From positions 22,519,704-22,583,703 of the forward strand of contig NC_088304.1 of the NCBI RefSeq assembly GCF_032854445.1: 64,000 bases of DNA. Reading direction: 5' to 3'. Positions within the stretch are counted from its first letter, which is position 1, and the number at the start of each line of letters is the position of its first letter. Source of the DNA: Liolophura sinensis. Taxonomy: Eukaryota > Mollusca > Polyplacophora > Chitonida > Chitonidae. Below the pieces are notes generated by a model, which worked only from the letters and a program-made list of their open reading frames with translations, had not been told where the DNA came from and did no database searches. Shown here piece by piece: positions 1 to 64,000 of this stretch. A program made the position numbers and the translations under genes.

Positions 1-1
1 A

Positions 2-463
2 GCCAACATCATGTGTATGCCAAGGGTACCGACGTGGGGCCAGCACAACGATCAGTTTTTCGGAACAAAGGGGCATCAGTCTTACATGTACGGTGTAGAG
101 TACAAGCTTCAAGCCCTGGACTTTCCCTTTGGACATGAGCACGCTGAAGCCCTGGAGAACCATAACGTGCCCTGCGCGGTATGCATGAGCAAGGTGCGAG
201 GAAGCCAGCTGATGGTGCCAGGACGGATGGACTGTGTCCCTGGCTGGCACCTCGAGTACTCAGGCTTCCTGATGGCAGGGGATTACCAGACGACGGGGGC
301 CTCGGAGTACATCTGCATAGACAAGGACCCGGAGGCCGATCCGGCCGGCTACCGCGGCGAAAGCTCACATAATCTCGTCCCTGTGGAAGCCCAGTGCGGT
401 TCTCTCCCCTGTCCCCATTACGTAAGTGGTCGAGAAATAACCTGCTCTGTGTGCACCAAGTAG
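2..463 (+). CDS. Short-chain collagen C4-like protein, C-terminal exon (5' partial)
   Basis: The frame is open from the left edge to TAG at 461-463, giving about 153 residues. The peptide carries the hallmarks I know from the 'short-chain collagen C4-like' C-terminal domain: a PTWG motif, YGVEY, NVPCAVC, a VPGRMDC..GWHLEY..LMAGDY run, an SEYICID stretch, VEAQCGSLPCP, and a terminal CSVC-x-K. There are many cysteines in regular spacing and no Gly-X-Y collagen repeat in this part. Such proteins are thought to be secreted, but their function is poorly known. The first bases may be exon or an undetected acceptor; the methionine at base 11 is internal, not a start. The stop codon lies inside the first unit of the downstream minisatellite. 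Family assignment is from remembered motifs; the beginning of the gene is outside the window. Confidence 0.82.
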   Translation, partial: ANIMCMPRVPTWGQHNDQFFGTKGHQSYMYGVEYKLQALDFPFGHEHAEALENHNVPCAVCMSKVRGSQLMVPGRMDCVPGWHLEYSGFLMAGDYQTTGASEYICIDKDPEADPAGYRGESSHNLVPVEAQCGSLPCPHYVSGREITCSVCTK

Positions 464-1080
464 TGTAAATGGGTTATATATCAGTGCTGTCTGCTCTATG
501 TGCACCGGTTGAATAGGTTATGCGCCAGTGTGTCCTGTGTGCATATAGGTTATATGCCCCTACGTCAGTGATATTTGTTCTATGCATCACATAACGTGAA
601 TCAAAAGTTTTACGTCAGTGTCATCTCTTTTGCGTTTGCACCCTGTAACGTGAATACGTTCTGCGGCACCGTTATCTGTTCTGTGTGTGCACCAAGCAGC
701 GTGAATAGGTTATACGACGGTGTTATCTGCTCTGTCTGCACCAACTAGCATGAATAGGTTGTACGTCAGTGTTTTCTGCTCTGTGTGCGCCAGATTGCAT
801 GAACAGGGTATTCGTCATTGTTATTTTCTAAGTGCGCATACCAAGATAGCGTGAACAGGCTATACGTAAGTGTTATTTTCTATGTGTGCACACTAAGTAG
901 CGTGAATAGGCTATACATCAGTGTTATTATCTATATGTGCGCACCAAGGTAGCGTGAATACGTTATACGTCAGTGTTATCTATTGTCTGTCTGCACCAAG
1001 TACCTTGAATAGTCTATACGTCAGTGTCATTTGCTCTGTCTGATCCAAGTAGCGTGAGCAGGATCTGTATCGTCTTTTTG
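441..1080. repeat. Diverged ~50-60 bp minisatellite starting inside the collagen-like stop codon region
   Basis: Around eleven imperfect units share a core that reads CTGCTCTGTGTGCACC, then AAGTAGCGTGAATAGG, then a TTATACGTCAGTGTTAT-like segment. Spacing drifts between about 48 and 62 bp. The first unit is the 3' end of the collagen-like ORF (codons for C-S-V-C-T-K-stop), so the array probably forms the proximal 3' UTR. A candidate AATAAA lies at about 1499-1504. Confidence 0.75.
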
Positions 1081-2003
1081 TACATGTAACAATTAGTGTT
1101 AATAAGATCTATGTTACAGGTTATATATCTGTGGTATCTGTGTTCCGTTTTCTTTTTGTATGTAACACGTTTTATGGCGGCTAATTGTCTTATGTAACCA
1201 GAGTGAATGGATAACAGAGGCACCATCAAATCACTGAAGCTGTTATATCAATCCAGTTGGGATAAAGCCCGTATTTCTTGTTCAAACATTACGCGTCATT
1301 TTAATCCTATTATTGATAAGATATGTAATATTGAGCCTTGGTAAACCTTTGTGCGCATGCGCCCGTGAGGTGTACACATATAAAACAGATGGATGGTCAT
1401 GTTGCATAGTTTGAGGCAGTGATCATGGCGACGATTTTGACAGGCCTCCGATGATAAGAGAGGTACCTCAACACCAGCGAACACAGATTTTTGACGAAAA
1501 TAAATTCAGCTTTAATGTCTGGAAAGGATTAAGTTTTGGAGTCATGTCTGTTATAGCTGCCTCGTTCATAAAACATGCTTTTCGCATCTTGCATTACGTC
1601 ACTATTAGCTAGACAACGTATTTCATGAAAATCTGCTACGAGAAATATGACTTACGTAAGAAGTTTTGTGAAAGTTGACCCTGTTTTTTAACTGGTAGAC
1701 GTCAATTAGAAAGTATATTTAGGTAAAAGCTGCTTCCTACATTCCACGGAGACCAGAGGGTCGAATGGTCTAGAGGATGTAAATGTATTGCTGGCGATTA
1801 AGTGCCTGATATTGACATTGACGGATAGAAACCCAGAGTGATATCATCCAAGTTCCAGAACTAGAATCTCTCACGTCCAGAAAGTGTCATCCATAATATG
1901 AGTAATGCTGATACTTAAAGAAAACCTGCTAAATAACATCTTCCAATCTGACATATTTAGTTATGTGTCATGTCTCATCTTACCGTGTAAGAGCAAAACA
2001 ACG
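1081..2003. other. Non-coding stretch downstream of the collagen-like gene
   Basis: No protein-like ORF, RNA gene or recognisable transposon was seen. It includes a candidate poly(A) signal (AATAAA at about 1499-1504) that could end the collagen-like transcript. The assignment is only positional. Confidence 0.4.
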
Positions 2004-2222
2004 ACAGAGGCGCCTCTCGCCGGTGCGTTTGCTGTGAGATCAAATCCAGCTCATGCTGCCTCCACGCCGTTCGTACCTGGGGAAGGCCTACCAGCAACCT
2101 GCGAATGGCTGTAGCTATCACCCGGGATCTTCTCGGTTTCTTGCCAACATAATACGGAAATGAAGAAATATTCCTGAATAAGGTGTACAACACCAATCAA
2201 ATAAGTTAATAAATAAATAAAA
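2004..2222 (+). repeat. tRNA-derived SINE, family A, diverged copy
   Basis: This is a degraded copy of the commonest repeat in the window. It has a B-box-like segment (GTGAGATCAAATCC), the 'cagcaacctgcgaatgg' body, and the 3' end 'acaccaatcaaataa' followed by an AAATA-type tail. The 5' A-box part is eroded. Confidence 0.7.
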
Positions 2223-2318
2223 TCATACGTTTACGTGCCGATTTCGTTTAACCATAAGACTTCATAGACACACGCTGATTTCGACTTCATGAAAATAACC
2301 GATAAGTTATCAAATTTC

Positions 2319-2440
2319 TTATTTATTTAAATCACTTTTACTCCAGAATATTTCACTTATACGACATCGGCAAGCATTATGGTTGAAATAAAACCGGGCA
2401 GAGTATGAGGGGAACCCACGACCATCCACCATCCGGTTTT
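2319..2440 (-). repeat. SINE family A, partial 3' portion
   Basis: Inverted copy: an ATTTATTTA tail, then the family segments 'agaatatttcacttatacg', 'gcattatgg' and 'acccacgaccatcc'. The tRNA-like head is missing. Confidence 0.65.
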
Positions 2441-2739
2441 TAACGGATAATAACCTGATTGTGGTCAACATGCATGCACCGGTATAATTGAAGAATCTCA
2501 ACATATATCAGTTTTGTATTTGCTTTCTATTTAGACTCAACGGTACTTGGTGTTTAATGGAATACGTGTATATAAAATCAGCGTAATCAGCTCTCGGGAA
2601 ATGCCCGGAGATCTTCACTCAAGACATTCGGTGTCAGTTTGACCTTCCAACTCTTTCCTAAACGATCACTAGTGATAGTAAATCTTAGACGGGGTGTGAT
2701 AACATGGGCTGTTGGCATATTTATTCACTCAGTGTTTTA

Positions 2740-2910
2740 AGTCGTCACCTAAAATAATTCACTTACATAACCGTGGTAAGGTTGATGGGTGAAGAACCTG
2801 AGAGAACCTATGGCTCCTCGTTAGACGCCTAACAAACGACAGCTGGATTCGAACGTCCCACCTCACAGATAAAATGCTTAATTATCTGATATAGATATGA
2901 ACAGACCTAT
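2740..2910 (-). repeat. SINE family C-like fragment (degenerate)
   Basis: It resembles the element at 8160-8390 in order of segments: 'attcacttacataaccg', 'gaacctgagag', then a tRNA-like 'agctggattcgaacg' reverse B box. Strongly decayed. Confidence 0.4.
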
Positions 2911-3000
2911 TATATCTATAATGTAAACTACCAGTGAAGACAGGTCAAGATAATAATTGTACTGATACACAATAATTATTTAGCACCATTAAAACTTATC

Positions 3001-3248
3001 AGGGGCCTCCTTGGCTCAGTTGGTTAGCGCGCAAGCTCAGCGTAATGACCCAGGAGGCTCTCACCAATGCAGGCGCTGTGAGTTCAAGTCCAGCTCATAC
3101 TGGCTTCCTCTCTGGCCGTAAATGGGAAAGTATTCCAGCCACCCACGGATGGTCGTGGGTTTCCCCCAGGCTGTGCCCGGTGTCTTTCCACCATAATGCT
3201 GGCGGCCGTCGTATAAGTGAAATCAGATAAATCAATCAAATAAATAAA
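3001..3248 (+). repeat. SINE family A, near full-length copy (reference copy)
   Basis: Almost complete. The head has a pol III A box (TGGCTCAGTTGGTTAGCGCG) and a B box (GTGAGTTCAAGTCC). The body reads 'tggcttcctctctggccgt', 'ggatggtcgtgggtttccc' and 'ccaccataatgctgg', then 'gtcgtataagtgaaat', and the tail is 'aatcaaataaataaaa'. It is a tRNA-derived SINE of about 250 bp. The tRNA-like head is part of the SINE, not a tRNA gene. Confidence 0.9.
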
Positions 3249-4027
3249 ATTAAAACCTATCCGTCTTATAGATTGTACGTTTTAGGCACAGAAATGCTCT
3301 TGGAGGTATTAAGTTTGAAACATTTTCAGGGCCTGGTGGAGATGAAATAGGGCAAATACGGCATTGAGCTTTGCTGGCGGATAATTTTGACATATGTATA
3401 AGCAACAGAGATCGTTTGACGCGATTTGCAAAGTGTGGCGGGTGGGGGTGGGGCGGCATCGGCCTTTACCCCCCCCCCCCCCCCAACCCCACGCTTCCTA
3501 CTCCACTGAATGTACATGTATTATGTATTGCGTTTGATGAAATGAAAATGTCACGTTTCCTAATTCAAGGGCGGTTACTCTGCAGAACGAGTGGTGTCCC
3601 GTGATATACATGTACATCCATAGGCCATACGGTTTCAAGTGCGCAGCAGTGCGCATGTTCAGAAAGATCCAAACCGGGGACGAATACAAGCGATTGATCA
3701 TTTATACTTATTCTACAAACACTTCGGAATTTGGCGATAGCGTAGGATTTGGCTCATTTCATTAAGTAATATGTGTGTAGTTCTCAAAGTGTTCTTGTTG
3801 AAAGAAATGTACGAGTCAGTGTAAAAATTTAGGCGTCACACAGCCTTCACGTAAACTGCACAAAATTGGCTGTGCTTTAACGCTCGGATGTGACATGCGT
3901 ATTTGGGTTATTCAGGCGGAATGTGAACCTTTGTTGTTGTTGGTAGATAGATAGATGTTATATCGTATGTATATGTCTGACACCAAACAAGTCTGATGTA
4001 ACACACCACGTGCGATATTGATCTCCG
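3249..4027. other. Non-coding spacer with poly-C tract
   Basis: It contains a poly-C run near 3470-3484 and a short GATA repeat near 3945-3957. The part next to 4028 is homologous to the 3' flank of the EF-hand pseudogene at 24345-25186. No coding region was recognised. Confidence 0.5.
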
Positions 4028-4490
4028 TCACCACTTGAACTTGTACGGAAAGCCATAATCGAAGTTTTGGTTGTGTCACCTGGCGTAGTGAGTATTAACC
4101 ACGATCCATTCCTCACTCCAGTTCTCACGGAACTCTTCTGCGGACATATTATCCTCATGGTTACGCTCTATTAGATCAAATATGGCTGAGAAAGATTCAT
4201 GATTGTCTTCGACGAATTTTATAGAATCCGCGGTGATTCCCATCATAGTTTGTACAAGTCCGTTCTCGAACTGTTGTTAGTCATTCACTAGGTTTTCAAA
4301 CTGACTCCAACATTTCGTGCCTTTCCGTAAACACTCGTGCTCCTCGTCACCCGTGCCCTATGCGAATCTGATGTTTCTAATTAGGCCTTTGTAATCTTCC
4401 CAAGTAAGGAATCAATCTTTGTTGACGTCCAGGAACCGGAAATAGAAACGGAACCTTGTTTCCATCGTCGATCAATAAATTCCGTCAATT
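4028..4490 (-). pseudogene. EF-hand / sarcoplasmic calcium-binding-protein-like pseudogene (copy 1)
   Basis: Read on the minus strand, the sequence translates in broken frames to pieces clearly related to the locus at 24345-25186. These are an EF-hand-like DVNKD start followed by a stop, WEDYKGLI, GTGDEE, 'TMMGITADSIKFVEDNHESF', 'DNMSAEEF', 'EEWIVVNTHYAR', a stop, then 'NQNFDYGFPYKFKW' and the terminal TGA at 4028-4030. There are several internal stops and a deletion before the EEWIV segment. No introns are visible. The 3' flank (to about 3980) also matches the other copy. Homology between the two loci is seen directly. The name 'sarcoplasmic calcium-binding protein' rests on general EF-hand family resemblance and is less certain. 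Confidence 0.72.
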
Positions 4491-4599
4491 GTTGACTAAC
4501 CTGCTTAGAAAAGGAAATCACTGCTTTACACTAGAATGCATATTCGTGCCTGTTAAAATCACAAGATCTAAAATGAAAACTGTGTTATCAATATCATTC

Positions 4600-4790
4600 T
4601 AGTTATTTACTGCGCTTTTGAGTGTGTACGCGGCTTTTATATAAGCGTTGGTATCCGTGGGTTGATGGATGAGACATAAGTTGTATTCAGTAAGGAGGTC
4701 AACCGACAGCTGAATTCGAACTCCCGACCACATTGGTGAAGGGACAGTGGTCCAAACAGAAGCAGTATGTATCCTGCTCACATCAGTTCT
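4600..4790 (-). repeat. SINE-like fragment (family C or related)
   Basis: It contains a reverse tRNA-like B box ('gctgaattcgaactccc') followed by 'gaccacattggtgaag', as in other SINE heads in the window. The body is too decayed to place firmly. Confidence 0.35.
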
Positions 4791-4872
4791 GACCTATAAT
4801 GATCACCCCAATAAAGGTCTCAAACCGTAAGCTGCTTATTTATCACAGACGCCGTGTACTGTGTAATAAACA

Positions 4873-5135
4873 TTTATTTATTTATTTATTTGATAGGTGT
4901 TTTTACGCCGTGCTCAAGAATATTTCCCTTATACGACGGCGGCCAACATTATGGTGGAAGGAAACCGGAGAGACTCCGGGCGAAACCCACGATCAGCCGC
5001 AGGCTGCTGACAGACCTTCTCACGTACGGCCAGCATGGGCTGTACTTGAAATGACAGCGACCGCATTGGTAAGGGGCCCCTGGGTAATTGCGCCGTGCTG
5101 GTGTGCTAACCACATCGGGCACGGGGGCCGGTATA
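4873..5135 (-). repeat. SINE family A, near full-length
   Basis: Inverted copy: a (TTTA)n tail, 'gccgtgctcaagaatattt', 'cccttatacgacggcggcc', 'aaacccacgatcagccgc', 'cacgtacggcc', then a head with a reverse B box 'tgtacttgaaatgacagc'. The A-box end is altered ('gctaaccacatcgggcacgg'). Confidence 0.85.
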
Positions 5136-6300
5136 ATAGATAAGGCGTTGTTATTCATAAGCAATTACCATGTTCAGTTATCTATCAGTTTGTAAATGAG
5201 AACTGAAGGACCCCATGCGACTAGATAGGAAATGGCCCCACTTCGGTGCAGCAGTGAGATGTAATGTTTTTTCATGCAGAAAAACAAGTAGAACTGCAAG
5301 TAAGCAAGTCAAATTACACGTAAACAAGTCAAATTACAAGTAAAAAGTACAATTACTGAAAAAACATGTGTGCGAAAAATTGGAGTGATCAGATTTATAC
5401 TTCTTGTTTTATTAAAAGACAATGGTAGGGTCAAAACCAGATTTGCTATTATAAGGCGTTGTATGGGAATTCCCTTCGTAGTAAAAATAGGATTGCGCGA
5501 ACCAAAAACATTTTCACATTTTCAGTGTCTAGTTAGGGAGTAGTAATATATAACGAAGTATCGTGTTGGTTCACTCGACCTTTTTTTATAAATAAAAAAA
5601 GAAAAAATAAATAATATGGAAGTTCAGAGGAACTCTGCATTCACCATAATATTTCATAGCTTCTAACTCATTGGTCGCACTGGTCCAGTGGTAACTTGCG
5701 TTGTGTGTCGAATAGGATAACAAGTTTAAAATACTTTATTTTTTAGTGCTTAATAAGGAGAGGTGTTGGAAGGGGTTGATTAATTTGAAACTCACAAGAC
5801 AATCTTTCTACATATATATTTCTTCGAATATTGTTAAACTATATGTTAAGTGTACATAAATTATTGTAAATCTGTACAGATTATATACAGTTTTCTTTTA
5901 ATGAAAGCTCAACGCTATTTATTTCGTACAATTGTTCAATTATATAGAGAAAGAGGTCACATGTTTATCAGTTTAGCTTCGTAATAAATGTATATGTAGA
6001 CACTGTCATATATTCACGGTATAATTTGTGAGAGAAAACTTGCTTGAAATATCAACATTAGACGTCAAAGGATATTATCCTATCCATTTAACAGTATAAT
6101 GTAGGCTGATGCTTAGCAACGAATATTTAAGCTTGACCTGTTTCATCGGCTACTCTTGTTACATATAAATTTCAACCGCATACCGGGGAAGCCTTTGTGT
6201 CTTTTCGCAGACGATCTGGCAGTATGAGCAGGTTGGAAATCGACCTGAGAGAAAATATTGGCACTCCTGTAAGGATAAGCCTTGATTTAACACAGTTTGT
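5136..6300. other. A+T-rich non-coding stretch
   Basis: No gene was recognised. Near 5278-5350 there is a short degenerate repeat around 'aagtcaaattac'. The rest is featureless to my reading. Confidence 0.5.
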
Positions 6301-6310
6301 ATCTATCATT

Positions 6311-6615
6311 TGCGTAATTTTCATATATTAGTAAGGAAGATAATTAAAGGGGCCTATATTAAAATTGACCCTGAAAATATCTTTGAAAACTCTATCAATT
6401 TGGATAAAAGAATCATTGATTCGCGTAATTTTCACATACCATTAAGGCAGACAATCAACCGGTTTACGTTAAATTTAAGCCGGAAAATATTAATGAAAAC
6501 ACTATCAATTTGGATAAATGAATTATTGATTCGCGTAGTTTTCACATATCAGTAAGGAAGATAATCGGTTTACATTAATATTTCACCGGAAAATCAATTT
6601 GCAGAAAAGAATTAT
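6311..6615. repeat. ~112-bp tandem repeat, about 2.6 copies
   Basis: Units begin at about 6311, 6423 and 6534 with 'cgcgtaattttcacat'. They continue with 'aggaagataat', 'ggtttac..ttaa' and 'ctatcaatttggataaa'. Copies differ by substitutions and small indels. Confidence 0.75.
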
Positions 6616-6840
6616 TGATAATGATAAATGAATGGTCCAAGCTGTCCGTGTACATGTAGTACTCCAGCGAGGTCCCGTTTGTCTTCAGATACAAGTGTCC
6701 GGGGTAGATCAATATCTTGTAAATATAACAGCAGAAATGTAACAAAAATATATATGCTATGTTTCACGTAAAGTTTGTTATGTATAAAAAATGCACGTTC
6801 AGCATTTCGAATTTGTACCTGAAGGTAACTGTGGCCTGAT

Positions 6841-7626
6841 ATGAACATTAGTAGTGTGAGTCATGAAAACCTGGCAGAACTAGCTGTTCATGTGAACACT
6901 AGCAGCGTGCGTCAGGAAAACCTGGCAGGACTAGCTGTTCACGTGCACACTAGCAGTGTGAGTCATGAAAACCTGGCAGGACTAGCTGTTCACGTGAACA
7001 CTAGCAGTGTGAGTCACGAAAACCTGGCAGAACTAGCTGTTGACATGAACACTAGCAGTGTGAGTCATGAAAACCTGGCAGGACTAGCTGTTCACGTGAA
7101 CACTAACAGTGTGAGTCATGAAAACCTGGCAGGACTAGCTGTTCACGTGAACACTAGCACTGTGCGTAATGAAAACCTGGCAGGACTAGCTGTTCATGTG
7201 AACACTAGCAGTGTGCGTCATGAAAACCTGGCAGGACTAGCTGTTGACGTGAACACTAGCAGTGTGAGTCATGAAAACCTGGTAGGACTAGCTGTTGACG
7301 TGAACACTAGCAGTGTGAGTCATGAAAACCTGGCAGGATTAGCTGTTGACGTGAACACTAGCAGTGTGAGTCATGAAAACCTGGCAGGACTAGCTGTTCA
7401 TGTAAACACTAACAGTGTGAGTCAAGAAAACCTGGCAAGACTAGCTGTTCATGTGAACACTAACAGTGTGAGTCAAGAAAACCTGGCAAGACTAGCTGTT
7501 CATGTGAACACTAGCAGTGTGCGTCAAGAAAACCTGCCAGTACCAGCTGTTCACATACCTTCGTTACTATTAAACAATCAAAGGTGCGGAGCGTTTGCTG
7601 TGGTGGGAGTAGGGGATGAGTGGTGA
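6841..7626 (+). CDS. Open 51-bp repeat array, 14 x 17 codons; coding status unknown
   Basis: A 261-codon ORF in which residues 1-238 are fourteen consecutive 17-residue units, consensus V-N-T-S-S-V-S-H-E-N-L-A-G-L-A-V-H. Every unit is exactly 51 bp with no indel. The end is a unique 23-residue tail. The other two forward frames carry fixed stops in each unit. Each consensus unit has an N-T-S glycosylation sequon, but no signal peptide or membrane segment is visible upstream; a stop codon lies at 6826-6828. Differences between units are often non-synonymous (S/R, H/Q/N, G/E/R, H/D), which argues against strong protein constraint. Several units carry a 14-bp palindrome TGTTCACGTGAACA containing CACGTG. 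It may be an exon of an unknown repeat protein, or a minisatellite that happens to be open. I do not recognise any family. Confidence 0.35.
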   Translation: MNISSVSHENLAELAVHVNTSSVRQENLAGLAVHVHTSSVSHENLAGLAVHVNTSSVSHENLAELAVDMNTSSVSHENLAGLAVHVNTNSVSHENLAGLAVHVNTSTVRNENLAGLAVHVNTSSVRHENLAGLAVDVNTSSVSHENLVGLAVDVNTSSVSHENLAGLAVDVNTSSVSHENLAGLAVHVNTNSVSQENLARLAVHVNTNSVSQENLARLAVHVNTSSVRQENLPVPAVHIPSLLLNNQRCGAFAVVGVGDEW

Positions 7627-7944
7627 GTGAGAGGTACTATATCTGATCAAGACGGTCCAAGCCTGTTTTCGTGCACAGATTTTGACCCGGGGATCATGAT
7701 TGCTGTGTACAGGTAGACCTTATATGTATGTACATCAGGAAGCCCTCGGGACATACATATATTTAGATCCAATTACAGATACGGCATTGCATTTCTCGAG
7801 GACTCCATGATGGACAGCCTTACAAGATAAATGATATTCTTATATGAACGTTATTATTATGTAGGTGACATAAATGAATCGTTCAGCTGTATACATGGTA
7901 CATGGTAAACTATGACGTCGAACGCGACATTCACTAGTTATCCG
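7627..7944. other. Non-coding spacer
   Basis: No gene or repeat family was recognised between the 51-bp array and the next SINE. Confidence 0.5.
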
Positions 7945-8117
7945 TGTTCCTCTCCGGTCGTAAGTGGGAAGGTCTTGCAGCAACCTGCGGATGGTCGTGG
8001 GTTTCCCCTGGGTTCGGCCCGGTTTCCTGCCATCATAATGCTGGCCGCCGTCGTATAGATGAAATATTCCTGAGTACGGCGTTAAACACCAATCAAGTAA
8101 ATAAATAAATAAATAAG
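7945..8117 (+). repeat. SINE family A, 5'-truncated
   Basis: It starts in the body ('gttcctctccggtcgtaagt') and keeps 'ggatggtcgtgggtttccc', 'cataatgctggccgccgtcg' and 'gagtacggcgttaaacacc', with a clean (AAAT)n tail. 5' truncation is typical for retroposed copies. Confidence 0.85.
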
Positions 8118-8159
8118 TCACCAGTGTGCATTTTTTATTTTATTTAATTACTTATTTAT

Positions 8160-8390
8160 TTATGTGATTGCCAGTTTTCACTTTAACCACGATGAGTGGA
8201 GAAAACCAGGGAGTGCCCAGAGCAAATCATCTACCCTCTTTAGGTAACTGACAAACCTCCTGAAATAAAACCGCGTCCAAAGCAACATGAGCTGGATTTG
8301 AATACGCGACCTCTGAGGTCAAGGGCCTGATTGTTGCAGCCAGTCAGAGTTTAATCATCCGAGCCAGCGGTGGCTATAACAGCTTTATAA
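8160..8390 (-). repeat. SINE family C (second tRNA-related SINE)
   Basis: Segments are 'cactttaaccacgatgag', 'aaaaccagggagtgccc', and 'gagctggatttgaatacgcg' (reverse B-box-like), then 'gaggtcaagggcctgatt' and 'aatcatccgagccagcgg'. The same segment order recurs around 47740-48120, so this is a separate repeat family with a tRNA-like head. Confidence 0.6.
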
Positions 8391-8584
8391 GCATGTCAGT
8401 AATGGCGCTGACCTCCTTTATACATACATGTGGAAAATCACGTGAAGTCCCAAACATTGCACCAATCCAATTACGTTATCGCTCTCGTTATCGCTCAGCA
8501 AATTTCACCGCATACAGACAACGGTAGTTTTCGATTTCAAGCAGTTTTCGACGTAAATTAAGTTGTGTGCAAACCAAAATCTTT

Positions 8585-9130
8585 GTTGGGTATGTTTTAT
8601 CACTGGCTGAGGTGGTTTGCTGTATGCGATGAGGTTGTTTTTTTTTTTTGTATGTGCTGACGGAGTTTTTGGTATGTACTGACAGGGTTTGTTGCCCTCA
8701 CTAACGGTGTTTAAACTGGCGAAGTTTGTTGTATAAACTGACGGGGTGGTTTTTTGTATACGCTGTCAAGGTTTGTTGAATACGTTGATGGGGTTTAACT
8801 GTTGCATGCGTTGACGGGGTTTGTTGTATATGCTGACGTGGTGTGTTATATATGCTGACGTGGTTTGTTATATATGTTGACAAGATTTATTGCATACATT
8901 GATGGGGTTTGTTGTATGCGCAGATGGGGTGTGTTGTATATACTGATGGGGTTTGTTGTACACACTGAGTTTGTTTTATGTGCTGACAGGATTTGTTGTA
9001 CATACTAATGAGGTTTGTTGTATGCGCAGTTGGGGTTTCTTATATTTACACTGACGTGCTTTGTTATATTTGCTGACAGGGTTTGTCGTGTACACAGACG
9101 AGATTTATTGTATACACTCAGGGGGATTGT
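8585..9130. repeat. G/T-rich ~25-30 bp minisatellite
   Basis: About twenty degenerate units built around 'gctgacggggtttgttgtat'. The reading frames within it are by-products of the repeat. Confidence 0.75.
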
Positions 9131-9887
9131 GGTATGCGGTGTGGCAAGCTTTCAAAACCTTGTGCGGGACACTTTATCGGTCCGTGTACATTTGTGCTAT
9201 GGTGTTATCTTTTTCAACCCACCAGAAATCACTTAGTTATACTGACATTAGCAACAGAATTGTCAGCAGATGTTTATATAATACCGGTGATAACATGTGA
9301 TATTGAATATATAGTTTTTTAAACAAAAAGGATGAACAACACAGTGACAATGCTAATGATTTCATAATCTCACTGATACAGTAGTACATTTGCTAAGGCC
9401 TACCTGATATAACCAACAGGTAACAGGTTCTCTGTGTCATAAACTCGCTAATTTATTCAGCTGTTTCCAGGCATAAAATACAGTTCACATGTACATAATT
9501 GTATACAAAGTTGTCTTGTAATTTACACAACATTCATAAAGGAAATCATATATTTTGTACTGTATACTATTTTTTTACAGTTGTGAACATGTATGTATTG
9601 GTGGCAGAGATGTTCTGATAAAAGCTCTACACGGACACATGTGGCCAGTTTCATAACGATGTGATACATGTACAATAATCGAACAAATAGGGCAACTGTA
9701 CGACAAATGTACGCCAAAAAATGCCATACGTCGCTTTGTTAAACTGAGCCCAGATGCATCCATAAAGACGTGGTGACATCAACGTGACAGGAGTAGAAAT
9801 TCTGGATAACCGATTCTAGCAAGTGTCAGGTCATGTTCTGTGCGCTTATAAAACGGCTTCGGGTTTTGAACCAATCGACCAACAGGA
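9131..9887. other. Non-coding stretch
   Basis: No coding exon or mobile element was recognised. Open frames here are short and lack family-like composition. Confidence 0.5.
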
Positions 9888-10085
9888 TTTATTTTTTAAA
9901 ATTAATTTATTTGCATTTTTACACCGTAGAGGTTTCCAAGAATATTTCGCTTATACGACGGCAGCCAGCATTTTGATGGGAGGAAACCAGGCAGACCCCG
10001 GAGGAAATCCACAATCGTCTGCAGGCTGTTAATTGACTTTCCGGAGAGGAAGTCTGGGCGTGAACTCACAGTGATCGCATTAATG
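9888..10085 (-). repeat. SINE family A, diverged
   Basis: Inverted copy with 'ttccaagaatatttcgctta', 'cgacggcagccagcatttt', 'aggaaaccaggcagacccc', and a reverse B-box region 'gcgtgaactcacagtgatcg'. The A-box end is replaced by the GACAAAAGCCCC-type repeat. Confidence 0.8.
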
Positions 10086-10087
10086 AA

Positions 10088-10215
10088 GAATCCAGGACGC
10101 AAGCCCCACGGACAGAAGCACCGCGGACAAAAGCCCCGCGAACAGAAGCCCGGGCGGACGAAAGCCACACGTACAGAAGCCCAGCGGACAAAAACCTCGG
10201 CGGGCGAAGCCCCGT
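10088..10215. repeat. ~17-18 bp repeat of the GACAAAAGCCCC type
   Basis: Six or seven degenerate units alternate 'ggacagaagccc' and 'ggacaaaagcccc'. The same unit appears in reverse complement at 11165-11250. Confidence 0.7.
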
Positions 10216-10317
10216 CGTCTTAATTAACCGACAAAATATATCCGACAGTCTAAGAAACATGATCTTAAATATTAGTTGATGGGGATTTCATACAGTGTGA
10301 ATTGTTTTCCATCTGAA

Positions 10318-10428
10318 AATTTGTCATCAAAGCTTACCCCAGTCTGTCACTCGGTTTTGTCATCAAAGCGTAACCCAGTCTGTCACTCGGTTTTGTCATC
10401 AAAGCGTAACCCAGTCTGTCACACGGGT
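10318..10428. repeat. 36-bp tandem repeat, three copies
   Basis: Three near-identical units contain 'gtcatcaaagcgtaacccag' followed by 'tctgtcactcgg'. The first unit has two or three substitutions. Confidence 0.9.
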
Positions 10429-11164
10429 TCAACAGCTTTCCTCTCATAAGTGTTGTACACATACGTTTTCAAAACAATATCTCCAAACATGACTGTCTGT
10501 GATGTCTCTAATACTATTATCGAATATTTTTCATCGAGCAAATATAAGTTTATTCGTCCATTATACTAACTTTATTTGCCTGAAATATTTCAGCATGTTG
10601 TATATTCGCAGTATCACCTCGCGGCTGCCGTCAGATATGCATTTCGAATGGGTTTACAGGCATCTTGTGCAACTTTATGTGTTCAATGTAACAGTTGTAT
10701 TTAAACATTTCGATTATTTAGAAATTTAAACCAAATCATATTATAGGTCACAAATAAAATATTGTTTTTTTCATAGGTTACTGATTATCTTATATATATA
10801 TTTTATATCCGCTAGATGGCCGCCTATGATAAATAAAAGGAATCGGTGATCTTAACATTAAATCGGAAGCATTCTATATTCAATGCGTGGATTAAAATTT
10901 AAATATTATTCCCTGAAATCAGGAAAAATGACTTTTGGCATCATGTTTTTGAACATACACTCTGAAAGGTCTTTCTTTCGTTTTCTGGGGTTAGCTCTTT
11001 CCAGTGTCGTCAATAACGGTTAGAATACATGGAGATTGAACGAGTACGAAAGGGTCCTATTGCTTGCATACCATGCATCAAAATCTGAAACGTCACTTCA
11101 GGGAGAAGTTTTCTCAAACAAGCAAACAACGTATGTCATTTACCATACACACTTAATATTCATC
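10429..11164. other. Non-coding stretch
   Basis: A+T-rich with a short (TA)n run near 10790-10800. No gene or repeat family was recognised. Confidence 0.5.
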
Positions 11165-11250
11165 GAGGGGCTTATGTTCGCTCGGGGTTTTGTCCTCCAG
11201 GGTGTTTGTCCGCGTGGTGTTTGTCCACCTGCGCTTTTGTCCGTTCCCCA
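11165..11250. repeat. Inverted copy of the GACAAAAGCCCC-type short repeat
   Basis: Units such as 'cggggttttgtcc', 'ggtgtttgtccgcgtgg' and 'gcgcttttgtccgt' are the reverse complement of the repeats at 10088-10215, about 950 bp away. Confidence 0.65.
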
Positions 11251-11511
11251 TTGGTGGAAGGCACCTGGGTCATTGCATTGCATTGAGACAATGACCGTTA
11301 GGCTATGGAGGAAGACACTAACAGGATTTACAACAGACATGCATTACCCCTCTACTGATCAGAAGGGACACAGCTTCAACTGACGGACGATCATGTCGTC
11401 TAAGGACAGGAGTGGAGTATAATGCATGTGCTCAGTAAAGTCTGCCAGTCAGCTATCTGTTTTGGGTAAACTCTGTTGGGCAGGACGATTGCTCTGTACT
11501 AAGAACTCGTA

Positions 11512-11590
11512 TACTTTCACTTATACGACGGCGGCCAGCATTATGGTTGGAGGAGACCGGACAGAACCCGGGAAATCTACTGTCAATTAA
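11512..11590 (-). repeat. SINE family A fragment
   Basis: Only the body segment remains: 'cacttatacgacggcggcc', 'agcattatggttggagg', 'gacagaacccgggaaat'. Confidence 0.75.
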
Positions 11591-11792
11591 GTTCCTCTAG
11601 AATCTCGGTAATCCCTAATAACGGTGACAATGATGGTTAAAATCACTTTCTAAATAGCATCTGCCAATCTAACAGGTCTCCAAAAAGCAACCTGGAAGCG
11701 GACGTCAACGAAGAACTACGGGGCAAACGTTACATGAGATGTACATCTTTCCGAATCGTGCTTATTATGGTCATATGAAAGTCAGCTGAAGG

Positions 11793-11885
11793 TCAACGCG
11801 CTGTCCAGCCGCCGTCAATGGTGAAGGCTGAGCCGGTAATCTGGTCAGCTGAGCGCGTGCACAGGAAGTGGATTAAATCTGCGAT
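11793..11885 (-). CDS. HBDH-like last exon with stop
   Basis: The acceptor is 'ttttttgtccag' before 11885, with TGA at 11795-11793. It encodes '[19 protein letters not shown]', then '[11 protein letters not shown]'. It begins in phase 0, as the end of exon 5 also does, so the missing part between them should be a multiple of three. Confidence 0.9.
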   Translation of the reverse strand: MADLIHFLCTRSADQITGSAFTIDGGWTAR

Positions 11886-14800
11886 CTGGACAAAAAACAA
11901 ACAGAAAACTTTGTAAGAAACAGTATTAAAACACGTATTAAATCACCCAGTATAAAGTACGCATTCTAGATTCTGTCTGACAGGAGCTGACATTGCTACT
12001 ATTTATGCATTTACACGAACAGTTAGAATAAAACCCTGACTGAGGATAAACTGACAAGAGGTCGTATTTCACCGGTTACGTGTGGCCATTTGCCAGCTAT
12101 TACACTATCACTGCCCTGGTTTTACTTTTTTATGCTGTAAGTCTTCAATTATATCATTTACTAATACAACCTTAGTATATACATGGCCACGTTGTGGCTA
12201 CAATATTGGCCAACTATCGTTAAACCATAACCAGTCACTCATTCTTGTGGAGGCGTGGAAGCCAAACAGAGTCCTTTGAGGGCGTGTATGAGGTGGTGAA
12301 AACCGATTTTCCGACGTAGTTCCAGTGTTAAAGTGTACTGCGGCGTAAGGCTTAATTCTCTGTGGGTATGTAAGCCCCCTCCTCCCCTAGAGCATCGTTA
12401 TTGTTAAGCACGATACTTAGTTCATCAAATACCTGTCAAATTATTTTTTTTGAGAGAAATGTTTTTAGTGTTGTCTGTTCACACACACACACTGGCTACA
12501 CGATACAAAATGATCCCGTTTCCACAAAGTGTTAAGTTCAAGCAAACTCATGTTTTTTTCGGGAAGTGTGAGAATTTCTTTCTTCGGGAGACAAACATTG
12601 CCGAACACAAAACACTGTACTGCTCCGATTTACCGAAATTACGTTCAGTAATACAGATTTACTCTCTCCGAAGTCAGAAGAAAATTCATTTCATCCACTA
12701 CGCTACAGCACAATCATTTTCACACCATGTATGTTGATCCTGAAAACGTAACAATGGCATCGTTTAAAATCTAATACTTTGCAGCCGATAGTCAAAGATC
12801 AGTTGGACCGACCCTTTAATACCACTAGTCAGTGTGCTCGGTACTACGTCATCGTTAGAGGAGCTGACCCACATTCGCGCGCGCTAACACCTTATAATAG
12901 AGGTTATTTTCAGGGTGGTTCTAATTACCTTCGGAGAGGGTTGCATCTGTTTTGAGGCAAGAAAATTGCAAATATAACGGAATGTGCATGATTCGAAGTT
13001 GTATTTTCCCTACAACATTTCTCATCACACCGGCTATGAAAGTTAAACGGGATTATACAGTACGACGGTAAATGACAGTTGCTAGTGTTAACAAACTTGA
13101 AAGGTGAGAAATCAATAACACAACCATTAATGGCGATGTTTCCCTTCCAATAAATCGATTTGTTCATTTGATTTCGCTTTAAAGCTGTACGCAGGAGTGT
13201 TTCACGTGCAAGGCAACATTCGAGTTTATCTTCTGAGAAAACGAGACATAGACGGGAAAAAAACAGCCATACTTTGCTAGGAATCTGCGAGGCCTCCACC
13301 GAACAAGCGAGCGTTGGATATGAACTCGAGGCCTCATCTGTTAAGGGTCAATCGCTTGCCACGAGAGCGGCGCTTTCGGTGAATAAGCCGGCAATAAGCA
13401 ATGTTCGCTTGACTGCCAGTGATCATATTCTCCTCAATATTAAGTAGATGTTAATACAGTCTTATTTTCAAGGCCCCAGGTCCCGGGATCACGGGACGAT
13501 CTTAGACTTAAGTCCAAATTTTAATCATTCAATTTGGTATGTTACGTTTCGTTACTTTAGCAGAAATTTTGTTGTACAATAACTCACCCAGAATTTACGT
13601 TGCCAAACAATATTTTGATTTTGTTACATCAGGTATAAGAAATTTAAAGTCATCTGAAATTTTTATTTAAGCCTAGGATCGCATCAAAATGCGACAAGGA
13701 TGATGAAACTGCCTTAAACTTAAGTTAGACAACATTTTAATTGTAGCTGTGTTGAAGCTTTGACTTAAGACGTTTGATAAATGCGAGCCCCGCTGACAGT
13801 AATGGCGTCAATAACGCGCCTTAACGTGCTAATATACATATATTCCTCATATTTTGGAAGCACTACATTGTTTTTGGACGAAAACATATTTAGCGGCTGA
13901 CTTGTGTTTCTCTTCGAAAAACTAGTAAATTTATCTAAACTTTTTTTATGATGCTTTTTGAAATTCCACGAAGACTTACTTGAGAAACGTCCACAAATTC
14001 TTTGGTGGGTTGAAATGTTTCCAGCAAGCGTAGCTACAAAGACAGTACAGATAGAGACACATTTCATTGGGTGTAGGGGAGTGAAACTCGGATTCCAATG
14101 AAAGATGAATAAAGTGGAACCTAAAAGCGAGGTTTATGGCTGTACGGTTTTAAGGGAAATAAAGAAAGTTGAAAGTTGTTTATTTATTTATTTATTTGAT
14201 TGGTGTTTTACGCGGTACTCAAGAATATTTCACTTATACGACGGCAGCCAGTATTATGGAGGGTGAAAACCGGGTAGAGCCCGGGGAAACCCACAACCAT
14301 CCGTAGGTTGATGGCAGACCATCTCACGTACGGCCGGAGAGGTAGCCAGCATGAGCTGGACTTGAACTCATAGCGACCGCATTGGTGAGAGACTTCTGAG
14401 CCATTACGTTGCGCTAGAGCGCTAACCAACTGAGCCACGGAGGCCCCCGAAAGTTGTTTAAAAGGCTTTCAAATAAATTTTCATATTTGAGATATATTTT
14501 ATATATTTTCATCAGCCCTCTATTTTGGGGATTTTACTTTCCTTTCAACAATGTTGAATAAGTGTGCCTGAATGCAAAGAATGTCTCAGTATTGACGAAA
14601 ACAATGAGTATATTTAATTATAATCAAGAAGAAAAAGACAATGAAAAATCCCACAATGCATCAGCAGGTACCTTAGCGTCCGGAAATGAGACGTTGTCCC
14701 GTTCACTAACTGTCCTTATCTGACCCTGAGCAACTACAACACAAATCTCTGCAGTTATATTCCAACGTTATTAGAATTCATCTCATATACACAATGTCTA

Positions 14801-17800
14801 ATAAATAATAAAGGTGCCTGTACATGTACACAATATCACAAAATGAACATTTTAAATTCTATCGTTTACGCTAATAACAGGCCTCAATTCATGAATCAGT
14901 TATTAGATCAATTTGAATGGCGTTTTTCCAAACGTTCATCAGTATTTCAATTATAACGACGGCGTTCGGATTTATGGATAAATGAAACCAGAGGCAGTCG
15001 GGTGAAAATGCTCACAGGTGAAACTGAAACCGAACCGGAGTCAGCTGGGTTCGAACCCGCGATAATTCATTTGTAGCTGCCAGCCGTTTCCAGTCCTACT
15101 GCCTAAGACAGAGGAATGGACGTGAGGATTGTATGTAGACACCATCAGGCAGAACAATGGATGTGCGGGTTGTACATGCAGATACAATGAGACAGAAGCA
15201 TGGTTGTGTGGATTGTACACGCAGACACAAGGAGAGAAGAATGGACGTGGGGGCAGTACATCCAGACACAATGAGACAGAACAATGGATGTGCGGGTTGT
15301 ACATGCAGACACAATGAGACAGAACAATGTATGTGGGGATTGTACATGCAGACACAATGAGACAGAACAATGAATGTTGGGATTGTATATGTGGACACAA
15401 TGAGACAGAAGAATGGATGTTGGGATTGTATATGTAGACACAACGATACAGATCGATGGATGTGCGGATTGTATATGTAGACACAATGAGACAGAACAAT
15501 GAATGAGGCATTGTACATGCAGATGCAATGGGACAGAACAATGGATGTGGGGATTATACATGCATACACAACGGAACAGAAGTTTGTCATGGGGGCAAAG
15601 AGGCAGAACAATGGATGTGGGGATTGTACATGCATACACAATGAGACAGAAGCATGGTTGTGGGGATTGTACATGCAGACACAATGAGACAGAAGCATGG
15701 TTGTGGGGATTGTAAATGTACGTGCAGAGGCAATGCGACAGAACAATTGATGTGGGAATTGCACATGCAGATACACAATGAGACAGAACATTGGATGTGC
15801 GGATTCAACATGCTGGCGCAATGACAGAGAACAATGGAGATGCGGATTGTACATGTAGACACAATGAGGCAGACGAATGGATGTGGGAATTGTACATGCA
15901 GACAGTGTTCTGTAAACATCAGTGAAATAACCTCGTACATGTAGAGGCTGATCTAACCTGACACAGCTAAACCTAGTGAATTACCAAGGACACATTACTA
16001 GTATGGAGGAAACCGAAAAGAAAAAAAAATACATGGAAACTCTTGGATCTTGCCAGTTAAAACTCCCTCGGGAAGGTCTGTCAAGAATCTGCGAATGGTT
16101 GCTGGTTTCCCCCGGGCTTTGCCCGGTTTCCTCCCACCATAATGCTGGCCACCGTCGTATAAGTGAAATATTCTTGAGTACGGTACACCAGTATAAATGC
16201 AAATAGTCATGCGTGCCTCGTGATTTGTTCGTTAGGCTTGGAGCTCTTCAATGGATGAAGGTGATATTGTGCAGCCTTCAATATATCTCCATGTTCACAT
16301 TGCTCTCCCGAGTTTACTGCCACATAGCACAACCAAATCATTGGCACATGGGGATTTCCCGGATTTCCATTTTCTCACTGGTTAACAAATCACATATCTA
16401 AGTAAAGGCTCACAGTATAAAGCTACCGTGAGACACGATAAAGGTTATGATATTGCTGATTTTCTATTTTGAAGTGTTTTAACTTTTAACCAAAAATTCA
16501 GAAAAATTAAAACTTATAGGCAATGGGCTTTTATTTCCATAGAGTCTTCCTTTGTTTTAACATTGTCGTGTAAACCCTACCTTGGTCAGCCCCACGACAC
16601 CGTGTTTAGCAGCACAATAAGCGGATTTCTGGGGAGAGGCTACTAGCCCGTGCACAGACGCTACGTTGATTATCCTGCCCCACCCTAGAGAGAAAATGTC
16701 AACATTTCACGACGTATATGAATCATTATAAATTATGTAGGCCTATTTCCGTAATAAAGAATTTGCTATATATTGCAAGGCATTCATTTCTGTTCGTCGA
16801 CAGAAACAATCTTGGTTTGCATAATCAACGGATGATATAAGAAAATTTATACTTGGACTTATATGTTGGGATACCCTATTTCTTTTAATTTTTGGGACAC
16901 CTGGTCTACTCATTTTAGCCAATATATATGGAATTGTAGCAGGAATATTTTCCTCACATGGTTAGATCATCCAATGAACAACATACTCAAGTCTTTAATT
17001 TCCAAAAGGTTGGTAAAGAAATGTAATATTCTACTTTCAACACTAATAATATCTGTCCCAAATTTTAGAAGAATTAGGGTATTCAAAATATTTGGAGTTG
17101 TCAAAAAGGTGCAAACGATCATATACTAATGTTATAAGTGCTAATGTTGCGTTGTTCATAAAAAAAACATTGTGGCACAAGACCCGTATCTATTTACATA
17201 CTGCGGCTGTAATAAACGAAAGAGAAAGCAAACAGAATGGAAAAGCACTAATATGAGAGATGGAAAAATGAAAACGTATTAGACATTCGGATTACCTTTG
17301 GTTTTCATTCCAGGTAGGAATGATCGGATGAGGTGAAACGGAGCGGAAAGCATGACGGCGACAAGTAAATTCCACTTCTCTACAGGAAAGTCCTCTACAG
17401 GACAAACATGCTGTAGTCCTGAAAGAAGACAAACACAAAGCTGAGCAGCTGTTCAGTTCGACTGAACAATTCTTTGTTTCGCGAGAGCGGAAGTCAAACT
17501 ACTATTATGTTACCGCACTTTATTCTTGGAAAACCTCCAGCTCAGTTCATGCCACACTCCTTACAGCGCATGCGTCGCTTTCTACCTTTCGCTTTGCATA
17601 TATGTGACACACGTAGGCTATTTAGGCTTAGCCTCATCACTTGTGTCCTCCCGCGGAACTATTTAATCATCATTCATCAAAAAACTTGTTTTAAGGTTTT
17701 AGTTAGAATCATGTTGCACATACTCTACATAAAGAAAATGAATGTGTATAAAGTATTGTGAGAGACAAAGATTGACAAGGATTGTTTGTGTTTTCTGACA

Positions 17801-20800
17801 TCATCACCCCACACATAAGCCGTAAGTGTAAAGGCTTACCAACGTTATTCACAACACGTCTACACCGTGTACGTCTTAATATTTCACCACCCCATACAGA
17901 AGCCGTAAGTGTAAAGGCTTACCAGCATTATTCACCAACACGTCTACACCGTGCTCATCTTAATATTTCACCACCCCATACAGAATCCGTAAGTGTAAAG
18001 GTTTACCAACGTTATTCATAACACCTTTACACCGTGTACGTCTTAATATTTCACCACCCCACACAGAATCCGTAAGTGTAAAGGCTTACCAACGTTATTC
18101 ACAACACGTCTACACCGTGTACGTATTAATATTTCACCACCCCATACAGAAGTCGTAAGTGTAAAGGCTTACCAACGTTATTCACAACAGGTTTACACCG
18201 TGTGCATCTTAATATTTCACCACCCCATACAGAATCCGTAAGTGTAAAGGCTTACCAACGTTATTCACAACACGTCTACACCGTGCTCGTCTTAATATTT
18301 CACCACCCCATACAGAATCCGTAAGTGTAAAGGCTTACCAACGTTATTCACAACACCTTTACACCGTGCGCATCTTAATATTTCACCACCCCACACAGAA
18401 TCCGTAAGTGTAAAGGCTTACCAACGTTATTCACAACACGTCTACACCGTGCTCATCTTAATATTTCACCACCCCACACAGAAGCTGTAAGTGTAAAGGC
18501 TTACCAGCATTATTCACCAACACGTCTACACCGTGCTCATCTTAATATTTCCACCACCCCACACAGAAGCTGTAAGTGTAAAGGCTTACCAACGTTATTC
18601 ACAACACGTCTACACCGTGCTCATCTTAATATTTCACCACCCCACACAGAATCCGTAAGTGTAAAGGCTTACCAACGTTATTCACAACACGTCTACACCG
18701 TGCTCATCTTAATATTTCACCACCCCACACAGAAGCTGTAAGTGTAAAGGCTTACCAGCATTATTCACCAACACGTCTACACCGTGCTCATCTTAATATT
18801 TCACCACCCCACACAGAAGCTGTAAGTGTAAAGGCTTACCAACGTTATTCACAACACGTCTACACCGTGCTCATCTTAATATTTCCACCACCCCACACAG
18901 AAGCTGTAAGTGTAAAGGCTTACCAACGTTATTCACAACACGTTTACATCGTGTGCATCTTCATGTTTCCTCACCCCATACAGAAGCCGTCAGTATAAAG
19001 GCTTACCAGCATTATTCACCAACACGTCTACACCGTTCGGAAATTCTCTTGCCACTTCGTTACACATGCGGGTCACCTCAGATTCCAGACTCAGATCTGC
19101 ATCAACGAAATGGCATCTTACGCCATGTTTCCTGGAAGAAATATAATTTTCATCACATCGATTAATATATTTACGTATTACTTTGATAGATTTTTATTCC
19201 CTACTGCAGAATCAGCTTGACAAACTGTTACATCAAAAACTTCGCATCTTATCTATTCCCTAACAAACCTCCACACTTTTGGGTTCCTAGGGTAACATAG
19301 GTTCTAAAGTTGTGAGCCTATGTTACCCTAGGAATATACAAATGTGTTTACTTTAACTCTTCTTGTCTGTGCATGGAGCTCGTACTAGAAATGACGATTT
19401 ATTTGCTTCTGTCAAGTCTTACGCTATCTAACTGCTTCACCCGTAAAACAACAGTAAAATAGGATTTAGCAATAGATTCCACACTTTGGATCTGAATTGC
19501 GCAAGCTATTAATTCGTCTTGGATGTTGGCGTAAACATACAAATCTGTGATATCTTGTGAGAAAAGAGCGTGAAGCTCGCTCTCTGTGTTCTCCTGGATG
19601 TTGATCCGGCACCTGGCGACAAGCCACAAACTCAGAATTAGCATGTTGGTGATTTTTTTTTAACTGAGCTCTGCCCCACCGTTTGTCTTCCACCTATATG
19701 CCTGGCGATAGACCACAGACCCAGAAAGTAGAATGTTAGTGGTTTTGGGTGGGCTCTGCCCAATCAGTGGTATTCCGCCAATATGGCGTGCAGGCCGTCA
19801 CGCCTGAGAACGTTGGTTCATAACTCACCAAAGGTCGGTGGTTCTGTCGTACCTGCCAAAATATTCTTAAGTAAAACATCCAGTGAAATAAACATAACTG
19901 TTAAATGACATGCATACATACACCTACCTGTTGATGTTGTCCTGAATTGCTTGTATCTGATGTCGGTCTCCTAGACCGTTCACGATGACGTCACAGCCTC
20001 GTTCAGCTAACGTCTCCGCCACTCCGAGTCCGATGCCGGATGTAGACCCGGTTACAAGGGCGGTCTTACCCGAGAGGTCACGACCTGAGGAGTATTACAC
20101 CGTAAAACTATAGTGGCGAGGACTGCATAGGGCCTGGCGCTGTGTGATGTATTTTATTTATTTATTTATTTGACTGGTATTTTATTGTATATTTCCTTTA
20201 ACCGATTGCGGCCAAAATTATACTGGTAGAGTTGTCCACGTTCGAGTTAAGAGCAGTATTCTGCATGAGCTGGGCTGTATTAACATAACATGTATCCATG
20301 ACCATGGGGTGTATTCAAAAATAGAACTAATCTTATGTATTTCGTCGGGCATACGTCGAGATATCAGCTGCGTTGATCTTCTCTGCGCGTGAATGTGATG
20401 CGTGTGTTTACACATGCGTACCTACGTGAATGTCGCGGTGGGCCTAGACATATTGCTGTGCATACACGTTTGTATATACAGGATTTCATGCGCATGTATA
20501 TATGCATGCATTTGTGCACGTCAGAGTTCACACGTGCATGCATCAACGTACATTTATACCTGTATATATACTTACGTGCATGGTAGTGTCCAAAACCCCC
20601 ACGCCCACTAGCACCATCACCCCTACCAACACCTTCATAACCATCCCACTCCGCACCGCGCCACCCCCGCAACCGCCCACACCTCCACTATCACTATCAC
20701 ATGACCCATAACAGCACCCCTACTTCCACCCTGACACCCACCCAGCCTACGTCCCCCACCCCCACCCCCAGCCTCACTCACTGGTTTTGGCAAATCCACG

Positions 20801-21387
20801 TTCCCTAGTAACACAGGAGTTTACAGTGACGTTTTATATGATCAAGTAAGCCCCTCGTTTAAACGTACACTCTCAGCATACCGCACCAAGAAAAATATAG
20901 AACTGGCTAAGCGGATACCCACACAACCGAACCTTACTTACATAGAACTGTCCAAGCAGATGCCAACACAACTAAACCTTGCATACATTATTTGACTGGT
21001 ATCTTACCCCATACTCAAGAATATTCAATGGTCAAGCTGTACCACGTGACTATAGTTACGTTCCGAACGCGAAACAGTGTATTTGTGTTGACCCGTTTAT
21101 TCGAGCAGCTTATCGGTCCGTCTGACCCATATAAACGTGTCTTTATCTAATGGCGCTTCTCAACGTACATGCGGACCTACACATTGCTCATATGCACAGG
21201 ACATAGGAAAGCCCGGAGACTAGTACTTACATGCACTAGCGGACTCGTCACTGAATCTTCTGCTAGGGAGGTAAAACCCACAGCCGCTACCCCCCACTAG
21301 GGTAGGGTCACGTCGTGAACAGCTGGACCATTTCAAACAGACTTGCATTAGCCTATTGCAGAAGCGCAAACGAGAAACGTACTTCAT
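11793..21387 (-). CDS. Mitochondrial D-beta-hydroxybutyrate dehydrogenase-like SDR (gene span, one part not found)
   Basis: Six minus-strand exons join in compatible phases to a classical short-chain dehydrogenase. The features in order are an Arg/Ser-rich presequence with [12 protein letters not shown] (cofactor glycine motif, TGxxxGxG); an NNAG motif split across an intron; a catalytic-region 'NVASVHG' serine; the YCAAK (YxxxK) pair; and a C-terminal '[13 protein letters not shown]' ending in TGA. The closing DGGWTA- and the internal '[10 protein letters not shown]' resemble bacterial-type 3-hydroxybutyrate dehydrogenase, which interconverts 3-hydroxybutyrate and acetoacetate with NAD. The exact substrate is inferred. 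Roughly 60 residues between GLTK and IADLIH (the CPG-containing substrate loop) were not found in 11886-16580. The introns rule out bacterial contamination. The last intron but two holds an exon-derived minisatellite. Confidence 0.85.
11886..14176. other. HBDH-like intron sequence, part 1
   Basis: I looked here on the minus strand for the missing substrate-loop exon (Cys-Pro-Gly-Trp type) and did not see it. Several open frames (for example 12925-13299 and 13765-14067) have no SDR features. Confidence 0.5.
14183..14448 (-). repeat. SINE family A, full-length with target-site duplication
   Basis: A complete inverted copy from the (TTTA)n tail to the reverse A box 'ccaactgagccacggaggcc'. It is flanked by the direct repeat GAAAGTTGTTTA at 14171-14182 and 14449-14460, which is the target-site duplication of a retroposition event in the HBDH-like intron. 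Confidence 0.93.
14449..14939. other. HBDH-like intron sequence, part 2
   Basis: A+T-rich; no exon or named repeat was recognised. Confidence 0.5.
14940..15108 (-). repeat. SINE-like element (family C or related)
   Basis: 'caattataacgacggcg', 'ggataaatgaaaccagagg', then a reverse B box 'gctgggttcgaacccgcg' and a tRNA-like end. Diverged. Confidence 0.5.
15110..15915. repeat. ~43-bp minisatellite in the HBDH-like intron
   Basis: About 18 units with core 'acaatgagacagaacaatgg', then 'atgtggggattgtacatgca'. Unit length is not a multiple of three and varies, so the long frames on both strands here (up to 252 codons) are repeat artefacts. Confidence 0.9.
16064..16200 (+). repeat. SINE family A, 5'-truncated
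   Basis: It retains 'gcgaatggttgctggtttcc', 'cccaccataatgctggcc', 'gtcgtataagtgaaatattc' and 'ttgagtacgg'. The tail is short and decayed. Confidence 0.85.
16201..16580. other. HBDH-like intron sequence, part 3
   Basis: No exon or repeat was recognised. Confidence 0.5.
16581..16684 (-). CDS. HBDH-like exon 5: catalytic Ser and YxxxK
   Basis: The acceptor 'ttctctctag' precedes 16684 and the donor 'gtaggg' follows 16581. It encodes '[18 protein letters not shown]', then '[15 protein letters not shown]'. The catalytic Tyr and Lys sit in Y-C-A-A-K. It ends in phase 0. Confidence 0.93.
16685..17295. other. HBDH-like intron between exons 4 and 5
   Basis: A+T-rich intron with proper GT (after 17296) and AG (before 16684) borders. 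No other feature was seen. Confidence 0.7.
17296..17418 (-). CDS. HBDH-like exon 4
   Basis: The acceptor 'ttctttcag' precedes 17418 and the donor 'gtaat' follows 17296. It encodes '[18 protein letters not shown]', then '[14 protein letters not shown]', typical of the segment between NNAG and the catalytic serine in 3-hydroxybutyrate dehydrogenases. Phases match both neighbours. Confidence 0.92.
17800..19006. repeat. 83/84-bp intronic minisatellite built from the HBDH exon 3 end and 5' splice site
   Basis: About 14 units fill the intron immediately after exon 3 in gene direction. On the minus strand each unit contains a copy of the exon 3 end (GGTGTAGACGTGTT, then GGTGAATAATGCTG) followed by GTAAGCCTTTA, the exon's own donor. 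Two sub-types exist. An 84-bp type keeps the exon-identical sequence (about 17930, 18510 and 18760). The commoner 83-bp type has lost one G and reads TTGTGAATAACGTTG. The remainder of the unit is intronic ('tggggtggtgaaatattaag'). Confidence 0.95.
19007..19131 (-). CDS. HBDH-like exon 3: ends in the NNAG motif
   Basis: The acceptor 'tcttccag' precedes 19131; the donor 'gtaagc' follows 19007. It encodes '[19 protein letters not shown]', then 'GVDVLVNNA' plus the first base of Gly. The last about 30 bases and the donor are the template of the minisatellite at 17800-19006. Confidence 0.92.
19132..19927. other. HBDH-like intron between exons 2 and 3
   Basis: Contains the perfect hairpin listed separately. 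The open frames at 19399-19693 show no SDR-like or other recognisable features. Confidence 0.6.
19284..19334. repeat. Perfect 18-bp inverted repeat (hairpin)
   Basis: Arm TTCCTAGGGTAACATAGG at 19284-19301 and its exact reverse complement CCTATGTTACCCTAGGAA at 19317-19334, with a 15-base loop. It lies in the intron between HBDH-like exons 2 and 3. Confidence 0.95.
19928..20084 (-). CDS. HBDH-like exon 2: Rossmann nucleotide-binding motif
   Basis: The acceptor 'cctcag' precedes base 20084 and the donor is 'gtaggt' after 19928. It encodes 51 full codons with '[20 protein letters not shown]', then '[10 protein letters not shown]'. This is the beta1-alpha1-beta2 part of the NAD-binding fold. Confidence 0.9.
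20152..20265 (-). repeat. SINE family A, decayed 3' portion
   Basis: A (TTTA)n tail followed by 'tttgactggtattttattg' and 'gattgcggccaaaattatac', matching the family's 3' half only weakly. Confidence 0.55.
20266..21230. other. HBDH-like first intron
   Basis: It contains a purine/pyrimidine-alternating stretch rich in 'catgcatg/acgtgcatg' (20400-20590) and a C-rich, ACCCC-containing stretch (20590-20780). A SINE A tail fragment sits near 20985-21035. No exon was recognised. Confidence 0.5.
21231..21387 (-). CDS. HBDH-like exon 1: mitochondrial presequence
   Basis: Starting at ATG 21387-21385, the peptide is rich in Arg and Ser, nearly free of acidic residues at first, and contains a 'PSRRFSDES' segment that fits an R-x-F/S type matrix-peptidase site. 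The donor is GTAAG at 21230. The phase (one spare base) exactly matches the next exon, which starts with GT to complete a Cys codon. A more upstream in-frame Met at 21600 exists; I prefer 21387 because translation from it looks like a transit peptide. 5' UTR introns cannot be excluded. Confidence 0.65.
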
Positions 21388-22333
21388 TCTCGGGTTAATG
21401 TTTAGAGTACCACGTGCAAGTGGGCATGCTTCGACAGTCTTCGAGAAAACTCGGCAATCGTCGGCAGTTAACAGTGTTGATAATAAGCATTGATTTAAGG
21501 AGTAAAAGCCATCGAGTTGTGACGGCGCCACGGAGCGATGACTGCAACAAAAATGTTGTGAGGGACCCCACTTAACAACAACTGTAACTCTTGTTTTCAA
21601 TCAATTCGATAGGTCACGCAATACAATACATATAACAGCAAGGGAACAAAGTCGCTTTGACCTCAGCAGAGTTGCGCCGGAAATAGCTTTCATGTACATC
21701 CAGCCCCACGTATGAATAGTCACGACACTCTTTGACACGATCTACCTGCGGTCACTAGCTAGATCTACATGAACTGATGTCCTATGGCCGCCATCATTGT
21801 TTATCCGTTTAACTGTTTCATTAATGTTGAATTTTGAACTACATGGGTTTATGATAAGCTATTGAATTTTATTGGATTCCTTGGGTGAGAAAACAACATG
21901 ATTTGTAACCTAGATCAACAATCTATGTGCCCTGGAAAATGATATAACACTTTTTTTTGTTTTTTTTGTTCGATTTCGGTCATTTTGTAAATCAAGATGG
22001 CGGCCGTATTTGCGGTAGGACGGGGAATCAGTGTACCCTATCAGCACTTCCTGTTTTTGTGAGGACGAATATAATTCTGTGTATTTTAGGGTGTAGAGCC
22101 TTTTCTCGATGCCAGCCTGCCATTTTTTGTGTATGAGTGCATGCTTGGTATCAAAGTAATGGGAATTTTCATAACTTTGGGCAGGTGTGAGCTTTAATGA
22201 CGAAGTTTGAAATTCTGGGCGAGAGGACACAAGGAGACAGGTGATGTTAACCCTATAGGCTGAAAAGAGCACATTTGGTTCTATTTGGTGGTGCCTGCTG
22301 CATAATTTTGCCATCTTTCCTCGCAATACACGT
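21388..22333. other. Upstream flank of the HBDH-like gene
   Basis: Presumably promoter or 5' UTR of the minus-strand dehydrogenase gene. I could not define a TATA box or initiator with confidence. The minus-strand frame at 21910-22401 has no recognisable domain. Confidence 0.35.
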
Positions 22334-22397
22334 AAATACACTCTGGGGTAACAGCAAATACACTCTGGGGTAACTTGCAAATACACTCTGGGGTAAC
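22334..22397 (+). repeat. Three copies of a 19-bp coding fragment of the LINE
   Basis: AAATACACTCTGGGGTAAC occurs at 22334-22352, 22356-22374 and 22379-22397, separated by three and four bases. The last copy continues into the LINE coding sequence (T-L-W-G-N-T-Y), so the array sits at the 5' truncation point of the element. Confidence 0.95.
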
Positions 22398-22835
22398 ACA
22401 TATAAAACGCATCTACAACCTATTGTCATATTACAAAAACGCGCCATTCGAACGATAAGCCTATCAGACCGCCTGACACACACAGCACCAATATTTGCTA
22501 GTCTCCAAATATTACCATTGTCTCTCTTGAACACTTACTCGATATTACTCCTTTCCCACAGATTTTTTTATCAGCCTTTTAGAATCCCCAGAAGTCTACA
22601 TAATCATCTACTGAAACTAAATTTAGTAACGCAGCGAAATACCAGACGTCATGCTCTAGATTTTTACAGACCACTATATCGTTCTAATTTATCTTTTCGT
22701 TTGCTCAAAACAGCGGGGCCTAGGGAATGGAACATGCTACCAGATAAACTACGTTGTATCGAGTCTATTTCACTATTTAAAACTAAACTAAAACAACATC
22801 TCCTGCAGCAAATAACAAATAAACGTTGTGCCTAG
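22374..22835 (+). pseudogene. LINE ORF2 C-terminal fragment
   Basis: Open from just after TAA at 22371-22373 to TAG at 22833-22835. It contains the post-RT region familiar from many non-LTR elements: 'WGNTYKTHLQPIVILQKRAI' (the Q-K-R-A-I-R segment), 'RLTHTAPIFASLQIL', and the C-terminal 'AGPREWNMLPDKLR' followed by 'SLFKTKLKQHLLQ'. No endonuclease or YADD core is present. It is a dead, 5'-truncated insertion. Confidence 0.82.
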
Positions 22836-22934
22836 GGTATTGTTTCATTGTGTGTCGGCTTTGTTAATGATGTTATTCACTTTCTCTGTCCGCCATATAT
22901 AGCATGTATTTGTATATTTCTATCGGGATAGATC

Positions 22935-22950
22935 AAGCTCCTTGGAGCTT
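22935..22950 (+). other. Hairpin in the LINE 3' UTR
   Basis: AAGCTCCTTGGAGCTT: a 6-bp stem AAGCTC/GAGCTT closing a CTTG loop. It may be a 3' UTR structure recognised by the element's reverse transcriptase, as in some LINE/SINE pairs, but this is inference. Confidence 0.5.
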
Positions 22951-23222
22951 TACTCCCGCCATATGTTTCTTTAATCTTGTATTAGCCTTATGGCATTCTA
23001 ATATTCGTGTGTCTCGAGTAATATTTATAGCATGGTTTTGTGAGTGTCTGTTCGGGTGATCTCCGTGCTTTGATAAGAAAATTACAGAGCAGACACGAAC
23101 AGCCGAAATTGTGTTTCCTAATATATCCTATATATTTGTAGTTACTATAAGTTAAAGCGATAAGGCAAGATTTATGCATATGTATATATAGATATGGTGA
23201 ATAAAGAAATCTGAAATCTGAA

Positions 23223-24344
23223 GCCTGAAAACGGCAAAGCTGGCAATTGCTGAGTCCATGGCGTCCTCCATCTTTAACACCCTGTAATTTATGCTGAGGG
23301 TGTGTTGCCTCTCAACCAATGAGATTCGTTAAAATTGCCGGCTTGTTCGTGTAAACTCGGAACCTACGTCCAACATTCCGGTTTCCTGATCGTCAAGCGG
23401 AATCCGAACTGTACTGTTCGCTACCTTCTGAGTTCTACCGGAAATGTACGAACCGCACTTCGGCTGTTACGAACCGCACTTCGGTGGTTTCCGACGGCAA
23501 TTCTCCTCCTAACACAAAAGACTTCAGGACTAGTTCTTAGGCAAAATGGAGTCACCCACAGCGGATGTTGGCGCTGACTTTATTTATAATTTATCAACTT
23601 GAGGTACATATTAGAATTTTTAAATTAAATATTAAAATTTTCTACTCCTTTAAGGGTATTCCTGTAGACCTATTCTCTTAATTATATTACACTTGGTCAT
23701 GTGAGGACATTGAGCACCACTCCTTGCATTATCCCGGAAAACCTATTTTCTGCAGCACGTGCATGAACACTGGTCAGTTTTCTTAACAGCTAATTCTTTG
23801 GCCCCTTGCGACTGGTATTCTTCAGAGCGATATATGTACGTAGTTCCTGGTTTAACTAGAAATCCTGTACCAGAACAGGAATTATACATTTTTATTTATT
23901 CAGCGGTATGAAATTTAAATTCATTCTCAGGATGAGTTCGTCATCAGTTTACAGAAAAGGACGCCTTCTGGGGTGGAGACAGAAAGGTCCTTTTTGTATA
24001 AAATACAGTGAAAAAAACTGTTGAGGCTGCGAGAGATTAACTCACTCACTCACTCACTCACTCTTGTTTCCGGCTGGTCTTGATAAGAATTCCTGAAATC
24101 AAATTGATTTATGGTTATCAAGCACGTCAGAGAAAATGCCTGTGGCCGTTTACTTTTCTTTCCACAAACTATTCCTAAATAAATCATATTGTTTTATTTA
24201 TTGTCTATTCTTTTAAACGAAATCAATCTTAGCATATACAAAGGAGAAGAGCATTTGAATCAGATTGATATTGATAAATAATGTTTACGAGATAAATCAC
24301 ATCGTATGAACAAGTGATTTGTTTTTCGACGGGTTCCTCAAAAA
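23223..24344. other. Non-coding stretch with (ACTC)n run
   Basis: It includes a short tandem of 'gaaccgcacttcgg' near 23448-23485 and an (ACTC)n run at about 24040-24063 that resembles the tail of SINE family B. No gene was recognised. Confidence 0.5.
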
Positions 24345-25186
24345 TTGGCCAAATTTATAGATCAAAACGTGGAAGAAAGATTCCACCGTTATTTCCGGTT
24401 TTTGGACGTTAACAAAGATCGCGACATTCGCTGGGAAGATTTCGACCAACTGATGAAGAACATTTGTTCGACATACGGAGCAGGTGATGAGAAACTTGAT
24501 AGATTAAGAGAAGACACCAAGAATTGGTGGACAAAGGTGGGAAGATTGGAAGTCGACGAAGAACTATCTGAAGACAGATATCTACAAACTATGATGGATT
24601 TCTTAACCACGAATTTGGCTAAATTTGTCGAAGACTATCGGGAAAGTTGTTTGACGCCATAGACCGTAGGCCTACCCGTGACGACAAGATGTCAGCAGAA
24701 GAATTCCACATGTATTTCAAACTATTCAACGTGACCGACTCGGAGGCTCGGAACGGTTAGTCGGTATCCGACACCTGTGATGAGGAGTGTAAGGGCTTAC
24801 GGGGAGATGCTAGGACCTGGTGGACAAAGTGTGAAACTCTAGCGGTAGACAGACAACTGGCCGTGGATGGATAAGCACCAGCTATGACAGGAATGTTCAT
24901 CGCGGATTCGACCAAATTCCTCGATGAATATGGTAAACCTTTCTCTGCCGTGTTTGACGCCATAAATCATAACTATGACGACAGGATGTCAGCAGAAAAG
25001 TTTTTAAAGTATTTCAAAGTTTTCAACGTAACTGATTTGGAGGCTGTGGAGAGGAATTGTCAGACGATTGACGTCACAAAGAAAGGAATCATCACGCGAA
25101 AGGAATGGATCTTGGCTAGTATTAACTACGCTACTCGACAAGACCCAGACTTCGATCATGGCTCCCTGTGCATGTTCAGGTGGTGA
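24345..25186 (+). pseudogene. EF-hand / sarcoplasmic calcium-binding-protein-like pseudogene with internal tandem duplication (copy 2)
   Basis: The first part (from 24345, where TTG stands at the expected start) encodes 'FRFLDVNKDRDIRWEDF' (an EF-hand-like loop), then 'TKNWWTKVGRLEVDEELSED' and 'LAKFVEDYRE'. A frameshift near 24645 moves the continuation 'LFDAIDRRPTRDDKMSAEEF' to another frame, which ends at TAG 24759-24761. A second copy of the central part follows ('DARTWWTKCETLAVDRQL', stop, 'STKFLDEYGKPF', 'DDRMSAEKFLKYFKVFNVTD'). It runs through 'RKEWILASINYATRQDPDFD' to 'GSLCMFRW' and TGA at 25184-25186. Stops and frameshifts in both halves, and the absence of introns, point to a pseudogene. 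The family name is probable, not certain. Related to the locus at 4028-4490. Confidence 0.75.
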
Positions 25187-25605
25187 CCGAGATGTTATCG
25201 CACGTCCATGGTATGTTACTTTTTGGTGACTTGGTGCCAGTAATATACACTCCTCAATACCCCCATTAACAGCAGATTCAGTTACAGGATAAGGTAGTAT
25301 ATGTTATAAGGGGACAATAGTTAACGTATATCAGGGGACACAACTCTTATGACCTCTTAACACTACTGGATAGTCTCTCTTGACTTGCGCATCTGATCAG
25401 TTTTCTCTTTCTTATAGCGCTTACTACGCATTTAGCAAACTGTGAATACTCTTGAAGAGTTCTACTCTACTTGCCAACATTTTGGTATGTGGTATACTTA
25501 GGCCATTTAAAATCGGCGTTTTGAACAGGAAATTTGCAAATTGGTTGGTGTTCAGATCTAGCTTTGGCAGATTCACTGATTTACCCGTTCATGTACATGT
25601 GCTGT
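25187..25605. other. Non-coding spacer
   Basis: The first 60 or so bases match the 3' flank of the EF-hand pseudogene at 4028-4490. The rest is unremarkable. Confidence 0.5.
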
Positions 25606-26720
25606 GTTTCCCAGATAAACCTTCCTGTATATGTGCTGTGTTCTCAGAAAAAACTTCCCGCATATGTGCCGTGTTTCCCAGGTAAACCTTCCTATTTATA
25701 TGCCGGGTTTCCCAAATAAACCTTCCTACATATGAGCAGTGTTTCCCAGATAAACCTTCCTGTATATGTGCTGTGTTTCCCAGATAACCATTCCTGTATA
25801 TGTGCTGTGTTTCCCAGATAAACCTTCCTGTATACGTACTGTTTCCCAGATAAACCTTCCTGTATACGTGCTGTGTTTCCCAGATAAACCTTCCTGCATA
25901 TGAGCTGTTTCCCAGATAATCCTTCCTGTATACGTGCTGTTTCCCAGATAAACCTTCCTGCATGAGCTGTGTTTCCTAGATAAACCTTCCTGCATATGAG
26001 CTGTGTTTCCCAGATAACCCTTCCTGTGTATGTGCCATGTTTCCCAGATAAACCTTCCTGTATACGTGCTGTTTCCCAGATAAACCTTTCTGCATATGAG
26101 CTGTGTTTCCCCAGATAAACCTTCCTGTATACGTGCTGTTTCCCAGATAAACCTTCCTGCATATGAGCCGTGTTTCCCAGGTAAACCTTCCTATTTATGT
26201 GCTGTGTTTCCCAGGTAAACCTTCCTATTTATGTGCTGTGTTTCCCAGATAAACCTTCCTGTATACGTGCCGTGTTTCCCAGATAAACCTTCCTGTATAT
26301 GTGCTGTGTTTCCCAGATAATCCTTCCTGGATATGAGCCGTGTTTCCCAGGTAAACCTTCCTATTTATGTGCTGTGTTTCCCAGATAAACCTTCCTGTAT
26401 ACGTGCTGTTTCCCAGATAAACCTTCCTGTATACGTGCTGTGTTTCCCAGATAATCCTTCCTGGATATGAGCCGTGTTTCCCAGGTAAACCTTCCTATTT
26501 ATGTGCTGTGTTTCCCAGGTAAACCTTGGTATAAATGTGCAGTGTTTCCAAGATAACTCTTCCTGTATATGTGGTATGTTTCCCAGATAAACCTCCCTGT
26601 ATGTGTTCTGTGTTTCCCACATAAACCTTCGTGTATATATGTTATGTTTTCCCACATAAACCTTCTTGTACATATGCTTTGTTTTCCGGGTAAACGTTGT
26701 TGTAGGCTCATTTTGAGTAA
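25606..26720. repeat. 33-35 bp minisatellite, about 30 copies
   Basis: Core 'tgtgtttcccagataaacct' followed by 'tcctgtatatgtgc'. Unit length alternates between about 30 and 35 through presence or absence of 'gtgt' or 'tat'. Open frames on the minus strand are repeat artefacts. Confidence 0.93.
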
Positions 26721-27540
26721 TTTTAGACCAGCGAGGCCGTGTGGTGCGCAACTGGCGCAGTTTTTTCTTGGGTGAGCCATAAACATATATCTCTTCAGTT
26801 AGCTGGGTAAACCTTCCTATAACCGTTCTGAAACTGGGTGAATTGCAAAACTGCTAATGCGACAAGTGCAAGTTTGTACATTCGGCTCTATTTTATGTTT
26901 TTTTTTATTGATTCTTCATCATTGGAGTTTTGGCGATTCCAAAAAAGAAAACTTAGATAAATCGTGATTTCGTCTAACATGAATGCCATCATATCATCCT
27001 CATAAGTGTTAACCCTGAAGATGCATCGTCAGCGCGATGTGGCTTCTTCCTGTCTGTCTAATTTGCATGACAGCACGGTGTTGGTGATCTGGGGCCGATT
27101 ACGCAAAGAAATCGTACCTACACTCAATTTCAGACCGAACAATTATGTTTACAACTGAAATAAAAAAATAAGCTACGCCACTTGCACAAAGGATTTGTAA
27201 GGCAATTGTAAATTTTCAACGATTTGTAAAGTTACAATCGCAATCGTAGGAAAATTTGAACAGTACATAAATGGACATTATGAAATGAATTCTACAGCAT
27301 AAGGATTCAGGAGCTAACAGCAACAGCGTGGGGGGGGGGGGAATGCTTGTAACATCTTTTTGAGACAACTACATTGTACATCTTGGCAACTGAAGTCGAA
27401 AAGTACTAAGTCTACATAAGGCAAGTATTTAAAGTCAACGCTTATTTTGGGGGCGACTGTAAATATTTACATCAGGATCAACCCGATTGCAATTTTTAAC
27501 TGTAATTTACAACTGTGGTAGCTTATAATCCATTCGTGCA
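26721..27540. other. Non-coding spacer with poly-G tract
   Basis: A run of G at about 27330-27341; otherwise nothing recognised. Confidence 0.5.
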
Positions 27541-27905
27541 AGTGTGAGTGAGTGAGTGCTTGGGGTTTAACGTCGTACTTAACAATTTTTTCAGTCATAT
27601 GACGACGAAGGAATCTTTAGGGTGCATGTACGTGTAATGTGCCTCCTTGTAGCAGGATGGATTTCCACCGCTCGTTTATTTAGTGCTGCTTCACTGAGAC
27701 GACTTACCGAAGGCAAGTAAGCTGCCCCGCCTGAGCCATTATACTGATACGGGTCAACCAGTCGTTGCACCTATCCCCTTCATGCTGAACGCCAAGCGAG
27801 GAAGTTACAACTTCCTCTTTTAAAGTCTTAGGTGTGACTCGATCAAGGATTGATCCTGGATCTACCGAAGCGGACGCTCTACCAACTGTGCTATCCGGGC
27901 CGGTA
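27541..27905 (-). repeat. tRNA-derived SINE, family B
   Basis: On the minus strand the head is tRNA-like (A box near 'tagcacagttggtagagcg', B-box-like 'gatcgagtcacacc'). The body has 'ccaagcgaggaag', 'gccattatactgatacgggt' and 'atttccaccgctcg' in plus-strand reading, and the tail ends in (CACT)n. Two further copies lie at 40225-40412 and 55285-55612. It has a conserved central region, as known in several metazoan SINE superfamilies. The specific family name is not claimed. Confidence 0.85.
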
Positions 27906-28830
27906 CCATTCGTGCAAGAGGGTGTCGAATGTAAGCTAAGGCCACGACCGTCACTCGAGTGATACACAATCAAATTGGGATTAGGATCCTTTGTGCAAGC
28001 GGCCCCTCATCTTTAGCATGTATCCTCGCTATTAAGGGAATACATTATCAAGATACGAAATACCTAAAAGAATTCGTCAAATATTTTCAGATAAATTAAT
28101 CACTGTCTTCCTTCAATATCGAAGACAAATGACCAGTGGAATAAGTCAGCACATAGAAAACAGTGTTTGAAGAGGTTAAACGATGAACCGAACAGATAAA
28201 GTGAATCAAAAAAAAAAAAAAAAAACAGAACAACACAAAATGAATTTTAACATGGCTTTATTTCGACCGGAAAGTTCAAATATATATATTGCACAAGAAG
28301 ACCTCTATAATGAAGTACAATGATTTGAATACGAACATTTACATGCTCACAAGTAACACAAGTGGGCCAAGCCTTCGACGACTCTGCGATCCGCAAGTGA
28401 CAAAATACAGAAATACTAAGAGGATGAGAACAAGAAAATAAATAAAAATGAAAATGAAAACGTCACAACGAACTAAAAGAATTTAAATTAGTTTTGTCAC
28501 CGAGTACATCTATTCATGGCCGAAATGCAGAATTTCGTAAAAACCTGAAAGAAATGACATTCAAAAAATAACATTTTCGAAAATGACTTAACTTCAAAAA
28601 AGCATATTGCTATGTCCAAGAGAGCTGAGGGTCATTGGGCGGGTTGGTTTAGGTATGTCGGGGTCTGGCTGGATGTGAGGGTAGCTAGGGGTGGGATAGT
28701 CGGGGATAAGATTCAAGAATCATTGAAAAAAATGAAGTAAAACAACTCTCTCTTAGGCGACCAGTTGGTCTTCATGCTGACTGACATCCATGCCCACCAC
28801 ACTGTATTCTTTAGTCACTTCTAGCGCATG
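27906..28830. other. Non-coding stretch, possible end of the GRK transcript
   Basis: It holds an A-tract (28207-28225) and, on the minus strand, an AATAAA at about 28257-28262 just upstream of a T-rich tract. This is a conceivable poly(A) site for the minus-strand kinase gene, but would imply a 3' UTR of about 9 kb. Speculative. Confidence 0.25.
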
Positions 28831-29565
28831 ACAAAGTACATGTACGTAATGTACACATTAGTCACTTCCAGTGTAAGACAAAGTATGTACATAGTGTACA
28901 CATTAGTCACTTCCAGTGCATGACAAAGTACGTGTATGTAATGTACACATTAGTCACTTCCAGCGCATGACAAATGACATGTACATAATGTACACATTAG
29001 TCACTTCCAGTGTATGACAAAGTGTATGTACGTAATGTACACATTAGTCACTTCCAGCGCATGACAAATGACATGTACGTAATGTACACATTAGTCACTT
29101 CCAGTGTATGACAAAGTGTATGTATGTGGTGTACACATTAGTCACTTCCAGCGCATGACAAAGTACATGTACGTAATGTACACATTAGTCACTTCCAGTG
29201 CATGACAAAATGTATGTACGTAATGTACCCATTAGTCACTTCTAGTGCATGACAAAGTACAGGAAAGTAATGTACACATTAGTCACTACCAGCGGATGAT
29301 AAAGTACATCTACGTAATGTACACATTAGTCACTCCCAGCGGATGACAAAGTACGTGTAAGTAATTTGTTGGTGCCAGCGGATGACAAAGTACAGGAACG
29401 TAATGTACACATTAGTCACTACCAGCGCATGACAAAATGTATGTACGTAATGTACACATTAGTCACTTCCAGTGTATGACAAAGTGTATGTATGTGGTGT
29501 ACACATTAGTCACTACCAGCGCATGACAAAGTACATGTACGTAATGTATACATTAGTCACAAACA
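28831..29565. repeat. 46-50 bp minisatellite, about 15 copies
   Basis: Core 'acattagtcacttccagtgc' followed by 'atgacaaagtacatgtacg' and 'taatgtac'. Several units contain the palindrome-like TACATGTACGTA. Confidence 0.92.
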
Positions 29566-32500
29566 CTGTCATGAACACTATTGTTAACACTATCAAAAAC
29601 TTACCTCATGACTTGACATTTGTAGATCAATGTTTTCTACCTTGTAAATCGATATACCCAAATGATTATGATCCATCAAGTTCTCTCAAGGGAGACCGAT
29701 GTCAGTCACCCGGACAAGGAGGTCTTCTCATGGCTCAACATATGTTAAATCTAGACTGAGAAATGTTTTAAGAACTGCAACCACCCTGAATTAGAGCAAA
29801 GAAACGTACCAACGACTGCAAATACCAAGCCATCAGGACCAGGAATGTTTCAAGACCCAAAATAACAATCAAGAAACCCGGTTTAAGAACGGTGCACGGA
29901 CGCGTGGACAACGAAATGTTTCGACTCTGCCAAAAACTGAGAAATGTTGGCCAAGAAATGATCTCATATGTTCTAAAAAGTACTGTAATACATGCATTAA
30001 ATACTAGTAGCTGTTCCATGGAAATGACATAAATCTGTACCAGTGTGCAGAGCTAAATGTACATGCAAAAGTACCCGATAACCACTAATCCAGGCTTGGT
30101 CATCAAGGAGTTTCTTATTGTAAAAACAGTATTAAAAACTAATCTCCAAACTACACAGGGGTTTTTTTTCTGGCAGTGAGATACACAAACATTTGTCTTC
30201 TAACACTGGTACTGTCTGTGCAATCTCTGCCTTATAGACCGTAACTTCATTGCTTTTGCGAGTGAAGGGAATAGATACTATATGTGTATTGCTGTCAATC
30301 AGCGCACGTTTTGATCAAACCTGCCATTAGCCCAGAACTGGTATCCGAATATATGTAAATTTATAACACAAAACAGGAAATTCATCTGTTCTACTCTCGA
30401 GAATATTTGACAAGCTGCAATCTCACTCATGCTATTTACCCGTCCGGACAATAAGTCACCGATACTCCCTTGAAGTTTACGTCTGAAACAATCAACATCT
30501 TCGTTGGATTCACTTGCATGACATTTTTCGTCTATACTTTTAACCATACTGACATCTATTGCCACATGTACAACCAACAACTGGTCAAATACTTCTTAAC
30601 ATGTCGTACACAAACTCAACCTAGTGATAACTTGTATTACTTTCTTTGTTTATACGGCATAACCAGTCAAATATTCTATAACATTTTTAAACTTACAACC
30701 AGCTTTTAACACATATTTTTTTTACACTTCAGTCGCTGATTCCAATACACCTTGCACAGGTATGATGAAGAATTCTGTGCTTTGCTTACATCTTGCAACA
30801 ACACCAGCGTTCATGAAGATTTTAAACAACCTACCATAAATGATCCCAAACACTGAATGGATATACAATGCCACATTGTAACACGACAGCATGAGCTGCT
30901 GTACTGTTAGATCAAGTTATATCCAAGTCAAGTGACAGAACCTAATGCTTGTCTTCAATTATATATATATAGGATTTCACTGTGTCCACATTCACAGTTT
31001 TCAGGAAATTCTGAATGGGTCAAGCCATCATTAGATTTCAATAGGGTCTTTCCAAACAGGTCCACTAATACAAATTCGTGTTTGTTACTAACTCCTCCAA
31101 ATAATTCTTTTAAATAATACATTTTGTAGTTTCCACCGAAAGCGTGCACATCTTATGTGATCTAACATATTAATATTGTCATCAACAAAACCCCTACCTA
31201 TTTGACTAGATGTTGAATCAGACCATGAAGAGACTAGTCGTGCATCCAGAGGAAGAGGTTCAAAACCAGCTCTCTCTTTTGATTCAGAAGCCTCAAAGAC
31301 GACATGGACATTAAATACCTTTGGCGTACTGCTTAGTCAAAGAAAGAAAAATGCCCAGAAATATAAAAACATCCAGAGGTTCCTCATATATCCGGTCAGA
31401 CAAGACCCCAATAAATAAGTCATAAATAAAAACATCTACTTTGTACACTGAATAATTCGATTATCTCTTAATGGAGGAAGTTGCTGTGAAGACAGTGATA
31501 TATTTACACGTAGAACTAAAACATACATTAAATAAGACCTTATAAAAATCTACAATCTATCTATAAATGTAACATAAAACTGTGCAGTAAATGTCACGGC
31601 TCAAAGGTTCACTTTCACTCATGGGATTGTCCGTTAACTTTTATCATCATATCTGGGATGGGGATATTCTATCTAACTGGCAGTACAGCTCTACATGGCC
31701 CAATACACAGCAATCGTAACTTTTCTGTTTTATTCACACCACAACAATACACTACAGTATGGACTGTGTTCTGTTCAGTGAGGAAATTAACACCGGTAAC
31801 CTTCTGCATACACAGAACCTGTTGGATGTGATCATCAAACTCTACTACATTGGGTATCGGTTGGGTATGTTCAGAACTGTGTCAGTTATTCCCTATGAGC
31901 ATATATATTTTACCCAAATAGAGGAATACTAGCAATGCATTAGTGGTGACGAACAGTGCAGGCAGTATGTCGAGGGTAAGGGGACCAAGGTTTTCTGTCT
32001 TGCCCACAGTGCTGTTTATATTCCAAATACGCAGGCAAATCTTATCGTCATTGGGTGTACAAGCCCGGAAGGTATATTTTTTTACGAGCAATTTAACGAA
32101 GACGGCACTTAAACTAACATGTGCACAGGTGTTCTGTGATTCTATAGAGAGGTAAGCGGTTCACAACTATATCGTGTCACTTTTTGACACCATTTTTGCC
32201 TCTCGTATTAACAGAAACCAATGTGAATTTAGTCGACCTTTTTGAATTAAAAATGGTATTTCTAAGATAAAGATCCAAATTACTAGCAAACAGCCACCTA
32301 CAATCATGTGAACACAAAACTTACATACATTGACTGAGAACACATTTGACAGGCATCATTACAGGGCTCATAAGTTTGGGGAGCTGGCAACACTGTCAGC
32401 AAGGAAATCTGCGGTGATATTTGATGCATCGTCTGGTAGACCTTTCAACATATATGGTGACCCGATGAATTCAGTACCAGTCAACCACTTAAAAAGGCAA

Positions 32501-32840
32501 CTCCATGAAAGCAGACCAATTCTGTAAGACGAATCGGAAGCTAGACACGACGTGATCTCCTTACTAACAAACGGCGTGGGTGAAGAAAATGGTCCTCCGA
32601 ACGTTATTGCACAGGATATTCAAGACCGAGGCCATCTGGACACCTGCCGTTTTACTCGCGCATACATGCCATGTAAAAATCAGTGTACGTATTAAAAAGT
32701 ATTGTGGTTACTTGGGATTTGCATCAGTTTGGTAGAGCTTAGATTCAATTTTGGTGACCACTCCGGGATTCGAACCACTGAGATGTAATGGTGTGGTAGT
32801 TTTAATAAACCCAGCATAGGACCGTTTTGTGGGAGCGCGT
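29566..32840. other. Non-coding stretch
   Basis: About 3.3 kb, A+T-rich, without any exon or repeat family I can support on either strand. It may be 3' UTR or downstream flank of the GRK gene. Confidence 0.5.
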
Positions 32841-32843
32841 TTA

Positions 32844-33076
32844 CACTAAAAAATTCATCTGTTAATTTTAACAGAAAGTCTGCTGTTTAAGTGATACTAG
32901 AGTATATTCGGCTACTGTAACCTAATACTGTATCATGTTCAACATAATATTCTGTTAGTCTAACAGAATATTTGTGCCATATTTAACAGAATAATCTGTT
33001 GCAATAGCAGAATGCATTCTAGCGTCAATCAGGAAAAAGACTTTCTAATAAAATTAACAGATTAATATTTTGAGTG
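32844..33076. mobile_element. TA-flanked MITE (Tc1/mariner-like)
   Basis: Imperfect terminal inverted repeats of about 28 bp: the left end CACTAAAAAATTCATCTGTT pairs with the reverse complement of the right end, CACTCAAAATATTAATCTGT. The element is bounded by TA at 32842-32843 and 33077-33078, the duplication typical of Tc1/mariner-type insertion. The interior repeats TAACAGA/TCTGTTA many times and has no ORF, so it is a non-autonomous element. Confidence 0.8.
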
Positions 33077-33078
33077 TA

Positions 33079-33930
33079 GGTAAAAAAAGGATTGGACATG
33101 ACGCGATGTTCAATCTGTACTTCTACATAAAAACGCAGTTCACGGACAGGTTTATCACATGTACATAGCGACCGCTGTAAAAACTTTCATTATTACCATA
33201 TTAAGTGACCTTTGTGATCTAAAATAGCAGTTTTGTGCAATAATCCACATCTCACTTATTCCTGTGAAATTCAATAAAATCCTTGCAGAAAATGAGACAA
33301 CTGGTAAATGCAGACCAATTCATGATAAAATAAGCAAGCGTTCAATAATCATTGCTGTAGACCTCGGTAACATCACTTGTGTAAATCAACATCATGAAAA
33401 GCTGTTTCCTTATTATAAAAATTTGGTCCTTTGCCGACATAACAAATATTATGACTCACAAAATAATTTCAAAATAAAATATAACAAAACAAACAATGTT
33501 AAATCCTTTTAACGCACTATTTCCTGATGTAATTAAAATCTATGCAACTTACGCTGCCTGGATTCAGGGCACAAAGATTAAAAGTTCAATAAAACAAGAT
33601 GCCCATGCGAGTAGTTTCATATTCTAGAAGTTCATCTCGTATCAAATGAACCACATGGGACCATCTGTATACATCCCTTGTTATCAGTCATCGAACAGGG
33701 CTAAAAGTTGAACACAGTTTAGGCGTCAAAACCAGCTCAAAGTTGAACACAACTTGTGGCGTCTGGTCCTTATGCGTATGGGTCTATGGAAACGTTTACA
33801 CTTAATAGGGATTGCCATCAGTGAAATGCTGTATTGAGGGAGCTAAACTTTGATTAACTTCTGTGCACATTGAGATGGTGTTGACATGGTTTGATGTTAG
33901 CTGTCAATGAATTACAATCAACATCTCACT
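33079..33930. other. Non-coding stretch
   Basis: No gene or repeat was recognised. Confidence 0.5.
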
Positions 33931-33934
33931 ACCA

Positions 33935-34105
33935 AGAGATGGTGGTGACATGACAACATTTCACGACCTAGAGATAGTGGTGACATGACAGCATTTCACT
34001 ACCAAGATATAGTGGTGACATGACAGCATTTCACGACCAGGAGATAGTGGTGACATGACAGCATTTCACGACCAGGAAATATTGGTGACATGACAGCATT
34101 TCTGC
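33935..34105. repeat. ~35-bp tandem repeat, about five copies
   Basis: Core 'gtggtgacatgacagcattt' followed by 'cacgaccaggagata'. Confidence 0.85.
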
Positions 34106-34329
34106 CGTGAGTGACCTATTACTTAAGGGCAGATACAGCATAGTGTTTGCATGTCATTTTAAATATTAATGGAGTGTTGGTATCCTGTCATTTCAGCTGT
34201 CAATGGACTATTACAATCAAACATGTCAAAACATACAGATAAAGTGTTGACATCATGTCATTTCTGAATTGATTCAATAATTATGAACTTCTCACACTGT
34301 TAACAGAGAGAGATATAATAGTGCTGACA

Positions 34330-34800
34330 ACAAGCCATTTCTGTGAGAAAGCTATTATAATCAAATTCTCAGTGTCAGAGAGAAATAGAGATGCCATGTC
34401 ATTTCTCCTGTGACAAAAAATATTATGATCAACTTTTCACTGTGAGAGAGAAAGAGTGGACATGTCATTTCTGTTGGGAAAAATCTATTATGATCAACTT
34501 CTCACTGTGGGAGAGAAAGAATAGATATGTCATAACTGCTGTGAAAGAAAAATATTATGATCAACTTCTCACTGTGAGAGCGAAAGAGTAGACAGGTCAT
34601 TACTGCTGTGAAAAAAAAAAATATTATGATCAAGTTCTCACTGGGAGAGAGATGTACATTGCATTGTTGACTTAATATCATTTCTTCTTTTAGTGGACTA
34701 TTTATGATCAACTTCTATATCAATCCACTTCTGCTGTGAGAAAACACACATCATGATCAACTTCTCTCACGACTGACTGACAAATAATGTTGACTACTCG
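34330..34800. repeat. ~65-80 bp diverged tandem repeat
   Basis: Units share 'tattatgatcaacttctcac', 'tgtgagagagaaagag' and 'catgtcatttctgctgtg'. Five or six copies with decaying similarity on both sides. Confidence 0.75.
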
Positions 34801-37193
34801 GCGTTTTAGCCACCATTGGCTTATTATGATTGCCTTGTCCATGTCTGACAGACAGCTGTAAAATTCAACCTCAGAAACTTTCTTTAACTTGGTAACATAC
34901 ATGATGTACACCTGTAACATTTTGACACCAGTATAAAGTTGTGAAAACTCTATTAACCTACTTCACGCATGCAGGTTGTGACTAAAAATTCTATACAACA
35001 TGTGACTTCTTCTAACTTATTATGTAATGTTGATGTCTGATGATTTAATCGAATTTAATTATTAATCAAAGAAAGTAGAAAAACATGGTCAGTCTCCACC
35101 TGAAAAATTTGCAGACATTCCTCACATTGCTTTAAGAAAGCTGCTTCAAGACTTGTATCAGTTGGGATAGTCCATCATTCTGACACTCAAATACCTGAAA
35201 TATGTATATACTGCTTGCTATTAAAATTACACCAACCTTCGTTATGACATAAAAAAATCCCTGAAAAAAATGAAATTAAAAAAAAACACAACAAGAAGAG
35301 AAACGAAAGCAAAAATAAACAAACATAAAATCGAGGAGAAAAAAAAAGTAATACAAATATAAAAAAAAACATAGACTGTCCCTTTTCATTTTAAACCATA
35401 GACACAAATTTGCCCAACTAAAGGTCGATTTCTCACCTGCCCAAGTCCCTAATCTGATAATCCGTATCTCCCATCAAGTCCATAAGAAAACGAATGATGT
35501 TCCTAACAAATACACATCTATATAAGTCCATGTGGTGAGGGTAAACAGCTGGGCAGGTGTGAGTCAGGAATTAATAGCCCGACACACCCAGACTAGTCAA
35601 GTAATGTTACAACACGGACTGGACATAACACAACACAAACCAGGGAGGGGTCGAGGAGAGACACACACGGGCCTGCACCGCAGGCTTGAATCCCAGATGT
35701 GCCACGCCTTGTGACATGCACACCAGAGGTCACCACCCCATATGTCACAATAAATACTGCAGATCTGCATAAAGAGATGAATTCTGAAGAAAAAATCACA
35801 TCACAAAAGCTTTGTTTTCTCTCTGGTTATACCCTCCAATATTAATGACTTCTTTAGTACAGATACATGTGTATACGCTGGGACACCCTAGCTGTGGTCG
35901 TAAAAAGGTGCGCACAAACGCCCAACGTAAGTTTCAGGGTAGAACACAAAGAGCACTTGATCTGAAAGATCTACTAACAACACATCGCCCAACGCTGAAT
36001 GGCTCAGTGACAGTTTTGTTTGAGCAATATATATATATATATATATAATTTATATATATATATTCATATTTATATATATATATTTACAAGATATATGCAT
36101 ATTTACATGTAATTGTGGATGAATATCCGGCATCTGTTAACAAATGTTTAATAAATATTACACCTCTACTGTTCGTGTTTTTCCTCTGGAAAACCTTGGT
36201 ACAAATTCACATTTTATCAATCATGCACAGCTACTGTACTGAAAAAAATGAGGGAGGGGTTAAAAACAGCCCCCACTTCTAATGAACTAATGTTCACACC
36301 GATGAGCATTGTATATCATTGACTGTGGACAGCTTGCCAACATGTGGCTTTTCCCCACTTGGCCACTGCTTGGGGTTACCTCCCCTGATACCAAATCAGG
36401 TGGCTAATTTGCCTCGCGTGTGAATTCCAGGGCACTTTGGCAACACATTGCTCCGTTCAAGAATAAACACAACGACTGGTAAAATCCTCATCTCCTTCAA
36501 AACAACTGAGGAAACCAAGGCCCTTTCCCACGATGACATCTCAGCCACACAATAACCCATGGATCACTTGCAAGAATCGAGACAAAACAAGACAGGACGA
36601 GACACGGGACGAGGTCAGAGACAAGTGCCTCTGCACAGAGTCCACAGCGTAGACTGGATTTCTGAAGAAACATGTAGAAGAAAGGAAAAAACAAGAAAAC
36701 CACTTGTTGTATTAAAAACACGCCATAAATTAAAACTATTCCAGAGCTAAACGTAGCCGCTCTCTGGGTCATACTGCGACAAGCATTGACTCTACTGTGT
36801 GTAGCCCAGCGTCGCGATGCTCCTCACACGGCGCAGAAGCCACAACCTGGCCCACCACAGAGACACTGATGTCACTATTGTTAACTACCACTGCTGACAG
36901 ATCTGCCCTAGGGATTGGTGCTACCAGCACTTGTGCCTGCCTGTCATCACGAGTCAACACGCACTGCACTAACAACTTTGGTCCTCGTCCCTTCGGCTTG
37001 TCCACCGCAGGCTCTGACATCCAAACAACGCCCAACGGATTTAATTTGCAGCAATTAAAAAAAAAAAAAAGTGTGGGTTGCCGACTGTAAGGGGAAACAA
37101 TCCTTGCTGGATACCACTTCTCTTCATACTAGGCTGGGCACAAATGTTACCAAATGTCTGCATATAGTGAGATCTGGGATAGGCTTGGTTCTC
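34801..37193. other. Probable 3' UTR / downstream region of the GRK gene
   Basis: It lies directly downstream of the kinase stop codon on the minus strand. It includes A-rich tracts (35268-35375), a (TA)n-rich stretch (36028-36085) and an A run at 37057-37070. The open frame at 36769-37035 (minus) has no recognisable features. Confidence 0.4.
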
Positions 37194-37373
37194 CTAGCTG
37201 CCGTTGCTATTTCGGTGCTCGAGAGTAGGTTTGAAGTTTTCCGTACTGGGGCTATTTGACAGGTCTGCCCCATACATTCTACTCGCCTTCTTGTTCATAT
37301 TTGCCATGATTTCTGAGGACAGCTTAAAGCCACTGATGATCTCATCTTTCCACTGGTTTATCAACACACGATC
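37194..37373 (-). CDS. GRK2/3 last exon: PH C-terminal helix, tail and stop
   Basis: The acceptor 'tttcattgcag' precedes 37373; TAG is at 37196-37194. It encodes '[19 protein letters not shown]', then a Ser/Asn-rich tail ending 'EHRNSNGS'. The W of the PH alpha-helix is kept. The tail after the PH domain is not similar to vertebrate GRK2 except its length and polar character. Confidence 0.93.
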   Translation of the reverse strand, partial: DRVLINQWKDEIISGFKLSSEIMANMNKKASRMYGADLSNSPSTENFKPTLEHRNSNGS

Positions 37374-40300
37374 CTGCAATGAAAAACAATGGATAGTATT
37401 TTTGACAATTATAGCAAGGAATATACGCCTCTCCTAATTACCCAGCTCCATCGCCCTCTGAGTTAGCTCGAGATAAATTTGAGGTGTAAAACCTTGACTT
37501 TTGAGGTACGTACAGGATGTAGACAAATGTTTTCTCGGAAACAGAAAATAGAAAAAAAAAGATGTTAAGAAATCTTCAATGAATAAAGTCGATGTTTTTC
37601 AGTTTAGGTATAGCTTATAAATATTGGAAAGAGTTAGCTAAATAAGTCTGTTAGAGGCCTACATGTAAACGTATTTCATTAGAACTTCATTAGCTCCCTA
37701 CGGGAAATCCACGACCCTCTGCAGGCTGCTGGCAGGCCTTCCCACATACGGTCGGAGAGGAAGCCAGCCTGGGCTGAACTTGAAATCACAATGACTGTAT
37801 TGGTGGGAGGCTCCTGGGTCATTGTGACGCTAGGGCAAATGGGCTAGGTGTGACAGAGTACTATGTGTAGATGTGCCACCACACAGCCGACATACCAAGA
37901 CAGACACACATGATCACCATCAAGGCAAAGAAAACACTAAAATTGAGTGCATATCAGATGAAAGACCATCAAACACTGTCAGAAAAATTAGTTTATTTAT
38001 TAGAATTTTTCCAACTGAGTAACATAGGTTTAAAACATCAGTTTCTACGCTGGTCTGTAGTGATGCCTCTTTGGGGTTTTTGTAGTGACCCACAGGGTAT
38101 CAGTATTTTCAGGTCCATATCTCCTGAAATAGTTCGTTTCAAGGTCCATTCAGCAAAAGCCTTCAGGTATTTGCATTTTGAAAGAAGAAATCTAACAGTC
38201 TACGCATTTTAAGCGGGAAAACCATGATACGCAGTGGTCAGAAAAGGCCACCTTTAAAAACCAAAGTTTTAAATACATTCCACTAATTTCTAACAAACTA
38301 CATTTCAAAAAATGTAAAGAAATATATCAAACTATTTTTATGACCATAAACATTCTTGCCTACACATGTACTTGTATTTTACGTCTTTGCCCCTTTAAAA
38401 CTTCCTTCATCAGAATGATGAAAATCAATGTTGACTTACCGGAGATGTTATGGCCAACTTGGTGTCATTCTTCAGTAGTATCACAATACAGTTTTCAGTT
38501 TTGTTTAGCTTTTGGAACTCTGGGTAAATTTCCTTAATATCCAACATTGACACGAGCTGAAAGAACAACGCAAATCAGGGCATCATTTTAACACCATTAA
38601 GATATGTAACACATAAGGCACATAAATAATAATAATAATGATGATGAACAATGAATAATAACGATATAATAATAATAATGAATAATAACGATATAATAAT
38701 AATAATGAATAATAATGATATAATAATAATAATGATTCATTTCTGATGCCAAGGCCCACATGAAAAGAAGAATTTAACAAAAGAAGTAAGAGAAATGCCA
38801 AAATATCACAAGCATAAATCTAAAGCTCTGAGCTTTACAATGAACAATGCAATGAATGTATGCAATATTCAATATATTCTTGGCCAGTTTAACTTTTTTG
38901 GTTATTCTTCTAGTGCACATGATTGAATAATGGGTGCTTTATATGCTGATCAGGGATATGCTGATCAGGGATTTGCTGATCAGGGATATGCTGATCAGGG
39001 ATATGTTGATCAGGGATATGCTGATCTGGGATATGCTGATCAGGGATATGCTGATCAGGGATTTGCTGATCAGGGATATGCTGATCAGGGATATGCTGAT
39101 CAGGGATATGCTGATCAGGGATAAGCTGATCAGGGATTTGCTTTAACGTGAAACTTGAGAATTCCTGACTACAGATTTCAAAAACAAATGTGACACCTTT
39201 TCAATTCCATTTAAAATATTTATTGATTTATTCATTTATTTGACTGGTGTTTTAATCATTAACCTTCATATGTTTTTTTGAATTATTTTAGCTGAGATTT
39301 TACAATAACTTTAATACCCAGAATTTCACATGTCAAGCAATATTTTGACCTTGTTACATTAGAAATAAGAAGTTTAAAGTGACTTGAAAGTTTGGCTACA
39401 GTCACAGATTGCTTTGGGACCCCTGGACCTGGGACTTGGTCAGCTGTCTTTGTCAGATGGATCTTACCTCCACTCCCTTGCTCTTCACGACTTGTCCATC
39501 TCGGTTCTTGTGGTAAAACTCCAATCTGTTAGGATACAGCTTCAGGTGCTTCTTCTGCCAGGTTTGCAAAAATGGACCACCAAGTTTGAGGACTTCTCCC
39601 TCCACAATACAGTCAGTAGGACCTAAAACATCAATCCCAAAATCACTCTCAACCATTCCCGATATCTGAACTGCCATTTGTAGGTGGCAAATCTCCACTT
39701 AACTAAACAGCAGCCAGATGCCTGTCATCCCTCTATTAAAATACATGTATCTAAACCGCCCTTTCTACCTGTCCTGTCAAACCTCCCACTTCCTTAGACA
39801 GCAGTCAGATACCTGCATCACACCTCTCGTACATGTATCTAAAACGCTCTTTCTACCCGAAAAACCTTCTACTTTCCTAGACAGCAGGCAGATACCTGTG
39901 TCACACCTATCATACCTGTGTCTAAAATCCCCATTTTACCCGGGCAAACCTCCCACTTTACTAAACAGCAGCCAGGTACCTGTGTCACACCTCTAAACCA
40001 CCCTTCTTACATGGGCAAACCTCCCACTTTTCTAAACAGCAGCCAGATATCTGTGTCACACATCTAAGGCATGTATCTAAACCGTCCTTTTTACCCGGGC
40101 AAACCCCCCACTTTTCTAAACAACAGCCAGATACCTAAGGCACACCCCTAAGGCATGTATCTAAACTGCCCTTTTTGTGTGTGTGGGCATGTGGCTCAAA
40201 CTGGAACCCAAACCATAGCTCTGCCGAACAAACAGGCAGTTGATCCATCAGTTCATGTCAGAGCTTCTTTCTTACACGACACCGACACCCCACCTAGTCA

Positions 40301-43300
40301 CATTATACTGACAGCGGGCAAACAAGTCATGTTTCCTTGTTCTAAGTCCTCAGTGCTCAGCGCCAAGCGAGGCACCAAGTACCATTTTTGAAGTCTTTGG
40401 TATGACCTGACCACACACAAAAACGCCCAACAGTCACATAATGCCAATGGTGAGTGTGTTTCTCTTGCTTATTTTATTGATGATTGCGTGGCTGTCTCCC
40501 ACTACCCTACTTGTCCTGCTGGTTTGGACAGTTGCAGGGACAGCACTATTGGTTGTGTTGTTGTTGTTGTTGCTTTTCACACGTATGACTGCACACATGG
40601 ATGTATGTAGCTTCACTTTTCCAACTACACGATGCTTTGTCTTGTTTTATATATGATGTCTTTTTAGATTGGGCTCTGAAGTGCAGGTTTCCTATATATT
40701 GTTTTCTCTGTGAAAACTTTGGAGGAGGACAGTTTCATTATAAATCGACCACGCTACCTTGGACAAATAAAAATATTATATCACTGACTTTCTGATTGTA
40801 TCATCTAGCTTAAAACTTATTTAATTAATTATCCTAATTTGAATCAAATTTAAGCAGATTTATCACAAGAAAATACAACTACGTGTATGCTTTTCTATTT
40901 TGGCACACTTAAGGTCTATATGATAGTGGCCATTTTTATGGGTGGAGGAAACTTGACCGCGTGGTGTAAGCTATCGACCCTTTAGCAAGTTACTGAGGGG
41001 TCGTACAGATATCCACACCATATCGGTGGAAGGCAAGTGGTGTTCGAAGCATGTTAAGACTGTGCACATGGTGACATTGCACATTGCTATCAAACACTTA
41101 TTGCTACAAGCAGTGAGAGCAGCGGAATTCTTTTGCATTTGTGATGAGCTTTTTTTTTTTTGTTACCTGATAACAGAACTTTCCATATCTTCGTGTCGAC
41201 CACCACTTACCAACATCTTCATCAATCTTAGGTTTCTGCTTCCTCTTCTGCTCAAGTTTGTCCGTGTCAGAGTTGATTGTTTCGAATACTGTTTCGGCCA
41301 CCTCCTGCTGCCATCGCTCCGAAACGACCAATGGAAAATTTTTGTACAATTCTTGGTCTGCTTCTGTTAGCTGTAAACAGAAAGAAAAAAACAAAACTAG
41401 TACAGAATTATTATAAGAAGATTAGATTAATTTAGCAGCTCTACAGACCCGTTATCCTCATGTCAGTGGCTAAGCATTCTAATTTCATTAGTGTTACAAG
41501 TTGAAGTGTTTGCTACAGATTACTTAAACTTACAGTCAAACCTGTACTTACCAGCACCATAATGCTTACATTTTTTGAGATATAATATTAGTATATCATT
41601 GTTCTATATATCTGCTACATGTAGGCATAAACACTGATCATATCTGAAATTAATACCAATTTGTTATATTAAGACATATATGTTATGTGTTGGTGCGGTC
41701 TTTTACCCAGCCTGTGTTATGTGGCCACCTGCTTTGAGCGGCCACTACATTTGTCTCCTGTCAACAGCCACTTACGACACATCTGACTGTACAATTTCAA
41801 CACTTTTGAATTTATTTATTGATTTGATTAAGGACTACTGACCTCTGAACTCCCAACCTCTTTACTTTATAATACACAACTGCCAGCAAACTGACCTTTT
41901 GGCATGTTTAATACTGACGAACTTGTCAGCCATACTGGTAGGAGATAATTGGTCTAGCTTTAACAGGAGTGCACAGACTGCTCAAATAGCCTTGTGAGGG
42001 CCACTGACTGATGTAATATTGAAACCAGAGTGAGAATGAGTGGAAATGAGTGAAGCTACAAAAACCTCTATTCCTGCACCATGCAGTTTCACGTGCACCT
42101 TTATGAATCATATTTGATTTGATCTGATTGGTGTTTTACGCCGTACTCAAGAATACTTCACTTATACGACGGCGGCCAGCATTATGGTGGGTGGAAACTG
42201 GGCACAGCCCGGGGGAAACCCACGACCATCCACAGGTTGCTGACAGACCTTCCCACGTACTGCCGGAGAGGAAGCCAGCATCAGCTGGACTTGAACTCAC
42301 AGCGACCGCATTGGTGAGAGACTCCTGGGTCATTACGCTGCTCTAGCTTGCTAACCAACTGAGCCACGGAGGCTCCTAATGAATCAGAGATGGATCTGAA
42401 CACAATGCCTGGTTCACGTCATTAATTCAGGGCCTGGCTGTCACAGCTTACTAATGCTTTAATTATCTGGGCCAGTAGCCAGTCACATCCTGACAAAGCT
42501 CACCTTAATTCCTTTGGTGTCTTCCTCATCGAAGGAACCAATATCAAAGGCATCGGCTGCATTGACTTCACCTCGGGGAGGGATAAGAGGGGGCCGATAC
42601 TTCTGTAGGTAGACCTGCGTCCAATCCATCCCCTTGAAGAACGGGTACTCCCTAACTTCCAGGGCCCTACACAACAGCAAATATAACAATATGAACATGA
42701 GGGCTGGTCCAGCAGTATTTATTTATTTATTTCATTGGAGTGTTACGCCGCACTAAAGGACATTTCACTTTTATGATGGCAGCCAGCACTATGGTGAGAA
42801 GAAACCGAGTAGAGCCCAGATAGCAGACACCCACTACCATCCACAGGTTGCTGGCAGAGCTGTAGCTCCCCACTACCATCCACAGGTTGCTGGCAGAGCT
42901 GTAGCTTCCCACATATAAGTACGACTGGAGAGGAAACCAGCATGAGCTGAGTTTGAGCACACGACCATTGCCTCGTTGAGAGGCTCCTGGGTCATCGTGC
43001 TGCGCTTGCATGCTCAGAACTTGGCCACAGAGGCCCCCTTATCCAGCAGCAGGCCTACACTTATTACAACCTGTCTGGCCGATATGAGTAATGGCTATGT
43101 GCGTGTTTCTTTGTTTGCTTTGAATCTACTCTCTGTTTCAGAATCTATCACCAACAATCGTTTATATACTGTAGCAGACTGACCTCAAGGCTATAGTGTT
43201 TTTTAGTGCTGCCTCACTGGATTGCTCCTACAAAGACACCACTGACACTGGATGCCAGTTATAAAAAAACGATTACGACAAATGCCCAGAGTACAGCCCC

Positions 43301-46300
43301 AGAGATTCACTTTTTGGTACATTTGTAATGATATGACGCTTGATACATAATATTTCCTACTTTTAATTCATATGGTTTCACAAGTATCACCCTTCATATT
43401 TTGACTTATAAGTGGGCGCAAGGTCTAACTTGACTTATACCTAAAGTAGCCTTTCCAGCTTTCTACCCTGCAGTCACCCAGAAATGTACTCTTAGATATC
43501 ATAAAGCATATTTAAGGTGCAACACATGCCAGTTTTATGATTTGAAGACATTACAGCTTGCCAAGTACATGTATAAAACATGAGAAACATGTGGGACATA
43601 GGCCTACATGAGTTTACCTGCTGGTGGCAAGGCTGTGACATGTTGGCTTATCGCAAAAAACATTGTGGCAAATTCTGAGAGGCCAAAATGGCATTTATAT
43701 TAAAACCTTAATAATTCATTTATTGAAATACACGTAGCAACACCTTGTGTTAGACAGGTGTTTTTATACAAAAACAAACTTTTACATTATTACAAGGTGA
43801 GAAATGAACAAACTGTACATATACTATATACATGTTCGTGTAAGGGACCATAGAATATGTAACGTTGTCTTTCCTTATATAAAAAGAGAAATGCGCTGCA
43901 GTAAGAATAAATTTTCAGTTCACTAATGATGTTGTCGAATGTAATACCGTCAAAGCAAAGATTTAGAACTTGACAAGATCATTTTTACAACCAGTAGGCT
44001 ATATAACATGTAAGTAAGAGTTTAAAGATGCTATACTACGGAATTTTTGGCAAAAAGTTGATTAGCGCAAATCCAATCAGATTCTTGCTATTATTGTAGA
44101 ATAGCCCAAATAATTACCTTTCACAAAACATCAGCTTCATCTTAGAATGTGTTAGCTTTCAAAATCAATAGCTTCATCTTAATATGTGTTAGTTTTCAAA
44201 CCAACAGTTTCATCTGAGAATGTGCTAGCTTTCAAAATCAATAATGATGTATGTTAACTTTAAGAAGTGGCTCAACAGCAAAATGTTTTTTCAAACTTTA
44301 GAATCATTTTAACACTATAAACAGTAAAGGCATCTCTCTGATATCTCTGGTTAATGTAAATTAGAAAATTTTTTTTTATTTCATTGGCGAATATAATATT
44401 TTTTGCCTATAATCTCTGGTCCAGTCTTTTTTAGCTTAATAAATAAACTCTTTAGTACACATGTACTGACCCTCTGCCCTGACAGCCTAGCCGGTCCTCA
44501 ACATTCCGCTGCAGCAAACCTTCCAATAAACTCTTCATTTCAGGAGACATCGAGTCCGGCAACTCCACCGTCTGTAAACAAACAGTACATCCATCCAAAA
44601 TACAAAACACATCATACATTTATCCCACAGAAATCAAGAAAGGGAAACATCCCTCAGAGTTTTTCTCACACTCCACGGCCAGTCCTTGTCATCCTAGAAG
44701 ATTACAATTTGTATACATATATTACACCATAAAACAAGAGCAATATGTTAACAATTCTCAGCAAAAATACTTTTCCGAGAACAGATCGTGTTGTCAGCAA
44801 TAATGAAAGCTCGGTTAGTTCACCATCTGAAAATACAAAGTACAAAGTGAAAATATAAACTCTACAGAAGCCAGGGAAAGTCTAGAGAGCAAATTCATCG
44901 GGTAAACAGTGTTGCCTTGGCGTAAGAAATGGACAATGAACTTCTGTGCCCTTTTGGCTTTGTGTTTCTACTGACAGTATTTCTTGTGCTGATTTATTTG
45001 ATTGGCGTTTTGTTTATACGTCAACCAATTCTGATTGGTGTTTAATGCCATTATTTGTATTTTATTTATTTATTTGTTTATTTATCCGACAGGTATTTTA
45101 CCCTGTACACAACAATATTTCACTTATTTGATGGCGACAATTGGTATTTTAAGCCGCACTAGATTTGTTCATGTTTTCATTTGACTGCGGTGATGAAGCA
45201 CTCATGCATACTCGACTCTAAGTACATATACACTTACAGAACATGTAGTAAGACCATGGTCCTCTTTATAGGTTATTTGAGATAACAGGCATTTAACCAC
45301 TTTTCTACATACATGTACTAGTGCATATTCCTTGAACATAACACTGGTGAGGTTTATGGGTAGAGCATACAAACAGCACAATTCCTAATGCGTACCTGAC
45401 TTAAGGAAGATGTTTTACCACATGTTTTTATTTATTTATACGATTGGTACTGAAAGCAGTACTCGATCAAGAAAGTTTCAACTGTATTATAGCAGCCATG
45501 GATTACATGTATTCAGAGAGTTTGTGGAGATCAAAGTTCTGGCCAGAGTAAACAAATGCCCTTCCCAAGCTATCAGACACAAGGTACGAGTGTCAGAGAC
45601 AAGGTACGAGTGTCAGAGACAAGGTACGAGTATCAGAGACAAGGTACGAGTGTCAGAGACAAGGCACAAGTGTCAGAGACAAGGCACAAGTATCAGACAC
45701 AAGGCAAGAGTATCAGACAAATTTTATAAAATAAAAAAAAAATCAGTAAAATTTTGACTGCTCTGTTAATGGAATTCAATTAACATTGTGGACATGGCCC
45801 TGACGGACATTTCACTCTGAGTAGTCTGTACGGACTTGGCGAATCACTAGCTGCGTTGAGAGCGACATTTTATATCTGTGATATTTGGCTGTGATGTCAA
45901 AACATTCATCAGGTCTTGAATGTTAACATGGCTTCTTGTGGTGGGCATCGGTGCAATGAATCAAATGTTGAGCTTATTTTAAGTGTTAAACTCAATCATG
46001 TTTGTCCAACCGGACAGTCATATTTAATGTGGAACAGGCAGGGGGCTGCAGTACTTTGTACGAGCAAGCTAAGATTTCGTTGCACAATTCTTCCTTAGCA
46101 AACCCATATACACTAAGAAAATGTCTTTTGAACATCAGCAGGAAAGATAATGCAGTGTACGTCCACAAAGCTTACCACAGCAAAGCGTCAAGCTCAAAAC
46201 ATTCTGCCCTATGAAAACGTAACAGAGCTGAGTTATGTGACATCAAGCTAGCTAATATAGCAGAATGGCGTAACCAAATGCATGGCTAAGTACTGACAAT

Positions 46301-49300
46301 CATTTTCCATAAACATGTATTCTGGTGGTAAGTGTTTTAGATTTTTTTAAAGCACCTCACCAAAAACTTCTTTAGGAATTACTTCGGATTTAGTGGCTGA
46401 CTTACCATTCCCCTTAATGCAGGAATTGAACCAGTGACCTAATTGATGATAGTGTCAATCAGCTGTGGTTACACAAAACATTTAGCTTAGTGGGTCAACG
46501 CGAGTCTTCTCCTGTTTAGAAGCATAATTTAGAAAATTAATATCATCACAGACAAGGCCGTCTGGAAGAGCAGGTGCTTCAGCAGATTTTTTATAACCAT
46601 CAACCAGCAGTTAATTAGATGTATGAGATGCTTTAAGGTGGCTTACATAATCCAGGTGATTTCGCACAAACAACGTGAACTGTTTTTTCTTGTCTTCAAC
46701 ATTTCCCTGTGCTAATTGCTTTATTTTCTAAAAGTAAAAGCCTCTTGTAATTTAAAAACCAAGAGTTACATCATGCGTAGGTTGTATTGCAGCCCAGCAC
46801 ACTTGTTCTACACCCAAATGCTTTCTTTCTTTTAAATGATTTTAGACCTTGTTCAAATAAGTAAAAAAAACATTTAAAAAGAGAGAGGAAAAAAAACAAC
46901 CTGTTACATGTGCAGCAGAATGTATTACTCTGGGGTTAATAAGCTGTTTGTCATATATATGATTTGATAGGCTAAAATAGCTATTATACAAATATGAAAT
47001 ACATCTGGCATGATCACCATGCTGTCCAAAGACTGTATATATATATACTCACATACATGACATCAAGTCAATATCACATTAGATTCCTAGTTTCCCTGAC
47101 ACTGCCCACACACTATTTTACCTCCCATACCGGAACACCTTTTTCATATTTTGCCAGAAATGGTCATAAAAAGGCAAGGTCATCATGAACCATGGCAAAA
47201 ATAATGGTTATGAAAAATGAAAATTATTCTGCTGCCTGCACCAATTTTATAAAATACTGTGCGGAAAACAAGGAATCGAGTGTCCTTGACCTAAAAGACA
47301 ACTGTTTCCTTTTTCTATATATTATATGTACAAGCCAATGCACTGTTAAGTTATCATATTCGTGGTTCAGCATTTAGGTAGCTTTGGAGACGAAGGCTAA
47401 ACAGAATGATGAAGCACCCAGTTTCAATTGTGAAGCTCCTGGTGTTTAATACATATACTCAACAAAAATATGAATGCATGAAGCAATTTTAGATTAGTTT
47501 CTCTCAGTATTAAATAACGTGTTAACTCAACAATTAGGGTAATTATTCATTATCAGCTGTGGCTTCCATTTCCACCAGATTTTCAAATTTTAAGGCAATA
47601 ATCCACCTGCTTGATGGTAATGTGAAAACAGAGTGTGCGGTTATCAGAGTTTGCGCTCTTCATGACGCTAATGGTGGACACACTTGGTACTGAGTTCTGT
47701 GATTACTCATTGTACATTTTTGTTGAGTACATTTACCTGATTGGTACTTAATGCGTTACTCAAGATATTTTCACTTAAATCAAGGGGTCAGGTATATGGT
47801 TATAGGAAAGCGGAGAATCCCGAGTAAACCACTGCCTTTCCCCCAGAACCTGTTAATTTATTTATTTATTTGATTGGTGTTTTATGCCGTACTCAAGAAT
47901 ATTTCACTTATACGACGCCAGCCAGCATTATGGAGGGTGAAAACCGGGCCGAGCCAAGGGGAAACCCTTGCTGCCAAACCTCCCAGTACCTGTTAAGCCT
48001 CCTTACTTATACCCACAGATGAAACAATGAGAGCTGATTCAAACAAGATACCTCCTAGGTCAAGGGCCTGATAGTCACAAGGAAACTGAGCTCTATTAAA
48101 CAGTCTGAGCCAATAAGGCTTCTTGGCTTTTCATAATATTAAGCTTTTTTATTATTACATGGTAATTAAATTATACATGTACGTAGATGTGAAATATCAA
48201 AGACAGGTTTTTCATTCAATTCTCAAAATACAATTTAATTTTAATAGATGCCATTCTAACAACTGATGAAGGAAGCAATGAATTTGTACTTAATAAAATG
48301 TATAAATAATTTTAACACAAAAATGAAAAAGTTCTTTCTAATAAGAAGCAAATAACATGCTTTGAACACATTTTACAGCCAAAAAAATATATATATACAT
48401 ATATACAGAATAAATGCAAAGAAAAAAAAAGTAACAAATTGCAGAAATCTAGGTTTAAGCTACTACGCATACTGACTGCATCATGCGTCTAAACTAGTGT
48501 GTAGACTGCGATCACATCACTTGATCCAGCAGCAGAACACTATCTGCTTTAATATGGAGCTGTCAGGAACTCAAAAAGTTTCAGTACACATAGATCCCTG
48601 ACTCGGGATTATTAAAAGAACACGAGAAAAAATTCATATTTGACATCAAACGGAATTTTAAAAAGAGTACTGCTGGTCTGGGGCTTTTGTGATCTCAGTT
48701 TGAAGCTGGACAGGGTTTATTAAAACAATAAATTAAAATTTGAAACACAAATTTATTTAAGTTCTACTGAGTGGGTGACTGAAAAATCATATTAACAAGA
48801 TAAATGTCAACAACTTGACAATATTTTTTTATATTTATGTCACAAATGTAGTGATTATCAAAAAATTGAAAAAAAATTAAGATCAAATCAGTATATACTA
48901 CAAAAACTTGCCAACACTTTCAAGCAATATTCAAATTTTTTAATAAAAGGAAAATAAATGAGAGATGTGAATCGAGGCTTGTACGCCAGCTGTATAGTCC
49001 TGTCACCCGCTCTCTAAAGCTATGTCTGAAATGTTCACGAAATGGCATGTAGTCCAGCTTCAACGTCTAGCACAAGACGACCAATGAGAAGTTTTAGTAG
49101 CTTAATACCTACACTTACCATGGTCATCGTCATACGGTCAATCTCATGCTTGTCTTTGGTTTTTTGCTGTCGGAACGGACTGTGCCTGAAAAAGACAACA
49201 AAACGTGACATTTGTGTTGGATAAAGAATTTAGAAATAAACAAACAGGCCTCCATGGCCGAAGAGGTCAGCACGCCACCATGGTGCAATGACCCAGAAGT

Positions 49301-52300
49301 CTCTCCCCAGTGTGGTTGCTGTGAATTCAAGTCCATCTCATGTTGGCTTCCTCTCCGGCCGTACGTGGGAAGATCTGGCAACAACCTACGGATTGTCGTC
49401 GCTTTTCCCCCCGGGTTCTGCCCAGTTTCATCCCACCATAATGCTGGTTGCCATTGTATAAGTGAAATATTCTTGAGTACGGCGTAAAGTACCAATCACA
49501 TACATGTAGTAGACAATGTGACATCACAGTGGGGTACACACCAGTAATTCTTCGTGTTCTTAGGACAAACATTAGGAGCGCTGAAAGCTAAACACTACAT
49601 TTATATCCCAGCGTCTGATAAAAGATATTGGTGTGTTGTTCATGAGGGCAAACACACCAGACTCCTAGTTTTCTCAAATCGATCACCACCTGCACACCAT
49701 TTTACGTACCGGAGATTAAAGGTATGCCAGCAACTTGTTGACAGTAGTGGGTTTCAGCATAATTCTTATGCACCGTGTATAAGTGAAATACTCTTGAGTA
49801 TGACGTAAAATACCAATAAAATAAATAAATGAATGAATATTTGGCTGTAATTTTTCAAGGTACACATCAGCTACAACTGATCGTAAACTCTTCAAATGAC
49901 ATTAATTGCACCACTTGGACAGAGAGAAATTGTAAGGTGACATTAACTTCGAAGTTTTAATCTGATTCTAACAGTTTGTATAAATGGACAATGTACCAGT
50001 CAATAACTTTAGCATAAACTGGAACAGTTTCTGAACAATGAATATTCATACGTGATGAGAATATCTCATGTGATGAGATCATACACTGTATGCATGATAA
50101 TCTCAAATCTGGGAAAATAACACTTGATCAACTAGTACAGTTACAAACATAGGAGAAACTTAAATTACTCCATTACAACAAAGAAGTTTATACTTCACCT
50201 GTTTCATCATCAATTCTTAATAATATTAACCAGCATAAAGTGTTCGAGGACCTGCTTCAACTCGGATCTGATATAGGTGTTTTCAATTTTGGCGATTATG
50301 CGCTCAAACAGCGCGCTGCTGTTCAGACAAGTGTAATGGCAGTAATAACATGCAATGAAAATCTCTGCTACGACTGCTGTACGCTAATTACTTGAGATTG
50401 TCTTTTCGCTGAGCTAGACATCATTTTCCTGCTTCATATGTGGGTTTGCTTCAACTCTAAATGTACGACCAACATCCGAGGGAAATGATGGGAGAGCAGG
50501 AAAGCGTAAATGTCATGTCAGCTGGCCGTTAATCTAGCGTCAAGCCAATGAGGAAATAAATAGAGCTCCTTGGATCTGCCCTGTTGCTGAGTTTTACTGA
50601 GTGTTGCTGAGTGATCACATGACGAATTCATTCCGAGCAATTTGACTGGCTAATGCGCCTGTGGAAAATACGATCAATGCCATGCCTGCCAGGTAAAGGA
50701 CTCTTGTACATACGTGCTTTCGCTGATCATTTAACCGGAAAACAACATTATCCCAACATGTGTTCTCTCCCAGAGTTTACAACTGCTTCATTTGAAAAAA
50801 AAAAACAACAACCCAAACCATTTTCATCATCTGGCATTTCAAAGCAATGAACGCTCGCGATGAACTGTACGCTCCACTGGGTCGAACCTTATCCTTGCTT
50901 TTGTGAATTACCCCACTGTTAACAACGGCATTATATCAATATTACAATTAACGTCTTAAACATGCACCATGCATTTGTGAAGTGGGTTCGCTTCATATAA
51001 TGTTTAACAGTTCTTCAAACATTTATCACCTCATTTATGCATGGGCCGAACTTGTACAAAGTAAACTCGTCAGGTTAAATTGACTGGTGCATGCAAGCGC
51101 AGCTCTGTGATTGCACTCGGGAATTGCGAGTTGTAAGTGCAGCTATAAGGTCACACATTACTGCATAAAGTGCAGCTCAAGTAAACCTACCTGTGTATTC
51201 ATTCCGAATGTTCGTTAAGTGCATGCACAGTAGGTCACACGCTGCTGCATAATGTGCAGCTCAAAAAACCTACCTGTGTATCCATTAAAAAAAATGTTTT
51301 TCTTTTTTGTTTTTTTTTTTTGATTGGTGTTTTATGCCGTACTCAAGAATATTTCACTTATACGAAGGTGGTCAACATTACAGTGGGAAGAAACAGGGCA
51401 GGACCCAAGGGAAACCCACAACCATCTGCAAGTTTTCTGCCTGACCTCTCTACGTACGGTTGGAAAGAAAGCCGAAGATGAACTGGACTTGAACTCCCAG
51501 TGACCACTGCTGGGTGTTTTGCTTTATCTGATTGATGATACATGTATATCTTGGGGAAAATTCTGCTGACACATAATAACTGAGCCCAAATACATTATCC
51601 TTCCATGAGATATGATTCGCGCAATACAGACATTAAAGATCTAAAAACATTAAAACTGAAAAACTGTATACCCTTCTTTGTTTTCGTTTCCATAACAAAG
51701 TACACGTAGATTTTCACTATCTCTAACTTTAATCGTCACGCTGCCTCACTGTAAAACAATGCCTGACCGCCACCAGAAAATGGAATTGCCAAATTCATCC
51801 TGCTGCGCGTGGAAAAAGTTTACAGTACAGCTCAGGCTAAAAATCAGTAGTTTACCACTTGTATCATGCTCCAAGATACTGAATAACGCTCCACTGGTGC
51901 ATGACAAACCTTCTACTGAGCTGTGTTGGAGACATGCTGAGGTGGGCAGAATTATTGTCCCGGGTGTGAGTATAGTCAGGTCTACTGACTAATCCCAGCT
52001 AGTTTGCAAGTGAAGGTGTAGTCCCCATGTATTCAGCTATGTGAACATAGGCTAGCCGTGAAAAGCGGAAAGTTAATCTTCCAGTATGTAACCTACTTTA
52101 GCAAAACAAAATCAATTCATCCACTAGATTAAGCGATTTAATTAAGGGAGTAAATATGCAATCAAAGTCATTAACTGGTATCGGCTGTCAGTTTGAATAA
52201 GCATTTATGTTATGCCATATAGAACCTTACAGCAGCCATTTTATAGCATACTCGCCAAATCATCACATAAAGTTTACAAAGCAACATGATTTTCTTGTGA

Positions 52301-54165
52301 ATAAAGCATGTGCAATACTGCACGCCTCCCGCCCCGGATATCGCCCAAACACAGGCAGACAGCAGTCTTGTGTGGCCGTACCTTTGTGTGATCCTTCAGT
52401 CATGTCATTTGTCGCATTTGTATAAAAAAAAAAAACTAAATAATATCATGTATTTACATTAATGTAAGGCTCTTATCTAAAGAACTAAACAAATCTTGTT
52501 TCTCATTTTTTCCCACGTTTGTATGTGAAATTCGTATTGAAATACCGTGATGTTGTTGTTGTTGCATGGCATATCAGGTTAGAGTGTCAATTTTGTCTGC
52601 TAAATTACTGAGTGGGATATGATTTTTCGCTGGCAAATGAGCCCCACAAAAAGGGAAACCTTCAACGGTAGAAACGAAAGATATTTGTCCACTTTTAAAA
52701 GAGATGAAGGATGAGTTAGTTTTAGCAGACAATTATCATATGGACTCGCTCATAAATCATTACTTTAAAAGAAGATTGTCACATTGCAATCAAAAAGACA
52801 CACACCAGATATTTTACTTCATGTTTCATGTACGGTGTTAGTCTTTCAAAAATTCTTTTAAATCATTCTAATAAAGAACTAAATTTTCGCCATCAATGTC
52901 CCGGAGCTCTCTACAGGCGCCCTACAAAACTCTCTTAAAAAACCTCTAGGGTCATGCTAATCTGCTGGATGGTTTTGCCTTTTACCCTGAGCTGAACAGC
53001 AGTTCAGAGTAGTTTATAAAGCATGCTGACCCAGGAGCCTCTCACCAATGCGGTCGCTGTGAGTTCAAGTCCAGCTTATGCTGGCTTCCTCTCTGGCCGT
53101 AAGTGGGAAGGTCTGCCAGCAACCTGCGGATGGTCGTGGGATTCCCCCGGGCTGTGCCCGGTTTTCACTCACCATAATGCTGGCCGCCGTCGTATAAGTG
53201 AAATATTCTTGAGTACGGCGTAAAACACCAATAAAATCAATAAATAAATAAAGCATGCAGGAAAACGTGTGTTGAAAACATCTTACTGAGTTTACTTACC
53301 CTTTGAGTAGTTTATAAAGCATGCAGCCGAATGAGAACCAGTCCGCACTGGAGTCATACGCTGTGCCCTTGGATAAAACTTCGGGAGCCATGTAGCCATG
53401 GGTACCGCTGGAAAAAGTGAGCATATCTAGAATTAGGAAATGCAAAAATAAATATGAATTAAGAAAAATGAACTTTCTATACTACTGTCTGTAAATTTTC
53501 ATTCATGCGGCAGTGTCAATATAGGAGGTCTCAATCAACGTATGTCTGTCTGTCTGTCTTTCTGCATGTATGTCTGCATGCCTGACTGTCTGCCTGTCTA
53601 TCTGTATGTCTGTCCATCTGTATGTATGTATGTCTATGTATGTCTGTATGTCTGTCTGTCTGTCTGTATGTATGCATGTCATGTTCAAAAACTTTTCAAG
53701 CTAATTTCACTAGAGGCCTGACTGATGCATGTCAGATAACACAAAAATGACAAATTTCTGCAAAACTAAACGTACAACAATTTTGTCCTCCTCAGTAAGA
53801 TGTTTGTATAGGTAAATGCTCTGGGTATTCATGAAAAGTGACCGTGTTGGAGTCATCATCTACACTGATGAACCACTGTATCCAACGGGAATCTACAAAA
53901 GTCCTGGTCCTAGTCTGGGGTTGAACCCACATCTCTTTAAACTCTTGTAAATACAGTATGAAATGACTCTGTCTGGAATCTGTACATCCCGTTCATCAAT
54001 AAGACACTGTATTAAAACATATCGCCCTTCCCCCATCAACACTTTATAAACACTTGAGGGAGATACTCACACACTTGCATGAGGCTTCTTCTTGGAGAAA
54101 TCACATGCCAGCCCTAAATCTGAGATCCTTACATGTCCACCCTCATCCAGGAGAATATTCGCCGG
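37194..54165 (-). CDS. G-protein-coupled receptor kinase, GRK2/GRK3 (beta-adrenergic receptor kinase) ortholog, 3' nine exons
   Basis: Nine minus-strand exons join in matching phases to 381 codons plus the stop. They correspond to the GRK2 segment from P-A-N just after the catalytic HRD-type loop to the C-terminus. Visible features: DLGLACDF (GRKs have DLG where most kinases have DFG), the APE motif in [16 protein letters not shown], the AGC-kinase tail '[20 protein letters not shown]', the returning RGS-homology helix '[17 protein letters not shown]', and a pleckstrin-homology domain with basic '[14 protein letters not shown]'. The final helix is '[10 protein letters not shown]', and the end is SNGS. 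This kinase phosphorylates activated GPCRs and is recruited to membranes by G-beta-gamma and phosphoinositides through the PH domain. Residue identity with vertebrate GRK2 is high in the kinase tail and lower in the PH domain. Upstream exons (N-terminal RGS domain, N-lobe) are beyond the window. Confidence 0.96.
37374..38439. other. GRK2/3 last intron with a SINE A fragment
   Basis: It contains a partial family A SINE (37695-37855, minus orientation) with 'ggtcggagaggaagccagcc' and a reverse B box. The remainder is A+T-rich. Confidence 0.7.
37695..37855 (-). repeat. SINE family A, head and middle only
   Basis: 'gggaaatccacgaccctctg', 'ctgctggcaggccttccc' and 'gggctgaacttgaaatcac' (reverse B box), then 'gggaggctcctgggtcattg'. 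The 3' tail is missing. Confidence 0.75.
38440..38556 (-). CDS. GRK2/3 exon: PH domain central strands
   Basis: The acceptor 'tctttcag' precedes 38556; the donor 'gtaagt' follows 38440. There are 39 codons in phase 0, '[18 protein letters not shown]' and '[15 protein letters not shown]', which align in order with the beta-strands of the GRK2 PH domain. Confidence 0.9.
38615..38745. repeat. (AAT)n-rich imperfect microsatellite
   Basis: Runs of 'aataataat' are interspersed with 'aacgatataat', in the GRK intron before the PH central exon. Confidence 0.9.
38937..39142. repeat. 15-bp tandem repeat, about 14 copies
   Basis: Unit GGGATATGCTGATCA, perfect to near-perfect; some units read GGGATTTGCTGATCA. 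Each contains the palindrome TGATCA. Two forward frames are open (Y-A-D-Q-G and M-L-I-R-D pentapeptides), but this is GRK intron and the array is on the non-coding strand of the gene. Confidence 0.97.
39468..39622 (-). CDS. GRK2/3 exon: start of the PH domain
   Basis: The acceptor 'gatgttttag' precedes 39622; the donor 'gtaag' follows 39468. It encodes '[20 protein letters not shown]' and '[17 protein letters not shown]', matching the DCIMHGYM..PFLTQWQ region of GRK2. Confidence 0.95.
39684..40180. repeat. ~65-90 bp tandem repeat, about six copies
   Basis: Units share 'cccacttttctaaacagcag', 'ccagatacctgtgtcacacc', 'catgtatctaaaccgccc' and 'tttttacccgggcaaac'. It lies in the GRK intron immediately 5' (gene direction) of the first PH exon. 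Confidence 0.85.
40225..40412 (-). repeat. SINE family B, degenerate copy
   Basis: 'cacattatactgacagcggg', 'gcgccaagcgaggcac' and 'gtatgacctgaccac' follow the order seen at 27541-27905. Confidence 0.7.
40413..41210. other. GRK2/3 intron
   Basis: Low-complexity 'ttgttgttgtt' near 40555-40572; a T tract near 41150. The hydrophobic frame at 40441-40656 has no support as a gene. Confidence 0.5.
41211..41370 (-). CDS. GRK2/3 exon: C-terminal part of the RGS-homology bundle
   Basis: The acceptor 'tttacag' precedes 41370; the donor 'gtaagt' follows 41211. It encodes '[20 protein letters not shown]' and '[19 protein letters not shown]', closely matching GRK2 in this segment. Confidence 0.96.
41371..42100. 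other. GRK2/3 intron
   Basis: No exon or repeat was recognised. Confidence 0.5.
42111..42378 (-). repeat. SINE family A, full-length with 8-bp target-site duplication
   Basis: A complete inverted copy with reverse A box 'ccaactgagccacggaggct' and reverse B box 'ggacttgaactcacagc'. The direct repeat ATGAATCA flanks it at 42103-42110 and 42379-42386. The poly(TTTA) tail is very short. Confidence 0.9.
42504..42666 (-). CDS. GRK2/3 exon: AGC-kinase C-tail
   Basis: The acceptor 'ttgtgtag' precedes 42666; the donor 'gtgagc' follows 42504. It encodes '[15 protein letters not shown]', '[19 protein letters not shown]' and '[16 protein letters not shown]'. The stretch from [20 protein letters not shown] onward appears identical to the vertebrate sequence as I remember it. 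Confidence 0.97.
42716..43040 (-). repeat. SINE family A with an internal 40-bp duplication
   Basis: A (TTTA)n tail and the family body, but the segment 'cactaccatccacaggttgc', then 'tggcagagctgtagct', is present twice in tandem (about 42830-42909). This makes the copy longer than the others. Confidence 0.85.
43041..44470. other. GRK2/3 intron
   Basis: A+T-rich. A weak ~55-bp repetition of 'cttcatcttaatatgtgttag' and 'ctttcaaaatcaatag' lies at 44128-44250. Otherwise nothing was recognised. Confidence 0.5.
44471..44571 (-). CDS. GRK2/3 exon: kinase C-lobe end
   Basis: The acceptor 'gtttacag' precedes 44571; the donor 'gtcagt' (weaker than GTAAG) follows 44471. It encodes '[20 protein letters not shown]', then '[14 protein letters not shown]', with the conserved 'DRLG' kinase subdomain XI motif. 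Confidence 0.95.
44572..45055. other. GRK2/3 intron
   Basis: No exon or repeat was recognised. Confidence 0.5.
45058..45140 (-). repeat. SINE family A, 3' fragment
   Basis: A (TTTA)n tail, 'ccgacaggtattttaccctg' and 'caacaatatttcacttattt'. Similar short tail fragments occur near 45420-45500. Confidence 0.6.
45578..45720. repeat. 20-bp tandem repeat, about seven copies
   Basis: Unit ACAAGGTACGAGTGTCAGAG, with later units drifting to 'acaaggcacaagtatcagac'. Confidence 0.93.
45721..47734. other. GRK2/3 intron
   Basis: About 2 kb without an exon or repeat family that I can support. Confidence 0.5.
47735..48120 (-). repeat. SINE family C interrupted by SINE family A
   Basis: The outer part matches the family C copy at 8160-8390, including 'gtcaagggcctgatagtc' and 'cagtctgagccaataagg'. 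A family A fragment is nested at 47855-47985 with (TTTA)n tail and 'cgacgccagccagcattatg'. The family A insertion is therefore younger than this family C copy. Confidence 0.7.
48121..49118. other. GRK2/3 intron
   Basis: A+T-rich; no exon or repeat was recognised. Confidence 0.5.
49119..49185 (-). CDS. GRK2/3 exon: short C-lobe exon (activation region to helix)
   Basis: The acceptor 'gtctttttcag' precedes 49185; the donor 'gtaagt' follows 49119. It encodes '[18 protein letters not shown]', then TMTM. The exon is only 67 bases long. Confidence 0.95.
49246..49500 (+). repeat. SINE family A, near full-length
   Basis: Head 'aggcctccatggccgaagag' (mutated A box) and B box 'gtgaattcaagtcc', body 'cttcctctccggccgtacg', and 3' end 'gagtacggcgtaaagtacc'. 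Confidence 0.88.
49705..49840 (+). repeat. SINE family A, 3' half with internal deletion
   Basis: 'gtatgccagcaacttgttg', 'agcataattcttatgcacc', 'gtataagtgaaatactcttg', and an AAATAAAT tail. Confidence 0.75.
49841..51315. other. GRK2/3 intron
   Basis: A direct repeat of about 60 bp around 'aagtgcagctcaagtaaacc' and 'ctacctgtgtattcattc' occurs at 51168-51210 and 51250-51290. No exon was recognised. Confidence 0.5.
51318..51515 (-). repeat. SINE family A, 5' head lost
   Basis: 'gattggtgttttatgccgta', 'ctcaagaatatttcactta', and reverse B box 'ggacttgaactcccagtg'. The A-box end is absent. A T-tract sits in place of the usual (TTTA)n tail. Confidence 0.85.
51516..53006. other. GRK2/3 intron
   Basis: No exon or known repeat was recognised; short A tract at 52423-52435. 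Confidence 0.5.
53007..53026 (-). repeat. Duplicated GRK exon-end fragment in the following intron
   Basis: GAGTAGTTTATAAAGCATGC at 53007-53026 is identical to exon sequence at 53305-53324 (codons for C-M-L-Y-K-L-L on the minus strand). The match continues by two bases (AG) after the inserted SINE at 53251-53260, giving 22 identical bases before insertion. Confidence 0.95.
53027..53250 (+). repeat. SINE family A inserted in the exon-derived fragment
   Basis: The copy begins just after the A box ('tgacccaggagcctctcacc'), has B box 'gtgagttcaagtcc', the full body and an AATAAATAAAT tail. The direct repeat ATAAAGCATGC on both sides (53016-53026 and about 53249-53259) is the target-site duplication. 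Confidence 0.9.
53300..53407 (-). CDS. GRK2/3 exon: APE motif and helix F
   Basis: The acceptor 'cactttttccag' precedes 53407; the donor 'gtaagt' follows 53300. It encodes '[20 protein letters not shown]', then '[16 protein letters not shown]'. A fragment of at least 20 bases from its 3' end is duplicated in the following intron (see 53007-53026). Confidence 0.96.
53535..53680. repeat. (TGTC/TGTA)n microsatellite
   Basis: Imperfect TGTCTGTCTGTATGTATG repeats in the GRK intron between two kinase-domain exons. Confidence 0.95.
53681..54070. other. GRK2/3 intron next to the DLG exon
   Basis: It includes a weak SINE-like tRNA end ('ctggggttgaacccacatc') near 53919. No exon was seen. Confidence 0.45.
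54071..54165 (-). CDS. GRK2/3 exon: DLG motif / activation loop
   Basis: The acceptor 'gtttttgcag' precedes 54165; the donor 'gtgagt' follows 54071. It encodes '[20 protein letters not shown]', then '[12 protein letters not shown]'. The asparagine of the catalytic loop and the Mg-binding Asp of DLG are present. Confidence 0.96.
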
Positions 54166-54477
54166 CTGCAAAAACAAAAACATACACCATGTTAACACTA
54201 ACCAAGCCGAGTACATACATGTACATTAAAATGTACTTATATGATCACAGATAAAAACAGGCCACACACAGGAACATAGATGGAAGTGTAATATGCATGC
54301 ACGCGTCATAACCATGTCTAAGATCATCAGTGGAAATGTAATAGATAAGACCACAGATGGAAATGTAATATGTGTAATGTATGATCATCCACACAGATGC
54401 ATGGTCATCAACCACCTTGACTAAACATTCCTCGTTTTAAGACATCTTTACTATAAGCCAAACACTGTGAGAATCAT

Positions 54478-54735
54478 TGATTTATTTTATTTATTTGATT
54501 GGTGTTTTACGCCGTACTCAAGAATATTTCACTTATACAACGGCGGCCTGCATTATGGTGGGTGGAAACCGGGTGAAACCCATGACCATCCGCAGGATGC
54601 TGACAGACCTTCCCACTTATGGCCGGAGAGGAAGCCAGCATCAGCTGGACTTGAACTCACAGCAACCGCATTGGTGAGAGACTCCTGGGTTATTATGCTG
54701 CGCTAACCATGAGAATCCCATGAGGCCCCCATGAG
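54478..54735 (-). repeat. SINE family A with an internal deletion
   Basis: (TTTA)n tail, 'cgccgtactcaagaatattt' and 'caacggcggcctgcattatg'. The usual 'cagagcccgggg' segment is missing. Reverse B box 'ggacttgaactcacagc' is present, but the A-box end is disrupted. Confidence 0.88.
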
Positions 54736-55284
54736 AATCACTGAGAATTGAGTTGAAGTCTCAATGCCGCATGGCCATACATATAAATAAGGTCAGGCAA
54801 CTTTAACCTTTCAGTAGGGAATTTACTGCCCGCCCCTACATGTAAATTACTATGTATGATTCTGCTGGATGTGAAACCATGATTAACCTGGCCCCATCAG
54901 GCTATCACCTGAATAATTAACATGTAGGACAGACGAGCTAACAGGCTTAACAGACACCTGGGGTCACCACAAGGTCATCCTTATACCCACATGAATCTCA
55001 GTATCATTACAGCCAGCTTACATATCAACCTGAGGCACTGCCTGGGGGCAGCAGAACCTATTTCCTCTGCGCTACATGAACTCCCATATGCAGCTTGCAA
55101 AATCCACTTCCCAACATTTCACCTGTTAATTTATTTATTTATTTGATTAATGTTTTGGTATTTTAAAAGAGAACATGTATTATCACACTTTCAAACCAAT
55201 ATTCAATATACAATACACCAGTAGTGTTTAGGTGTGAGTATATATGTGCATGCATAGTGTCATAAGCAATAATATAGTATTATT
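54736..55284. other. GRK2/3 intron
   Basis: A short SINE A tail ('atttatttatttgattaatg') near 55133-55155; otherwise nothing. Confidence 0.5.
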
Positions 55285-55612
55285 TCAGCAAGTACTTGGG
55301 CTTTTATGTCATGCTTAACAATTTTAGTCTTTAGAGTGTGTGTAATGTGCCTCCTTGTTGCATGACGGATTTCCACCGCTCTTGTATCTAGTGCTGCTTC
55401 ACTAGAACGACTTACTGGAGGCAAGTAAGCCATCACGCCCGAGCCATTATACTGATATTGGGCAACCAGTCGTTGCACTATCCTCTTCATGCTGAATTCC
55501 AAGTCAGGAAGACGCATCTTCCTCTTTGTTAAGGTTTTAAGTGTGACCTGACCCTGGATCTACCGCTCCAGAAGAGGATGCTCTACCAACTGTGCTTTCG
55601 GGGCTGGTATCA
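55285..55612 (-). repeat. SINE family B, near complete
   Basis: 'atgtgcctccttgttgcatg', 'gatttccaccgctcttgta', 'gccattatactgatattggg', 'ccagtcgttgcac', and tRNA-like end 'ctctaccaactgtgctttc'. It matches 27541-27905 throughout. Confidence 0.85.
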
Positions 55613-57840
55613 GTGTTTCAATCATGTACCAAAAATATTGTGCACTTGAAACCTCTCGGCCATGAGCAAACTGAACGAATAAACTACATGCTGTTTTAAG
55701 ATGTGCAGAAATCTTCAAGCATAAGTCCTAAAGCACTAAGCTGGTAACAGGTATGCACCTGTTTCCCTGGAGACTAACAGCATCTCGGAAAGGTTGTTTC
55801 TTGGGTACCTGATTTTTAAACTTGTTCGTCTTGCATTTGATGTGGTCAACAGTGCTAAAATGATTCTTATGTTTGAAAAAGTACTATTGTGACCCACTTC
55901 GTAAGTTTTAACAGGAGCTTCATTACTAATTTCTAATCTGGTTTTAAACATGTCCAAACATTTGTTTCCATTTTTGATGTTCTCACCACCATATCGGAAA
56001 CCTCACCAGTCTCGTGTTTCGACCTTGCTCTTGCCACGATATGGCTGAAATACTGCCGATGTGGCGTTAAACCATAATTCATTACTAATTCTGAATGGAT
56101 TTAAATATGTGCACGGACAAGGCTGATATTTTGTGAAAGATAACTATCTGCACGATTGTAAAATAGCAATATTCGACCTCTGGTATAGTCTCTTTAAAAT
56201 ATGTCCAACTCAGTGAATACAGTGTATAGCGTGTTGACATCTAGAGTGATCCATAAACCCATCCTTAAAACATTGAACAGTTTTTTTCAATCAAAAAAAA
56301 AAAAAAAAACCACACACACAAGGAAAGGTAGTTTTCAAAATGGCTGAAAAAAGAAAAAATGAACCACATGAATTTCAGCCTGAGATCAGCAGCCTTACAT
56401 GGATACGTCCCTCAATCATGGTCTTTTTTTTTTTAAGGACAGGGTAGCAGCATTTATGTCGTGTTATGTAATCAATCATGGATTTTGTTGAAATGAAAAA
56501 ACCATAAGAAAACAAAGGAGAAAAGAAAGCACTTGTATTAATTAAGATCCTTTGAATTTCATCGCACAAACCGAGCTAGCTTATCTGAGGCCTTAGAAAA
56601 CCCTGACACTCTTGTCACGAAATCCTGACCAGTAGGCTGGCCTAGGCGAGGCCGGATCAATACTGTAAGCCATGGCAGTAGTGTTATAAACTTCAGCCAT
56701 ATGCATACGCATGCTTTGCGTAGGAGAGCTGATGTAGCACGTTGTGCAAGGTGCTTCTTTAAAAGGCGGCCATCCTGGACAGATGCTCCATTGGGCACAC
56801 ACACACACAAGCCTTCTGGTATCGTTTTCCAATCTGTCACCGCTATATTATTCGATCAATTTCAGGGCCTGATCGGTAAAACCAAATATTAACTATTTGA
56901 ACAGCAGCCATTCAGACAAACACAAATCGCTCATTCCTCCCTTCCTCCTCCCCCAATCCCCCCCCACCTCCACACCCCCACTAGACCCTGATCTCAAACT
57001 CTTCCATCATCCTCATCGTCATCAGCACAATCAACATCAGCAACGGGATCAGGGTCTCAGAAACCAACAGCTTAACTTTATCCTTCCCAGGAATCATGTA
57101 AGCCTGTCTCTTGTGTCAGAAGAACACCATCAAAACCAGTTCAGCCTCATAACAGGATCACGCTAAAACAAACAGCTTATAATAGAACCTGGATTATTCA
57201 AATACTCTCACATGTGCTGGCCCTTCTTTATAGAAAGCACTGAAAAGCCAGACTCCATGGATCTCTTTCAAGACTCAAACACATTGCCACAAATTTGGGC
57301 TACCTACTGTATAGAGCGCTTATAATCAATCCTTGATTTTCATTAAATCCAGCAGAAAAGCTTCTCTGATTTTTAAAATCCTTATCAAAAAAAATAAATT
57401 AATGGGTAATTCATTCCTTCCTGTATATACAGTGACATACATTTGTAATTTAGGGCAAAAGGACACCTACAGTTTGGTAAGACCTTCTCAACACTACCCT
57501 TGATATTAAGTTTCTTGATTTTGACACTTCCTACATTTACCCTAATTCCTCAACCTTTTCGCATTTGAATTTTCTTCATCATTTCACCTGACCTATCAAC
57601 CTATCAACCTACGTGTAAATGGATCTTGAGTTGAATTTCTCCAATTGCTGGTACACCACATAAGATCCTGAAAGATGTCTAAATGCTTGTATGGTAGTCC
57701 TTAATTTTTCACCAAACTTTTAGTGACCACTTTTTCCAACTGAATTTCAACTCCACAGACTGTTTTTCAAACATTCCCATGGTGGGATTCATACATGTAT
57801 GGCATATAATCTGACTCAAATTTCTCAAAAATTTCCATAC
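55613..57840. other. GRK2/3 intron
   Basis: Near 56027-56080 there is a short SINE-tail-like segment ('cacgatatggctgaaatact', then 'gccgatgtggcgttaaacc'), also found at 63008-63058. A-tract at 56293-56309, T-tract at 56424-56435. The frames at 56559-57166 have no recognisable domain. Confidence 0.5.
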
Positions 57841-57844
57841 ATTT

Positions 57845-58145
57845 CACAAGCATTCCCACAAGTTCATCAAAGCCTGCCATGACTGTGACAAGTTTCTCAA
57901 GCATTCCAATAAGTTTCTCAACTATTCCAACAAATTTCTCCAGCATTCCCAGAAGTTTCTTAAACCCTAACATAATTGTGATAAGTTTCTCAGGCATTCC
58001 CACAACTTTCTCAAGCATTCCCACAATGCTCTCAAACCCTACCATAATTGTGGACAGTTTCTCAAATATACCCACAAGCTCATCAAGCATTCGCTTGAGT
58101 TTTTCAATCCCTACCATAATTGTGGCAAGTTTCTCGATCACCATG
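57845..58145. repeat. Degenerate 21-36 bp tandem repeat
   Basis: Core 'aagtttctcaagcattccca' with spacers 'ctaccataattgtgg'. The minus-strand 128-codon frame over it ('VGMLEK' repeats) is probably a repeat artefact. Confidence 0.75.
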
Positions 58146-61100
58146 AGTTTCAAGCCGGTTCATAAAAATATTTTCTAAACTTCTGCTCTTTCTTTATCAC
58201 AACCGAATGACAGCATTCCTACATCTCCACATACAAGCATATTACCCTAACTCCTCAAACTTTTCGCATATTAAAGAGCAACTTTCAGTGCAATTTACCC
58301 TAATTATTTTTTCCAAACTTTTCCAAACACCTCTGCAGCCAGTATGAAACATTCTGAGAGAACTATGGGGTGTACAGAAATAATTTATGTTAATAATAAT
58401 TTAATAATAACAGTTTTATGAAGCTTGCATTTTAAGTGACACAAACAAATCATTTTTCTGAAAAAATTTTCATAACAACTGTATGCAACTGTAAGTTCCG
58501 CTTAAAAAAAATACCGTTATGGCAGACAAGGTTGAAGATTTACAGGATGCACATTAATAATGTGATTTTGGAGACAAAACTATATTGAATGGATTGGCAA
58601 TTTTCAGGGCCTCACAAAAAGTATTATTTCATCAATTTACACAGAAATATGCTTGACTGAACAGATGCAACCTTGCAGCAAACATTTGAAAAGGCTGAAG
58701 AATTACAGTAAGCAATGAGGTTATATTTTCCGCATACACACACCATGTAGACGTTCACATTCGTGTGAACCAATCTGCTTCCGTAATGACTGACCATGTC
58801 TAATCATCACTGTTTACAAATTGGTTTTATGTGCTTTAAAAGGCACACGTATGAAAAGAGCGCCGACAGCCTTGTTCATTACTGAAAGCTTTGGAATCGT
58901 CTAACAGTATAATGGCGAAGAATTGATTCAGGAACCAGTGAGGGCCAACATCCATGCCGCACACACAGCCAATGTGTCAAGGGCAAAGTGACCTTGAAGT
59001 CGTCTGGACAGTTGGAAAACTGCCTGATCAAAATCCAATAGTCTGCTATAAAGCCTGATACTTGTCCTGTGGGACAACCCTGCACTCTTAAGACACGATA
59101 CCTTGATACCTTGACGTGCATGGCTTGTGCCAGAGAGAAAGGGTATCCATGCAGCTACATGTACAAAATACACTGAGATCACATAAGATACATTCAATCA
59201 AAAAGTCTTTACCGCTCACGTTCATTAATTTGATTGCAGTTTTATGACATACTCAAGGATGTTTCATGTATACAGGAACCAGGCATCGTCTGGAGGAAAT
59301 CAGGAGGAAGTCAGGCAGCATCCAGTGGGCACCCACCATCATCCACAGGTTGCCAGCAAAACTTCCCATGTACATCTAGCGAGAGGAATCCAGGATGAGC
59401 AGGTGGGTGATAAGTGAGGATAGGATATCCAGCACATCTTCTCTAAATAATCTGTTCTGACTGCATTTAACACCATTCAGTATTCAAAAACAAAGTCCCT
59501 AAATGGTGTCTTTCTAAGTACAATTCATATCATACTTGAAACTGTCTTCACATATAAAAAATAGCAGGAAAAGATTCAGGGAATTTGAATTTTGGAAAGT
59601 GCAGTTAATGGAGCTGAATGACCCAAAAAATTTTTTTTATATTTTTACTGTATTTTTTTTTTATTTTGAGTAAAAAGCCAAGTAAATTTCATCAAACTTT
59701 TGATCATCAAAAACTTTTAAGCATCAAAGAGAAAGAAGAAAACTGAAAACACCTAATATGTGTATTATAAAGGGTAGGGCTAATGCAATATAAAATTTGA
59801 ATCCCTGGAAATTTTATCACACTATTCTGAAACTTTAAAAATACAGCCCTGTGAGACTGGCCCTAAAATCTTTCAAAGTCACTTAATCAGTATACGGAAA
59901 GATTAAATCACAGGATGCCGGAATAACCAACAGTGAAAGAAGAGACAGAAGAAATGACGAGTACATTATGCACTTTCAAAAGACGTGACGATAATTACGA
60001 TGACCCTAGAGAGACAATTAAATATCATCAGAAAGGCCCAAGTGTCACAGCTGAAGGGCAGTGCTTTTAATAACGCATATTTACAATTTAGGCTCAGAAT
60101 ATATATATGGTTTTCTGTACGTGTAGCAATAATGATGTGGTAATATCGAGTTGAAGTTAAGGACATCACTACCGTTACCACAACCAGCTGTGGAGTCCTA
60201 AAAAAATCCATGCAAAAGTACCATAAAAACGTATGGTTTTAGAAAGAAAAATAAAGAAAGATATGCAGGGAAAAAAAAAAAATTCATCCTTTATATTTCT
60301 TAATAGCCCCTCTATTTTATGCAAATTTTTCGTCTATTATCGGGAATATTCCAAAATTATGTGATCCATGAAAATACTGGGAACATGGGTCCAGGTTAGC
60401 TCCATTTATCTGATCGGACCCTCAATCCCAAGATGCTCAACTAAGTTGTTTTGACAGCTATCACCACTGTCGTCCCCACAGCAGTGTACCTAATTTTCAA
60501 ACTGACCATTAAGGCCTTAGAAAAAGTGTAGCTTAAAGTGATTCTTACTCCCAGAGGAAAGTAGACAGCCTTTTTTATACATTAATATGTCAGTCCGAAT
60601 CATATACTCCATTTTTAGTGAAAAAAAAAAAAAACAAAACAAAAAAACGACAGGCATTTCATGTATCCTTTAAGTGTGTTACTTTTGTCAACATAACCAG
60701 CTGTAGGGTTCTTCAGGTCTACTTCTGGAACGTTTTGCTGAGACCATTCTTCTTATGAAGTCAAGGCCTTATAAGCCATAGTGAGAGTAAATGTGTGTCG
60801 TAAGTAAAAACCATCAGTCAACGGAAGCTGGAAACAAACCACGAAGCGAAACACCAGTAAAAACTGACTGGACACTCTGACAGAAGCATGTGTTACCTAG
60901 AGGCATTAGGGGTTCTAGTTTATTACAGTGAGTGAGTTCTGGGGGTGGCAGAAAGAATGAACTGGTGGTGGCAGAAGGCAGAAGGAATGAAATGGGGGTG
61001 GCAAAAGGAATGAACTGGGTATTTCAAGCGTTATAAAAGATGCAGGTTGACGATAAGTTTACATGGATGGATATAAACTCTCATGTACAGGTTCTCAGTT

Positions 61101-61155
61101 AAACATGCAGAGTGCAAGGCACACATATATGTAGTTTTAATATGCGCACCCGAAA
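58146..61155. other. GRK2/3 intron
   Basis: A+T-rich, with A or T tracts near 59630, 60270 and 60622. Contains a diverged family A SINE (about 59228-59400, minus). I looked for the exon encoding the catalytic Y-R-D-L-K loop on the minus strand and did not find it. Confidence 0.5.
59228..59400 (-). repeat. SINE family A, strongly diverged
   Basis: 'tttgattgcagttttatgac', 'atactcaaggatgtttcat', 'cacccaccatcatccacagg', 'ttgccagcaaaacttccc'. Confidence 0.6.
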
Positions 61156-61159
61156 TCAA

Positions 61160-63007
61160 TATCTGAAGGCAATTCTTGCATGAACTGAGCAATGTGGTGA
61201 AAACCTTTCCTAAATGTTTATACGTGTGCTTCAGCCAGCATACATGTGTGGGAGGTAAAACATGTCAGCATTATTACCAATATACCTTTCAATATATGAA
61301 CTGAGCAACGTGGTAAAAACCATTCCTGAATGTTTATACGTGTGCTCCAGCCAGCATACATGTGTGGGAGGTAAAACATGTCAGCATTATTACCAATATA
61401 CCTTTCAATATATGAACTGAGCAACGTGGTAAAAACCATTCCTGAATGTTCATACGTGTGCTTCATCCAGCATACATGTGTGGGAGGTAAAACATGTCAG
61501 CATTATTACCAATACACCTTTCAATACATGAACTGAGCAACGTGGTAAAAAACCTTTCCTGAATGTTTATACGTGTGCTTCAGCCAGCATACATGTGTGG
61601 GAGGTAAAACATGTCAGCATTATTACCAATATACCTTTCAATATATGAACTGAGCAACGTGGTAAAAACCATTCCTGAATGTTCATACGTGTGCTTCATC
61701 CAGCATACATGTGTGGGAGGTAAAACATGTCAGCATTATTACCAATACACCTTTCAATACATGAACTGAGCACCGTGGTAAAAACCTTTCCTGAATGTTT
61801 ATACGTGTGCTCCAGCCAGCATACATGTGTGGGAGGTAAAACATGTCAGCATTATTACCAATACACCTTTCAATACATGAAGTGATGAAAACCTTTCCTG
61901 AATGTTCATATGTGTGCTTCATCCAGCATACATGTGTGGGAGGTAAAACATGTCAGCATTATTACCAATACACCTTTCAATACATGAACTGAGCAACGTG
62001 GTAAAAACCTTTCCTGAATGTTTATACGTGTGCTTCAGCCAGCATACATGTGTGGGAGGTAAAACATGTCAGCATTATTACCAATACACCTTTCAATACA
62101 TGAACTGAGCAACGTGGTAAAAACCTTTCCTGAATGTTTATACGTGTGCTCCAGCCAGCATACATGTGTGGGAGGTAAAACATGTCAGCATTATTACCAA
62201 TATACCTTTCAATATATGAACTGAGCAACGTGGTAAAAACCATTCCTGAATGTTCATACGTGTGCTTCAGCCAGCATACATGTGTGGGAGGTAAAACATG
62301 TCAGCATTATTACCAATATACCTTTCAATATATGAACTGAGCAACGTGGTAAAAACCTTTCCTGAATGTTTATACGTGTGCTTCAGCCAGCATACATGTG
62401 TGGGAGGTAAAACATGTCAGCATTATTACCAATACACCTTTCAATACATGAAGTGATGAAAACCTTTCCTGAATGTTCATACGTGTGCTTCATCCAGCAT
62501 ACATGTGTGGGAGGTAAAACATGTCAGCATTATTACCAATACACCTTTCAATACATGAAGTGATGAAAACCATTCCTGAATGTTCATACGTGTGCTTCAT
62601 CCAGCATACATGTGTGGGAGGTAAAACATGTCAGCATTATTACCAATACACCTTTCAATACATGAAGTGATGAAAACCATTCCTGAATGTTCATACGTGT
62701 GCTTCAGCCAGCATACATGTGTGGGAGGTAAAACATGTCAGCATTATTACCAATACACCTTTCAATACATGAAGTGAGCAACGTGATGAAAACCTTTCCT
62801 GAATGTTCATACGTGTGCTTCATCCAGCATACATGTGTGGGAGGTAAAACATGTCAGCATTATTACCAATACACCTTTCAATACATGAACTGAGCAATGT
62901 GGTGAAAACCTTTCCTGAATGTTCATATGTGTGCTTCAGCCAGCATACACATGTGGGAGGTAAAACATGTCAGCATTATTACCAATATACCTTTCAATAC
63001 ATGAACT
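61160..63007. repeat. 116-bp satellite-like array, about 16-17 units
   Basis: Units contain 'aactgagcaacgtggtaaaa', 'cctttcctgaatgtttatac', 'gtgtgcttcagccagcatac', 'atgtgtgggaggtaaaacat' and 'gtcagcattattaccaatac'. Full units are about 116 bp. A shorter class of about 105 bp lacks the 'ctgagcaacgtgg' part and reads 'gaagtgatgaaaacc'. Units are very similar, so homogenisation is recent. The array ends at 63007, where a SINE-tail-like segment begins. Confidence 0.96.
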
Positions 63008-63060
63008 TTGCCTCGATATGGCTGAAATATTGCCGATGTGGCGTTAAGCCATAATCATTT
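63008..63060 (+). repeat. SINE tail fragment (shared with 56027-56080)
   Basis: 'cctcgatatggctgaaatat', then 'tgccgatgtggcgttaagcc' and an ATTTATTTA end. The same segment occurs at about 56027-56080. It is likely the 3' end of another tRNA-SINE family. Confidence 0.6.
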
Positions 63061-63171
63061 ATTTATTTATTCAATACATGAAGTGAGTAACGTGGTTAAA
63101 ACCTTTCCTGAATGTTTCAATACATCTCGCAATGTGCTGAATACAATTTTAATTTTGACCTCAAATGCAAA

Positions 63172-63308
63172 ATCCGTGGGATGATCTGCCAGCAACCTGG
63201 GTTTCCTTCGGGTTCTGCCCAGTTTCCCCACACCATAATGCTGGGCACCATTGTATAAGTGAAATATTCTTGAGTATGGTGTAAAACACCAATCAAATAA
63301 ATAAATCA
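63172..63308 (+). repeat. SINE family A, 5'-truncated
   Basis: 'gatctgccagcaacctggg', 'cacaccataatgctgggcac', 'gtataagtgaaatattcttg' and 'caatcaaataaataaatc' tail. Confidence 0.85.
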
Positions 63309-64000
63309 AATGATAGACTGATGCATTGAACGGTCGTAAAATGTACAGGCTGATAAAGTATTAGATGTACACAAGTCCGTGCTGATGTAATGACAGCTAG
63401 CCATAAAGGAATGACTAGATAATCCCCCAGTAGATTAACAGGTTGTTAACTAGTAGTGTGCATAAACCTTAACACGCATTACACAGGTATTAGTCTCTCT
63501 GGCGGAATATTCCTGTTGAGTCCATGTGTGATATGAACCATAGTGCATCAGAACATATAAACTGAGGAAGCTGTTGGTCCTTGCTGCTCCTATCATCTTT
63601 TACTCAAAGCCTCTCCCACAACTCCCCTACCATCACCACCCCCTCCCACCCATTCACAACCCATTATTATCACCTCCTCCCATATTAATTGAACTATGAG
63701 CAAAGCTTAGGAGCTACATGTATATCCATATGCTAAGACTTGCAAATCTGAAGTCTGGCATACTGGAGTTGCAATCAAGCCTATTGATGGGTTGATGAGT
63801 TTACTGGGTGGAAAACAGAAATCAAACAAATTATTAATGAAATTGTTTGTTTGTTTGTTTTTTTTTTTTAATGCATGAATATCAACCTTCGTAATTTTAT
63901 AATATTACTGGTGAACCAGAAAGATCTGGTTGTATCTTGTCTGTAGGTCAAAGTGAAATCTCAAATCACATTAAATTTGGTGTGTTAGGTCAGACATCAC
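63309..64000. other. GRK2/3 intron at the right edge
   Basis: No exon or repeat family was recognised; a (TTTG)n/T tract lies at about 63844-63870. Confidence 0.5.

Follow-up and report, generated by a model that had tools for sequence, protein, structure and literature searches.

How does a gene come to carry, inside one of its own introns, a tandem series of copies of the preceding exon end and its 5' splice site, and how might such a series bear on splicing? The locus that raises this question is a 3-hydroxybutyrate-dehydrogenase-like (HBDH-like) gene on the minus strand of the window, the 64,000-nucleotide stretch of Liolophura sinensis DNA analysed here; exons 2-5, spliced at the assigned sites, read as HBDH. 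Exon 3 (19007-19131, minus strand, as for all features below; 125 nt) has the acceptor TTCTTCCAG ahead of 19131, an open frame running from KHGVRCHF to VLVNNA and ending in VNNA-G, and the donor GTAAGC past 19007. This donor (19001-19006) is the true 5' splice site of intron 3 (17419-19006, 1588 nt), which starts with GTAAGCCT and ends with TCTTTCAG; exon 4 (17296-17418) is the expected splice partner of exon 3.

An array of 14 tandem units, U1-U14 (17801-18955), in register and spaced 83-85 bp apart, takes up 1155 nt of the 1588-nt intron 3 and adjoins its source exon, with exon 3 ending at 19007 and U1 starting at 18955. TRF delimited the array as 17801-19036, with a period of 83, 14.8 copies and 92% matches. 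Each unit consists of about 30 nt of the exon-3 end, a donor and about 50 nt of the intron start. Following the true donor at 19006, the first seven unit donors lie at 18923, 18839, 18755, 18672, 18589, 18504 and 18421, and the last seven at 18338, 18255, 18172, 18089, 18006, 17922 and 17839. A GT donor and a copy of the exon end are present in all 14 units and GTAAGC is intact in 13, the sole altered donor being that of U12 (GTAAAC, 18001-18006). These counts bear out the anatomy described in an earlier note on this DNA, namely a minisatellite whose units combine the adjacent exon end with its donor, giving about 14 decoys. Three units, here called A-type (U3, 18705-18787; U6, 18454-18536, identical to U3; U13, 17872-17954), match the exon exactly over 30 exonic nt of the alignment; the remaining 11 have in common one deleted G, a T>C and a C>T change, in agreement with the one-base deletion and few substitutions that the note had ascribed to most units. 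A DNA search with two units returned nine matches, all at the array locus.

The NNAG segment, a conserved feature of HBDHs, is encoded by exon 3, which is therefore identified as the source of the repeat. In the comparison with shuffled sequence that had been set beforehand, the exon-like part aligned far above chance and the derivation stands: the terminal 32 nt of exon 3 scored 60 against the array (exon copy excluded), whereas 1000 dinucleotide shuffles gave a maximum of 32, none of them (0/1000) reaching the observed similarity. Against a single unit of the deleted type the score was 43, with a shuffle maximum of 27. Three 32-nt pieces upstream of the exon-3 end, the first of which includes 9 nt of intron 2, scored 12-16, comparable to the remainder of intron 3 (16).

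Minisatellites derived from an exon end and its donor had been thought not to form a described class, which proved mistaken: precedents exist in the lancelet mirages (PMC3087553, PMC3902484) and in the donor-supplying minisatellite of human IFI6 (PMC4526556). The chiton array is a mirage minisatellite, and mirages are thus now found in a mollusc too. According to the lancelet reports, mirages are repeats spanning exon-intron boundaries, found in Adh3, troponin C, the globins BflGb6 and BflGb9, and PGBD5, with units of 10-72 bp in Adh3, 150-160 and 157 bp in the globins, and 60 and 108 bp in PGBD5 (PMC3087553, PMC3902484). Relative to these lancelet cases, the chiton array differs in being molluscan, in having 14 copies and in its donor-side unit of about 83 bp. 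In human IFI6 (6-16/G1P3), two downstream repeat units are described as serving as donors, giving three mRNA species (PMC4526556), and the minisatellite with multiple splice donors is attributed there to Turri et al. 1995 (cited in PMC4526556, PMC2572611). Tandem units at an exon end, carrying donors, are common to both loci; however, the IFI6 units are described as used, whereas the chiton unit donors are potential donors, judged by their equal U1 duplex energies, and their use would end the frame. The IFI6 minisatellite reportedly has a short unit. A further parallel is intron gain by tandem genomic duplication, in which a new intron, bounded by duplicated exonic AGGT, is made from duplicated exon sequence (PMC3443670). 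There too tandem duplication multiplies splice signals, but the chiton array lies within intron 3, where the gene is spliced already.

Comparison among the units is compatible with exchange within the array. The identity matrix shows inner units that are alike (U3=U6, U4=U7), and the edge copies are the least similar to the others (E3, 75-90%; U14, 75-85%), the low identity of U14 being partly due to its ragged distal end, where the repeat runs out. The blocks U2-U3-U4 and U5-U6-U7 (together 18371-18871) are identical in 250 of 251 columns, and on this alignment the three-unit duplication is recent. Concerted evolution of inner units, with the edges excluded, is the pattern that characterizes mirages, and the identity matrix and the block columns both display it here; likewise, inner units are reported as homogenised and edge units as diverged in BflGb6 (PMC3087553). 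Mirages are also characterized by unstable length, varying among haplotypes or cells; of the chiton locus a single copy was found, in one assembly. Among U1-U13 (U14 excluded), the cells differing from the exon copy number 1/91 in the donor vs 39/390 in the exonic and 105/572 in the intronic part. Such low donor variation, together with donor retention in 13 of the 14 units, could hint at selection; counted by variable columns, however, the figures are 1/7 for the donor vs 15/74, and we read the retention instead as that of copies that are probably young and homogenised.

Taken together, we consider it very probable that the array arose by tandem duplication across the exon-intron boundary and is a passive by-product of a minisatellite-rich genome. 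A segment of about 83 bp, comprising the last 30 or so nt of exon 3 and the first 53 or so of intron 3, would have been tandemly duplicated; slippage or unequal exchange would then have multiplied the copies within the intron, at times three units together. Because a boundary-spanning duplication spares the original exon and donor, the coding copy would have been kept in the exon, with both left intact. The first donor is probably the one used, since exon definition favours the nearest donor, pairing it with the exon-3 acceptor; at most, low-level leakage would be expected into transcripts that stop after VNNAGKPLY.

The strongest competing explanation, which we nevertheless hold to be unlikely, is that the array tunes splicing as a poison array, its donors competing for U1 and diverting transcripts into stop-containing forms, with copy number setting enzyme dosage. 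Donor strength is ruled out as the feature that discriminates the true site, as 13 of the 14 decoys equal its U1 duplex energy (-8.0), and such parity is what competition would call for. Local RNA structure fares no better as a discriminator, with decoy opening energies both above and below the 4.5 kcal/mol of the true donor: the 14 decoys span 2.7-8.9 kcal/mol, and the 13 with GTAAGC (2.7-6.8 kcal/mol) bracket it, again as a tuner would have it. The outliers in opening energy are U8 and U12, the latter already mutated. Predicted products from any of the 14 decoys reach an identical premature stop, and any splicing effect would therefore be on dosage rather than on the kind of protein; this accords with a poison array and at the same time confines it, all decoy products being truncated, to changes of dosage alone. 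Precedent is divided: the repeat units of human IFI6 do act as donors (PMC4526556), a point against passivity, whereas the lancelet mirages are reported not to disturb splicing (PMC3087553, PMC3902484), a point in favour of it. In a check for pseudo-exons, AGs within the array had a pyrimidine fraction of at most 0.59 vs 0.82 for the true acceptor.

The idea, raised in the earlier note, that gene conversion of the coding exon draws on the array as a reservoir has lost most of its ground, and we regard it as very improbable. Three of the 14 units are indeed identical to the exon over 30 nt, but these would alter nothing there, and conversion from the other 11, each one base short, would put the exon out of frame, for which reason we reject a useful conversion function. 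The array may have received sequence from the exon by exchange, though this is indistinguishable from retained ancestral sequence. An assembly artefact is less credible still: although the array is known from a single assembly, tandem arrays may be assembled wrongly and one such error is noted for a lancelet globin (PMC3087553), the HiFi reads, averaging 8,347 bp (PMC11068029), exceed the array in length, the units differ among themselves except for the recent block copy, and further cases occur at other genes.

These further cases come from a survey of 75 exon loci (260,619 bases), some of which share a gene and several of which are long single-ORF hits; as the loci are non-independent and profile edges are inexact as exon edges, the resulting frequency is to be read as no more precise than 'not rare'. 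Minisatellites were present in 34 of the 75 loci, covering 18,010 bases, from which tandem duplication is evidently common in this genome. Under a strict test (E <= 1e-4, a match of at least 25 nt, contact with the matched exon +-30), five loci were flagged: L025, L030 and L065 (3/59), and L079 and L080 (2/16). The outcome was one strong and one degenerate acceptor-side mirage, and a third locus with a donor-motif array abutting a splice site. L080 has an acceptor array of 23 copies. The boundary +-40 of L025 scored 70 vs a shuffle maximum of 27; its exon part alone is weak, with a score reached by 43 of 1000 mononucleotide shuffles. L079 contains 56 GTRAGT motifs and was reclassified, only the last exon base lying in the array and the last 30 exon nt scoring 10, a value reached by 500/500 shuffles. 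L030 was taken as unrelated (partner 839 nt distant, match within a P450 exon), and L065 was reclassified, its array covering the stop-codon end of the last exon. A looser first pass over the 19 SDR loci had picked up L013 and L017 through 20-nt matches, and in L027 there were 35 matches for array ends, of which the six listed end at 1375, short of the matched exon at 1501; all three are excluded from the count. As a control, 450 fixed flank points were taken from these 75 loci; local repeats straddled 36 of them, by a somewhat different criterion, and an excess of arrays at boundaries over those elsewhere is consequently unsupported.

We advance only tentatively, and at rather less than even confidence, the broader proposal that this chiton genome commonly produces, and is still producing, splice-site-derived minisatellites on the donor and the acceptor side, that a per-cent-level share of exons is affected, and that the spliceosome would routinely have to find the true site next to a dozen or more equivalent ones. 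The 14-copy array in a mollusc, taken with the 75 sampled loci, which yielded two acceptor-side cases and one donor-motif array, suggests that such arrays arise more widely where introns are rich in minisatellites. Mirage arrays are natural experiments on spliceosome choice among identical sites, since neither U1 duplex energy nor simple local structure sets the true donor apart from its decoys here, and automatic gene prediction may be misled by them. If common in this genome, they would make chitons a second lineage, alongside lancelets, for genome-scale tests of splice-site choice and of mirage-driven intron change.

Within the gene itself, probes for the stretch that should link exon 5 to the final coding piece gave nothing convincing; the best short match, at 15099, meets a stop after 10 residues and was taken as chance. 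A 44-residue piece of exon 3 found one match at E <= 0.001, itself, among four candidates scored. A TIGR01963 family search gave 16 matches, none above the cut-off, which include exons 4 and 5 of the HBDH-like gene; sub-cut-off pieces on C12 (20637865; 25523081 and 25524346) cover the profile positions that these two exons cover, and distant paralogues may therefore exist.

The minisatellite in intron 3 of the 3-hydroxybutyrate-dehydrogenase-like (HBDH-like) gene comprises 14 tandem units (U1–U14, 18955–17801) spaced at 83–85 nt and occupies 1155 of the 1588 nt of the intron. Each unit starts with ~30 nt of the exon 3 end, followed by a donor and by ~50 nt resembling the intron start; the donor reads GTAAGC in 13 of the 14 units and GTAAAC in the remaining one. 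The exonic part occurs in two forms: in U3, U6 and U13 it is the same as the exon (A form), and in 11 units (B form) one G is deleted together with a T>C and a C>T change, the three always co-occurring. Similarity between the exon 3 end and the array lies far above that of shuffled sequences, so that the array of exon-end copies with their donor, as described in the earlier note, is real and was well observed; earlier parts of exon 3 show no such likeness. Exon 3 is the source of the array, since the NNAG segment that HBDHs conserve is encoded there.

Units U2–U4 and U5–U7 represent a recent three-unit duplication, being the same at 250 of 251 columns, and the least similar copies lie at both edges, namely the exon's own copy and U14, the latter in part because it departs from the repeat distally. 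Block duplication and divergent edge copies fit a model in which the array would have grown by slippage or unequal exchange, with homogenisation within the array. The same picture of growth is reported for the lancelet BflGb6 repeat (PMC3087553). The A-form units may be old ones or may have been renewed by the exon.

Minisatellites whose unit spans an exon–intron boundary are known from lancelets as mirages, and the suggestion that exon-donor-derived minisatellites are not a described class therefore falls. They are described in Adh3 and the globins (PMC3087553) and in troponin C and PGBD5 (PMC3902484); among the matches listed from the open-licence literature, only these two papers contain the word 'mirage'. 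In humans, tandem repeats lying at exon–intron boundaries have been linked to new introns (PMC2812944), and intron gain by tandem duplication is described as demonstrated (PMC3443670). For molluscs and chitons, an ordinary intronic minisatellite in abalone (PMC6905558) was met, and no mirage was found in the open-licence literature, a scope that does not prove absence. The class is known; its presence in a mollusc and the other cases from this genome are unreported within the scope of these searches. The paper describing the Liolophura assembly (PMC11068029) has a correction (PMC12441733) that renames the species L. sinensis.

The host gene is modelled on the minus strand with GT–AG junctions at exon 2 (ending at 19928), exon 3 (19131–19007), exon 4 (17418–17296) and exon 5 (about 16684–16581). 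Joined at these sites, the four exons give a 170-residue stretch whose top NCBIfam match is TIGR01963, 3-hydroxybutyrate dehydrogenase (7e-64), at 215.5 bits, under the cut-off of 307 as expected for a partial protein; the closest solved structure, 5yss, is likewise a 3-hydroxybutyrate dehydrogenase (8.3e-56). The segment linking exon 5 to the last coding piece (about 11793–11870) was not found on the minus strand of 11900–16560, which contains no N, and may be divergent, in short split exons or lost. The gene may be decaying or, alternatively, split into short exons; if the segment is lost, the gene would be decaying and the array would have no consequence. Elsewhere in the assembly, pieces on contig C12 (~20637865 and 25523081–25524471) match those TIGR01963 positions that exons 4 and 5 also cover and are possible paralogues.

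Donor strength was expressed as duplex energy against the 5' end of U1 snRNA. The true donor equals 13 of the 14 unit donors, or decoys (-8.0), and the altered decoy is weaker (-5.3), in a measure whose limits are apparent from another GT early in the intron (18974) that, at -9.8, outscores the true donor. Opening energies did not single out the true donor from the 14 decoys. Under conceptual readthrough, use of any of the decoys leads into translation of the same intron start, with a stop after VNNAGKPLY, so donor choice within the array cannot diversify the protein and its effect on the gene would be lower dosage at most. The array is most likely passive, because lancelet mirages reportedly leave splicing undisturbed (PMC3087553, PMC3902484). 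Against this stands human IFI6, whose minisatellite supplies alternative donors, its units being used as such (PMC4526556); this minisatellite also figures in the title of a 1995 paper cited by PMC2572611.

A survey of the same genome covered 75 exon loci matching four Pfam families (SDR, 19 of 19 matches; P450, 26 of 99; aldehyde dehydrogenase, 14 of 14; AMP-binding, 16 of 18), taken as top-scoring matches rather than drawn at random. Five were flagged, two of which span an exon boundary on inspection. The clearer is an acceptor-side mirage in an AMP-binding gene (L080, local 350–1512, C6:18007630 region; TRF, 50-nt unit × 23.2), where the exon begins at 1489 after TAACAG, the TAA being an in-frame stop. 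Its units, upstream of the exon, combine a pyrimidine tract and an AG with the beginning of the exon, GTTAATGGTACAACTGG (about the first 17–35 exon nt); 10 of the copies were located one by one by pattern. The opening 36 nt of the exon reach a score of 45, whereas none of 500 mononucleotide shuffles exceeded 26. The second, in an SDR gene (L025, local 1285–1499, C3:19272704 region), is a degenerate acceptor-side boundary duplication of 2–3 copies of an about 98-nt unit, with the exon beginning at 1484 and copies located at 1385 and at 1287 that are 78% identical across 118 columns; similarity of the exon part taken alone is weak.

In another AMP-binding gene (L079, local 240–1515, C8:49927295 region), a 92-nt × 13 minisatellite, itself showing an internal periodicity of about 18 nt, lies immediately after the true donor and includes only the last base of the exon. 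GTRAGT motifs number 56 over its 1275 nt, compared with 2.6 in shuffled sequence. A 79-nt × 3 array in an aldehyde dehydrogenase gene (L065, local 1264–1500, C11:29422443 region) covers the end of the last exon, its exon-side copy containing the apparent coding end and stop codon. The fifth flagged locus, L030, was taken as unrelated.

Minisatellites are present in 34 of the 75 loci, and local repeats straddle fixed flank points (36 of 450) oftener than exon boundaries (2 of 75 loci), in a control that is unmatched, because exons evolve under constraint, the edges of profile matches only approximate splice sites, and different criteria were applied to the two sets. On these grounds, we regard mirages as the part of a general process that falls on exon boundaries. 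The window itself is very minisatellite-rich, with 53 TRF rows in 64 kb, including a 116-bp × 16 array (61179–63007) and a 34-bp × 33 array (25588–26695).

On the mitochondrial contig C632, cox1 was identified by its family model and rrnL by Rfam; the other protein genes are named according to their translations. One strand reads nad2-cox1-cox2-D-atp6, with cox3-K-A-R-N-I-nad3-S before nad2, and the opposite strand F-nad5-H-nad4-nad4L-S-cob-nad6-nad1-L-L-rrnL-V-M, with tRNAs C-Y-W-Q-G-E beyond M. This is the chiton-like molluscan order, which identifies the organism as a chiton. On contig C99, seven cox1 matches are spaced about 15.5 kb apart, apparently concatenated mitochondrial genomes and probably an assembly product.
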